DNA of 64,000 nt from Physcomitrium patens (lineage: Eukaryota; Streptophyta; Bryopsida; Funariales; Funariaceae). Where the stretch lies: the NCBI RefSeq assembly GCF_000002425.4, contig NC_037257.1, positions 13,143,232-13,207,231 of the forward strand. Reading direction: 5' to 3'. A program made the position numbers and the translations under genes. Position 1 is the stretch's first letter. Each line of letters opens with the position of its first letter. This document shows, piece by piece, positions 1-64,000 of this stretch. The notes under the pieces are model-generated. The model did no database searches. It was given only the letters and a program-made list of their open reading frames with translations, and was not told where the DNA came from.

Positions 1-1950
1 GGTGGGATATGTCACTATCTAGGTTCGAATTTGTTATCACTTATTGACCTGGAAAGCAGCAAGGACTATCCGATGTCTTATCAAGGAGATCATATCTTGT
101 ACCAAAGGCTGGAGAAGCAACGTTTGATCAACAATGTATGACATTGTTGAAGTCAGAGCAATTTTGGATTTATGCTACTATTGTACCAATTGATGCTAAC
201 TTCTTAAACCAGGTACATGCCGTGACAATTGAAGATTCAGTAGCCATTGATATCAAGGAGCGTGTCAATGACGACAAGTTCAAGGTGGAGGGAGATCTTT
301 TATACTTTGAGGAGCAGTTGTATATTCCAAAAGGACCAGCACGACTCTGAATTTGTTATCACTTATTGACCTGGAAAGCAGCAAGGACTATCCGATGTCT
401 TATCAAGGAGATCATATCTTGTACCAAAGGCTGGAGAAGCAACGTTTGATCAACAATGTATGACATTGTTGAAGTCAGAGCAATTTTGGATTTGTGCTAC
501 TATTGTACCAATTGATGCTAACTTCCTAAACCAGGTACATGCCGTGATGATTGAAGATTCAGTAGCCATTGATATCAAGGAGCGTGTCAATGACGACAAG
601 TTCAAGGTGGTGGGAGATCTTTTATACTTTGAGGAGCAGTTGTATATTCCAAAAGGACCAGCACGACTCCGAGTTCTTCAATCTTGCCATGATTTTCCAA
701 CTGTGGGACATTTTGGATTCAACAAGACCTTGGAACTTATTTCTCAAGATCTCTGGTGGCCTCAAATGTGGAAGGATGTGAAAGATTTTATCCTCTCCTG
801 TGACATCTGTTCAAGATCCAAGAATCCTTGATATTGCCCTTATGGATTTCTACAGCTATAGCCGATTCCATGTTGACCATAGTCTTCAGTTTCCATGGAC
901 TTCATCATGGACCTACTATCATCGAACTCATTTGATAGCATTTTTGTCGTGATAGATCGGCTTATAAAGATGGCGCACTTTGTCCCTTGCAAGAAGACAT
1001 CATATAGTGAAGTCACAGCAAGGCTCTTTCTTGATAATGTGTATTGATATCATGGACTACCTGATGATATCGTATCAGATTGAGGAACCTAGTTCGTATC
1101 AAAGTTTTGGAGATCTCTCTTTGAGATACTGAAGGTGGATATCAAGCTTTCTTTGGCTTTTCATCCTCAAACTGACAGCCAAACGGAACGGGTAAACCAA
1201 GTCTTGGAACAATACTTACAATGTAGCATCAACTATCAGTAAGTCGATTGGACTGTATATTTGTTGCTAGCCGAGTTTGCATACAACAGCACCTTCTATG
1301 CATCGACTCAATACACACCATTCTTTTCTAACTATGGATATCATTCGAAGCTTGATTTATTGAGTCCATCAACAAATAAAAATCCACCAACTGAAGGATT
1401 TACGAAGCAACTATCAGAGCTTCAAACTACGTTGAAGCTTGAATTACAATCTGCTCAAGAATCCTATAAGGCGTCTGCAGATACATTTCGGAATCAAGCA
1501 CCTACTTTCAAAATTGGAGATAAAGCATGGTTTCTTTGATGGAATATCAAGACCAAGTGACCATGTGATAAGTTGGACTATCGAAGATTGGAACCATTTA
1601 TCATCCAAAAGTAAATCAATCCAGTGGCATACCGTTTAAAATTACCGACTTCTATGAAGGTACATCCAATCTTTCATGTTTCTCTGTTGAAGCCTTATCA
1701 AGAGTCATTTTTTCCTGGAAGAGTGCAATGTCCGCCACCTAATATTGAGATCAAGAACCACGAGGAATAAGAGGTCGAAAAAGTGCTAGATTCACGGTGA
1801 AGGTGGGACAAGTTCGAATATCTTGTTCATTGGTGCGGCTATGACATTAATGAGCAAACGTGGGAGCCAGCTGAAAATCTTGCCAATATGCCACAAAAAG
1901 TACATGAGTTTCATCAACAACATCTTCATAAACCTAAGCCGGTTTTATGA
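1..1950 (+). pseudogene. Outer chromovirus relic: pol 3' half (linker, zinc finger, integrase, chromodomain)
   Basis: Enters the window at the end of RNase H. Then follow the linker, the H2C2 zinc-binding region (HDFPTVGHFGF at about 690, CDICSRSKNP at about 800), the DDE integrase core (about 890-1400) and a chromodomain (about 1740-1950, reading [19 protein letters not shown]). The integrase keeps QTERVNQ with its catalytic Glu, but SDRGTQF has become SD*GT*F. Several stops fit CGA to TGA or CAG to TAG changes. It is the same family as the element inserted at 2133 and as the relic at 40.4-47.4 kb. It cannot encode an active protein. Confidence 0.9.
27..670 (+). repeat. 322-bp direct tandem duplication inside pol
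   Basis: Bases 27-348 recur at 349-670 with only a few substitutions. The unit covers the end of the RNase H/integrase linker. Because 322 is not a multiple of three, the first copy runs into a TGA at 348-350 and the reading frame is restarted by the second copy. The duplication is specific to this relic: the three other copies of this pol stretch in the window have it once. Confidence 0.93.
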
Positions 1951-2084
1951 TAGCTAATCTCAAGCTTACTCACCCAAAAATATAAAAAAAGGAGAGAGTA
2001 CTTCCAAAATTCGTAGTTGATGTAGTTATTTTCTCCAAGATAAAGTAGAATTTTTTCAATAGCCATAGTTTGGTCTTCTGATAT

Positions 2085-2132
2085 AAATAGCCAAGAGATA
2101 GATACTATGCTAGTCAGATTATCTCAACCGAC
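2085..2132 (+). pseudogene. Start of the terminal ORF of the outer chromovirus, cut by an insertion
   Basis: Reads NSQEIDTMLVRLSQPT, matching the start of the terminal ORF at 2626-2979 (MDSQEIDTMQVRVSQPS). The start codon has decayed. The frame is broken after base 2132 by insertion of the complete minus-strand element and resumes at 8322. Confidence 0.8.
2128..2132. repeat. Target-site duplication CCGAC, left copy
   Basis: CCGAC directly precedes the TGTCACGG terminus at 2133 and recurs at 8322-8326, directly after the other LTR. A five-base duplication is usual for Ty3/gypsy integration. It fixes the limits of the inserted element. Confidence 0.93.
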
Positions 2133-2578
2133 TGTCACGGACACAAAATATAGACTTGAAATCTAACAAGAAGTTCAAGAAGAAGTGACAAAACTAGATT
2201 AAACAGATGAGTACAAGAACAACACCAGAAAGGTGAGTTAGAACTCCAAGAGGTGTGTTGTCGAGACTGAAGAACTCTTCAGCCTCGATCCCTATATATA
2301 CTCCTACTTAGGAAGCTTCTCGAGCTACTTCTATTAACTAGGAAGCTTCTAGAAGGTTCCAGAGGCTTCCTTTCTAGAAGGTTCTAGAAACTTCTCGAGC
2401 TACTTCTATTAACTAAAAAGCTTCTAGAAAGTTCTAAGGGCTTCCTTTCTAGAAGCTTCTAGAAACTTCTTTTCTATAAGGTTCCAGAGACTTCCTTTCT
2501 AGAAGCTTCTAGAAACTTCTCTCTAAAAGGTTCCAGAGGCTTCTCTTCTAGAAAGTTCTAAGGAATATGTTCCTAACA
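2133..2578 (-). repeat. 3' LTR of the minus-strand chromovirus
   Basis: 446 bp, running in element sense from TGTTAGGAACAT at 2578 to GTCCGTGACA at 2133. It is nearly identical to 7876-8321. U3 (about 2300-2578) is dense in TTCTAGAA-type repeats. A TATATATA box lies at 2293-2300, and the predicted start of R lies near 2269. Confidence 0.95.
2342..2569 (-). promoter_or_regulatory. Array of heat-shock elements in U3 of the 3' LTR
   Basis: Heat-shock factor binds contiguous alternating nGAAn/nTTCn units. Three blocks of five perfect alternating units, built on TTCTAGAAGCTTCTAGAA, lie at 2372-2394, 2447-2469 and 2497-2519. A further block lies at 2342-2360, with shorter three-unit sites between and after them. 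The array sits directly upstream (element sense) of the TATA box at 2293-2300. The sites are seen in the sequence; heat response is inferred from the known specificity of heat-shock factor. Confidence 0.75.
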
Positions 2579-2592
2579 TCACCCCCTCCTTT
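2579..2592 (-). promoter_or_regulatory. Polypurine tract of the minus-strand chromovirus
   Basis: On the minus strand the sequence AAAGGAGGGGGTGA abuts the 3' LTR start, the position where plus-strand DNA synthesis is primed. The outer plus-strand relic has the same tract at 8667-8680 beside its own 3' LTR. Confidence 0.85.
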
Positions 2593-2625
2593 AGCTTTGA
2601 GGTCTCTGAGAAGCAATGTTGTTGA

Positions 2626-2979
2626 TCAGTACAAACGCAAGAAAATGAAGATCTGTCGCATAACTTCTGCTATGAATTCCAACTGTTGTTCACGAGGCAA
2701 GTGGTTCATCGACCCTTGAAGCCAACGGTAGTGGCCCACGCCTTCGACTTCTGACCAAGCATGAACTTTCGTGTCCTCATTGTGAAATGGTCCTACAAAC
2801 ATGCCTTCTGGTTGACCATCATAAGCACGCTCGATCTCAAATACAATCACCACTGATCGGTTACTCAGTATCCTCCGTCGTCGTCGTGGTACATGTAGTT
2901 CTTCATCTCGGGGTCGCCTTTGTGAGCTACTCGGTTGCGATACTCTAACTTGCATAGTATCTATCTCTTGGCTATCCAT
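2626..2979 (-). CDS. Terminal ORF of the chromovirus, 117 aa, unknown function
   Basis: An intact ORF between the chromodomain and the polypurine tract, starting MDSQEIDTM. Residues 20-45 are charged, with an Arg run (RRRRR) that could be a nuclear-localisation or nucleic-acid-binding patch. The C-terminal half contains GHYRWLQGSMNHLPREQQLEF. I do not recognise a family. Related sequence stands in the same place in the relics at 2085-2132/8322-8631 (+), about 9590-9800 (-) and 47161-47410 (+), so it belongs to the element and was kept while the family diverged. It could be a separate protein or the detached C-terminus of pol. Confidence 0.7.
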   Translation of the reverse strand: MDSQEIDTMQVRVSQPSSSQRRPRDEELHVPRRRRRILSNRSVVIVFEIERAYDGQPEGMFVGPFHNEDTKVHAWSEVEGVGHYRWLQGSMNHLPREQQLEFIAEVMRQIFIFLRLY

Positions 2980-3109
2980 ATCAAAAGACCAAACTACGAT
3001 CTATCTTGGAGAAAATAACTACATCAACTACGAATTTTGTTGGTGCTCTCCCCTTTTCTTATATTGTTGGGAGAACAAGCTTCAGAAAGAAGCTATCGTC
3101 GAATTGATT

Positions 3110-4268
3110 TAGGTTTATCAGGATGTCGTTGATGAAACTCCTGTACCTTTTGTGGCGCATTTGCAAGATTTTCAGCTGGCTCCTACGTTCGCTCATTAAT
3201 GTCATAGCCGCACCAATGAACAAGATATTCTAACTTTTTCCACCTTTGTCGTGAATCCAATACCTTTTCAACTTCGTATTCTTCGTGGTTCTCGATTTCA
3301 ATACTAGGTGGCGGATATTGCACTCTTTCAGAAAAAGATGACTCTCGATAAGGTTCCAACAGAGAAACATGAAAGACTGGATGTACCTTCATAGAAGCCG
3401 GTAACTCCAGCCGGTATGCCACTGGATTAATTTGCTTCTGGATGATAAATGGTCCCAATCTTCGATAGTCCAACTTATCACATGGTCGCTTGGTCTTGAT
3501 ATTTCATCGAAGAAGCCAGGCTTTGTCTCCAACTTTGAAAGTAGGTGCTTGATTCCGAAATCTATCTGCAAACGTCTTATAGGATTCTTGAACGGATTGT
3601 AATTGAAGCTTCAACATAGTTTGAAGCTCTCATAGTTGCTTTGCAAATCCTTCACCTACTGGATTGTTATTTGTTGACGGACTCAATAAATCAAGCTCCG
3701 GATGATACCCATAGTTGGAAAAGAATGGTGTTTGTTGAGTCGATGCATGGAGGGTGTTGTTATATGCAAACTCGGCTAGTGGTAGATATGCAGTCCAATC
3801 GTCTTGCTGATAATTGATGCTGCATCGTAAGTACTGCTCCAAGACTTGGTTCACCCGTTTCGTTTGGCCATCAGTTTGAGGATGAAAAGCTGAAGAAAGC
3901 TTGATATCCACCTTCAATATTCCAAAGAGAGATCTCCAAAACTTTGACACGAACTGGGTACCTCGATCTGATATGATATCACCTGGTAGTCCATGATATC
4001 GATACACATTATTGAGAAAGAGTCTTGCTGTAACTTCACTGAACGATGTCTTCTTACAAGGAACAAAGTGTGCCATCTTCGTAAGCCGATCTACCACGAC
4101 AAAGATGCTGTCAAATGAGTTTGATGATGGCAAGTCCGTGATGAAGTCCATAGAAATTGAAGACCATGGTCGACGTGGAATTGGCAATGGCTGTAGAAGT
4201 CCATAAGGGCGATGCCGAGGATTCTTGGATCTTGAACAGATATCACAGGAGAGGACAAAATCTTTCAC
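3110..4268 (-). pseudogene. Integrase and chromodomain of the minus-strand chromovirus
   Basis: An open stretch of 212 residues (4268-3630) holds the CDICSRSKNP end of the zinc finger and the integrase core: MDFITDLP (first Asp), SDRGTQF (second Asp) and HPQTDGQTKRVNQ. The catalytic Glu, usually QTERVNQ, is Lys here. A TGA-type stop then separates the C-terminal domain (3473-3183, [20 protein letters not shown]), which leads into the chromodomain [12 protein letters not shown]...[15 protein letters not shown]. The next codon, normally TGG (Trp), is TAG near 3180. The chromodomain in this group targets integration to modified histones; here it is truncated. Confidence 0.93.
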
Positions 4269-4406
4269 ATCCTTTCACATTTGGGGCCACCAAAAATCTC
4301 GGGAAATAAGCTCCAAGGTCTTGTTGAATCCAAAATGTCCCGCAGCTGGAAAATCATGGCGAGATTGAAGAACTCGGAGTCGTGCTGGTCCTTTTGGAAT
4401 GTACAA

Positions 4407-5849
4407 TTACTCTTCAAAGTATAAAAGATCTTCCTCCACCTTGAACTTGTCGTCATTGGTACGTTGCTTGATATCAATGGCTACTGAATCTTTAATGGTC
4501 ATAGCACGTACCTGGTTTAGGAAGTCAGCATCAAATGATACAATAGTAGCACAAAGTTGAAACCTCTCTCGCTTCAATAACGTTGTACATTGTTGATCAA
4601 ACGTTGCTGCTCCAGCCTTTGGTGCAAGATACGATCTCCTTGATAAAGCATCGGATAATCCTTGCTGCTTTCCAAGTCGATAAGTGATAATAAAATTGAA
4701 TCTAGATAGTGACATATTCCATCGAGCTTGACGCCAATTTAAAACTCGAGCTGACATGAAATACTCCAAACTCTTGTGATCCATATATACGGTCACTCGA
4801 TGTGCAGCTCCTTCAAGAAAGTGACGCCATTCTTCGAAAGAATCCACTATAGCAAGAAGTTTCTTATCGTGGATCTCATAATTGATTTCAGCAGCAGAGA
4901 ACTTCCAAGAATAGAATGCAACTGGATGGAGCTTCTTATCTTCACTCATTTGTGAAAGCACAGCTCCCAAAGCAAAATCTGAAGCATTAGTTTCTAAATA
5001 GAAGGCCTTTATAAAGTCTGGATGTACCAAAATTGGAGCTGTAGTAAATGCTGTCTTCAAATCTTGAAACGCCTTCTCCGCCAAAGGTCCCCATTCCAAC
5101 TTATCCTTGCATGTTAATCGAGTGAGAGGAGCAGCAACTTGAAAATAATTCTTGATGAAGATCCAATAGAAGTTAGCAAAACCAAGAAAGCATTGTACGT
5201 CTCTAACCGTCTTTGGAACCTCCCAAAACATGATTGCTTCTACTTTCTTGCGATCCATCTTCAAACCTTCTATAGTTGCAATGAACCCCAAAAACTCCAT
5301 CTCCGTCTGGTGAAATAAACACTTTTCTAATTTGGCATATAGTCCTCGCTTGCGTAGTTTCTCCAAGACCAAACGAACATGCTTGTCATGCTCTTCCTTA
5401 TTTTTAGAGAATATTAGAATATCGTCCAAGTAGATGACAACAAAATCGTCGAGGTGTTCTCGAAAGATGTCATTCATCATATGTTGGAAAACTGCTGGAG
5501 CATTGGTAAGACCAAAAGGCATGACATTATACTCGAAATGACCATACCTTGTATGGAATGTTGTCTTCCACTCATCTCCTTCCTTCATTCGTACGAGATT
5601 ATAAGCTCCCCTTAGATCAATTTTTGTAAAGATCTTCGCACGTCCAAGTTGTTCTAAGAGACTAGAAATCAAAGGTAATGAGTAACGATTTTTCTTTGTT
5701 ACCTTGTTGAGGCCTCGATAGTGCACACACATCCGTAATGATCCATCTTTCTTCTTCACAAATAAGATGGGTACTCCAGCTGATGATTTTGAATGACGAA
5801 TGAAGTTCTTGGCTAGATTCTCGTCGATGTACTTTTGCAACTCTGCCAA
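4407..5849 (-). CDS. Reverse transcriptase and RNase H of the minus-strand chromovirus
   Basis: The longest open frame in the window, 480 residues. The RT palm begins with [22 protein letters not shown], then KIDLRGAYN with the first catalytic Asp and [10 protein letters not shown] with the intact YLDD box. The thumb follows ([11 protein letters not shown]), then RNase H: YLETNASDFALGAV, IHDKKLLAIVDSF and YMDHKSLEYF. The usual ETDAS of RNase H is ETNAS, so its first catalytic Asp is Asn. The linker ends in GKQQGLSDALSRRSYL. It is part of a longer gag-pol, so the Met is only the first in the open stretch. RT may fold, but RNase H should be inactive. Confidence 0.95.
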   Translation of the reverse strand: MAELQKYIDENLAKNFIRHSKSSAGVPILFVKKKDGSLRMCVHYRGLNKVTKKNRYSLPLISSLLEQLGRAKIFTKIDLRGAYNLVRMKEGDEWKTTFHTRYGHFEYNVMPFGLTNAPAVFQHMMNDIFREHLDDFVVIYLDDILIFSKNKEEHDKHVRLVLEKLRKRGLYAKLEKCLFHQTEMEFLGFIATIEGLKMDRKKVEAIMFWEVPKTVRDVQCFLGFANFYWIFIKNYFQVAAPLTRLTCKDKLEWGPLAEKAFQDLKTAFTTAPILVHPDFIKAFYLETNASDFALGAVLSQMSEDKKLHPVAFYSWKFSAAEINYEIHDKKLLAIVDSFEEWRHFLEGAAHRVTVYMDHKSLEYFMSARVLNWRQARWNMSLSRFNFIITYRLGKQQGLSDALSRRSYLAPKAGAATFDQQCTTLLKRERFQLCATIVSFDADFLNQVRAMTIKDSVAIDIKQRTNDDKFKVEEDLLYFEE

Positions 5850-5900
5850 CTCTATTTGCGATAGATTGTAGATTGGGCCAAAAGGTGGTTGTGCTCCTTC

Positions 5901-6470
5901 TTACAAGTCTATGGCACAATCATATGGTTGGTGTTCCGGTAGTATGTCGACGTTCTTCTTTTGAAACACGTCTTCTAAATCCTTATATTGCTCCGGTATA
6001 CTTGCTGTTGAGATCTTCTCTTCGGTAGTTGGAGTCGCATAAATGACAAATGGAGTGCCTTCCTTAGATGATCTTATAAACGCTCTTGCTACAATGAATA
6101 AGGATTTCTTTTTTTGATGTTTTTTACTAGGTTTTTTTTTGGATGATTTTGTGGGAAAAGTCATCTTCCGCAACCTCCAATCTATCAATGGATTATGTTT
6201 TTCCAACCAAGAAAGACCAAGAATAATAGGATTTGATGGGGTTCTAATAATATTAAAAATAATATGACTACTATGGTCTTTAAACGTTACTTCTATAGGT
6301 TTTGATTCATGTGTGATGCTACCAGACAATAAAGGTCACCCATCTATGACCTCAACATGAACAGGTTTTGATTTTTGTACTAAAGGGATCTTATGATGCT
6401 TTGCAAATTCTTCGTGTAAAAAATAAGCAGATGCTCCTGAGTCTAGTAGTGCTAAGGTTCTCAGTTTTTG
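5901..6470 (-). pseudogene. Aspartic protease region of the minus-strand chromovirus
   Basis: Minus-strand translation gives LALLDSGASAYFLHEEF with an intact D-S-G catalytic triplet near 6450-6435. After a stop in EVIDG*P near 6340 comes SGSITHESKPIEVTFKDHSSHIIFNIIRTPSNPIILGLSWLEKHNP, the protease C-terminal half. The frame runs on to PYDCAIDL at about 5905, the usual lead-in to RT. In the living element protease and RT would be one polyprotein; here a stop (or former CAA/CAG/CGA codon) interrupts it twice. Confidence 0.88.
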
Positions 6471-6599
6471 AGGGCCGATAAACAGAGGGATTGTAAAACA
6501 AAGTGCAGGTTGAGCACAAAGAAAGGAACCTGATTATTGTTGGGATATTTCATTGTCCAGCCGCACGGTTCCTACTCTGGCTGGGCATCCTCGTTTTCC

Positions 6600-7597
6600 T
6601 GAACGAATACTCCCCTAGTCTTGACTATGCCTCGATTTTGCTTTTCGGGGCAGTTTCCGACTTTGTAGCCTTCTCCACCGCAATACAAGTATAAATTTTC
6701 TTCCATACGTCACTTTTTTTCTTCTATAATAAGAGATTTGACACGTACCGCATCAATTTGCATGTCTGCTATCTCTGAATGCGAATTCACACTGCTTGCC
6801 AACATAGTTGGAGCATGGCAAATTGAATGTTGTCTTGAGCGTTGGTCTTGGCGACGTTGGAATAGGTGATTATCGCACTTCACAGCTTGGCTAATGGCTT
6901 CATTGAGCATTCGTGGATCAGGAAGAGTTAATAGCAAATCCTTCACATCATCTCTTAAATCCCAATAGAATTGACTCATCAATGCTTCTTCATCCCAATT
7001 GATGTCTCATACTAATTGCCTGAAATTCGAAGCATAGACTGATGTAGAACGCATCCCCTGTCGTAGCCACTGGATCTTTGTTGTAGCCCATCGAACCTTA
7101 TCGTGTTCACCAAATGCTTCCGCAAATGCTTCCAAAAAGGTTTCGAAGTTGTTTAATATGGATGATCGTTTCTCAAACAAAGGAGCAAACCATGATAGGG
7201 CTTGTCCCGTAAGTAAGGTTCCAACAAGCCCAACACGTGACTCCTCCGTTGGATATCGTTTGGGCTGTAAAACTATTATCAAGCTCATTTGATTGACAAA
7301 TCCTCGAAACTTGGAACGTGTTCCATCGAACTTATATGGAAGGCTAACTCGAGGCTCCTTATATTGTAGAACTAGTGGTTCTTGTCGAACCTGAGGTAAA
7401 GTTTTTTATCCAAGTGCAGAAGTTTGAGGCTGGTGCAGTTTAGATTGTGCTATCCCACATACTCCATCATTATGAAGCCTTGCCACCACTCCTTCAATCT
7501 TTGCAGTTCTTTGTAATAATGTAGCCAGGGCATTCATAATAGCATCTAACTTAGACTCCCAACTTTCTGTCATACTAATGTCTTGACCTCCGGCCAT
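6600..7597 (-). pseudogene. gag of the minus-strand chromovirus
   Basis: Starts at MAGGQDISMTESWESKLDAI (7597). Residues about 5-50 look helical (LDAIMNALATLLQRTAKIEGVVARL). The retrotransposon gag core follows: YPTEESRVGLVGTLLTGQALSWFAPLF and FAEAFGEHDKVRWATTKI, then LRDDVKDLLLTLPDPRMLNEAISQAVKCDN. A zinc knuckle near 6690-6640 is degenerate (YCGGEGYKVGNC, with the His replaced by Tyr). In-frame stops fall near 7403 and 7006 and after EEKK near 6709. The same three blocks occur in the relic at 41.1-43.5 kb. Confidence 0.9.
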
Positions 7598-7831
7598 TCT
7601 AAAAGAAGGACAAAAATGACTCTACAAGAGGAAATATTGGTATATAGGAGGGTAATCCACAACCTATAAAACGCCTTAAGAATTTCAAGAAGAGGAATAA
7701 TCCACTCTCTCCAAGAAGAATAAGACTCCAATATTGTAACAAAAAAAGTATCAGTTTAGAGGAGGGTAATCCGCAACCTCTAAAATGCTAGTATACCTTC
7801 AAGTAGAGGGGTAATTCACACTCTACTAAGA

Positions 7832-7842
7832 AAGAACTAGCT
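7832..7842 (-). other. TATCAGAGC motif, possible displaced tRNA-Met primer site
   Basis: On the minus strand GATATCAGAGC lies 34 nt inside the 5' LTR. It matches the last nine bases of the plant initiator-tRNA primer site TGGTATCAGAGC but lacks the TGG that would pair with the tRNA CCA end, and it is too far from the LTR for standard priming. The relic at 40.8 kb has CATATCAGAGC at the same place. Confidence 0.4.
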
Positions 7843-7861
7843 CTGATATCTCAAGTTAGTG

Positions 7862-7875
7862 CAGTCTCGACAAAC
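7862..7875 (-). promoter_or_regulatory. Putative self-priming primer-binding site
   Basis: Element sense GTTTGTCGAGACTG, starting at the first base after the 5' LTR. Its first 12 pairing bases complement CAGTCTCGACAA at 8012-8001 in the LTR, which is 31 bp below the TATATATA box and therefore at the expected transcript 5' end. Tf1/sushi-type elements prime reverse transcription from their own mRNA 5' end with this geometry. No standard tRNA primer site was recognised at this position. Confidence 0.7.
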
Positions 7876-8321
7876 TGTCACGGACACAAAATATAGACTT
7901 GAAATCTAACAAGAAGTTCAAGAAGAAGTGGCAGAACTAGATTAAATAGATGAGTACAAGAACAACACCAGAAAGGTGAGCTAGAACTCCAAGAGGTGTG
8001 TTGTCGAGACTGAAGAACTCTTCAGCCTCGATCCCTATATATACTCCTACTTAGGAAGCTTCTCGAGCTACTTCTATTAACTAGGAAGCTTCTAGAAGGT
8101 TCCAGAGGCTTCCTTTCTAGAAGGTTCTAGAAACTTCTCGAGCTACTTCTATTAACTAGAAAGCTTCTAGAAAGTTCCAAGGGCTTCCTTTCTAGAAGCT
8201 TCTAGAAACTTCTCTTCTATAAGGTTCCAGAGACTTCATTTCTAGAAGCTTCTAGAAACTTCTCTCTAAAAGGTTCCAAAGGCTTCTCTTCTAGAAAGTT
8301 CTAAGGAATATGTCCCTAATA
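7876..8321 (-). repeat. 5' LTR of the minus-strand chromovirus
   Basis: 446 bp, same length and order as 2133-2578. It has a TATATATA box at 8036-8043 and a predicted transcript start at about 8012 (CAGTCTCGACAA). Heat-shock-element blocks lie upstream in element sense, for example five perfect alternating GAA/TTC units at 8115-8137 and similar blocks near 8190-8212 and 8240-8262. The outer end is TAATA instead of TAACA, a single G-to-A or C-to-T type change. Confidence 0.95.
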
Positions 8322-8680
8322 CCGACTAGCTCATGAAGGCGACCCCCAGATGAAGAACTACCTATACCACAACGACGACGGAGGATATCGAGTAACCGAT
8401 CACTGGTGATTGTATTAGAGATCGAGCCTGCTTACGATGGTCAGCTAGAAGGCGTATTTGTAGGACAGTTTTATAATGAAGACACAGAAGTTCATGCTTG
8501 GTCAGAAGTCAATGGCGTGGGCCACTACCGTTAGCTTCAAGGGCCGATAAACCACTTGCCTCGTGAACAACAATTGGAGTTCATAGCAGACGTTATACGA
8601 CAAATTTTCATTTTCTTGCATTGGTATTGATTAACAACAATTTTGCTTCTCAGAGACCTCGAAGCTAAAGGAGGGGGTGA
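8322..8680 (+). pseudogene. Outer chromovirus relic resumes: terminal ORF remainder and polypurine tract
   Basis: Begins with the right target duplication CCGAC (8322-8326). It continues the terminal ORF begun at 2085, with GHYR near 8520 and the region matching NHLPREQQLEF near 8555, but with several stops and frame shifts. It ends at the polypurine tract AAAGGAGGGGGTGA (8667-8680), directly before TGTTAGGGACAT, the start of the 3' LTR. Confidence 0.85.
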
Positions 8681-8806
8681 TGTTAGGGACATAGTCCTAA
8701 GAACCTTCTAGAGAAAAGTTTCTAAAAACTTCTAGAGAAAAGTTTCTAAAACCTTCTAGAGAAAAATTTTTAGAACCTTCTAGAAGCTTTTAGAAACTTA
8801 TTTGTC
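8681..8806 (+). repeat. Truncated 3' LTR of the outer chromovirus
   Basis: Starts TGTTAGGGACATAG and continues with repeated TTCTAGAGAAAAGTTTCTA units, the outer end of the same LTR family. Similarity stops near 8806, before any TATA box, so about 320 bp are missing. Confidence 0.85.
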
Positions 8807-8809
8807 AAG

Positions 8810-9480
8810 GCTGAAACCAATGCAAATTGATATAATAAGTTTTAGTCCTTTCATCAAATAAAACAAAACTTAACGTCATCAAGAAGATTTTGTGCTTATA
8901 TTATAAAGAAATTATAAACATTGATCAATAATATCCAAAGAAATAACACAATCATAAAATGACGAGCATGGTTTCAAGAACATGAATCTTGAAGAAAGAA
9001 AATCCTCAATGCATTCTTGTTTCAATGAAAAGAACTGGAAAGTCAGTCAAAGGTGATATATTATTAAACTAGAATGGCTATTGCTAAAGACGAGAAGATT
9101 AGAAAGTCTTGGAATAAGACTAAAAACTAGAAAGGCATTGACAAGAGTGTAGAAGGCTTTATTCTTACCTGCATATATACTCTTAACTAGGAGCTATGTG
9201 GCAATATCCTATAGGACCTCTAAAACGTGTTGACTTTGCTAGCCACATGTCTGAACTTGTGAGGCAAGTTATCTATGTATGTGCCACATAGTGAGCTTGT
9301 TTTAGAAGCTATCAACATGTGGTTAATTAGTTGACAAAGTTCTATCCTATAAATATATCTTAAGTCAAAATCGTATTTATAAAGCTTCTAAGAAGCTTTC
9401 TTAGAAGACTTTATGAAATTAATCTATATTTACCTATTTCTACCTAATTATTTAAGTAACTATTGAAATAAATATATATA
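8810..9480 (-). repeat. LTR-like repeat C, reverse orientation
   Basis: Similar in reverse complement to 38480-38950 and 39775-40200, for example the block with CTAGTTAAGAGTATATAT, AATGCCTTTCTAG and AATAGCCATTCTAG. It stands just downstream of the terminal-ORF remnant of the minus relic starting at 9.6 kb, so it is probably that relic's 3' LTR, from an older branch of the chromovirus family. Ends are approximate. Confidence 0.6.
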
Positions 9481-9589
9481 TCCATGGTATTATCCTCCCT
9501 TCTAGGAACAAATTCCACAAGGTATAATCTTCATATGTTAAGAAAGTCCAAGATGTGGTGAATTATATTTGCCACATACTCTGATCTTT

Positions 9590-9800
9590 GCTCTCTTCAA
9601 AGATGATTGATAGGCCCTCTCAGCCATTGATAGTGTCCTATACTAAGGCAAGAAGACCATCCTATTATTTGGTCATCATTGAGGCTTTTGTAACTTCTTT
9701 CAAATAAAATATTTGAAACACCATTAGAAGTTGTTCCTACTTTATTAATATCACCAAAAAATAGTATTTTTTTTAAGTCATGATACAAAATACATTGTAT
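9590..9800 (-). pseudogene. Terminal-ORF remnant of minus relic 2
   Basis: Minus-strand translation contains SIGHYQWLRGPINHL, matching VGHYRWLQGSMNHL of the terminal ORF at 2626-2979. Upstream residues are only loosely similar. It lies between the LTR-like repeat C and the chromodomain, the expected order. Confidence 0.7.
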
Positions 9801-9977
9801 CTTGTCATCTATTCAAGAAAAGATATGTTATTTTTGAAAATCTTCATCTCAATTTTATTATCTTGAAGATTGTAACAATCTTAATGTCTCATCTAGTAAG
9901 TCAACAAATGAAAGCTCTTGAGTTGAATCTACTATTTGTTGGTTTTCCATCTTCATTGCATCACAAATATACATAAA

Positions 9978-10198
9978 CTACAAAAAAAGATAGAAAGTAG
10001 AATGTAATCTTCTTTTGGTCTTGTTTCTTTTATAGCAAAGATTTGTTATTCTTGATCTTGATTTTGATAGATTTTGTTGATGAAAAGCTTCAATTTTCTT
10101 TATTGTATTTTCAAGATCCTTTGGTGGCTCCCATGTACGTTCATTAATATCATATCCATGCCAATGAATAAGATATTCCAACCTATTTTGGCTCCGCT
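9978..10198 (-). pseudogene. Chromodomain of minus relic 2
   Basis: Minus-strand translation gives [40 protein letters not shown], the second half of a chromodomain with its aromatic-cage Trp kept (TWEPP). The first half is displaced to beyond 11660 by an inserted S element. Downstream basic residues (RNKTKRRLHSTFYL) recur in the plus-strand relic at 26.45 kb. Confidence 0.85.
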
Positions 10199-11659
10199 GT
10201 CGTGTTGTAACACGAGTATACAATGAAAATAAAAAGAAAGGGGAATTTTATTAATATTCAGTTACCTCGAATATTGGGAGCATCGACCAACTCCAGTACA
10301 AATACTGAGTGGTCAGGTTCAGTCACTCCGTTACAGTCAGCCGGGGCATACTGAAATGCTCCGTTCGATTCTAATAATGGGAGTTAGCAGGATGAGAAGG
10401 ACCAATTCACACGACGGGTTCGAGGAGCCAATTGGATCTAATTTCGATAATCCAATCCGGGTCCTCTTATCCAATATGAGACCTGAATTGGCCGGTCAAC
10501 CCAATGCAGTCTAATTACGGGAAATCCAGGTCTTACTACGGGTCTTAGCCAATTTGACGCGAGGACCAATTTGACCCAATTACAGGAACATCCAGAATAC
10601 TACGGGCATCTTTTCCAATATAGGACCTGAATTGGTCGGGCGACTCAATGTGGTCTAATTACGGGAAATCCAGGTCTTACTACGGGTCTTAGCCAATCTG
10701 ACGCGAGGACCAATTTGACCCAATTACGGGAACATCCAGGTTACTACAGGCATCTTTCCCAATATAGGACCTGAATTGGTCGGGCGACTCAATGTGGTCA
10801 CGATTACGGGATTCGATTCTGTTTCAGGCTGTCCTGTTCTCTGTTTCGTTTCAGGGAACGTTGTTTTCGGTAAATGGATTTCTTAAAGGTAAAAACGGAG
10901 GAGAAGGCCTTGATGACGTGAGCCAATTTCGGATCTAAGCTCTGACGGCGGGAGCCAATTCCGGATCTAAGATGGAAGATTGAAGAAATTCAGAGGAGAA
11001 GGTTAGGGGAATCGGGGGGGAAGCGAGTTTTTTTTTTTTTTTCAAGCTTTTGCAAGGTTACCAGTTCGGTTTTTTCATTGGAGGTTTTTTGAAGATCAAT
11101 GGAATTAGAGAGAGAGGAGCTTCATGCTTCGGGTCGGGGAAGGAAAGAGATAGAATTTGGATTTTTCTTCTTGATAAAGTTTTGGGGAAGACTGAGGCAA
11201 TCGCTGCTGAAGTCAGTGTTGTAATGGTGAATCGGGATTTTTAAATGAAGTGGATTTGAATACTCTTGACTGTTTTATAAAATCGAGTTACGTCTGTGAT
11301 TGAAGGATTAAAGGGGTGTCTATAGGATTGAGTATGCGGAGTGAATGAAATTTATTGGGTTAATCTAACAAGACAGTCAGTGGATACAAGATCGTAAGTA
11401 CAAAGGGATATTGAAGATTAACAGTTTGGGTTGTTCGGGGTTCTCTGTAACGTCTAGAGACCTATCAGCTGGGGCAAAAAAAAAAGACTTCGACAAGCAG
11501 TCGAAGAGCATCCGTATAGATTTACGGTACATTGTTGCAGTCGTTTATATTCCAGCAGTCAAAAACTGATAGACTGCTTGACTATCGGCGAATCTCCATA
11601 CTACCTTCTACAGCCAGACGTCCGGCGCGTTCTCGAGCAGGAAAGCACGTAATACGACA
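10199..11659 (+). mobile_element. S element copy 1 (solo LTR-like), inserted in a chromodomain
   Basis: 1461 bp with perfect 6-bp inverted ends TGTCGT...ACGACA and a 4-bp target duplication CCGC (10195-10198 and 11660-11663). It has no protein-coding frame and no internal retrotransposon region. The 3' end carries the family signature ACAGCCAGACGTCCGG...TTCTCGAGCAGG (about 11605-11659). It is GC-richer and cleaner than the other copies, probably the youngest. It contains 144-bp tandem repeats. Confidence 0.8.
10448..10800 (+). repeat. 144-bp tandem repeat inside S element copy 1
   Basis: GACCTGAATTGG begins at 10480, 10624 and 10768, so the period is 144 bp over about two and a half units. 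Units contain CTAATTACGGGAAATCC and CCAATTTGACCCAATTACGG. The inverted S element copy at 41441-42863 has the same motif only once. Confidence 0.85.
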
Positions 11660-13083
11660 CCGCCTTGAGTCTAAGACTTCTTCCACCTCAAACTCTTGAT
11701 TATTATTGACTTCTATAGGAAGAAGTGGCATTTGTCTTCTTTCAAAATATTTATTGTCTTATACAACTCAAGAAGGGATACATGAAATATAGAGTGGATC
11801 TTTATAGACTTTGGTAGATGTAATCGACAAGCAATAGGATTGATTTATTTATAAATTATAAAAAGATCCTAGCCTAAGATAGTCCAACTTATTACAAGGA
11901 TGAGTAGTTTTAATATTGTGACAAAGTAACCATATCTTGTCACCTATATTGAATTGTGGTTGCTCCTTATGATAAGCATGTGTATTGGTCTTTTGCCATC
12001 CTTGAGCTTCTTTTAATTGTATCTTCATTGTTGTATGTAGCTTTGACAAATGATTTACTAAATCTTTCGCCATAAGATTATCAACTTTTGAAAAGCTAAA
12101 AGTATCAAATCATAGATGATAATTATAATTGGCAAAAAAAGATATTTATTGAATAGAAGAATGTACCAAATTATTGTATGAAAACTTTGCTAATGACAAA
12201 AAAGTTATCCAATCATTTTAATGCTAGTTGATGATTCACCTCAAATACTGCTCCAAAATTTTATTCACGTGTTTCAATTGCTCATCAATTTGAGGATGAA
12301 AAGCCAAAGAAAGCTTTATATCCATCTTTAAAAACTTAAATAGGATTCTTTAAAATCTTGATATAAATTGAGTCTCCCTATCTAATATAATATCCTTTGA
12401 CAATCCATGATAGCAATAGATATTCTCAATAAAAAACTTAGCTATTTCTTCATCTAAAATAGATTTTGTATATAGTATAAAATGACACATTTTATTGAAG
12501 CAATCTACAATTATGAATATAGAGTCATATGAATCTGAGACTAGAAGTTTCATGATAAAATCTATAGAAACGGAAGACCATAGTTGTTTTGGAATTAATA
12601 ATGGTTGAAGAAGTCCATAAAGACAATGGTGAGGAATTGTGGAACTTGAACAAGTATCACATGATTTTACAAAGTCTTTGAATACCTTTCATATTTGAGG
12701 ACACCAAAAATCTCTTGATATTAGCTCCAAAGTCTTATTGTATCCAAAATATCTAGCTGTTGGAAAATCATGATAAGCTTGAAAGATATATAATTGTGCC
12801 TTGCCTTCTAGAATGTATAGGTAATCTTTAAAATATAGTAGATTGTTCTTGAACTCAAACTTTAAAGTGTCATAAGACTTAGAAGATGTATTCTTGATAT
12901 CATGAATAACAAGATCAAAAGATATACTTGATTGAATTTGCTTAATAAAAGTTGAATCAATAGTCAATGTTGATTTTATTACTCAAAGATGAAAATGCTC
13001 GAGCTTCAAGAGAATCATTTTTTGTTGATCAAAAGATGCATTTCTTTCTTTTGCTATAAGATAAGAATATTTAAGAAGGACGT
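11660..13083 (-). pseudogene. Integrase of minus relic 2
   Basis: The minus strand has the zinc-finger part at 12967-12689 (YHDFPTARYFGYNKTLELISRDFWCPQ). The core follows (YDSIFIIVDCFNKMCHFILY and YCYHGLSKDIILDRETQFISRF, 12553-12350), then the C-terminal KLHTTMKIQLKEAQGW...FNIGDKIWLL (12073-11849). Many stops and frame shifts separate these pieces. An S element follows directly at 13084. Confidence 0.88.
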
Positions 13084-14659
13084 TGTTGTGATGTTACACA
13101 TATAACAAGTGAAAGGGTGAAGAAAATATCATGTTTTGAGGATCTCACTTCAAAAATATTGTAGCAAATTATCTTAGAAAAATAGATATTAGTCAAAGGG
13201 TAGAAAAATTAAAGGTACTAATGCTGCCTATTTACAAATTATGCTTCTATTTACTTTGTAAGGCCATGAATAAGGCAAAACTAGGTAGATAAAAAAATAA
13301 AAGATATAGGCATATGTAGGAAGGAGTTAGGAATGCAAATTAGTAAAAATTACCTCAAGAAGACGAAAGTTGATACCTGAAGAGGACCAATTATGAACCT
13401 GAGTCGAAATCAGACCCCGAAGCACAAAACCATGCTTTGACGGCGACTTAAGGACTCTTTGACAGATTGGATAGTGGAATTTGATAGAAGATTGAATAGG
13501 GTTTCTATAAGTATTTATTTTGGGTGATTTGGAGTTGTTATGACTTTGTAAGAGCTTTGCAAAGTCAAGGTTTGTTTGAGATGACTTGGATTTTATGAAA
13601 TAAAATAGGGTTTATGTTTTGGGTGATTTTAAGAGTTTTGAAGCAAATCTATGGATGAAATTTTGTGAATTTATGGGTATAATTTTTTTCAATACGTGTT
13701 TTGAATTTGAACTCGATCTAACGGTTTAATTTAAGGATATCAAGGTTTAAGTGGGTCAAGGTCTCAGAAAATAGAATTTCAGGTCCAATGAGGTTTTTTA
13801 AGATTTCTTGCAATCTACTAGTTGGATTGGAGTGAAACTTATATGAGAGGATATGAGACTTGTTTTTCTATATATATGAGAATTTTGAGATCAATCGAAG
13901 GGTACTTCTGAGAGATATTGGCTCTGGAAAATTAGCATCAAGATTGGAGATGGAGGCCGATCAATACCCGAGCACATTTTTGAGGTTATCATCAATTTGG
14001 TAACTTCGATCATTATCAATTTTTTTGCACTTGTTTTTAACTTATTTTTTTTAGATGTATGCAAAATTTGAGTTAAGATCAATGGTTAATTCATTAGTTA
14101 TTGAGGTTTAAATCTATTATAAGAATTATTAGGATTTGGTTTAGGGTTTGGTTAGGATTTGGTTTGGGATTTAGGATTTGGATTAGGGCTTGATTTAGGA
14201 TTTAGGATTTGGTTAGGATTTTTTTTAGGATTTAGGATTTGATTAGGATTTGGTTTAAGATTTAGAATTTAATTAGGATTTGATTTAGGATTTAGGATTT
14301 GGATTAGGGTTTGATTTAGGGTTTAAGATTTTATTAGGATTTAAGATTTAATTAGTTTTGGCCTAAATTTTTAATAAAGTTCAATAAGATTTTAACTAGA
14401 ATTAAATTAAGATTGAGTTGAGATATATTTTAGTGATATTTTTGATCCTTCTAATATTTGTTTAAGAATTCTTTTTGTTTCTTTGAAATTACTTTGAGAT
14501 TTTTTTGAATTTGATTAAGCTTGTTTAGCATTATTATGGTCTAGTTAGAGCATTGTTAGTATTCTATTAGAATTAGGATTTTATTATTACAATTTCTATT
14601 CTTCCTTCCACAGCCAAGTGTCCGGAGCATTCTCAAGCAAAACTTCATGTATTACGACA
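13084..14659 (+). mobile_element. S element copy 2, inserted between RNase H and integrase
   Basis: 1576 bp, TGTTGTGATGTTAC at the start and ATTACGACA at the end, flanked by a 4-bp duplication ACGT (13080-13083 and 14660-14663). The 3' signature ACAGCCAAGTGTCCGG is at about 14611. It carries a long tract of degenerate GATTTAGGATTTGG units (about 14120-14350). It splits the pol of minus relic 2, antisense to it. Confidence 0.78.
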
Positions 14660-15960
14660 ACGTTTAATAGACCTTGTTATTTTTTGGATCAATAAGTGAT
14701 GTTGAAATTGAATCTGGATAAAGACATGCTTCAATGGGCTTAATGATGATTCAAAACATGTACTTACACGAAGTACTCAAGGTTCTTATGACCTGTATAT
14801 ACAATGATTGGACTTGAAGTGTCTTCTAGATAATGACGCAATTCTTGAAATGAATCCATGATTGCAAGGAGCTCTTTGTTATGAATCTCATAATTAATCT
14901 GAGTTGCTAAAAATTTCTTGGAATGGAAAGCTATTGGATAGAGTTTGTCATTTGTTTCCATTTGTGACAACAGAGCATTTACAGCAAAGTTTGACGTATA
15001 TTTCCACAAAAAGTGCTTTAAAAAAATTGACTAAAAACAAGATTGGAACAGAAATAAACTCCTTCTTTAAAACATCAAATGATACTCCTATTTCTTTATT
15101 CCACTTGAGTTTGTTTTTACAAGTCAAATGTATAAGTAGAGCTACAACTTGAAAAAAGTTTTTGATGAAGATTTAATATTAATTAGCAAAGTCTAAAAAA
15201 TATTATTTATCTCATATTATTTTTAAAATCTTCTAATTTAAATAATTTGGATCTTCTTAGAATCCATCATAAGGCCTTCATTGGAAATGATGTATCCTAA
15301 AAATTCAAATTAAGTAGTGTGGAATACATACTTTGCTAACTTGGCATATAATCTTGCATCTCTAAGTTTTGGTAACACATGAAAAACATGAAGTTCATGT
15401 TCTTCTGTGTTCTTAGAGTAGATTAGAATTTCATTAAAATAACAAACAATAAAATCATCTAGAAACTCACAAAAACATCATTTATAAGATATTAAAAAGT
15501 ATTCAATGCATTTGTGAGTCCAAAAGGTATGACATTATATTCAAAATATCCATAACTAGTTCAAAAAGTAATCTTCCATTCATTTCTTTTTTTGACACAA
15601 ACTAAGTTATATGTTCTTTATAGATCTATTTTGATATAAATCTTTGTTTGATAGAATTGGTCAAGAAGTCTTGAAATCAAAGGCAAAAGATACCTATTTT
15701 AAATAGTTATCTTATTGAGTCCTTGATAATCCATACATATCCACAGAGATCCATCTTTCTTCTTCACAAATAAGATAGGAACCTTGGATGGAAATTTAGA
15801 ATGGCATATGAAATTCATTGCCAAGTTTTCATCAATAAACTCTTTTAATGCAACCAATTCATTCTTCGATAAGCTATAGATTCGTCAGAATGATAGTTGA
15901 ACTCTTTCTTGTAAATCAATTGAATAATTATAAACCTACCATGTAGCTATTAAAACTTAT
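14660..15960 (-). pseudogene. RNase H and reverse transcriptase of minus relic 2
   Basis: The minus strand shows the RNase H block FAVNALLSQMETNDKLYPIAFHSKKFLATQINYEIHNKELLAIMDSFQELRHYLED (15009-14830) and HKNLEYFV. Farther up are RT blocks including [11 protein letters not shown] near 15750 and the lead-in near 15900. It is heavily decayed. It ends near 15960, where similarity to protease is not visible. Confidence 0.85.
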
Positions 15961-15999
15961 GTTATATGTTTCTTACTTTTAAAAGATCATATTGGAACC

Positions 16000-16760
16000 A
16001 ATCTATGACTTAAGGCTTGCATCATAAGTCTCACAATTCCTAGAAATCTTTTACTAGACCTTTAAGATAGCTAGTATATATAAAGATAAGACTAAGACCA
16101 TTGTTGGTGTTTTTAAGATCTTTCTTGTATTCATGTCTTATTGAAGACTTTCTATTGTCTATATAATTGATAATGGTTGTATTAAATGGTTGTATTATTT
16201 TAAAAACTAAAAAAAGTTATAATTTTTTTTAAAAAGAAGTTTTTTGTTTTAAATACTTTTATAGATTCTAATAGAGTGATATTATATAAATAATAAAAAA
16301 AATGATATTTAAAAAATATCTTTACTTATTATTAAAATCTTCAAAATTGATGATATTCCATCAAACATTCTTAGCATACTAATCTGTAGCTAAATATACT
16401 CATAGTTGCAAAATCTTTCAAATTCACTTTTAATATTGGTATATTTATTTTTATTTTTTTCAATTCTAAAACTTTTTAATGTAAACATTCAACTTCATTA
16501 TTAACTTCTATTGTAGGCATAATAATGATATTTTTATGATTGAGATTATTAATTTGTGAAATTTTATAGACGCAAGAGTAAGACCTTCATCATTCTTATT
16601 AATACATTTTTTTTCTTTTTAGCTTTGTTTCAAGAATCTCATCTTCTTGTCTTTGGCTATTGCCATTCTTTTTTTTTTAAATATAAATAATTTTTTATTA
16701 TTTTTTTTACCATCTCACTTCCATATATATGTTACTTATTTATTTACATTCTTTAAATTC
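16000..16760 (+). repeat. LTR-like repeat C, forward orientation
   Basis: Shares AGAGTAAGACCTTC, TTTCAAGAATCTCATCTTC and CTTTGGCTATTGCCATTC, and the downstream ACTTATTTATTTACATTCTTTAAATTC, with the copies at 38.5 and 39.8 kb. A 300-bp AT-rich stretch interrupts it. Its orientation is opposite to what a 5' LTR of the adjacent minus relic would need, so it marks a separate insertion or an inversion. Confidence 0.5.
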
Positions 16761-17544
16761 TTATTCTTGATAAATTATTAAGAATACACTAATTATATCA
16801 AAACAATGATCTTTTTTAATTAAGACTAGATCATTTTTTATTTTTATTTTTAAGACTTAAGTATATTAGAAGTTTTAGATTATTGATTTGTAAACTATTC
16901 TTCTTTTAAAAGTTTTCTTTGTTCTTGATTTTTTTTTTTTTTTTTTAATTCAAAGTGATATTAGACATCTTGCTTTTTCATTGTGTTATTATAGCAAAAC
17001 TTAATAAAATGAAAGGTGTAATAGTATTATATGCAAGAGCATATAAAAATATTAATGCTTGAATGCATTAACTCAATCTACTATCACAAAATACAACAAG
17101 ATTAATTAGAAGTGATGATATAGTGTAAATTTGAGTTTTTTTATTATTTATGCAAAATTATATTTCTTTTGTTATGATGGATAATTGTTCAAGAATTAAA
17201 GAACTAAAAATTAATTTACTTATGATTTTGCTAGTACAAGATCAAAGTTTTGAGGATTCATCAATCAAATACAATTAGTAAATAAACTTTAATCTTAAGG
17301 TTTTCCAATTCTTAGGTCTTAAGTTATATTTATTAGAACTTTGCTTTGAATATGAATTATATTATGATTTTTTTATCTTTTCTTGAATAATGTGAAATAA
17401 TATTGGATTAGCTTGAGGATTTATTTATAAATTTTTTATCTCTGTACAAATAACATGATTTCAATTTTTATTGCAACAAATAATTTTTATTTATTTTTAT
17501 TTATTTTTTTTTGTTAGAAAAATTATTTAGTATCATTATATGTT
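16760..17544. other. AT-rich spacer, no gene seen
   Basis: Low-complexity AT-rich sequence with a long T run near 16930. I see no coding similarity on either strand. Confidence 0.6.
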
Positions 17545-17950
17545 TTATAATTTTGATCCCTTGTAACTAATATCAAGTAAGAAATATCTTGCACTTAAAA
17601 AATTGTGCTGAGCTTGCAAATCATATAGTTGTATTTTATCTTTAGAATTATATAAGCATTCCTTGAAGTATAGAAAGTTGTTTCTGAATTCAAATTTAAA
17701 AGTTCTTTCAGATGTAAAATAATTATTTTTAATATTGTGAGAAAGAAGATATAACAACATACTTCATTGAAATCGCTTAAAAAAATTAGAATTTATAGTC
17801 AATGTTTATTTCATAGATTAAAAAGAAATATATTCTAGCTTCAAAAGAATGTTTTTTTATAGATAAAAAATTTTATCTCCTTCTTTTGCTACAAGATAAG
17901 AGCATTTTAAATGTGTGTTTGATAGACCTTCTTGTCATTTTATTTATTAT
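17545..17950 (-). pseudogene. Integrase zinc-finger fragment of minus relic 3
   Basis: The minus strand reads FKFEFRNNFLYFKECLYNSKDKIQLYDLQAQHNFLSARYF, matching FKVEGDLLYFEEQLYIPKGPARL...HDFPTVGHF of better copies. The rest of the integrase and the chromodomain are absent to the left, so this relic is truncated at about 17.5 kb. Confidence 0.8.
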
Positions 17951-18310
17951 ATTTTAATATTATAATATAATTATATAGTGAAAGAAATAAAAATGGATTC
18001 TATTTTAGAAGAATTTAATTAAAATATAATATTAAAACATAGATAAAAGATTAAAAAAAGTAATAAGAACAAGTAATGTTAATGTTTTCATTTTATAAAT
18101 AAGGCTTCTACTTACTTTGTATGACCAAAATTAAGGCAAAATATAGTAGATTAGAAACATAAATGATATGAAAAGCTTTAACAGGAAATTAGGAGTAGAT
18201 TGTAGCAAAAATTACCTTAAAAAACTAAAAATTAATCTTCCAAAGATAAGTGCTTGATGTATTCTTAAGTAAGACAATATATTATGCAACAATGTGAACT
18301 TAAATTCAAA
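17950..18310 (+). mobile_element. S element copy 3, internally deleted
   Basis: Contains the early S block (CTTCTACTTACTTTGTA...GGCAAAA at about 18105 and AAATTACCTTAAAAAACTAAAAATTAAT) joined directly to the 3' terminal block (AGTGCTTGATGTATTCTTAAGTAAG at about 18250). Roughly 1.2 kb of the interior is missing. It sits in nearly the same place of pol as copy 2, but on the other side of the conserved TTTGATAGACC, so it is a separate insertion. Confidence 0.6.
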
Positions 18311-20190
18311 GCTTAAGAAAGACATGCTCCAACAAGCTTAGCATAGATTTAAAGCACATATTGATATAAAATACTCAAGTTTCTTATGATATATATATAA
18401 ATAATTAGTAGACTAAAAGTACCTTCTAAATAAAAGTAGAAATTTAAAAATGAATCTATAATTATAAGAAGTTCTTTGTTGGAGATCTAAGAATTAATCT
18501 TGATTGTTAAAACAAATTTAAATAAAAAGTTGGCATGAAAAGTTTGTCATTTGCTCTCATTTGTGATAATACTACATCTATAATAAATTTGGATGCATCT
18601 TTATTTATAAAAAATGTCTTAGAAAAGTCAATGAAATACAAAATTAGTACAAATATATATATATATATATATGTATCTTTTAAGCTCCTAATGTTATTTT
18701 AACTTCTTTATTCTAGTATAGTTTGTCTTTACAAATCAAATGTGTAAGTAGAGTTGCTACTTGAAAATAATTCTTGATAAAGATCTAATAGTAATTAAAA
18801 AGTATTTATAAATATCAGACATTTTATACTATTTTTGAAATCTTTCAATTCATGATAGCTTGAACTTTTTTAGAATCTAACATTAGATAATTATTTTAAA
18901 TAATTTATTCTAAAAATTCAACTTGTGTTATGTAAAATACATTCTTTTTGATCTTAATATATAATCTTGTAATTCTAAGTTTTTATAATATACAACAAAG
19001 AAGAAGTTTATGCTCTTTTGTATTCATAGAATAAATCAAAATGTCTCCAGATGATAAATGACAAAATCATTAATAAGATATTGAAAAGTTGTTGGTCCAA
19101 AAGGCATCATATTATATTCAATATGTCCATACCTAATTTAAATATAATCTTTTACTTGTCTCTTTATTTGATGTGTACCAAATTATATACTTATTATAGA
19201 TCTATTTTTTTAATACTTCTATACTTGATATAATTCATCAAGAAGTTTCAATATCAAAGATAGAAGATACCCATTCTTCATGGTGATCTTGATGAGTCTT
19301 CTATAATCAATAAACACCTATAGTGATGCATTTTGTTTTTGTTTTTGTTTTTGTTTTTGTTTTTTTTTTTTCACAAATAAGATATGAATTCTTGTTAGAG
19401 ATTTTGAATGGCATATAAAGTTTTTGGAAAAATTATAATTTGTGTACTTCTTAAGTGCAACCAACATATTTTATAATAAGCTATAGATTGGTCTAAATGG
19501 TGGTTGAATTTCTTCTTGATGATCAATTAAGCAATTATAAAGATAATTTTTTAAAATAACATTTATATTCTTCTTTTAAAAAACATCTTTATTACCTTGA
19601 TATAAACTCAAAATATTGCTTAAAATCTTTCTTTCATTAAAAATTGATGTGAGATAAATAAAAAATAAAAAATAATCATGTTCTTGCAATATGCATGGAA
19701 GTTCTTAAATCTATCCATAAGAATTTGGTTGTATTAGATTTATGACTTTGTACCTCAATAATAAAAGCCTAGATTATGCTATTAAAAATATTAAGATTAC
19801 ATAAAATCTACTCTTATTAAGAATTATACTTCTTTATCCACAATAAATCTAAAATAACTTGATTAGAAGGAGATATAATAAAATTATATATTACTAAGTT
19901 ATTTTGACTTTTAGTTGCTACATCTAAAAGAATAATTTTATTGATAATATTTCATGAAGAAAATAAATGACCATCTATGATTTTTACATACATGAGCTTA
20001 GTTTTCTTGAGTAATAGTTTTTTCTATTTTTTAACAAAGTCTTTGTCTTTAAAATAAATTGACGCTCCTAAATCTAAAAAAAATAAAGGCTTTATAATTT
20101 TTTGGTTCTAAAAAAACATCTATTATAAAGAAAATTGAAGAATCTGAGTAAAATTTAAGATCTTTATTATGTATTGCATAATATTCTATC
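18300..20190 (-). pseudogene. RNase H, reverse transcriptase and protease of minus relic 3
   Basis: Follows minus relic 2 block by block at the nucleotide level: RNase H (about 18300-18700), RT (about 18700-19560) and protease (about 19700-20180, around GACGCTCCTAAATC for the D-S-G region). No long frame remains. It includes a (TTTTTG)n stretch at 19331-19362 and a TA microsatellite at 18653-18672. Confidence 0.75.
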
Positions 20191-20197
20191 TAAGTAA

Positions 20198-21769
20198 TGT
20201 TATGTTATAACATGGCTAATAGGTAAAAGAGAGGAAAAAAATATATAAATAAAAAACAAAAAAATATATATATATATATATTATTGAAGATTTTATTTCA
20301 TAATATAATAAAAAAATATTTTAAAAAATAAAAATAACAATCAAAAAGGTAATAAAATTAATAAGTGCTAATACTTATTTTTATAAAATAGGCTTTTACT
20401 TACTTTGTAAGACCATAAAATATACAAAACAAAATATAATAGCAAAATTAATATCATGGAAATCTTAAGAGAGAAGTAAATAGTAGCTTCTAACAAAAAT
20501 TATCTTCAATAATTAGATTTTGATATCCAAAGAAGATTTATAATAAACTTGGATTTAAATCAGATTCCAAGACACAAAATTGCATTCTTATGGCAAATTT
20601 GAGGTCTTTTGTTGATTATAGAATAAGGTTCAAGATCAAACTAAAGAGAGGCTTATTGGGCGTTTTTTTTGAATAGTTTAAGTATGTGATGACATATTAA
20701 GATCTTTGTAAAGTCATGGTTGTTTTGGAGGTGATTCTAATTTATGTGAAATCAATAAGATTTATATTTTGGAGCATTTTATAAATTTTTTAATAAATCT
20801 AGAAATAAAATTTATAAATTTACAATTACAATTGTATTGAATATATTTGTAAGTTTATGGTTGATTGATTGATTAACTAAAAGATTATTGAAATTCAAGT
20901 GAACTAGGATCTTAGCATTTGAGATTTAAAAGGTCATTGAGATGTTTTAAGATTTGCATCAATACATTGATTGGATTAAAATAAAAATTATCATACTTTT
21001 AAAAAACTTGATTTTCAAAAACTATGAAAATTTTAAAAACAAAAATATTTGCATTAAAAGATCAGCATTTAGGTTGGAAAAAGAGGCCTACTGATACATA
21101 AATAGATTATGAGGTCTTTTTCTTAATTTGATAATTTTAATCGTCCTTAATTTTTTTATTTAATTTTTTTTAATTAAAAAATAAAAATTATTTAAAATTT
21201 GAATCAAGATCAATAGTAAAATAATTTATTATCTAGGCTTTGAATCTTTTATTGGATATGATTAAGATTTTTTTAGTATTATTTAAGATTTGATTGAAAT
21301 TTTATTTTGATTTAATTAGAATTTAGTTAATATTTAGAATTTTATTAGAATTTCATTAGAATTTGATTAAGGTTGCTTTAGGATTTTATTAGAGTTTGGT
21401 TAGAATTTAGGATTTAGGATTTAAAGTTAAGAATTATACTAGGATTATATTATGGTTTTATTATGATTTTATTATAATTAAATTATGATTTAATTAGTAT
21501 TTGATTAATATTTAATTAAAATATATTCAAATTTTTTAAAATTTTATTTAAAATTGAATACAATGTAATAAGTTATATCTAGGATTTCTTTAATATTGAT
21601 TAGATATATTTGAAATAATTAAAAGCTTATTTAGATTGTTTGAAGTTGCTAAAAGGTTTATGAAAACCTTAAGGATTTTTTTGGATTGTAATTCAAATTT
21701 CAAGGTAAGTTCAAATCCTACCACAACTAGATGTCCAGTGCATTCTTAAGTTAGTTTTTATATAATACA
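20198..21769 (+). mobile_element. S element copy 4, between protease and gag of minus relic 3
   Basis: 1572 bp from TGTTATGTTATAAC to TATAATACA, with flanks GTAA and ATAA fitting a 4-bp duplication that has since changed once. The 3' signature is degenerate (ACAACTAGATGTCCAGTGCATTC at about 21723). The TTTAGG-like tract lies at about 21240-21520. Confidence 0.72.
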
Positions 21770-22800
21770 ATAATAGTTCATATTGTAGTTAAACAAATAT
21801 GTTTCTAATGTATTATCTTTTTTGGAAACCATGCTCTTTATTTTTGTAATTATATTTTTTCTTTGAACAATGTTGAATAGTATGCTTAGATTCTCTATAG
21901 TATAAAAAATCCTTCTAAATAATGTCAAGTCTTTATTTTTTTGATGAAAGATTTGAAATATACTATATCAATTTGTATAGGTTTTAGCATTGATGAATAA
22001 GTTTATAAAAACTTACAAATTATTGTCATAACTTGACTTGTTTCTCTCCAATCAAATCTTTATGTTTTGTATCTTTTGAAAAATCTGTTATTGCTTGTAA
22101 TAGCTTAAGAAATAAATTATTCCACTAAATATACTTTTAACATTGTCAATAATAAATCTTTGACATTATTTTTTAATCCATATGAAAATTAATTGATAAG
22201 ATTTTTATCATTTTGATCCATGTTACAAGTAAGGTTATAGAATTCAATAGTATAAATGATAGCAAATTGTGATCCTTATTATAAAGATAGGAGTTCGGTC
22301 TCTATTGCCTTTTTTCAATCACTTTTTTCAAATATGGCTATGAATTCTTCCAAAAAATTAAAATTAGGTCATATAGAAGTTATGAATCTGTTTCTATCAA
22401 AGATACAAATGAAGTAAGAGTATTTTTTAATAGAAGTGTGCTTATGAATCCAACTTAAGTAAATCCATTAAGATATTGGAAATGATAAAGTCTTAGATAC
22501 AACTTGACTTATTATAGAAATCTACAAAATTTTGATCTGATTCCATCAAAAAATTTAAGTATATTAATCTTTGTGTATCTTATATTTGTAGTAGCAAGAC
22601 TTTTTTGGTTCACTTATAAGATTGATCTACTTATTTTTTTTAATTTCATAACTTTTTGGACTTTATTATTGTCTTTTTTCATATGCATTGCAATAGTACC
22701 TCTATGGTGGACATTAATGATATGTGAAATTTTTATTGTAAGAATATTTGTAAGCTTTTATAGATTTTTAATGGTTGCAAGTTATTTCCACTTTTATTAA
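21770..22800 (-). pseudogene. gag of minus relic 3
   Basis: Antiparallel similarity to gag at 6700-7600: the ATCAATTTG...ATTGATGAATAAG block near 21980, CATCTCTTAAATCC-like sequence near 22160, and the CTTCCAAAAA block near 22345. The plus-strand 98-residue ORF at 22504-22800 is the shadow of this region. Confidence 0.7.
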
Positions 22801-23200
22801 GTATAATATCTTTATTTTTAATCTAAATAATAAAAAATTATAATATATATTCAAATCAAATTAAAGTAGAATAATCTCCAACTTACAATATTGAATAAAA
22901 ATTCTCAAAAAGAATAATATTTTTATTTTTTTATTAAATAAATAAATATTAAAAAGAAAAAAATATTGGTTTTAAATAAAATGATCTACAATTTTTAAAG
23001 CACAAAAAAAAATTGGGATAATCCTATCACTTTTAAAAAAATAAAAATAAAATTATTTCTTTTATAGAATTGCCAAATATTTGAATTACAAATAATTTTA
23101 ATGTCAAAATACTACAAAGTACCATTCTTATTAAACTAAGAAGTATATAAATTATATAAAACTTAAAAATCAATACACTCTTTTGTTACTAAAAAAGAGT
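22800..23200. other. AT-rich spacer, no gene seen
   Basis: Homopolymer-rich AT sequence. Nothing on either strand resembles the surrounding elements. Confidence 0.55.
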
Positions 23201-23550
23201 AGATAAATACTTGAAGATTGTATAATATTTAGACCAGAATGGCTATTATCAAAGATTAGGAGACTAAAAACTTTTGCAACAAGACTGACAACAAAAAAGG
23301 CATTAATCAGAGTAAAGAATGCTTCATATTTATCTTTATATATTATCAAACTAAGAGCTACATGGTGATGTTTTAGAGGACTTTCAACATGTGTCCAATT
23401 TTCAAGATGCATGTCTAAATTGCAAGATAAGTTTTTCACATATGCAATATTATGTTGCAATATGATTATATGGTAAAATATAAAAATATAGATTATAGTA
23501 TAGAATAGCTCAATTAAAAAATATAGTAGCAAAATTTGGATAAAAATCAG
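23200..23550 (-). repeat. LTR-like repeat C, reverse orientation
   Basis: Shares AGAATGGCTATTATCAAAG, AAAAGGCATTAATCAGAGT and AACTAAGAGCTACATGG with 9066-9200, the same orientation. The minus-strand 120-residue ORF here has no family features and lies inside the repeat. Confidence 0.6.
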
Positions 23551-23569
23551 AGGTAATGTAAACTTTTAG

Positions 23570-23648
23570 TATTAACATTATCTTTTTGTAAAAAAAATTC
23601 TACTTATTTTATATATCCATAAATTAGATAAAACAAAGTAGATAAATG

Positions 23649-23704
<56 letters not shown>

Positions 23705-24600
23705 AAAATAATTTATAGCAATTTTCTTTAAAAAATAAATAACTGATACCTAAAGAGGACCGATTATAAACTAGGATTAAAATCAGACCTTAAGGCATAA
23801 AATTGTGCACCTATAACAATATGGGAGTCCTTTTGCTGATTAGAGAGTAGGATTAGGGAAAAAGCTTCGAGAGGATTGTTTAAGTATTAGTTTAAAATAA
23901 TTTGGATGCATATTTTTTTTTAAATGCTTTTCAAAATGACAAATGTATTCAATGATTTTGGATTTTGAAAAATAAAAATAGACTTACATATTTGAACAAT
24001 TTATGAATATTTTTAAAAATTTATAAATAAAATTTTGTAGATTCATCAATATGCTTGTTATAAATAATTTTTTCTTCAAGAGAATTTAGAATTTTATTAG
24101 GATTTGATTTGAATTTGATTTTGATTTTATTACAATTGAATTAAAATTTGGCTAGGATTAAATTAAAATTGGATTAAATTTTAATTAGAATTTAATTAGA
24201 ATTTGGTTTAAATTAAGATTTAAAATTTTAATTTTGATTATAATTTGATTAATAGTTGATTGAATTTAGTTAAAATTTAATTAATATTTCATTAGAATTT
24301 AATTAAAATTTGATTAGGATTTAATCAAAATTTGATTAAGATGAGAATTAAAATTTAGAATTTATATTTGATTAGAATTTAGGATTTAAGATTTAATTAG
24401 TATTTTATTATAATTTGATTAGTATTTGATTGAATTTTAAATAAAATATTTTAAAAAATATTTTAAGATTTTTTTAAAATTAATTAAATTATGATAAGAT
24501 TTATCTAAGATTTTTATAAGTTTGATAGAATGTACTTAAGACAAATTTAAGCTTACTTGAATTATTCAAGGATGCCAAAGGATGTTTCCAAACATCTTAT
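23570..24600 (+). mobile_element. S element copy 5, truncated at both ends
   Basis: Has the S block GATACCTAAAGAGGACCGATTATAAAC (about 23745), also present in copies 2 (13374) and 6 (28714). The TTTAGG-like tract (about 24070-24440) follows, then the block ending ACAAATTTAAGCTTACTTG. It lacks the 3' signature and a clear 5' end. A (TA)n(GA)n microsatellite sits at 23649-23701. Confidence 0.7.
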
Positions 24601-26010
24601 GTATTTCGCTTAAATTTCTCATTTGCACCTAATCTGATCTCATTCATTTTGAACTTATATAATTTAATATAAAATCATTGAAATGATTTGAGACCTTTTG
24701 TAATAAATGACACAACTTATTTATTCTTCATTTTTTAATTCTCAAAGTGCTTGATTAGTTGAATGATTTCTAGCAAGCAAGTCCTCTAAGTTAACTTTCT
24801 AATTACTATTCTTTCTTTACAGTTTTAAATCCGGTTACTCTTTTGTACATATCTCCTAAATTAAACCTCATAATATCTTGTAACTTTGTGATTGTATATT
24901 TGACTTGCTAATATAACTACATTCCAATTTTGATAATCCTAACTCTCATAGATATCAAGTTCTGATCTTTCAATATTGATGTCTTTAACTTATAAAGATA
25001 TTGGACTATCTTTGACCTAATTATTTTTAGCTTACAAACTTTTTACAAAAGTGGATATACTTAATTTAAAGATTATCTTAGATTTTAGAATTATCTAATT
25101 ATTAAACAATAGGCATTCAAGTCTATTATTCATACATTCAGTTTATAATTAGATTGATATTAGTATAGAATTATTTTAATTTAAGTAATTATTTTTTTTA
25201 ATAGAGGATTGGCTATTAGATTAATAACTAAGAAAATTTGATAGTAAAAATTAAAATTAGGATAGGATAGATTGCATGTGAAGTCTTCTCATCTCGGAGA
25301 CAACTAGGAATCATCTTGAAGATAATTGGGAGTCATTTTAGAAAAAACTTGGTAATATTTTTGAGGTGTTCAAGTGACTTAAGAGAGTAGGGAGAGGCAC
25401 AAAGGGCAGATTATTGTATTTTTTTTTTAATGAATAAAAAAGGCAAATTTTGGATCTTTGATTGGAGACTATTGAGATTGATTGGAGTCTTTGATTAGAG
25501 TAAGCTTTAAAAAAATATTTAGAACAAGTATATCTACCTCAGTATACAGTTTGAGGGCCAAAAATAATCAGATCAAGGAGAATTGATGTGTTAAAGCAAA
25601 GAGAGTCCAACAAATTTAAAAATTAAAGATAGCAATATTGAGAGGCTAGAACTTGATGTCTATGAGAGTTAGGATTATGAAAATTGGAGTGTAGTTATAT
25701 TGTCAAGTCAAAAATACAATCACAAAATTATAAGATATTATGAGGCTTGATTAAGGAGATATATACAAAGGAGTAACCAGATTTAAAACTAAAAAGAAAG
25801 AATAGTGATTAGAAAGTTAACTTAGGAGATTTGCTTGCTAGAAATCATTTAATTCATCAAGCACTTTGAGAATTAAAAAATGAAGAAGAAATAAGTTGTA
25901 TCATCTATTACAAAAGATTTCAATTCATTTTAATGATTTTACATTGAATTATACAAGTTCAAAATGAAATATATTAGATTAGATATAAGTGAGGGATTTG
26001 GGTGATAACT
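24600..26010. repeat. Large imperfect inverted repeat, arms about 470-500 bp
   Basis: Left arm about 24600-25075 and right arm about 25510-26010 are reverse complements with scattered mismatches. For example TTTTAAATCCGGTTACTC at 24826 pairs with GAGTAACCAGATTTAAAA near 25773. The spacer is about 430 bp. No coding frame is seen. It could be a foldback transposon or two opposed copies of one repeat. No terminal target duplication was recognised. Confidence 0.75.
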
Positions 26011-26089
26011 TAATACAAAAAAGTGAAAAGAAGAAAATAGAAACTACTTAAGATATACATAAGCAAAAAGATTCCTAAAATGAAAAACT

Positions 26090-26750
26090 TTATGCTTTCT
26101 TAGACCAACAACAAACTTCTTGATATTAGAATCTATGAAGATCTATCTCACATTTCATTTGTTCCTTTTAAAGCTATATAAGATAAGGGATATATTGGAA
26201 AGAATCAAATGACACCTTGTCTCATAAAAATAGATAACAATCAAGAATTTGTAGCAGAAGAAGTTTTAGACCTAAAACATTATTAAAATAGATTTAAATA
26301 TATAGTAGATTAATACAAATATGATATTAATAAATGTATATGGCAGCCATCTACGAATTTTACAAATGCAAAAAAAAACATTGTTGCTTTTTATTAACAA
26401 AGTCCATTAAAATTATAATAAAAAATCAAATAATTATTTTTTATAAAGAAAAAAAGGTTCAAAGAAGATTAAATTCTATCTTCTATCTTTATTTGTGGTT
26501 CTTGTATTTTTTGTAGTATTCAAGCAATAGAAAAATAACAACCAATAGACTCAAATCTAAAGCTATTGTATATTAAGTTATTAGACAAGATGTTGAGATT
26601 GTCATATTCTTATAGACAATAGAATAGAAATAAAGTCTTTTAAGAACAATGTATTATTTCTTGAATAAATAGTAAAATATGACATATTTGATATCATGAT
26701 CTTAGAAGAGACTCTTGATATTTGATTATATTATTGGTAGTAGAAACCAC
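26090..26750 (+). pseudogene. Plus-strand chromovirus tail (integrase C-terminus, chromodomain, terminal region)
   Basis: Reads ESMKIYLTFHLFLL (the [16 protein letters not shown] block) near 26130. A chromodomain remnant NQEFVAEEVLDLKHY*NRFKYIVD*YKYDINKCIWQPSTN follows at about 26225-26370. The basic tail KKKVQRRLNSIFYLYL (about 26450) matches the tail of minus relic 2. Sequence up to 26750 matches the terminal-ORF side of minus relic 2 in reverse complement. The rest of pol is missing. Confidence 0.75.
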
Positions 26751-26930
26751 CCTTAATAGTATTTTAAATACTTTATAAGTTTAGTTTCAAGAGTCTTTTT
26801 ATTTCTAATAATAGCCATTTTAATTTATTTTTAATATATATACTATTTTATTTTTATTTTGTTATTTTTCTTTAAGATACATCTTACTTATTTATTTTTA
26901 TTCTTTAAATCCTTGTTTTTGAAACTTCTT
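26745..26930 (+). repeat. LTR-like repeat C, partial, forward orientation
   Basis: Contains TTTCAAGAGTCTTTTTATTTC...TAATAGCCATTTTAATTTA and the ACTTATTTATTTTTATTCTTTAAATCC end shared with 16.7 and 38.9 kb. It follows the chromovirus tail on the same strand, as a 3' LTR would. Confidence 0.5.
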
Positions 26931-28439
26931 TTAAGATATTTAGTATTGCTTGTTGTTTTTATATTGTCTTTGATAAAGAAGAAGATGTTTGGCACAAGCA
27001 CAAACTAAAAAACTACATTAATATTTTGACTTCTTCAAAATTAATAATTATAAATTTTATTTATCATAGTAATATTTTAAAAACTAAATAAAATATCAAT
27101 AATTGGCATGTTATAAAAAAATGAATCATTTCATTTATATTATCAATATTTTATTTATTAATAATTTAAATGCTTATTTTGATAAGAATAAGTTTTTTAT
27201 TTTATTTTATTTTATTTTGAATCAATTATTAAGATTATTATTAAAGAAATTCTATTTCATCCTAATGATATTAAAAATATAATGCATAAATGTATTCTTA
27301 TTATCTATTATATTCAAATTGATGAAAAGAATGGTAAAACATTTAATTATGAAGTAATAATCAAGATATTTTGTTATTTTTTATTGTATATTAAGTACCT
27401 CTTATGCAATGCCATATTTTAAATAGAAAATTTCTAATTCAAAATAACATGAGAGCATTGTGGCTTTAATTTTTTACAAAGTATCAAGGACATGATTGCA
27501 TCAAATTATGCCTAGATTTTTTATATAATTTCTTTACATGTTCTATTAAATATAATTATGAAGGTTTGATCATTCTCAATTATGTAAGATAAACCAACTT
27601 ATTAAGATATGTCTTATTAAGATGTGTGTTGTTAGTTCTATTATAATGAAGCCATGCAAAAAATTTATTTACTTGCTATTATTTTGTTTGATTAATACAT
27701 TTATAAAATTATATGTAATATAGTGGCTATATTTATAGATGCACTTTGTCTTATATATAAAAAAATATAATATTTAATATATTAATTGATGGTGATTGAA
27801 ATGTAACTAGTTAAATCAATAGTATTGCTTCTGAAATTAAATATATTGCTTTGCTTCAAATATGTTGAAATTGGAGTAATCTACATCAACTAAATATATT
27901 CATGGAATGTATTTTTATTAATTCTTTAAACAAACACTTCCTATGTAGTTCAATTGCTTTGATTAGATATCTTTAGCGATACAAAATCTTTATCTTCTAA
28001 ATAAAAACTATGTGCCTAAAGGTAGCTAGTATATAATGGTCATGTATAGGTACAATTGTCAAATGATTTAAGCTTTATGAAGTTGTAAAAAAAGAATATC
28101 TAGATATAAAGAATTCTATATATGACAAATTATTAATGTTGTAGATCTTTATATTTACAGTTGAAGCAATTTCTAAGCAAGCAAGAAGTTTAATTACTTA
28201 TTTTCATAATACAAGCAATTGAAACTTTTGATTGCAATATATTATCAAATAGCCAATATAAAGGAGTTGCTAGAACCATGTGACCTTGTACTATAATCAT
28301 CAAACAACTTCCTTTTTAGCAATAGGTATGCACTTTTTAAATTGCATGTAAAGGATCTATTAGGCAAGATTGAGATTTGAATGTATCAAATACTAATTAC
28401 TTGAACTACAAAAAAAATGAACATGTTGATCCATTATCA
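26930..28439. other. AT-rich degraded sequence, nothing identified
   Basis: About 1.5 kb of AT-rich DNA without long frames. Short peptide fragments did not match any element family I could name. Confidence 0.5.
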
Positions 28440-29925
28440 TGTAGTAACATGACTATTAGGTGAAAGAAAAAAATATGTATTTTATTATAAAACAATGTAG
28501 TAGAAAGATATAATAAAAAAAAAAAATGATAAATAATAAAAAGATATCAAAGCTTTAATCTTAATACTAATTTTTTATAGAAAGGACTTCTATTTAATTT
28601 TTAGGAGCAAAAATAAGCCAAATAAAAATAAATAAGATAAGTAATTAATATAGACATATTTAGAAAAAAATTAAAAATAGTTTTTAGCAAAAATTACCTT
28701 GAAATATGAAGAATTGATACTCAAAGAGAGCCGGCTATGAACCAAGGTCAAAATTAGACATTAAGATACAAAATTGTGCACCTATAGTGATTCCATGGTT
28801 TTTTGGTTGATTAGAGAAAGAGATTTGATAGCAGACTTATGAAAAGTTTTTTAAAAGTTGATTTTATGTGATTTGAAGGTATATTAAAATTTTGAAAGCT
28901 TTTCAAAGTGAGAGATATATTCAATAGGTTTGGATTTTAAGAAATAAAAATAAATTTACAAATTTGATGATTTTGTGAGTATTATAGTATATTTATATGT
29001 AAAAATTTGTCAATATGTCACTATACTTTTTTTAAATATTTGTAAAAAACTAAATATCAATTAAGTGATTAAATTAAAGGTTGTGAGAGTTTTTATAGGT
29101 TGTGATCTTTGATAATTGAAATTTAGAATCAATGAGGATTTTTGTGAACTTATAACACTCACCAGTTTGATTGAAGCAAAAATTGGTGAGAACAATTAGA
29201 CTTAAATATCTACACACCAAGTAATTTTTGGAGCAATTGAATGATTCAACAAGAACAAATCTTTGTTGGAAGATCAACATTGAAGTTGGAGAAGAAGGAC
29301 AGCCAAAATCTAAGAGGTTTTGAGAGCTTTTCTTTCAATTGGTGAATTCGATTCTTCTCAAAGTTTGTGAGATTGTAAATTACTTGCAGGTTAAAGTTAA
29401 GATGAACTTTTAGTCAAGATCAATGGTTCAATTAATACTTATTGAAGTTTCAAAACAGCTATAGTAATTGATTAAGATTTACTTAGAATTTCCTTGGGAT
29501 TTTTTAGGTTTATTTAGGATTTGGTTAGGATTTAAAATTTGATTAAGATTTGATTAAGATTTGATTATGATTTAATTGAAATTTGATTGAAATTTGCTTA
29601 GAGTTGATTTAAGATTTGATTAGGATATAATAAAGATTTTATTTGGGTTTGGTCAAGGTTTAGTTATGATTTAGGATTTATTTAGGAGTTGATTAGAATT
29701 TATTTAGGGCTCGGCTAGAATTAGTTTAGGACTTCATTAAGATTTGGTTAGGATTTCATTAGGATTTTATTAGAATTTGGTCTAAGATTTGGTTAAGATT
29801 TATTTAGGATTTGATTAGGATTAATTTAGAATTTTATTAAAATTTGATTAGGATTCAATTAGGATTTCTATTTTTTAATATTTCTTTAAGATTCTTTGAT
29901 ATTTCTTTAGAATTTTTTTGTTCAA

Positions 29926-29967
<42 letters not shown>

Positions 29968-30177
29968 GGTTAATTTATGATTTCTTTATGTTTCTTTTAT
30001 AATTTCTTTAAGACTCTTTTGGAGTGTAATTAAACATTGATTAACATTGTTATAATTTAATTGAAATTTGTTTAGGATTCTATTAGAATTATTAGGAACT
30101 TCTTTTTGCAATTTCTATTTTATCTTCTACAGCCAAGTGCCCAGTGTATTTTCAAGAAAACTTCACGAAATATGACA
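28440..30177 (+). mobile_element. S element copy 6
   Basis: About 1738 bp, TGTAGTAACATG to ATATGACA. The 3' signature ACAGCCAAGTGCCCAGTG is at about 30130. It includes the GATACTCAAAGAGAGCCGGC block (28714), the TTTAGG-like tract (about 29490-29870) and a TA microsatellite (29932-29964). A target duplication is not clear: flanks are ATCA and CCAT. Confidence 0.72.
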
Positions 30178-31300
30178 CCATCCTTCTTTTTGATGAATTT
30201 TTGTAGTGGATTTGCTTTTGCCTTTTCAAGTGCTACAATAGTCAAAGTAATTTCTTTGTCTTATAATATGAAAATGATGTATTCCAAATTGCCTTAAAAA
30301 TATTTCTTTTTTAGAAGGCATTTTGTATACAAAACAATTTTGAAGTATTAATAGAAGCTTCTCATAGTCTAAATATAGTGTAATTACTCTTATTTATAAA
30401 TTCTAAAAATTCCTATAAGAAAGTCACATTTTGATTCCAAAATAAGATATTTTTGATATTTTTGTTATTTTTGGTAATTTTTGAAAATAAAGAGATTTAA
30501 TACTGAACCATTATATAGCCTTTTCAAGATAGTTGGTTTTGCACAAATAGTAAAAGTATTACCTATGACAAATTACAATTTAGAAAATCTAACTATTCTT
30601 AAATTTTTTAATGATCTATCTAATACAATTTTTTTCACTACTTAAATTGAAGATAGAAGACTAATCAAGAATTAATTACTTATTTAACCAAACTAAGCAA
30701 AAAAAATCTAAATTTTGAGCTAATAAAATAGAATTTAACAAAGGAAAATTATTAAGACATCATAAATCCAAAGTATTATTTTAAATAGAAAGAAATGTGA
30801 TTTATGATACATGCAAGAAATAATGCCATGCTTATATTATTAATCTAATACAAAAATATAACAATGAACATATCCAAGAGTCAAAAGCTTCTTAATATCT
30901 CTTCTTTATATCTACATTATGATCTATACATTCCAAAAATAATATTACATTATTCTAAAAACTCTAGGTATACAAATTTTATTTGAATTAGATAACCTTT
31001 CTCTTATACAAGTTGATCTTTAGATGTAGTGATTGGAAACCCTAGAAAACTTTCTTAGGGGACCAAGTCATTTTTACAACGTTCTTCTAACCCTCAAAAA
31101 ACTTCAATGTTATTTGGTCTTATTTAAGAAGACTCAATTTGTGGCATATCCAAAACATTTAGAATGAACAACTGAGAAATAAATCAAATGATTTCAAGAA
31201 AATAATTCATACAAATGTTATTGAATATGAGAAAGTAATGTAAAAATTGACCAAGGCAAAAAATCTCGCATTGTTTCCTTTCAGTACAATGGAAGGCTTA
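30178..31300. other. Intergenic AT-rich stretch, nothing identified
   Basis: No supported gene. The 63-residue plus-strand ORF at 30106-30297 straddles the S element boundary and is a chance frame. Confidence 0.5.
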
Positions 31301-31476
31301 ATGGTGCTTTTGCTGCATCCTTCTCACAAGGCTCGCAAATATATGTGAAGGGATAGACACCGATTTTCAGCATCTAATGGGTGGTAATTCGCCAATTAGC
31401 AGATACAGAAGGGTGCATGCGCATAGAATTAAGTTTTGGTGGGCGCTGGTTGGCGGACGGAAGATAAATCCTACCA

Positions 31477-31692
31477 TCAAATTACCACCCAGGAAAATGC
31501 TAATTTGAATGTCGCTATAAACGAAAGTAGGCTCAAGAGTGAGAGGTTTACGTGGTCCATCCAGAAATGAAGCATCTCCTCAGCATCTTTCCGCAACCCC
31601 CATCTATCCCATGCACTGTGCACTCTTACAACGTCTTTCAGCTCCTGCAATAGAGCCAGGCGTTGACGATTGTCCAGTTTACTAATAGTGCA
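31477..31692 (-). other. Coding-like open stretch just downstream of the transferase gene
   Basis: Minus-strand frame open from 31692 to a TGA at 31477. It reads LDNRQRLALLQELKDVVRVH then SAWDRWGLRKDAEEMLHFWM. The composition is that of a real helical, charged protein segment, unlike other chance frames nearby. A possible acceptor (ATTAG) precedes it, and a possible donor CAC|GTAAAC falls after WMDH. It has no ATG at its start. It could be an exon of another transcript, an alternative 3' exon of the transferase gene, or decayed exon sequence. I do not recognise the family. Confidence 0.35.
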
Positions 31693-31796
31693 TTACCAGT
31701 GCGTCCACGTCGACAGCTTCACCAGCAGTACGAATGAAGGTCAACTGACTGGGCTTAAGAAAACTGGACACTTTCACGCAGTAAATCTCATCATGT

Positions 31797-34276
31797 TTAA
31801 AGTGGATGATTCTTCGAAGATACTGCTGAAAGATAAACCGAACGTTCACTTGCAGGTGATGAGATGCCAAGTGCAACTGCTCCTTCTGTTAGATATTGAT
31901 CTTCAACTAAAGGGACTGTGCGCCACATTTTCAAACTGATATTTTTAACCGATTTCCCTTCTAAATTTTCACCTGTACCAAAAATTGTTTACATAAAATT
32001 ATCAGAATCTGATTACACGATATTCAATCTCTCAACATAAGTGCATTTAACTTTCGGAATCATCTGAACTAACAACTAACGATTCACGCTTAAGTAACAA
32101 TTCCATGCACAGGTACACTATCTGACTTTCTTTCTGAGAAGAGAATTAATCCACTCATCAAATGAGCATGGCTGTTTCCACAAATCACGACGTCACAAAA
32201 AAAAGTGGTGTGTTACATATATATGACGTTAAATGGATTCAAAACCGTTTTCAAGAATAGAAAGTAAACCAAACCAGGAGAATTGAATTGTTGCACATGG
32301 GTGCAGACTGAAGCGATATGCAAGGGCGATGGTTGCAGGAGAATAAACTGCCATTTTTCTGCAGGTATCGTGGGCTCGTCATTGGAGGACATAAGACTTG
32401 AGAACTTCATGCTAATAGCCTCTGCCTGTCATGCAACATTTATCAAGTGGATCAAACTTCCTGAAATTCGAACACGTCTAGTCCCTAGCTAGAGGAATAC
32501 AGGTTCTCACTAGGGCCCATCTAAACTTCAAATGGATTCAGAGGTGAAAATTTAATTTAAGAATTTCAGCAGTCAACCAGTTCACTTGATGATTTTATTA
32601 ACTGTAATGCCTAAAATATTGTAAAGAAGTACACTAAACCTGAGGATGAGCAGGAAAGCCAACAGCTCGTTCCAAGTACGAACGAGCATAAACACATGGC
32701 TTTAATGCGAAAGTAAAATCCTTCAAAGGAGTCTTACTGATACCCGTGCCCAGAGCTTTGATATAAGCTTCCTGCATCAACCCTCAAGACACATCAAAAT
32801 TAAACCTGCATCTGATCTATATAACTGAAGACATAAACGGCACAAAGGGACATCCTTTACATCGTTCAATGAGGACAACACTAGAGGCTATACTCGTACC
32901 CCATGATCTATACAACTCCAGGCAACCAGAATAACCATAGAAATTGCTGGATTCATATCCAAATTCGCAATTGTCAAGGAAGTCGAACTTACTTTTAGGG
33001 TCCACAACTGCATGAACCTTCGTCGTTGCTCTGTTGAGTCTTCAAAATGCGACAACCAATCTGCTTCTTCAGGAGAAAACCGACGTCGTGCAAGAGACAT
33101 CAAGTTCCTGCTTAGCTTGCGATCGCTCTCTTCTACGTCTACACCCACCTGAAAAAGATGACAATAGCGCTCTCAGGCTACAGTCGCATTCTCTAGAACC
33201 CTTCACTGACATTTGAAAATACCCCGCACCAACTCTATCCTCAGTATGTTCGCCCTGAGGCAAGTGCGTGTAGCATTCAGGGCAATGAATAGCCCATTTC
33301 CCATAGTTTACGGACTCACCTCGCCATTCATGGTAACAGCACACGCAAGAAGGGATTGCGTATGGGACAGATTGAAGCATAAAGAATGTGGGCTCCATAT
33401 CTTGTTGTCCTCCATTCGTGCTGGCCAGATCACCTGATCATCGTGTGCAAGATCAACACCAAACAAGAATCTCTTGAGAAAGAAAGTGCCTAACGCCTCA
33501 AGCACCTGTTGTAAAATCTGCTGAGCGTAGAATCGGGAGATAAAGATAATGTGAAAGCCTTCCAAAGAAATAGACCTTCAAAGTACTGAGCCCCCCCATG
33601 CTCACCTTTGGTTTCCCAAACTCGTTGGTGGAAAATCTAAGGGATGAAGGCTCCACCATCCCATCTGTCACGGAAACGAAGCTATGAGCACAAAAGCTTA
33701 AACAGAACAAGAATTCTAAACCACCCGCAATCCAATGTGATGCCTGTGGGCATCGAAGTAAGAGGATAGGATAGTAGCCTACTCACTAGCATTCAAGACC
33801 TTTATGCTCCAACTGTGAGCTATACAACTGATGATGTTCCTCAAAACAAGCAGGTTGTAAACATGGATAAGCACGAACAAAAGTTTGTCTTACATCTGGC
33901 GAGAGTTGTGCGCACCAAGGTCCGGGCAAGAAGTCGTTCGTTTTGAGTCTTCACATGGCTACAGTCGAGTACTTTCTTCTGCTCATCTGAACTGAGCAGA
34001 TTCCGGTAAATTTTCATCAGCGATGAATCACGGACATCTTCAGGAAACAAGAACCATAGATGCACCTCGCTGATCGAATTCCCAATTCACCAACCAGAAA
34101 ATACATCATCCAAGTGTCAAACTCCTGTCTTGCCAAATTATTGCTGAATCACTTCAACTTTGAGATTTCTTCTTATATGAGAAAAACTTCAGATGGAAGA
34201 ACATGTACCGAGGAGCAGGGAGTGGGCGAAACAAATGCTGTGAAGCTACTGTTGCCATCATTATGGCAGGTTTCAT
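31797..34276 (-). CDS. 4'-phosphopantetheinyl transferase (Sfp/HetI-like), eight exons
   Basis: Transfers the phosphopantetheine arm of CoA to a Ser of carrier proteins. Predicted exons (minus strand): 34276-34209, 34069-33894, 33664-33606, 33433-33320, 33148-32993, 32771-32640, 32425-32275, 31972-31797; joined length 1032 nt, 343 residues, phases consistent at every junction. Visible motifs: EVHLWFLFPEDV at the start of the core, LLARTLVRTTLARY, SLRFSTNEFGKPK, LCFNLSHTQSLLACAV, VGVDVEES (Mg-binding acidic pair), FSPEEADWL, WTLKEAYIKALGTGI (W-x-x-KEA catalytic motif) and KMWRTVPLVEDQYL typical of the plant C-terminus. No key residue is missing. Exon 1 (MKPAIMMATVASQHLF..., resembling an organelle-targeting peptide) and its GTACAT donor are the weak part. 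It is the only ordinary host gene recognised in the window. Confidence 0.88.
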
Positions 34277-36186
34277 CCTCGGAAGCGACAATACAAATTC
34301 GAATTTGGTGCCCTTCTCGATAAGCCTCGACTGTAGACCAAATATTTACTTCCTCATTATGCTATTGCCGTTAGAAGTCTGCACAAAAAATTTGAATTTT
34401 GAGTGTAGTTACCATCAAATACAGTAGGATTCCAATGCATCGCGTGACCAACAAGCGACAGTTGAGAACAATGGTAACGTGCAACCCCTTAATGAGTGCA
34501 CGTTCTAAAATTTATTATTGAAGCTCACGTTGCAATCGGCCCGGTAATTCTATTTTTTTATTGAAGATTAGTGATGATAATAACTATTATGATAATCTAC
34601 AGAAAGGTGTACAAAAAAATGATCTGGATGACAGTAAAGGGTTGATGTTGGTGGGAAGTGAATTAAACAAACGATTACTAGATTTATCACTATAACTTGT
34701 GTGAGAATATTCAGCAAACCATCACTGAGAAGCAGATGGAATATTCAGCAAACCAGGAACTCGTACGAAAGGCACTAGCGTCATTATCGACTCACAAATT
34801 TAATAATGATTTATTGTTTGCGCCTGATAAGTATTGAGCTGCTGCTGAATATTAATCATGTGGAAAGCAACTCCCTAAACTACAAAACTAAGAGGTTAAA
34901 TGACAGACAACTTTATTTCGTAACGCTTACAGGAAGATAACTTCAAATGGACGAAGCTTCTACAACCGCGTTAGTAGTTAAGTTCTTAAGGTAAACTATA
35001 CTTCATCCCAAAACTTGAAATACGATCCTGCTCAATACAATGAGAAGATCAACTAATCAACTGGTCTGATCCCTTGAAGATCGATCCACATGTACCTGTG
35101 CTAAGTACAATCCAAAAATCCACGCCTGGTCTAAAATTTCAATCAGTTTCTGTCTACATATATTTAGGTCTGGCATATGTAGTTTTGGTACCTGGAAATT
35201 CTGTATTCGATTTGGCAACCTAATCAGGAGTTCCTTGAAAGAAAACAAGACATATGCATTCAAGACTACTTCTATCTTCAATAATGCCTTTTACTGTTCT
35301 TTTTCATTAGAAAATAGCGGTTCTGGGACACAGGTGAACCGGACAGCAAATACTACAAGCGGTATGATCGCGCAAGCCTAGACACAGACAGGGTTCAAGA
35401 AGCGTTTATGAACAACTGCATGCGAGATTCGCATGTGTGAAAAAATCCTGCTTCTGCGACTTCGAGCCCATAAACCCTAGATTTAACGACTCAAAATTCA
35501 TTCCTTAAAAACCAGGGATTACCAGCACAGCTAAGTTGTCCATGAAGAATATAAACCGAGAGATGTTAGGTTCAAACTAAAGAGAGACTGGGACTTTATC
35601 ATGTAGCCCACCTCTGAAAATCTTATCCAAAAAATGGCGTGCGACAGACACTGTCAAACAACAATGATTCTGAATCGAACATCTTTCAAACTCGAACAAC
35701 AAATTTGAACAGTGAAAGGGGATAATCTCACTTGCGGTCGCGGTTGCGGTAGCAACTGCAAGTTCCATCGTACTCATCCGGAATGTATAAATTAGCATCT
35801 ACACATGTCACACACATTTACACTCATGAAACTTCAAGGGGTATCAAACCAAATGACACTCTAATTGCAATAAGCCTAAGCATGCTCGTCAAATCACCGT
35901 TTGCTCTCCTGTCGAGCACACTGACAGCCGTCAAACTCAAAAGCGCGCAGAAGACTAGTTTTGCAGACTAGAAATCACCACGTAAGATCCAAGCGAGCAG
36001 CGCCATCGAAAGAAAGCCGGTCACATCGAAATTAAACCTTTCCTCATGCCCAGCGCTTGCCAGCTCCTGACAGTGTTTTCTGTTTCTCATCCCACGTTTG
36101 AATTGCACCGCTGAATAGAGAAACACCTCGCAACAACTGCAACACTCCGAAGCACAGACCAAAACAAGCAGCAGGCTGAAGCGGCC
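34277..36186. other. GC-richer upstream region of the transferase gene, no gene assigned
   Basis: Base composition is like the gene and unlike the surrounding retroelements. Short frames on both strands (for example minus 35057-35281 and 35577-35798) have no recognisable domain. AAACCCTAG near 35475 resembles a telo-box promoter element. It may be 5' untranslated exons or introns of the transferase gene. Confidence 0.45.
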
Positions 36187-36375
36187 CTATGACCATAAAT
36201 GGTATGAATAAGCACAGAACAGGCTACGAGACGCTATGTCGAGCAATCGCTGCATGTGTCGTTGGAACTCCGAGGTTCGCAGGCAAAGAATTTGGAGCGA
36301 AGAAGGCGAAGGGTAATTGCGATTTAGAGTTTTGTTAACGCCCCGCTGGAGCTTGGTGCTCATGTCGCCATTCAA
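36187..36375 (-). other. Possible 5' exon (targeting-peptide-like ORF)
   Basis: A minus-strand 62-residue ORF, MNGDMSTKLQRGVNKTLNRN..., rich in Arg and Ser and poor in acids, as expected for an organelle-targeting peptide. It is preceded (36376-36510) by the most GC-rich stretch of the island, which could be a promoter. A phase-2 donor TATG|GTCATA near its end would fit exon 2 of the transferase gene, but the site is weak. It could equally be 5' UTR. Confidence 0.25.
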
Positions 36376-36509
36376 CTGCCCCCGGAAACCTGCCCCCTTT
36401 TGCCGGACACTGAATGTTCATCCCCCAGCCAGCCCCTGGACATTCATCCATCCGAGTCGGATAAACGTTTAGGGGTGGGCAGGGGCGGGCAGGGCTCCGC
36501 GGGAAGTTT

Positions 36510-37692
36510 GATATGGGGTATTTAATGTGTGTCCATGATAGTTACTTTCTTAAAAACGCATATACATGCAAAACATAAAACGAAATACAAAAAAACATTT
36601 TTCTGTATATTTGTGAAGAATTTGTGCCACAAGGTACATTTAACGAGTCATATTTATATTACTTGGAGCATTATCCAAATTTTTTTCTTATATACATTCT
36701 CAATTAGTAACATTTTCCATCATTCTTATGATTAAGTTCACACTTTCTCATGTCTTCATATTGATAGGGAGAGAGAATCGTAATTTTACTAATAATTTAA
36801 AAATAGTAATAAAAACATCAGTCACAATTCTAAGGTTGAATTACTTTTGTATTCATGTTCAATTATGATGACTCCAAAAATAAATAGTAAAGAAATAACA
36901 CATTTGAGAGCATATTGGAATAGATACGTTATGTTATTACTTGCAAGCCTTGGCTATAAAGAAGGAATGTCATGTATTAATCTTAAGTGATAAATATGTT
37001 TAACAATTTATTTATTTATTTATTTATGTACTACAAACCAAAATAATAAGATTTAAGTAGATGTATTTCATTTAACATATGTACTAAACATTAACACCAA
37101 ATAATGCTTAAATAATAACTTTCCTATTGATGTGACAATGCTAAATTTTAAAATAGAAAATGATTGATTGTGTTTTGAATTACTTGTCTGTGGAGCAAAA
37201 AACACTTCAAATCCCTCTCATTACGCATGCGGCATGCTTGAACTAAGTCTAAATCCTTAACCCTAAACTTGGTTAATTGCATATGAATACTTAGCTTGAA
37301 GTGCAAACTGATGTGGAACAGCTCAAAGGTTTAAGGTTTCATTTGTCCATGAAAATACACCTCGGATGCATTTTAATGTCAATATGAACTATCCATTGCC
37401 ACCACCTTAACCTTGACAGAAGTTGTTACAGAGCACATACTTACAAGGTCTTGTCAATTGGACAAGAGATTGTGAAACCTCAGCCTCACTTGTGGATTCT
37501 CAATAAAAGACATTATGTGCCATTGTAAAGGGTTGAAGCACTTTTGGATGTGTTACAAGTTGTTGCAATCATGTTTGTTGTAATGAAATTGGACACACAG
37601 TGTTTTCATAATTTTTTTTTAAACAAAGTTGAAGCTTCGATGAAGGCTTCAAAGTATTATTTTTGTTTACTAGGGTGGATACTTAGAAGATG

Positions 37693-37732
<40 letters not shown>

Positions 37733-38479
37733 TTGTAAAACATGTTTGAAAAATAAATGAATTTTTTGGTTTTCATTTAAGTGCCACTTATGATTATAAA
37801 ATTAAAAATATTGATAATGTAATCATTTGTTAAAATCAGATTCTTGAAGATTTTCTTTTAAGATGTTAAAACTTTGTGTGCATGCTTTCGTTACTTTTGT
37901 AATTTTCTTGTTCACAAAGTAAATTTTATTTCATTATTATTGTTTTTATTTATTTTTTTGCAACAAAAAAATTACAAAAAATTTGAGAAATTTTTCATGA
38001 ATGACTTATAATGATTATCTCAATATAGAGGACCTTAAGATGCTACCATTGGATGTTTGCAATCAATATGTATGGTCAATTTTGTATATGATATATATAT
38101 ATATATATTCATTATTGATTTTAAATGTTTAAAATCAATATTAATTTTTCTGATTATTTAAGCTCTTTTCATGGCCTTTTTGATATTCAATTGAATTGCA
38201 AGCAAATTTATTCATGATTCAAAAGTAATGAAAGAAAGAAAGAAAGAAAATAGTACTATTCATCATAATAACCTTAGAAACTTATTTGTGAATAGAAGTT
38301 ATTGATTATAGGACTCCAATATTGGACACTCCATCATATGGCTATCAAGTTCGTCTAAAAGTTTATTTAAAAAATAAAAATAGAAAAGACAAGTATCTAT
38401 TGGTATTTCTAAAGTCTTTGGTAATTCCAAGTTATTATCATAGACATATATATTTACTTAGATAAGAAGTATTAAGTAA
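36510..38479. other. AT-rich intergenic DNA
   Basis: No gene seen. Microsatellites: TTTA repeats at about 37006-37026, (AT)n at 37695-37729 and 38090-38107, (GAAA)n at about 38230-38248. CCTTAACCCTAAAC near 37255 is telomere-like but single. Confidence 0.55.
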
Positions 38480-38950
38480 AAGATAAATATAGGTAGATTT
38501 GACATTATCTTGTGGTAAAATTTTTTAGAAGCTTTATAGATGCATATTTGACTTTTTCATGTTTATAGTTGATTGATAGATTAAAAACTTGGCCAATAAA
38601 TTAGCCATGTATTGCACATGTGCATAGCTTATAGTACAAGTTAATAATATGGTGTACATATAGGAAACTTGCCTTGTAAGTTGAGATACATGTTTCATAA
38701 ATTAAACACATATTGGAGGTCCCATAGAATGTTATTATGTAGCTCTTAGTTTGAGTGTATATATGAGAGTAAGACTAAAGCCTTCTTCACTCTTATCAAT
38801 ACCTTTCTAGTCCATAATCTTATTTCAAGACTTCTTAGTTTTCTTGACTTTTGCAATAGTTATTCTAATTTAATACTATACCATCTTTGAGTGATTTTTT
38901 AATCTATTTGAGTGAAATAAGAATTTATTTATTTATAATTCTTTAAAATT
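38480..38950 (+). repeat. LTR-like repeat C, copy near 38.5 kb
   Basis: Contains TTGATTGATAGATTAAAAACTTGG, then GTATATATGAGAGTAAGACT (a TATA-like box), AATACCTTTCTAGTCC and GCAATAGTTATTCTAATTT. It is about 1.3 kb upstream of a second copy in the same orientation. Confidence 0.65.
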
Positions 38951-39297
38951 CATATTCTTGATAATTATAGTTTTTTTAAGTAATACATAAAAATCATATT
39001 TTTTAATTTTAATTCTAAAAAATTATTATTTGTTGTTTTTTTAAAAACTTAAAATCTTATTTGAAGAAAAATTTGATGCATATTGGCTTTGAATTATATA
39101 ATTAATTATTAATTAATAATATTTATTATTTTATAAATATTTTTTAAAAAAACTAAGTAATTTAATAAAATTATTTATTTTTTAAGATTCAATATGATTA
39201 AAAGTGCCCATATTATTGAGCTTTGATAAATTATCTCTATCTATAAATGTCTATGATTTCACATCAATATTTTTACATGATGTATTTTATTAATAAT

Positions 39298-39337
<40 letters not shown>

Positions 39338-39774
39338 TACACTAGCAAAAACATGTGTCATTTGGCACCACATCCATCCATTTGCTTGTTTGTCTATTCT
39401 CTTTAATTCTTTAAATTTTTTATTTCTAAGTTTTTTATTTTCATGTTCCCTAATTCTCTAATGTCTATGTACTTTGATTTTAATTTTTTTTATTTTCTCC
39501 GTGTTCTTTTCTACATTACTAATCATAAGACTTCTTTGTATCTTTATGTTATATCTAAGCTATCTTATATAATAGATTGTATCATATATCTTAGTATTTA
39601 TTTTAAAAATATATATTTACTTATTTATTACTATGATATTAATTCAAAAAAATCTATTTATTTTAATAATCACTTAGATAATAGGAATATCTAGAAGTAC
39701 ATAAAAATAAATAAATTACATAATATCTTATAGAGAATCTTTGTCAAAGTATATAAATGTGACTTTGTCTTTAT
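38950..39774. other. AT-rich spacer between two repeat C copies
   Basis: Low-complexity sequence with a (TA)n tract at 39304-39334. The 83-residue ORF at 39443-39694 is AT-driven and has no features. Confidence 0.5.
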
Positions 39775-40101
39775 ATATGTCTATATATTGATTGATAGGT
39801 TAAAAACTTGGCCAATAAGTTTACTACTTGTGATACAAGTTGGACATATGGCACAAATATAAGAAAAACATCTTACAAATTAAACATGTGACTTGCAAGT
39901 TAGACACATGTTAGAGGTCTTATAGAATGTTGTTACGTAGCTCCTAGTTAGATAGTATATATAAATGCAAGCATGAGACCTTTGTCATTTCTTGCAACTT
40001 GTTAAAATAAAGAGTGCAAATTTTCTTCTTGCTTCTAGTTTAATTTTGAGAATTTTCAACTTTTTAATCTTTGACAATACATATTTTAATTTATTCTTCA
40101 A

Positions 40102-40132
<31 letters not shown>

Positions 40133-40200
40133 TTTTTCTTTAAAAAATATCTCATTTATTTATTTACATTCTTCAACTTCTTATTCTTAATAAATTAATA
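39775..40200 (+). repeat. LTR-like repeat C, copy near 39.8 kb
   Basis: Begins TTGATTGATAGGTTAAAAACTTGG and continues with CACATGTTAGAGGTC...TACGTAGCTCCTAGTTAG, collinear with 38.5 kb. It ends in the CTCATTTATTTATTTACATTC block. (TA)n at 40102-40128. Confidence 0.65.
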
Positions 40201-40441
40201 TAAAATACTTATAATATCAAAGTTTTATCTTTTAAAATTAAGAATTAATTATCTTTTTTTATAAGATATAAGTATATTAGAAATTATTGATTATTTATTT
40301 CTAAATTGATATATTTTTTTTAATTTTTAAGTTACCTTTTTATGTCTTGAATAATATTATATGTATATTATTTTTTTATTGAATTATTATTATACAACTT
40401 ATTAAAATAAAGAATGCAAAATTTCCATAATTATGTGTATT

Positions 40442-40800
40442 TGTCAAGGACATACATTAGGAAGTTGTAGAAGATTTTAGAAGGTTCTAGAGAAACTTTG
40501 TAGTTTGTAGAAGCTACTTGAGAAGTTTTCAAGCTCGTAGAAGCTACTTGATAAGCTTCCTAACTCGTAAAAGGTGCTTGAGAAGCTTCCTAGTTTGTGA
40601 AAGTTACTTGAAAAGCTTCTTAGCTTGTAATATATATAGGAGCCAAGACTGAGGAGATCCTTAGTGTCGACAACACACGTCTTAGAGCTCTAGCTCACCT
40701 CTTTAGTGTTATTCTTGTACTCATCTGATTAATCTAGTTCTTGCTGATTCTTCTTGAGCTTCTTGTTTAGATTTCCAGTCAGTATTATAAATTCGTGACA
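40442..40800 (+). repeat. 5' LTR of plus-strand chromovirus relic 4
   Basis: 359 bp from TGTCAAGGACATAC to ATTCGTGACA, a shorter and older relative of the 446-bp LTR. TATATATA is at 40631-40638, and the predicted transcript start TAGTGTCGACAA is at 40662, again 31 bp below. Upstream are repeated GTAGAAGCTACTTGAGAAG units, including GAA/TTC motifs such as TTTTAGAAGGTTCTAGAGAAAC. Confidence 0.88.
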
Positions 40801-40814
40801 GTTTGTCGAGACTA
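40801..40814 (+). promoter_or_regulatory. Putative self-priming primer-binding site of relic 4
   Basis: GTTTGTCGAGACTA follows the LTR without a gap. Its complement TAGTCTCGACAA pairs with TAGTGTCGACAA at 40662-40673 with one mismatch. The first base pair has changed on both sides relative to the younger element (C to T at the transcript start and the matching change here). Confidence 0.65.
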
Positions 40815-41077
40815 CACTCATCTTTCATATCAGAGCTAGTTCTTTCTTATTAGAGTGTCGATTATCCCTTTGCTTGGAGGTGCTAGCATTTTAGAAGTTG
40901 TGGATTATCCTCCTCTAAACTGATATTTCTTCTATTATAATATTGGAGTCTTATCTTTCTTAGAGAAAGTAGATTATCCCACTTATTGAAGGTTTTAAGG
41001 CGTTTTAGAGGTTGCAAAGTACCCTCCTCTAAACCAATATTGTCTTGTTGTAGAGCCATTTCTTTCCTTCTTTTAGA

Positions 41078-41436
41078 ATGGCCGAAGGTCAAGATATTAC
41101 TATGGCTAAAAGTTTGAAGTCCAAGTTGGACGCCATTATGAATGCTCTTGCTATGTTATCACAGAGAATTGTAGAGATTAAAGGAATCATTACAAGACTT
41201 CATAATGATGGAGCATTCGGGATGGTACAATCGACGATTCACCAGCCTCATACTTCAACACCAAGAGAGGTAGCTATGCCTCTAGTTCAATAAGGACCAT
41301 TGGTCTTACAACGAAAACAGACTTGAATTAGCCTTCTAGACAAGTTCGATGGTACGCGTTCTAAGCTTCAAGATTTTGTTAATTAAATTAAATTGATAAC
41401 AGCTTTACCGCATGAATGTAATCTGACGGAGTAGTC
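41078..41436 (+). pseudogene. gag N-terminal part of relic 4
   Basis: Starts MAEGQDITMAKSLKSKLDAIM and runs to PREVAMPLVQ before a TAA. The frame resumes with KFDGTRSKLQDFVN and stops at HECNLTE*S, where an S element is inserted. It is collinear with gag at 7597-7220. Confidence 0.9.
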
Positions 41437-41440
41437 ATGT

Positions 41441-42863
41441 TGTTGTATTACATACAATCTAGCTTGAAAATGCACCAACCATCTAGCTGTGGAAGAAAAA
41501 ACAATGTTTTACAAGTATCTAAGTAGTCTAGTGGATTTCAGCCATCTAAATATAAATTATTTCGAATTTCAATGTAAAAACTTAATCTCAATACAAAGTG
41601 CTTAGAATAATATTTTTAATAGCTTCTGAATATTATAAGCACAGATTCTTTTTTTATTTGTTATTTGTTATTTTTATTTCATTTATTTTTTTATTTTTTT
41701 AAATCCTAATCCTAGACAGTGAGCCTCGACAAGCTGTAATTTTCAATCTGACCATGCAATTATTGTGAGACTTCTACTAGTAGTGTCTTTACAAGTCTTC
41801 TAAATGCTTAAGAAGTTCAATCCAATCTAACTTACAGATTGCAAAAAAACACCGTAAATCCACACTGAAGTCCCTTAACCGCCGCCTAGAAGGTTGATGA
41901 TAAAATTTAACTTGTAATTTCTCCTTCTTTGACTGTTAATTCCTATTCAAATTTTGTGTGTAGCTCTGTCTTTAAGTCCTCAACTTACCACATCAAAATT
42001 CACCTTATTCGAGCCGATAGATCTCAGATATTACAAAAATCCTAAACAACTCTTATATGCCAACTTTTGATATTTCTTTACACTAATGATTAAATATCCT
42101 CTATCTGTACCATAAGATTAACACAAATTTTTGCATGCACTTAGTATACTCAACCATCAAGACACCTCTAAAATTTCAACCACAGATATCTCTTCAATTT
42201 TACAAAATAGTCAAGAGTACTAGCCTTTACTTTATTGCAAAAATCCTATTCACCAATACAAATACTAACTTTGAGCAACGATTGCAAAGTCCTCCCAAAC
42301 CTTATAAAATCCAATTCTATACCTTTCGAATGAGCTTGAAGCTAGCTCTCTGGCTCCAAAATCCCAATCTCCAAATGTCCCTTTCTTTTTCCTCTCCTCT
42401 CCTTTAACTCCGTGAGGTCCCCTATTCTTCCACCACGGACTCCGAATTGGAACAAAAAATCTACCTCCATGGAATTCTTGCCTCTAAGAGGATCTTTCTA
42501 TGGAAAGGACGTTTCCCCGAAATGGCATAGAGAACATAACAGCTTGAAATGAAACCGAAGCCTCCATATTCAAGACCTCATTGAGTTGCCCAACCGAGTC
42601 ACGTCTCATATTGGATAAGAGGTCCATACCAGGACCTAGATTGGATGTCCCCATAATTGGGTCAAATTGGCCCTTCATATCAGACTCATCCAAATATTGA
42701 ATTGGTTTTTTTCCTTTTATCGACTCTTGGTAAGAACGGCTCAGACTCATTCCATTTGATTTATCAGAGAATCTTGACGACCTTGATTTATCTCCTCAAT
42801 TTTTTCCTGACTTTAGATCTACTGATCCAGATTATTGAAATATAGTTATGTTGCAATATGACA
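41441..42863 (-). mobile_element. S element copy 7, inserted in gag, reverse orientation
   Basis: 1423 bp. In + coordinates it starts TGTTGTATTACATAC (complement of the 3' signature end) and ends GCAATATGACA. Flanks ATGT (41437-41440) and ATAT (42864-42867) fit a 4-bp duplication with one change. Internally it shares the CCAATTTGACCCAATTA unit of copy 1. Removing it rejoins gag between NLTE and LVATLLTRQALSW. Confidence 0.8.
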
Positions 42864-42867
42864 ATAT

Positions 42868-43450
42868 ATTAGACTAGTTGCAACTTTGCTCACGAGGCAA
42901 GCTCTATCATGGTTTGCTCTTTTGTTTGAAAAAAGATCTTCAAAATTGAACAACTTCAAAACTTTTTTGGACGTGTTTGCGGAAGCATTTGGCAAACATG
43001 ATAAGGCACGATGGACTACAACAAAGATCCGATTCTACGACAAGGAGCACGCTCCGCGTTAGTCTACGCATCAGATTTCAAACAATTAGTATGCAACATC
43101 AACTGCGACGAGGAAACATTGATGAGTCAATTTTATTGGGGCTTTGAGGGACGACATGAAGGATTTATTATTATCTCTTCTCGATCCACAAATGCTCAAC
43201 AAAGCCATTAGTCAAGCTGTGAAGTGCGATAATTGCCTGTTACAATGTCACCAAGACTAATGCTTAAGATAACATACGACTCACTACGCTCCAATTATGT
43301 CAACAAGCAGCTTGAATTTACATTCAGAGATAGAAGACATGCAAATTGATGCAGTATGTGTCAAATCCCTAACTCTAGAAGAAAAAAAGCGGCATATGGA
43401 GGAAGGTCTATGCTAGCATTATAGTAAAGAAGGTCACAAAGTTGGAAACT
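42868..43450 (+). pseudogene. gag C-terminal part of relic 4, with zinc knuckle
   Basis: Reads LVATLLTRQALSWFALLFEKRSS, then FAEAFGKHDKARWTTTKI, then LLSLLDPQMLNKAISQAVKCDN and DMQIDAVCVKSLTLEEKK. A zinc knuckle SKEGHKVGNCPKK lies near 43425; its first Cys is followed by a stop. Frame shifts and CAA/CAG-to-stop changes break it. Confidence 0.9.
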
Positions 43451-43639
43451 GCCCTAAGAAGCAAAATTGATGCATTGTCAGGACCAGAGGCGCCTTTGTT
43501 CAAGAAAATGAAGATGCCCAACTATAATAAGGACTGTGCGACTGGACAATTTAATACCACAATAACAATCAAGTTCTTTTTTTTTTGCTCAGCCTATCCA
43601 ATACTTTACCATTCCTCTATCTTTTGACCATTAGAAACT

Positions 43640-44180
43640 AAAAATCTTAGCGTTATTAGATTCAAGAGCATCTGCTTGTTTTTTAGATGAAGAATTTTTT
43701 AAGCATCATGAGATTCTTCTAGTACAAAAATCTAAACTCGTTCACGTAGAAGTAATAGATGGACAACCTTTATTGTCTAGTAGTGTCACCCATGAATCAG
43801 AACCTATAGAGGTGACGTTGAAAGACCATAGTAGTTATATTATTCTTAATATTATTAGAATCCCGTCAAACCTTGTTATTCTTGGTCTTTCTTTGTTAAA
43901 AATGCATAACCCATCTATAAATTGGAGGTTATGAAGGATGACATTTCCTATAGAACATTTCGAGAGTAAGCCTATTAGAAGATCTCAAATCAAAAAATTC
44001 TTATTTATTGGAACAAGAACGTTTGTAACATCATCCAAAGAAGGCACACCGTTTGTCATTTATGCGACTCCAACTAGTGAAGAGAAGATTTCGACAGCAA
44101 ATATACTAGAGCAATATAAAGTTTTTGAAGATGTATTTCAAAAGAAGAATGCGGACATGCTACTAGAGCATTGACCATAT
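43640..44180 (+). pseudogene. Protease of relic 4
   Basis: LALLDSRASACFLDEEFFKHHEI: the catalytic D-S-G is D-S-R, a GGA-to-AGA type change. It continues through SSVTHESEPIEVTLKDHSSYI and LGLSLLKMHNPSINWRL* to PYDCTIDL at the RT boundary. Confidence 0.9.
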
Positions 44181-44219
44181 GATTGTACCATAGACTTGTA
44201 GGAAGGAGCACAACCACCT

Positions 44220-45480
44220 TTTGGCACAATCTACAATTTGTCATAGATGGAGTTAGTAGAGTTACGAAAGTACATTGATGATAATCTAGCCAAGAACTTC
44301 ATTTGTCATTCGAAGTCGCCAGCTGGGGCACCAATCTTATTTGCGAAGAAGAAAGATGGCTCACTACGGATGTACATGGATTATCAAAGTCTCAACAAGG
44401 TGACAAAGAAGAATCATTATCCATTACCTTTGATATCAAGTCTTCTAGAGCAACATGGGCGTGCAAGGATCTTTACAAAGATTGATCTAAGGAGAGCTTA
44501 CAACCTCATACAAATCAAGAAAGGAGACGAATGGAAGACAGCTTTCCATATAAGGTATGGCCATTTTGAATATAATATCATGCCTTTTGGTCTTACCAAT
44601 GCTCCAACGGTCTTTCAACACATGATGAATGACATCTTTTCAGAGCACCTTGATGATTTTGTTGTCATCTATCTAGATGATATTTTGATATTTTCCAAGA
44701 ACATAGAAGAGCATGAGAAACACGTTTATTTGGTCCTTGAAAAACTCCGCAAGTGAGGACTTTATGCCAAGTTGGAGAAGTGCTTATTTAACCAAACTGA
44801 GATGGAATTTTTGGGATTCATTACAATTATGGAAGGCTTGAAGATAGACCCTAAGAAGGTGGAAGCAATCATATTATGAGAAGTTTCAAAGATTATTAGA
44901 GATGTACAATGCTTTCTTGGCTTTGCTAACTTCTATAAAATCTTCATCAATAATTATTCTCAAGTTGCTGCTTCGCTCACTCGGTTGACATGTAAAGACA
45001 AGCTCAAATGAGAACCTCTAGCGGTAAAAACATTTTAAGATCTTAAGACAACATTTACTATGGCTCCAATCTTGGTGCATCCAGACTTTACAAAGGCCTT
45101 CTATTTGGAGATTGATGCTTCAAATTTTGCTATGGGAGTTGTACTTTTGCAGATAGGCATAGACGAGAAGCTTTATCTAATTGCATTCTACTCTAAAAAG
45201 TTTTTTTTACTATAGAGATCAACTATGAGATCTACAATGAAGAACTTCTTTCAATAGTGGATTCTTTCTAAGAGTGGCATCACTTTTTCGAAGGAGCTGC
45301 TTATCTGGTGACCATGTATACGGATAACAAGAATTTAGAGTACTTCATGTCGGCTCGGGTTCTGAATTGTTGTCAAGTTTGATGAAATATGTTGCTATCT
45401 AGGTTTGATTTTGTTATTACTTATCGATATGAGAAGCAACAAGGACTATCCGATGCATTATCAAGGAGATTGTATCTAGC
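44220..45480 (+). pseudogene. Reverse transcriptase and RNase H of relic 4
   Basis: RT blocks [35 protein letters not shown] and [11 protein letters not shown] (intact YLDD) lie in a 169-residue open stretch (44247-44756), ended by TGA in place of CGA (LRK*GLYAKLEKC). RNase H follows: YLEIDASNFAMGVV near 45115, then the KNLEYFMSARVLN block near 45330. The linker GLSDALSRRLYL comes last. Confidence 0.93.
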
Positions 45481-45489
45481 GCCAAAGAC

Positions 45490-46640
45490 TAGAGAAGCAG
45501 CGTTTGATCAACAATGTACTACATTGTTGAAGTCAAAACATTTCAGGATTTTCTTTGCTATAGTGCCAATTGATGTTGACTTCTTCAACTAGGTACATAC
45601 ATTGACTATTGGAGATTTTGTAATCCTTGATATCATGCAACATGTTAACAATAACAAGTTCAAGATGAAAAGTGATCTTTTATACTTTGAAGAGCGGTTG
45701 TATATTCCAAAAGGACTAGCACGACTCTGAGTTCTCCAATCTCGATATGTCTTTCCAACTGTGAGATATTTTGGATTCAATAAGACTTTGGAACTTATTT
45801 CCTAAGATTTTTAGTGGTCCCAAATGTGGAAGGATGTCAAGGATTTTTTCCTCTCTTGTGACATTTGTTCAAGATTCAAAAACCCTCAGCATCCTCGTTA
45901 TGATCTTCTTCAACCATTATCTATTCCACGTCGCCCATGGTCTTCAGTTTTTATGAACTTCATTATGGACCTGCCGTCATCGAATTCATTTGACAGCATC
46001 TTTGTTGTAATAGATAGGCTTACAAAGATGGCACACTTTGTCTCTTACAAAAAAACATCGTCAAGCAAAGACACAACAAGGCTCTTCCTTGATAGTGAGT
46101 ATTGATATCATGGTTTATTAGATGATATCTTGGCGGATCGAGGAACCCAATTTGTATCAAAGTTCTTGAGATCTCTCTTTGAGATATTAAAGGTGGATAT
46201 CAAGCTTTCTTCGGCTTTCTATCTTCAAACTAACGGCCAAACAGAATGGATGAATTAAACTTTGGAGTAGTATTTACGATGCAACATCAATTATTAGTAA
46301 GATTATTGGACTTCATATCTATTGTTAGCCAAGTTTGCATATAACAACAGCCTTCATGCATCGATACAACAAACACCATTCTTTTCCAACTATGTATATC
46401 ATCCAAAGCTTGATTTGTTGAGTTCGTCAACCAATAATAACTCGACAGCTGAATGATTTGTGAAACAATTATCAAAGCTTCAAACTATATTGAAGCTTCA
46501 ATTGTAAACTGTCAAAGAAGCTTATAAGGCTTTCACAAATAAATTTAGGAATGAAGCACCTACTTTTAAAATTGGAGATAAAGTATGGATATTTTTACAG
46601 AATATCAAAACCAAGCGGCCATGTGATAAGTTGAACTACT
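45490..46640 (+). pseudogene. Linker, zinc finger and integrase of relic 4
   Basis: Zinc-finger end CDICSRFKNPQHPRYDLLQPL (about 45860-45920). The core reads VFMNFIMDLPSSNSFDSIFVVIDRLTKMAHF: the first catalytic Asp of MDF is Asn. DRGTQFVSKF and QTNGQTEW keep the second Asp and the Glu. Many TGA/TAA/TAG codons stand where the family has CGA, CAA or CAG. Confidence 0.92.
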
Positions 46641-46990
46641 AAAGATTGAGACCATTTATCATTGTGAAGTAAATCAATCTAGTGGCATACCATCTGGAAT
46701 TACCGGCTGCTTTGAAGGTACATCCAGACTTTCATGTTTCTTTGTTGGAGCCTTATGAAGAGTCATTTTTTCATGGAAGAGTGCAATGTCTCCCACCTAT
46801 TATTAAAATTAAGAACCACGAGGAATACGAGGTAGAAAAGATACTAGATTTGTGGCGTAAGTAGGAGAAATTGGATGTACTAGTACATTGGAGCAGCTAT
46901 GATATCAATGTGCACAAATGGAAACCAACAAAACATCTTATCAATGCATCACAAAAGGTACAGGAGTTTCATTGACGCTATCCTCAGAAA
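46640..46990 (+). pseudogene. Integrase C-terminus and chromodomain of relic 4
   Basis: [25 protein letters not shown] leads into [20 protein letters not shown], then a worn second half of the chromodomain (near 46880-46960, Trp of the WEP motif altered). Confidence 0.88.
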
Positions 46991-47160
46991 TCTAAGCTCT
47001 TTCGATGAAAGTTTTTAATGAAGTTCCTTCTCTTTGAAGCCCCTTAATCCTCAGCCTTACAAAGAAGGGGGAGAAGGAACCTCTAAAAGACATAGTTAGA
47101 GACTATAAATTTGTAACCTGAGCCCATTCTTCTATGTTTAGTACTTGTTTTTTCGATCTG

Positions 47161-47410
47161 ATATGGATAGCCAAGAGATAGATACCATATCAGTCATGTC
47201 CTCTCAATCAAGTATCTCATGAAGACAACCCTGAGATGAAGAACTGCTTGTACCACAAAGACGAGGAAAGATACCTAGTAATAGGTTGCTCGTGATTTTG
47301 TTTGAGGTAGAACTTGCCTATGGTGATCTTCTTGAAAGAATTTTTGTAGGGCATTTTCACAATGAAGACATAGAAGTTCAAGCTTGGTCGAAAATCAAAG
47401 GTATAGGACT
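47161..47410 (+). pseudogene. Terminal-ORF remnant of relic 4
   Basis: Starts MDSQEIDTISVMSSQSSIS* and continues in shifted frames through sequence matching VFEIERAYDG and VGPFHNEDTKVHAWSEVEG. No polypurine tract or 3' LTR follows; similarity to the family stops near 47410. Confidence 0.8.
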
Positions 47411-47676
47411 GTTGTTCTCGTTGTGTTCAAGCTTCAACATACCAAAGTAATTGAATTAATAGAGGTGGGTTCAAACACGGGAAAAGACTGGTTATATGAA
47501 TTGGATCTATTAGTATCACAATTGACTGTACTCTAGCTATTTGAAATCAATTATCAAACTACAAAATATCAAGGCTTATAACTTCCATCTTAATTCAACC
47601 CATAACCCATTTTACGACTATCAATTCAATAATACTTCCATATTCTTATCCATTCATCTTCCACTTACTTTCTTTG

Positions 47677-47712
<36 letters not shown>

Positions 47713-48660
47713 TTATTGATCTCCAACTTACCTATTGTATTCAGTTTCTCAATTAAATATATAAAATTTAATATCTCGGCTTAGGACTCTCACAGTCTAG
47801 CACTCCAAACTAACTTCTCAGTATTCAAAAACTATCCATTATTCGTCAACAACAAAAAAACAAAAAGAAGTAGCACCAAGCTTGCCCCAACTTGTGACTC
47901 TCACAGTCTCGCCCCGATCTCTCTTTCCTCAACTTCTTTATCATACCAAAAGATGATTCATCGGCCAGTGGATTCCAAAGGTTATGTCTTTTTGAATTCT
48001 TAACCATTTATTCTACTAATAATCTATTTTTAGTAATTAAACTACCTAATCATTAGTCTAATTTTCAAAGTTATCAATAATCAACTAATAACTTATCACA
48101 AAGTTTATGTACATATTCTACATAGCTCCACTCCTATCTGTGCACCGTCCTCGTAAACATTATTTAGCCTCAACTTATAAAGACATAGCAGCATTGGCTT
48201 CTTCAATCAATGGAGTTGGCTTACCACCCTTTGAATTGTTGACCTTCTCCTCTTTACATCTTCGTCATCTGCATCCATGTTTGAGGGTTTTCCATCCAAA
48301 CGCGCCATCAGATCTTCATTCAATAAGCCCAATTCTTGTACTTGAGACTCATGTCCGACAATTTGGTTGTCACGCTCCTCCAACATCTTCTACCATTCTT
48401 CTGCCGGTTTCAAAGGTATCTCCGAAGGTGATGTTGCTGAAACTGGCATATTTGTCCGCGCTAAATTATTGGCCTCCTTTGCTAATGCGGCTAGTTTAGT
48501 CTGCAACATCACAGCCACTCTTGCCGTTCCTTCCAATCGATCTCCAATATTACTTTCTCAGACACCATGTTCGCCATCTTCTCCTTAATCACAAAAGAAA
48601 AAATGATGCTTGTCAAGAGCCTCCCTCCTACTTCTTACTATGGTCCAATCAATTGAGTCG
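47411..48660. other. Unassigned segment, partly GC-richer
   Basis: Starts abruptly at the end of relic 4. It includes (TA)n at 47682-47708 and two copies of GACTCTCACAGTCT (about 47787 and 47899). The plus-strand 130-residue ORF at 48107-48499 is probably the shadow of the minus-strand frame described separately. Confidence 0.4.
48207..48577 (-). pseudogene. Broken minus-strand protein segment, coiled-coil-like, unknown
   Basis: One minus-strand frame reads RLEGTARVAVMLQTKLAALA, later LKPAEEW*KMLEERDNQIVG, then NEDLMARLDGKPSNMDADDE and VKRRRSTIQRVVSQLH before a TGA. Only two stops interrupt about 120 codons. The composition is charged, helical and Leu-rich, like a gag or a coiled coil. It lies downstream of the minus-strand integrase fragment at 48.7-49.6 kb, so it may be an extra ORF or the gag of a neighbouring copy. 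Family not recognised. Confidence 0.45.
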
Positions 48661-48679
48661 ACTCTCCCTTTTGTAATAG

Positions 48680-49640
48680 CAAACCCGTCTCAGGTTTATG
48701 TATAGTAAAGTTTAAGTCAATTTCCATTTATTCGTGTTGTAAATTTAGTATCCATAAAATCTTTGATTAGTACTAAACCATTTGGAAATCCGTCAATAAT
48801 TCGATATGACTCATACTACTGAATTTAAAATTTTCCTAAATTTTTTTTAAATCAACCATCATAAAGAAGTACCAAATCATTTGGCATAAAAGCCTTTGGT
48901 CTAAGCTTACTATCATAATAAGTCTTCCTTTGTTTTTATATAGTTTCAATGATCATTAATGCATTGGCTCTAATTTCATCTAATTTTTCTAATTCTTCTA
49001 AACAGTGCCGTAATGAATCCTAATCTCCCAATCTATTATCTATAGCAATTCGTAAACTTTAGACTTCCAATTCAATAGGTAATATTGCTTTCTGGCCATA
49101 AACTAATTGAAAAAGAGTAGCATTTGTAGTAACTTTATACACAGTATGGTATGTCCATAAAGTTGTAAACAACTTAGTGTTCCAATCTGTTTTCACTCCT
49201 AAAACTATTTTTGTTAAGATTTTACATAAAATTCCATTAGTCTTTTCCATTTTTCCATTGGCTCTAAGGTGATATGATGTAGTCTTTCGATGTTTTATCT
49301 CATATTTAGCCTTGAGTGCTTCGATTTTACTATTGATTAAATGAGTTCCTCGATCACCAACCAATTCTTGTGGACAACCAAACCGTGTAATAATACGTTC
49401 ATACAAAAAGGTTGCTACTATACTTGCACTATCAATTTTCGTAGCTACGGCTTTAGCCCATTTTGTTATGTAATCCGTTGCTACCAGTATATATCATTTT
49501 TATCCATTTCTTGAGGCTGGTGCAATTGTTTCCACAAAATCAATTTTCTATTTTTTAAAAGGTGCTTGAGCTAAAATTGGTACCAATGGCATTGCTGAAG
49601 TTCCAGTAGGTCGACCCGTTCTCTAACATGGATCACAATG
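48680..49640 (-). pseudogene. Integrase fragment of the second Ty3/gypsy lineage
   Basis: Minus strand: CDPC*RTGRPTGTSAMPLVPILAQAPFKKWKIDF (first Asp), then ITRFGCPQELVGDRGTHLINSKI (second Asp) and TTSYHLRANGKMEKTNGIL (Glu of the KMEKTN block). The C-terminal part is ELDKLDEIRANALM...KAFMPNDLVLLYDG. This lineage lacks the chromodomain and matches the plus-strand integrase at 60.9-61.7 kb. The fragment begins right beside an S element. Confidence 0.88.
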
Positions 49641-49644
49641 ACGG

Positions 49645-50724
49645 TGTCGGGGTAGAGAGAATTTGCCTCAAGAAAACGTTGGGCTTTTGGCTGTCACTAA
49701 TTATTCAATTAAGCTTGAAAATAAGGGAAGCCCTAAGTTTATATAAATTTTTTCCCTTTTTGAGTAATTACACCCAAAACACAATCCTCAAGTAACCCAC
49801 AACTTCCAAAATATGATAAAATCTTCTAAAACCTTGTTTATTCTTATGTGGAGATTTTTCCGAACTTCAACACTTCATATCTCCTAATCCGATCGTCCAA
49901 ACAAAATCAAATTTTATATGAGATATTGATGTATTTTTATTAATTTCTACAATAATTTTCAACTGCAAATTCGTTGCAGATCTTGAGATATCTTGAAAAT
50001 CCTAACAATTACTTCAAACCCTTGTCTTTATATACCCGTGTGCAATTTTCTTCATATCTCACAAAATATAAGCTCAAATTATACGAAATTTGTATGTATA
50101 GCTTTTTAACAAAAAAATTTTACATTCTCTAAAAAGTTTGAGCCAAAAATTTATCCGAATACTCAAGTTATGGCTCCAACCATTACAACAAACAAAACCG
50201 CTTATTTACTGCCTTTGATTTAGAAGGACCGCCTTCAACTCCTTACAACTCCTTCATATGAACTCCAAAAGCAATAATTCTTTCATAAAGATGTAGGCCT
50301 TAAAACCGCCATTCCAGTTATACCTTTTGATCTTCAAAAGCTACTATATAACTCCTCGTATCCTCAAAAGAGTAACAGTATGTCTTAATAAATACCTTAA
50401 CTTCAAACGACTATAATTTTTTCACCCTAACTCCAAATCTTCTAATTTTTGTACACAAATTGTATCCTAAATCCTAAACTTTACAACCCTAGCTTGCAAT
50501 CTCTGCATGCTTTCTTTGAAGTCATCGAAACCCTTCTTAAGATTGCAGGCAACCTCCTCAGAGTCCATTGGGCATGGTATTCGATCAATAGGGATGAAGT
50601 TCTCCATTTCTTGCCTTCATCCGACCATGCCTTGCTTTCATCCCTCTAAATTAGCCTCTACTAGTTTAGATTTTCATCCTTAGATTTCCACCTTCTCCCA
50701 AGGCTTCATACAAAATATTTAGGT

Positions 50725-50762
<38 letters not shown>

Positions 50763-50919
50763 CATGTCAAAATCAAAAGAAGTAAAGAAACAAAGTAAAA
50801 TTTCTTATACCAACTCCTTTTAATTTAATCTACTAGCCTCTCTAACACATCTCTAGATTTATCAACACATAATATGTTTTAACTAATTTTTACATATTAT
50901 AAGTATTTATAATATGACA
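49645..50919 (-). mobile_element. S element copy 8
   Basis: 1275 bp. In + coordinates it starts TGTCGGGGTAGAG and ends AATATGACA. Flanks ACGG (49641-49644) and ATGG (50920-50923) fit a 4-bp duplication with one C-to-T change. The complement of its start carries the family 3' signature, aligned to ACAGCCA...TTCTTGAGGCAA. (TA)n at 50727-50759. Confidence 0.75.
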
Positions 50920-51175
50920 ATGGATAAATTGATAGTGAATGTGAAGATGGAATTATCAATTGTAAGATTTGATAGAATGTGGAAGACAATGTAGCATTTT
51001 GGGATGTTTTTAGTTGATCAAGAGACAGTTAATTGTATGACCCTAATGTGTAAATTCATGTAGATAGTCTTTCCTTGTATTCAAATTCCTCTATATAGGT
51101 TTATTTCAATTAGATTAGTCTAGAGTAAGTAAAATAATAATTATATTTTGGCACCGCTATTAAGAATTGATAATA
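50920..51175 (+). repeat. Probable LTR end and primer-binding site of the second lineage
   Basis: CTCTATATAGG near 51090 could be a TATA box. TTTGGCACCGCTATTAAG at about 51150 resembles the TGGCGCCGTTGCC primer site used by many plant Ty3 elements of the non-chromodomain branch. It lies upstream of gag on the same strand. Confidence 0.45.
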
Positions 51176-51299
51176 ATATTGAGTATTAGGAATTAACTGC
51201 CAAACATGTGATTGTGGATGTTGTACAAAGAAGTTACAAAATTAGTGTTGGTTCAAAAGTGAAGTTGAATGTGTAGTTAAAATAGAAATAGAAAGCAAT

Positions 51300-52880
51300 T
51301 TTAGTAGTATATGATGAAAGATTATGATTTATAAAAATGAGAATACCGCATTGAGGAAAATATGCCACTTGAAAGAGAGATAAGGAAAAAGGCAAGCAAG
51401 AAATCTGTTGCAGGACGAGCATAAATCGAATTTAAAAAAGAAGCATTGACAGAGTTGGATAAAACCATGGTTGCATGCTTGTTGGCATATCCAAGCATAC
51501 CAATAACTGGATAGACCATTAATATTTAAGTCATATATGCCATTAAGAAAACTACCAAGAGCATTTATGAGAAATTTTGTCAACAATCCAACATATTTCT
51601 TGAGCTCGTTAACTGAAAGTGAAGGAAGCATAGAAGAATTGGACACTCCATTGGATTCTTTTCCAATAGCAAGTACAGCCAATTCTAGCAATACTAGTTC
51701 TTCAAAATGGCACAAATTTCTTGTTAATAAGGGCCAATTTGGAGTGTTTAAAATCCATCCTTTTCACCTCTAATTCAACTAATAAATTATTTAGAGATAA
51801 TAATATTAAATTGACGAGATCTAAAAGTTTCAAAAGATAATTGAAGAAAATAGTGATTATTTTAAAAGAGAATTAAATGGAACATTGACATCTTCAATGG
51901 TGGCACGGGGCCCAGTAATTCTAATTGCGGTTCAAATGGATGTGGTGGGCGATTGCATAACTAACGTAGCTCCATTACTTACTTTTAGAGGTTTGCCAAG
52001 TGCACATCCAGATCAATATTTGTCTTAATTCTTAACTATATGTGTAGCTAATAATGATAGAACTGAAGATATTTGGTTGAGATGGCTGCCAATGATCTTA
52101 AAAGATACAATATTTGAATGGTATAATCACCAACCTATGGGCCAATTTTTTAATTGGGAGGCATTGAAAAATACATTTTTAATCTATTTTTGATCAATTG
52201 GATTTGAAGAACATCTCAAATAAAGGTTAATAAATAGTAGAATGGTACAAAGAAAAGTAGTATAGTCATATTTTAGATGAGTAGCAGATATTTTTTAGAA
52301 ATAACTGAATAACCAAATGCCAAAATTGTTTGATTTGTCTAGATTGGTTAACAGACTATATCTACCAAAATTGAAGATGTTTGTGAAGGAGGCTGAATCA
52401 GCAACTGTTGCTTCCTCACTTGATCAAACAAAGGTATGGAAAGAATGTCATTATGACCAATTCCAAACTATAGGAGCTACAATGATTCCATCTCAAGGAG
52501 GTTATCAAATGCCAACTAGGAATGAAGCAAGGGACAAGTATCTAAGAATGATTGATTACGATACAAATTTTAAGCCATAGAGAACAGTTAATATTGTTCC
52601 ATTGCATGTTGTACCACCAACAATAGCAGTTCTATATTCTCCATAACCCTCATATCAAAAATCAGTACCTACAAAAGAATTATCTATGCACTAGTATCGA
52701 GAGGTCAAAATGAGGCTTTGTTGTTAACCTTGACAACGAAGATCGACAAATTGGCTTTTAATTTTATAAAAGATAAAGAAAAGAGGCATAAATTGATTAA
52801 TATGTGCTTCAATGTTTAATACAATAATTGTAAAAGACAAGGCCATTTGGTAATAGAATGTTCTTTAATACCTCATATAA
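51300..52880 (+). pseudogene. gag of the second Ty3/gypsy lineage
   Basis: Blocks in order: MPLRKLPRAFMRNFVNNPTY (51537); LTFRGLPSAHPDQYLS*FLTICVANNDRTEDIWLRWLP (about 51975-52100); FEWYNHQPMGQFFNWEALKNTFLIYF; MPKLFDLSRLVNRLYLPKLKMFVKEAE (52317). A zinc knuckle NNCKRQGHLVIEC lies near 52830. It is broken by several stops. The plus-strand order agrees with the protease, RT and RNase H that follow. Confidence 0.85.
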
Positions 52881-53805
52881 TTGTGTAATGTACATTTCAT
52901 GAGGGTAAGCATGCTACTACCAATTATTAGAATTTACTAAAGCAACAATAGTTTGGTAATCAGACCATGATTCAATTGACTTTGTAGGATGTTAATCAAG
53001 TCTAAATAGAAAATAGGTTTGGCTGGAGCAAGAATCGTTCAAATAAATAAAATAGAAATTTTCTAATTTTCAAAATTTTGAGTATAATCAAGAATGTGGA
53101 TCCAATACTCAAGGTTTTGTGTAAAATCAGTAAGAATATTTTTAATATCTACCTATTCAAAAATCAATTTTAGATTCTACAATATCAATTTGTTAACTAG
53201 GATCATTTATCCATCCAACTTGGAATAGACTCAACCGATATATACCAATAGAAACATCCAATATTCCTAATGGAATTGAAAGAAGACTATTTTGATCTTA
53301 TCATTGCAGGTAGATAGGATATTATGCTAGTAAATATTCCAATCAAAAAACCAGTTATGAATATGCTCCAATATTTGGAAATTATAAGCAGTTTAGATAT
53401 ACTTACCAATAGTGCAATGTTCCATTTAATTTCAATAATTGAGATCAAAAAATGTAGCCAAGCCAATGGTTAGATGATAAAGGACATGTTCAACAAGAAT
53501 CCCTAGTACATCGGGTTGAGGTGGTTAATGCAATGCTTACACGGGGTCAGCAAAAATGACAAGATTCAATTTAAGAAGTGGATGAACTAGTTCTCGGAGA
53601 GCAACTCCATCTACTAATAGGTAATTCAAATTCAATATCAATATCAAAAAATATTCTAAGATTGAGACCTAATTCGTCTAAGTAACCCAATTTGATTCCT
53701 AGTACCAATTTATCAGTTCAACCAAACTCAATTTCAAATAAAATATCTTATCTATTAAAGAATCTTATGGCAAAAGGAAACTCAAAGAATGTATAGACAA
53801 CAATT
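52881..53805 (+). pseudogene. Worn gag-to-protease linker of the second lineage
   Basis: Gln/Asn-rich low-complexity coding-like sequence without a recognisable domain. It joins gag to the protease frame at 53806. Confidence 0.5.
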
Positions 53806-54195
53806 TTGTCCACAAGAAAAGATTTAGTATCTCAAAGAATAAAACTAAAACCAATGAAAAAAAAGAGGACATTGGGAATCACTTTCAATATGGAACCCTA
53901 TGATATTTTGAAATATTTGGATATACTTCAACCCTCTATTACAATGAAGCAACTTTTGGCAGTAGCATCGGAATATCATTCTACATTGAATGCTTTATTA
54001 ATAAGATGTAGGTTTCATAATAGAGAAATTCATGAAGTTAGTTTGAATCTCGATTTGGGAGCACCAACTATCCATGTATCAATTGATGGTATTCTAATTC
54101 TCAGAATTCAAGTTGATGGTTGTACTAGTATTAATTTAAAGAACACCGATACAATGGAGGACTTGGATTTAAAACATTTACTATCTACAACATAG
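53806..54195 (+). pseudogene. Protease region of the second lineage
   Basis: A 129-residue open stretch with APTIHVSIDGILILRIQVDG then CTSINLKNTDTMEDLDL. This aligns to the retropepsin pattern VDGGSSVN of this branch, with D-G-C as the active-site triplet. It is upstream of RT in the same strand order. Confidence 0.8.
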
Positions 54196-54659
54196 GTATT
54201 GAGAATAGCAAATCAAAGTAGGATAAAACTAATAGATATCATATTCAATATTGATACTGTAATTACCAAAATTATATACAAAATTGATTATATTATTTTT
54301 TACTTACAGAGTTCTATATTATCATATTCAATTTTATTAAGTCAATTGTGATTATATCAAGCTAAAACTAAGAATGATTCGAATTGTAACACATTGATCA
54401 TTGGAAAAGGTAGTAATCAGATTGTGTTACAAATATACCTAGTACAATATCATGAAAAATCTCAATTGCCAAGATCAAAGGTTACATCAGAGCATGAGAG
54501 TCGATTTGTTGAAGAAAATGATGAAGCTATGGAAAAAATACACTTTAGTGAAGTTCAAAATACCTTGAAGTAGAATGAGGTTACCAATGTAGAGGCCTGG
54601 ATAGATATTTATTATATCAGGAGGATACAACAAATTCTGATCATGCTATTATTGATTAG
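54196..54659 (+). pseudogene. Protease-to-RT linker of the second lineage
   Basis: No domain recognised. It carries stops and joins the protease stretch to the RT region. Confidence 0.45.
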
Positions 54660-55800
54660 ATGAATAATTTTGGTATAAATCATGTCAGTGCAATTGAAAC
54701 AAAGTTGTACAGTTTTAAGCTATCACATCGTATGAAAGATTATGAGCCAATGAGAAAAATCAAACAAGAGGTTGTTGAGGAACTTGTGTGCCAATCCATT
54801 AACTTAGGCACCATTGAAACATCACATGTTATTAAAGTATACATCGATATTTCACGTATCAAGCTGAAAAATTGGAAAGAATTCTTTCTTAGTCATAAAT
54901 CTACTTTTGCTTGATCATATGCAAATTTAAAAGATATTCCGCCCAAGATTTGTGAATATCAAATTATTTAGGAGGAGGATGCTACACCGATTCATAAAAG
55001 ACAAGACCATCTTAATCTAAAATATTCTCATATGGTAAAAGAGGAATAAGAATTTTTTTTAAATGTAGGTTTTATTTATCTAGTCTGGTATAGTGAATGG
55101 ATTTTATTAATTGTGATTATACCAAAGAAGAATGAAAAAATCAAAATTTTTCAAGATTTTCATAAATTGAATGTGGCTACCAAGAAGGATTATTTTTGTT
55201 TACCTTTTACGGATAATGTCCTAGATGTAGTAGCAAGATATGAATATTATTCCTTCTTGGATGGATTTTTGGATTAAAATCAAGTTAAAATTATAGAATA
55301 GGACCAATTAAAGACTACTTTTACTATAGATTGAGACACATTTGCTTATAAAATGATGCCATTTGGGTTATATAATGCCTTCACCACATTTTAAAGAGTG
55401 ATGATATAAGTATTTTAAGATTATTTATAATTATCAATGGAGATATTTTTAGATAATTTTTACTTATTTAGTATGAAGGTCGAACATTTGGAATGTCTTC
55501 ATAAGTATTTGGATTGTTGTGGTCATTATGGGATTTCTTTGAATTTGAAAAAATATCAATTTGGAGTACTATCTGGTAAGTTATTGAGACACATTATCTC
55601 ATTGGCTAGTATTGCTATTGATCCGGATAAAGTTATTAATATATTGGCTTTACCAAAGTCAGAGATAATCTCAAGTATTCATGGTTTTGTCATCCATATC
55701 AATTATTATTGATGATTTATTCATTCATTTGCGGTTATATGTCAGTCTTTAATTAATCTCTTAAAGAAACCACTCTTGAATAGGTCTAGTCCAATTTGAA
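54660..55800 (+). pseudogene. Reverse transcriptase of the second lineage
   Basis: Blocks: YEPMRKIKQEVVEELVC (54744); KKNEKIKIFQDFHKLNVATKKDYFCLPFTDNVLD (about 55125-55225); YYSFLDGFLD*NQVKI; FAYKMMPFGLYNA; then MEIFLDNFYLFS (55437), where the YxDD box reads FLDN, its second catalytic Asp replaced. HKYLDCCGHYGISLNLKKYQFGV follows. Stops are scattered throughout. Confidence 0.88.
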
Positions 55801-56620
55801 CTCAAGATTGTACAATTGCGTTTGAGGAATTGAAACAAAAATTGATATCTACACCAATACTGGTTATACCTTGTTGGATAAAATTATTTCATATTTATGT
55901 TGATGCATCCAATGTAGCTATTGGATTGGTATTGAATGAGAAAAATGAGAATAATTTTGATCATCTAATATATTTTGTTAGTTGTCAATTGGTTGTAGCC
56001 AAATAAAATCAAACTACTACAGAATAGGAAGCTTTGGGCATGATCTCCTCTGTCTAAAATTTTTAGCATTATCTGCTTGGTTACCTATTTGTATTTCATG
56101 TCGATCATGATGCTCTAAAGTATATGATTAATAAACCTCAATTGAGTGGATGCATTTTTCCATGGATGTTACTACTTGAAGAATTTAATTTTACTATTAA
56201 TCTTTGATTAGGCAAGAAACATGCCAATATGGATCACTTATTTTGATTGTCTAATATATTGAAAAATAAACCTATCTATGATGTATTTTCTGATGCACAG
56301 TTATTTGTCATTGATATGATTATATCCAAATATAGTAAATTGATTTAGTATCTGATATTTCAGACATTTCCAACTTCATATAGTGAGAAATTAAAGAAAT
56401 GCTTGATTTTAAAAAGTGCACCATATATGATGATTGGTGACTCCTTGATGGAATTTTACACTGATGTCTCTTTCAAAGTACAGTGTGTATCATATTAAAA
56501 AGATGCTATTTGGATAGTTGTAGAGGATATTTTGCCAGTGATAGTACTGCTCATAAAGCTCTAATGGCTTAATATTGGTGGCCAACCATGTTTTTGGATA
56601 CACACCAATATGTCCAACCT
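55800..56620 (+). pseudogene. RNase H and zinc-finger start of the second lineage
   Basis: FHIYVDASNVAIGLVLNEKNENN (about 55885), then FVFHVDHDALKYMINKPQLSG and FNFTINL*LGKKHANMDHLF near 56210. The zinc-finger region ends MFLDTHQYVQP near 56615, where an S element begins. Confidence 0.82.
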
Positions 56621-58202
56621 TATTATATTGTAGTTCGGCTAGCATGTGAAAATAATATGTTTATATATTTAATACACAATATACTAGATAATATGGTGAA
56701 AACCATATTAGTGGATTTTTTTTGGTTGTAGGATGTGGATAGATTACAACTTCAAAAATAGATAGTTTAAAAATATTTCTATTAGAATTTATATAACTTT
56801 ATTTCCTTTTGATAAAGACTTTGAAGTTGATCTTATTACCAATAAGTTTTAAATATTTAGAGTCATCTTTGTTAAATATTGGTGACCTTTAAAGTCTTCT
56901 TTTGTTTCTTTAATATGGTGTTTAGGGCATATATTGAATAAATCTTATAAAGAAAAGAATTAGAGAAGAAATTTGATAGTAAAAAGAGAGTTTATTGCGT
57001 CTATATAGATGAATGGAGATGGATGATGAAAATCTCCATTTCTATTGGTCAAAAATCAAGAAAAATGGGCTTTGAGGAGGCTGGCCGAGGCCATATAAGA
57101 GATTAGGGTTAATTTTTTGGAGGGATTTAAGCTGTGGAGGCTAAGATCAATAAGTTTAGGCTTTTGGCTATGGTTTTGGTGCAAATTTTGAGTCATTTGA
57201 AATTTATATGAAAGAGATATGGGTGCTCAAAGTTAGGATATTGATTTTGTACCTACTATGACTCTTTTGGATATAACACACGCTCACAAAAAGCAACAGA
57301 GGATCGATGATTAAGATTGGAGAGAACACTCTCTCGGCTATACTTTTGGTATACTATTTTATTGCTATCAAGTTTAGATAAAGAGGTAATAGAGGTTGAA
57401 GTCAATGCTTGCAAATCTAAGGATATTAAGTGATCCAAATTACTAGTGGTTGTATATTAAGTTATATCTTATGGAATTTGATAAGATTTTAGCTAAAAAT
57501 TTCTAAAAATATGTATTATTATGTAATAAAAATTTTTACATAAGTTTTGTATCATTTTGATTTTGGGTTTGTAAGTTATAAAGAAAATAGTACTTAGGTG
57601 CTCATGAATTAGGATTTTAGAGTACTTGATAGGGTTTTTAAGATGTCAGACAATCGATAGCGAATTTATGGTTAAATTTTTGTAAGATAAAGCTTAAAGG
57701 CGAATTCTATAATATCCATAAATTTAGCAAAATTTGAACAGTTGGATCAAAAGATATAAATTTCTAAAATTTAGAAAGAAGAAATCATTTGCAGGAATAT
57801 TATATTTTGAAGGAATTTTGTTGTAACTTGAGCATTTTATAGAAAATAAAGGAGTATTTTGGAAGCCAAGACTTTATATATATATTGAAGATGGATATAT
57901 GGAGCTATGGTTGAAATTTTGTATAAAGATGAGTTTTTGAAAGGAGATTGTGGATTTCCTTTGAAGTTATTGAAAATCTAATCTACAAGAAAATGGTTAG
58001 CTATGATTTGGTATAGCCAAGAATGTTAGAAAATTTCTAGATATTTTAAAAAGCCTTATGTACAAACCTTCTTAATTATAAAAGGATTTATTATTCCAAT
58101 ATCTTTTTGATATTGTAGTATTTATTTTTCTTCTACTTTTAAAGTTAATTAACTTATTAGAGTTTGGCTAATAAATTAAAACTAAACTCTCTACCACTAC
58201 GT
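56620..58202 (+). mobile_element. S element copy 9, degenerate
   Basis: Collinear with copy 11 (59561-60869) for about 1.2 kb, for example AATATGGTGAAAACCATATTAGTGG, GGTGTTTAGGGCATA and GAATGGAGATGGATGATG. It also aligns to the complement of copy 8. The end is worn (CTCTCTACCACTACG near 58195 aligns with CTCTCTACCCCGACA). It interrupts pol within the integrase zinc finger. Confidence 0.68.
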
Positions 58203-58300
58203 ATCTAATATTTTTCTAGATAGAAAACCAAAAAATATAATAGACCTTCTGATCTTAGTCAACGAATTGGTCGACCTACCAAAACTTCTGTCATAGCATT
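58203..58300 (+). pseudogene. Short integrase piece between S elements
   Basis: From 58241 the frame reads DLSQRIGRPTKTSV, matching CDPC*RTGRPTGTSA of the minus-strand integrase fragment. It ends at the next S element. Confidence 0.75.
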
Positions 58301-59556
58301 GTCAAAGTAGAGACAATTTGCTTCAAGAAAGTACTGGACTTCTGGCTACCACTAAATATTGAATCAAGTCTAAGATATAAAAATACCAAATTTATATATA
58401 TATATATATAATATTTTTTTTTTGGCAATTATATCAATACATAAGCCTAAGTGCCAAGAAAACATCCAAATGTATGATAAAGTATCTTAAAATCTTATAT
58501 ATTGCTATGAGAAATATTTTTTAAGCTTCAACAACTTATATTTCATGATTAGACCATCCAAAAAATCCTAAATTTTATATGAAGTACTGATATACTTTCA
58601 AAATCTACCACAAAAAAAAAATTAAATTGCAAATTCATTACGAAACTTGAGATATTACCAAAATCCTAACAGTAGCTTTCAATCCTAGCTTATAGACACC
58701 AGCGTGCTATTTTCTTCATATCTCACAAAATAAGTACTCAAATACCATGAAACTTTGATTTATAGCTTTTCAACCTAATAACTCACACTTACAAAACTTT
58801 TGAGCTAAAAATTCTTCCAAAAATTTAAGATATGGCTCCAACCATTACTATCAATAAAATGACTCACTTATTGCCTTTGAATTACATGTGTTGTCTTCAA
58901 TGCCCTATAACTCCTTCATCTAAACTTGGAATTCATCAAATAGTATATATAAAGTGTAGCCAAAAAAGTGTTCTCTCCATTTCCAGTCATTGATCTTTTA
59001 TTTCTCTTTGTATGCATATGTTATGCTTCAAAGAGTGACAGTAGGTACAAATTTGACACCTCAACTTTGAATACCTATATCTCCTTCACAAGAACTCGAA
59101 AACACACAAATACTTCACTCAAATTATATCCAAAATCTTGAACTTACTGACCTTAGCCTCCAAAGCTCAAATGAATTTTAAAGAAATATCCTAATTCCTA
59201 ATAAGGCCTCAGGTAGCCTCCTTCAAGTCCATTGGACATGGCCTTCGACCAATAGCAATGAAGATCTCCATTTCTTGCCTTCATGCAACCATGCCTTGTT
59301 TTCATCCCTCCTAATAAGCTTCCTACTAGTAAAGAATTTCTTCTTTAGGCTCTAATCTCTTCTCAAGGCTTCATACTAACATTTAGATTCTATAATTTTT
59401 TTGAAATACTATAATAAAAAAAAAAAACTCAAAATAAAGTTTCTTAAATCCACTCTTTAAATTAATCTATTAACCATTCCAACATACAACAAGACTTAAG
59501 AACATATTATATATTCTAACTAATTTTTACGTATTATAAGTATTTATAATATGACA
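58301..59556 (-). mobile_element. S element copy 10, reverse orientation
   Basis: 1256 bp. In + coordinates TGTCAAAGTAGAG to AATATGACA, collinear with copy 8 (49645-50919). It shares GCTTCAAGAAAGTACTGGAC...GGCTACCACTAA and the closing ATTATAAGTATTTATAATATGACA. It is followed after only TCGT by copy 11 in the opposite orientation. Confidence 0.75.
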
Positions 59557-59560
59557 TCGT

Positions 59561-60869
59561 TGTCATATTATGGTTTGGCTATTATTTGAAAACAATGTAA
59601 TTATGTACTTAATATATAATTTACTAAGTAATATGGTGAGAGCCATGTTAATAGATTTTAGTTAGTTGTAGAATATAATTTGATTATTATGTTAAAAAGA
59701 GGTTGTTTAAAATGATTGCTATAGAATTTGTATAACTTTAATTTCTTTTTGAAAGTGGCTTTTAAGGTTAGTTTTGGTTGATAGTAACTTCTAAATATTT
59801 AAAGTCACCTTTGTTAGACATTGGTGACCTTTGGAAACTTATTTTGATTCTTTTATTTGATGTTTAGAGCATAAATTATGTAAATCTTATAAAAAAAAGG
59901 ATTGAAGAAGGGTTTTGGTAGCAAAGGAAGTAATAAGGGTACCAATATAGATGAATGGAGATGGATGATATAAATCTCCATTCCTATTGATCAAAAATCA
60001 TGACCAATGGACTTTGAGGAGACTGCTCGAGGTCATATTAGGAATTAGGATTAGTTTCTCGGAGTCATTTGAGCTTTGAAGGCTAGAATTAACAAGTTTA
60101 GGTTTTTGGCTATGATTTTGGTACAAGTTTTGTATGGTTTGGAGTTAATATGAAGGAGATATATACACTCAAAGTTAGGAAGTTGATTTGAGAGCTATTG
60201 TCACTCTTTTTGGCATAACACACGCGTACGGATAGCAATTGAGAATCAGCAATTACTACTGAAGAGAGTACTTTTGCAACTACACTTTTTGTAGACTGCT
60301 TATTGGATTTCAAGCATGGATGAAGGAGTTATTGGATTTTGAAGTTAGTGCATACAATCTAAAGGTAGTAAGTAACCTGATTTATTAGTGGTTGTGTCTT
60401 AAGCAATATCTTGAGCAATTTGATAAGGTATTGGCTCAAAATTTTAGGAAATGTGTAAATTCATGTTAATAAACTTTATACATAAGTTTGATGATATTTG
60501 ATTATTGAGTTGTTGAGATATTAAGAAAATAGTACTCGAGTGTTTGTAAATTAGGGTTTAGAATGTTTGCTAGAGTTTCTTAGATGCTAGAAGATCGGGA
60601 GTGAATTTATAGTTGGTTTTTTTGTGGTAAAAGTTAAAGTTTATTTCTACTAATCTTATAAATTTGAGACAAATTGAACGATAAAATCAAGAGTTATGAA
60701 TTTCTAAAGTTCGAAAAAAAAAAAAAATTGTAAAAAAAATATGTTTTGAGTTTTATGCAAAATAAAGGAATTTTGGAAGCTAAGAAAAGATTTATATAAA
60801 GATTTAAGGTATATTCTCTATAGCTAGATGTCTAGTGTATTCTTTCATAGCAAATCACACCATGCGACA
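59561..60869 (+). mobile_element. S element copy 11
   Basis: 1309 bp from TGTCATATTATGG to CACCATGCGACA, ending with the family signature TAGCTAGATGTCTAGTGTATTC (about 60821). Right flank CCAT (60870-60873) resembles GCAT (58297-58300) left of copy 10, as if the two copies entered as one unit. Confidence 0.72.
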
Positions 60870-61660
60870 CCATTAATATCGATTTTGGCACATGCACCAT
60901 TAGAAAAATGGAGGATTGATTTTGTAGGACTAATTGCTTCAGCTTTTAAAAATGGACAGAAAAGATATATTTTAATAGCAATTGATTTTGTCACCAAATG
61001 GATTAAGGCTGTGGCAACAGAAATCGATAATGTCAATATAGTAGCCACATTTTTATATGAGAACATTCACCCATTTTAGATATTTTAAAGAATTAATTAG
61101 CAATTGAGGAACTTATTTTATTAATTCTATGATTGCACCCTTGATAGATAAATATGAGATTAAACATCAAAAAACATCTCCATATCATCCTCAGGCCAAT
61201 AAATAGACTAAAAAGACCAATGATGTTCTATATAAAATTTTAATTAAGTTAGTATTTGGTGCAGAAGAGATTGGGATACTAAATTATTTACAGCATTGTC
61301 GGCATGTTGTACTATGTATAAAATAACTACCAATTCTATACTATTTTAATTAGTATATGGACAAGAGGCAATCTTATCAATTGAATTTGAGGTACAGAGT
61401 TTAATAATTACATTAGATAAACATCTTGGCGACAAGGAATCCTTCCAATATCGATAAGCAGAATTGAAAAAATTAGATGAAGTTAGGGCTATGACTCTAC
61501 TAACAATGGAAGTTATGCAGTGTCAATGTAAGAATTATTATTATAATAAATTACATCCCAATTTTTTTCTATCCAATGATCTAGTGCTTCTTTATGATAG
61601 CAGATTTAATACTTTTCCAGAAAAATTTCAAATCCATTGGTATGAACCGTTATCGTAATG
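60870..61660 (+). pseudogene. Integrase of the second lineage
   Basis: PLISILAHAPLEKWRIDFVGLIASAFKNGQKRYILIAIDFVTKWIKAVATEI carries the first Asp. Worn blocks around the second Asp and Glu follow (near 61100-61200; HPQAN-like SSSGQ). Then come KITTNSILF*LVYGQEAILSIEFEV and LKKLDEVRAMTLLTMEVMQCQCKNYYYNKLHPNFFLSNDLVLLYDSRF. No chromodomain follows. Confidence 0.85.
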
Positions 61661-62450
61661 TAATACAACTATATAATGAAATTATAATCAAAATTGAATT
61701 TCTAATTAATATATAATTATCTTGGTTTAATTATAATTTAAAGTATCTAAACGTGGCTTTTATAAAAGCTTCTTAGGTTATTTTCTTATCTTAATAATTA
61801 GTAGGTTGAAGGTTAGTTAGTAATTTTACCTTCTAGGTTGTAGAGACTCTTCTACTATCTTAGAAAGGCCATAAATTGATAAAATCAGATTAGAAGAGGT
61901 AAATAATTAGTATATTTGGTACTAGGATTAAGTTGAGAGTAGGATTGGGCTAAAAAATCCTTAGGATAGGATAGATTGATTATCGGGGGTCGACCATTTG
62001 TGAGACAGGGTCGAAATTAGACCTTTGGCCACTAAAACAACGGCCTAGGGCAAAATAGGATTTCATTCATAGATCAAAGGTTAGGATTTGAGAGCTAGCT
62101 TGAAGTTCATTCCAGAGACATAAGAATTATTTTGAAAGGATTGTGGAAGACATAGAAATTGTTGTTCAAAGTTAGGATTTGTAACAATGATTTGGGTTTT
62201 ATATAATATAATTAGAGCTAGCAATTTTGGCTAGTTCGTGTAATTGATATGACATCTATGGTTGAAAATTTGATATTTTTTGGATTATTGGATGTGCTAA
62301 GTGTATACAAATTTTGTGATAATCTAACGGTGCAGTTTAAAAATATCTAGTTTTTAGCACAAGAGGGTTTCAAAAGGTGGCAGTTTTGTTAAAGTAAAAG
62401 TAGAAAATGTTACCTTGTATAGGATATTATCTTAGGTAAGTTGCTAGTGG
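61661..62450. other. Spacer downstream of the second-lineage integrase, nothing identified
   Basis: No coding similarity. It could include the 3' end of the second-lineage element, but no LTR pair was recognised. Confidence 0.45.
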
Positions 62451-62579
62451 TCAAAGGTTTGACTCTTGGTATATGGTAAGGGCATCCAATGGATATAAGA
62501 TGAAGTCATGGATCAAGAGTCAAAGTCAAAAGGATAAAGTATTAACAAGGGAATATCTAAAGACTAAGTATGAATGATT

Positions 62580-62745
62580 AGTGTGTGTTATAGGATACCC
62601 TCATAGTTCAAGAGATACCAAAGGATTCTAAGAGCATGTGTGTAAGACGTATGACTAATTAGTATTGGACATAGGATACTCTTAGGACTCATGAGATGCC
62701 AAAAGGATCCTAAGGCCATGTGTGTAAAAGTCAAAAAGTGGATGT
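62580..62745 (+). repeat. Two imperfect 81-bp tandem units
   Basis: ATAGGATACCCTCATAG (62590) and ATAGGATACTCTTAGGA (62671) each lead through GAGATACCAAAGGATTCTAAG-type sequence to CATGTGTGTAA. The period is 81 bp. Confidence 0.75.
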
Positions 62746-63457
62746 TGTCTTTTAGGGCAACAACTACCACCTATAAGTAATGGGTGTTGGAAGTGAGAGA
62801 TATCTTACTCTATACTCTCTTTGTGTGCAACCTTACTAATGCTAAGTGTTGTATCTTCTAAGTACTTGTTTTCTTAATAGGTTATGGGCCCACTCACCTT
62901 TACTTGTGAGTTTTGAAGTACTTTGAATTCTTTCTTGCTGTAAGGAGTAGATCTTATGATTATTGCTGAAGTTTGAGTTTGTTATCTTCTAATCCTTCTT
63001 ATGCATCTAGTTGTTGATGTAATTTTGCTCTTATTTATTGTTAAGTGCACTCATAGTCTTTGTTGATGTTAGACTCCATATAATGATGTTTTAGAATTCT
63101 AGTATTATATTTCTTTGCTGAAACTTATCATTGATGTTCTAACTTTGTGGTTTCATATACTTAACTTCTTAAGAGATCATTCTATTTTCATAAGAAGTAT
63201 ATTTTGTGAGGTAAGAAGTATTTTTTGAGAAAAGAAGAATGATTGAAAAGCGGCAAAGCTTATACAAGAAGTTTAGATAGAGTGTAAGACTTGTGAGATG
63301 TCTTATATGTAAAGTTGAGAGTGATACAAGAGTGAAATTGCTTGTTTACTTATAAAGAGGGCATTCGGGGTTTCTAAGGCAGTAACACCTTCTTGTTGAT
63401 TTTGAGAGTTCTATATCTTGTTTTTTTGATTTTTTTTCAAACATCCCTTCCTTAGAT
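62746..63457 (+). other. Probable leader/LTR region of a copia-type element
   Basis: Precedes the copia-type gag on the same strand. TGTTGGAAGTGAGAGATATC at 62785 looks like a plant copia LTR start, but no second LTR is in the window and no primer site was recognised. Confidence 0.35.
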
Positions 63458-63680
63458 ATGGCTTCAAGTGAGGATGAGAGCTTGAGAGTGATTGAAAAAT
63501 TTAGTGGTGACAACTTTTACCATTGGAAGAAAAAAATGGAGCTTTTGTTGGCTTCATTGGATCTTTGAGACATTGTTGATGAAAGTGAAGACCCTCCAAG
63601 TGACAATGTTGATATCAAAGTGAAGAAGGATTACAAATGTCATGAAAGGAAGGCTTTTGGTATGATTGCAACAAACCTTG
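63458..63680 (+). pseudogene. Ty1/copia gag N-terminus, cut by an insertion
   Basis: Starts MASSEDESLRVIEKFSGDNF then YHWKKKMELLLASLDL*DIVDESEDPP, the conserved start of plant copia gag, where a Trp in xWxxKM and the LDLWDIV motif are typical. Here the LW Trp is a TGA. It is interrupted at 63681 by a chromovirus LTR. Confidence 0.85.
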
Positions 63681-64000
63681 TGTCACGGACACAAAATACA
63701 GACTTGAAATCTAACAAGAAGTTCAAGAAGAAGTGGCAGAACTAGATTAAACAGATGAGTACAAGAACAATACCAGAAAGGTGAGCTAGAACTCCAAGAG
63801 ATGTGTTGTCGAGACTGAAGAATCCTTCAGCCTCGACTCCTATATATACTACTGAATAGGAAGCTTCTCGAGCTACTTCCGCTAACTAGGACGCTTCTCC
63901 AACAACTTCTACTAATTAGGAAACTTCTCGAGCAACTTCCTAGAATCTATCAGAATATTTTAGAACCTTCTAAAAATATTCTAGAACCTTCTAAGAGAAT
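63681..64000 (-). repeat. Chromovirus LTR, cut by the window end
   Basis: TGTCACGGACACAAAATACAGAC at its start matches 2133 and 7876. It includes the TTGTCGAGACTG block (63806-63817), TATATATA (63841-63848, again 31 bp from it) and the GAAGCTTCTCGAGC-type repeats. The first 320 bp are in the window. By orientation it is the inner end of a solo LTR or the 3' LTR of a minus-strand element lying to the right. Confidence 0.92.

Follow-up and report, generated by a model that had tools for sequence, protein, structure and literature searches.

Organization of the Chromovirus in the Window

The window, i.e., the whole stretch of 64,000 nucleotides of Physcomitrium patens DNA analyzed here, contains a chromovirus on the minus strand (8321-2133), which is flanked by the target duplication GTCGG at 8322-8326 and 2128-2132. 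Its two LTRs (8321-7876 and 2578-2133) were mismatched at 11 of 446 positions. The Pfam search detected gag, reverse transcriptase, RNase H, and integrase in the Ty3/gypsy order, as in a chromovirus; the coding region was split over several frames, so autonomous movement of this copy is unlikely. The parts of the element are the following:

7876..8321, minus strand: 5' LTR of the chromovirus, 446 bp, with the end ...GTGACA
7010..7405, minus strand: gag fragment (Pfam Retrotrans_gag, Ty3_capsid, and DUF4939)
4410..5900, minus strand: reverse transcriptase and RNase H in an open frame (Pfam)
3633..4274, minus strand: integrase core fragment (Pfam)
3126..3284, minus strand: chromodomain-like stretch including YLVHW, with a stop inside (by eye)
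2579..2592, minus strand: polypurine-rich tract, AAAGGAGGGGGTGA, adjoining the 3' LTR (read from the sequence)
2133..2578, minus strand: 3' LTR of the same chromovirus, 446 bp, with the TATA at 2300-2293, the hairpin, and the primer block at 2269-2258

Similar chromodomain-like stretches, these ones open, were recognized by eye in seven of the outside loci described below (L002-L008); the window stretch is a candidate for a group I chromodomain with an aromatic cage. Self-comparison of the window also showed an older related chromovirus on the plus strand (1-2131 and 8322-8785), apparently split by the minus-strand insertion, a second older relative spanning 40.4-47.4 kb, and, at 63.7 kb, part of an LTR. 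The last two contribute these features:

40662..40814, plus strand: older relative, with the primer block at 40662-40673, the LTR end at 40800, and the primer site at 40803-40814; 10 of 11 pairs
63806..63848, minus strand: LTR, solo or partial, that has a TATA, a hairpin of 13 bp, and the primer block but is followed by no primer site

Hereafter, M5 and M3 are the 5' and 3' LTRs of the window element, P40 is the 40.4-kb relic, S63 is the 63.7-kb LTR, and L001-L008 are the loci from outside the window.

A Site Next to the LTR Is Complementary to the Predicted 5' End of the RNA

An earlier note on this DNA had proposed a Tf1-like self-priming geometry for this LTR, and the sequences it quoted lie where it placed them: CAGTCTCGACAA (8012-8001) is the exact 12-nt complement of TTGTCGAGACTG (7873-7862). 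The features involved are these:

8036..8043, minus strand: TATATATA box, 31 nt to the primer block
8001..8011, minus strand: predicted self-primer of 11 nt, AGUCUCGACAA, whose first base, A, is the predicted transcript start
7863..7873, minus strand: putative primer-binding site, fully complementary to the 11 nt of the primer (to 12 nt with 7862)

The spacing of 31 between the TATATATA box and the block, also claimed in that note, was the same in the four window LTRs examined, and the predicted start A is placed 32 nt from the first T of the TATA. The note placed the complementary site in the first bases inside the LTR; it is indeed adjacent, but an unpaired spacer of 2 nt, GT (7875-7874), separates it from the LTR end. 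Among 5000 dinucleotide-shuffled LTRs, 1 contained a complement of at least 12 nt to the sequence starting 0-5 nt past the LTR end; around random window points, such a complement turned up in 195 of 40,000 trials, a set that includes AT-rich sequence and natural inverted repeats; both figures cover the complement alone, with the TATA position not counted. When both strands of the window were scanned for the geometry (complement of at least 9 nt after a CA, TATA 27-36 upstream), this site and three AT-rich 9-nt matches were retrieved; the mismatch in the 40.4-kb copy kept it from being picked up. In that relic, the change of the terminal pair on both sides (C-G to T-A) is present as described earlier, but it is outside the 11-nt primer if the start is A 8011, and is thus weak covariation; the single mismatch reported there is a G-G, and it falls within the primer. 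Taken alone, the window evidence for the pairing is suggestive only.

Predicted Primer and Site Covary in Relatives from Outside the Window

A scan of genome contigs with the reverse transcriptase gave eight outside loci. L001, with 88% identity, came from the bin Synechococcales AVDCRST_MAG81, and L002-L008, with 49-75%, from a Trichormus bin. Since these loci encode Ty3/gypsy proteins, they were taken as eukaryotic DNA binned with cyanobacteria. The genus Trichormus includes Trichormus azollae, and we infer an Azolla sample and an Azolla origin for the seven loci; a soil-crust plant is the presumed source of the DNA in the L001 bin. Five of the eight loci (L001, L003, L005, L007, and L008) had an LTR/primer-site junction, and the geometry was kept in all five. 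Together with M5 and P40, these made up the seven junctions scored; L004 and L006 had no such junction in the fetched piece, and L002 had no scored junction.

In L001, the TATATATA box, the primer, and the site were letter-identical to those of the window element, and the box was at the same spacing of 31 nt. This identity was 12/12 in the primer block and 14/14 in the site, and was 65% in the upstream U3, 76% in the remaining R-U5, and 70% in the leader. The other four loci showed different letters in the same arrangement: the primer, AAGGTGAACAA or AAGGCGAACAA, is paired with TTGTTCACCTT or TTGTTCGCCTT, the site is 2 nt past the CA of the LTR, and TATAAATA is found at the same TATA spacing. 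If transcription is taken to begin with the A that lies 32 nt past the first T of the TATA, all seven junctions have an 11-nt primer ending in ACAA.

Primer and site were paired at 11/11 positions in six of the seven junctions and at 10/11 in the P40 relic. The covariation across family members that the earlier note looked to was found, with both sides changed between groups at six of the 11 pairs, and cross-group pairing dropped to 5-7 of 11. Across the seven junctions, no one-sided change that stays paired was observed, only one cell was mismatched, and 98.7% of the cells were paired, versus 79.9% when shuffled and 32-48% when slid. The covariation score was 0.589, versus 0.237 in shuffles. 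Two of the five measures (both-side-changed pairs and further pair types) were not above shuffles because only two sequence groups are present; the covariation is mostly a single split between these groups, plus one T-A to C-G change among the Trichormus-bin loci. Self-primed replication would itself write the primer sequence into the site and could alone keep both matched.

Collectively, the pairing of the junctions at 10-11 of 11 positions, the six covarying pairs, and a tRNA-like motif restricted to two of the seven support the self-priming proposal, and point very probably to a Tf1/sushi-type chromovirus, likely of the Tcn1 clade, whose own RNA serves as the primer of reverse transcription. 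What the sequences show is the pairing, its constant location relative to the TATA and the LTR, and the covariation across elements; the point where transcription starts, the cleavage, and the cDNA are predictions. Transcription from the TATA box would begin at A 8011, and the first 11 nt of the RNA, AGUCUCGACAA, would fold back and pair with their complement, which lies 2 nt in from the LTR end. By analogy with Tf1, the RNase H of the element would cut after nucleotide 11; the freed primer would then be extended across the 2-nt spacer into U5, and the two extra bases would presumably be trimmed at integration. The covariation across divergent elements turns this into a sharp test, with one start, one 11-nt primer, and one cDNA end.

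Folding of the 5' RNA and Competing Explanations

Folding R-U5 together with the primer site as for Tf1, an approach also named in the earlier note, gave the expected helix at some lengths and part of the pretzel, but the outcome was length-dependent and inconsistent. In single-strand folds of M5, the primer:site pair probability was close to 1 when 160 nt were folded, fell to 0.02-0.04 with 180-222 nt, and rose again to about 0.45 with 260 nt and about 0.96 with 300 nt. Single-strand folding was rejected as a proof of priming, since its outcome flips with RNA length. The 5' RNA of the window copy folded somewhat better than shuffles (7 of 200 were as good), and that of the 40.4-kb copy no better (126 of 200). 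Among the duplexes of the three-duplex Tf1 pretzel, the one at the LTR end beat shuffles in L003 (0.002) and L005 (0.01) and was borderline in L007 (0.054); of the seven junctions, M5, P40, L001, and L008 had none at that place. The U5/leader duplex was borderline at best (M5, 0.072; L003, 0.066; P40, 0.108). In L003 and L005, TCCGTGAC beside the LTR end can pair with GTTACGGA just past the primer, which resembles the Tf1 U5 stem. The Rfam search gave 16 weak matches, none of them at the gathering score and mostly in the repetitive U3.

These folds bear on an explanation in which the matched blocks are kept for RNA structure (packaging, dimerization, or translation) and priming occurs by some other route. 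Covariation by itself is blind to function, the Tf1-type three-duplex fold was inconsistently predicted, and the primer:site helix competes with others, all of which leave room for it; we nevertheless regard it as improbable, because the site is 2 nt from the LTR end, where priming must start, its partner is at the expected transcript start, the primer length is 11 nt in seven of seven junctions, and no TGG-type tRNA site was seen at the LTR end.

A second explanation is that a tRNA primes at a displaced or decayed initiator-tRNA site, with the 12-nt match being incidental. The candidate is this motif:

7840..7848, minus strand: TATCAGAGC, located 27 nt from the LTR end and lacking TGG, with a potential pairing partner, CTAGTTCTG, in U5

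The motif resembles the initiator-tRNA primer site, and it is kept in both window copies that have the junction. The earlier note had located it 34 nt away, which the actual distance of 27 nt (7848-7840) corrects, and had rightly described it as devoid of the bases that pair with CCA. It was present in two of the seven junctions, both in the window; the leader's first 60 nt lack it in all five outside relatives, where the self-complement is kept. No TGG was found within 0-5 nt of the LTR end in any of the seven junctions. The motif is explicable as one strand of a U5-leader helix (CTAGTTCTG:CAGAGCTAG), itself borderline. With its distance from the LTR end, its missing TGG, and its absence from all five outside relatives, tRNA priming at TATCAGAGC seems very unlikely. 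Lastly, that the blocks match by chance, or descend from a duplicated or inverted repeat, is barely credible: descent gives LTR families common sequence and matches of at least 12 nt occurred at 195 of 40,000 random points, but the match is kept with different letters in two groups and arose in 1 of 5000 shuffles.

A Conserved Hairpin Joins U3 to the Predicted Primer

Within the self-priming reading, a conserved hairpin in U3, which the earlier note does not mention, raises the question of how an RNA with the primer at both ends picks the right one, a question not encountered in the accessible literature. In the window element, its 5' arm is the following:

8020..8031, minus strand: U3 antisense arm of a 12-bp hairpin (11 Watson-Crick pairs and 1 G-U)

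The 3' arm (8015-8004) contains most of the primer, and the loop is 4 nt long (8019-8016). The hairpin thus straddles the predicted transcript start, with the 5' arm in U3, between the TATA and the primer. Stems of 12-13 uninterrupted pairs, G-U counted, with a 4-nt loop were found in M5, M3, S63, L001, L002 (at its end), L005, L007, and L008; L003 has 11 of 12 pairs and P40 has 9 of 12. Nine LTRs were included in the count; M3, which is identical to M5 here, was left out, as was a degenerate stretch resembling the hairpin where L002 begins. Within elements, the mean was 11.6 of 12 pairs, versus 4.7, with a maximum of 6, in 40 between-group pairings. The longest uninterrupted stem beat shuffles in seven of the nine rows (0-1 of 5000) and less well in P40 (103 of 5000); the uninterrupted stem of L003, at 3, was no better than shuffles (4971 of 5000). 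When about 200 kb were scanned (both strands of the window and the eight loci), 16 stems were detected that had at least 11 bp, a loop of 4 nt, and a G+C content of at least 30%; the eight just downstream of a TATA all belong to these LTRs, three others are opposite-strand occurrences of such LTR stems, and the remaining five were unrelated. Arm, primer, and site change together between groups, and L003 and L005 differ jointly in the three at one position.

As the U3 arm is upstream of the predicted start, it would be in the RNA only at the 3' LTR copy. This suggests, tentatively and as a model that we consider possible but doubtful, that the arm acts as an antisense lock, hiding the 3' copy of the primer until strand transfer, so that the 5' copy alone would be free to anneal and be cut. 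If true, a self-priming element would thereby have an inherent means of distinguishing its two identical ends. The hairpin energy was -18.6 to -22.7 kcal/mol in five of seven cases, versus -12.4 to -16.2 kcal/mol for primer:site; in L003, the two were about equal (-13.9 vs. -14.1), and the P40 hairpin was weaker (-8.9 vs. -12.4). In co-folding, the U3 arm eliminated all pairs between the 3' copy and the site in one of seven cases (M5), reduced them to 3-7 in four, and left 14-15 in L007 and P40. Co-folding therefore agrees with the lock in five of seven cases, and the model is not equally good everywhere. A DNA-binding role of the palindrome is possible, but the letters of the arm differ between groups and G-U pairs occur.

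Leaving the key Tf1 papers aside, the accessible parts of the literature on Tf1 and self-priming contained no description of a U3 arm pairing with the primer; the Tf1 text available does not mention one, a comparison made by description. A conserved hairpin near the priming site, with no tRNA site, is described for the fungal GalEa copia elements as the "Conserved Hairpin Site" (PMC5445492, accessible text). That hairpin is just past the 5' LTR and there is no LTR complement, whereas here it is in the LTR, across the predicted start.

Clade Placement and Comparison with Known and Predicted Self-Priming Elements

In a midpoint-rooted reverse transcriptase tree of 25 chosen rows, the window element grouped with L001, P0002, P0003, and P0005 (100/100), and this group joined rows from animals, fungi, and amoebae, separated from three Asteraceae chromovirus proteins that were the only seed-plant rows (100/100). 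The Trichormus-bin reverse transcriptases fell within the same large group, but a sister relationship to the window group was not supported. The nearest named rows were from Absidia (63% identity) and vertebrates (frog, newt, fish, and lizard; 47-59%), a likeness to fungal and vertebrate Tf1/sushi-type elements that was established by proteins alone. No named moss or lycophyte protein was among the 120 matches listed for the reverse transcriptase, and scans of viral contigs confirmed no relative.

The placement is consistent with the plant Tcn1 clade, for which the accessible text of Neumann et al. 2019 (PMC6317226) gives mosses and club-mosses as hosts; by themselves, the clade and the relatives of the element would point to a non-seed plant. 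An Azolla origin of the Trichormus-bin loci, if correct, would extend that host range to ferns. The same text predicts that most chromoviruses of this plant clade self-prime, and that the TAR copia lineage does so as well, so self-priming here would not be new in kind. The earlier note knew of no case established in a land plant; we found no experimental proof in the accessible literature either, but the prediction of Neumann et al. was already there. Covariation evidence for self-priming in plant Tcn1 was not found in the literature searched, as far as it was accessible. Besides the predicted self-priming, the window element shares with this clade a Tf1/sushi-like reverse transcriptase, a chromodomain-like stretch, and a similar LTR length (440 bp in SM-Tcn1). 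According to the part available of Novikova 2010 (PMC2864245), SM-Tcn1 of Selaginella has neither tRNA priming nor self-priming, unlike the window element, where the complement is present; the likeness to Tcn1 is by description and not by direct sequence comparison. In the literature accessible, plant self-priming is a computer prediction, and the Selaginella Tcn1 is reported without any primer site.

As in Tf1 of S. pombe, also a chromovirus (and Tf2, Tj1, Tosmo1-3, and Tcry1), the predicted RNA 5' end complements a site just inside the 5' LTR. The Tf1 primer has 11 nt and is cut between bases 11 and 12, as stated in the accessible part of a review (PMC7175516), and all seven junctions fit this length. 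Unlike Tf1, whose "pretzel" of three duplexes is described in the text available of PMC10085805, the window element and its relatives show that structure only partly.

Heat-Shock Elements and Other Repeats

The U3 regions of both LTRs of the window element carry arrays of heat-shock elements, another feature that the earlier note does not mention:

8085..8301, minus strand: perfect heat-shock element array in U3 of the 5' LTR, 13 trimers and 7 tetramers in 278 bp (shuffle mean, 0.006)
2342-2558, minus strand: matching array in U3 of the 3' LTR, 13 trimers

These two LTRs hold 26 of all 28 trimers found in the window; another is in the LTR piece of the older element (8773), and the last is in or beside the 63.7-kb LTR (63979). 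Among the other U3 regions, L001 has two trimers, L002, L005, L007, and L008 one each, and L003 and P40 none (L004 and L006 were outside the scan). Judged by its sequence, the array suggests a heat-responsive chromovirus. A heat-shock array in such a chromovirus was not found among the titles listed in the literature search, and a heat-shock element is present in an LTR retrotransposon, the heat-activated copia ONSEN (PMC11656987, accessible text). The comparison is one of regulatory sequence. ONSEN belongs to a different superfamily.

Elsewhere in the window, repeated stretches at 48.8-61.6 kb, with one integrase core match under the Pfam cut-off, are probably another Ty3/gypsy element. The integrase of another window element had 87 matches, none of them carrying an organism name. 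ARAGORN detected no tRNA gene within the window. Degenerate TTTAGGG-like tandem repeats were observed at 14140-14342, and these are reminiscent of plant telomere repeats.
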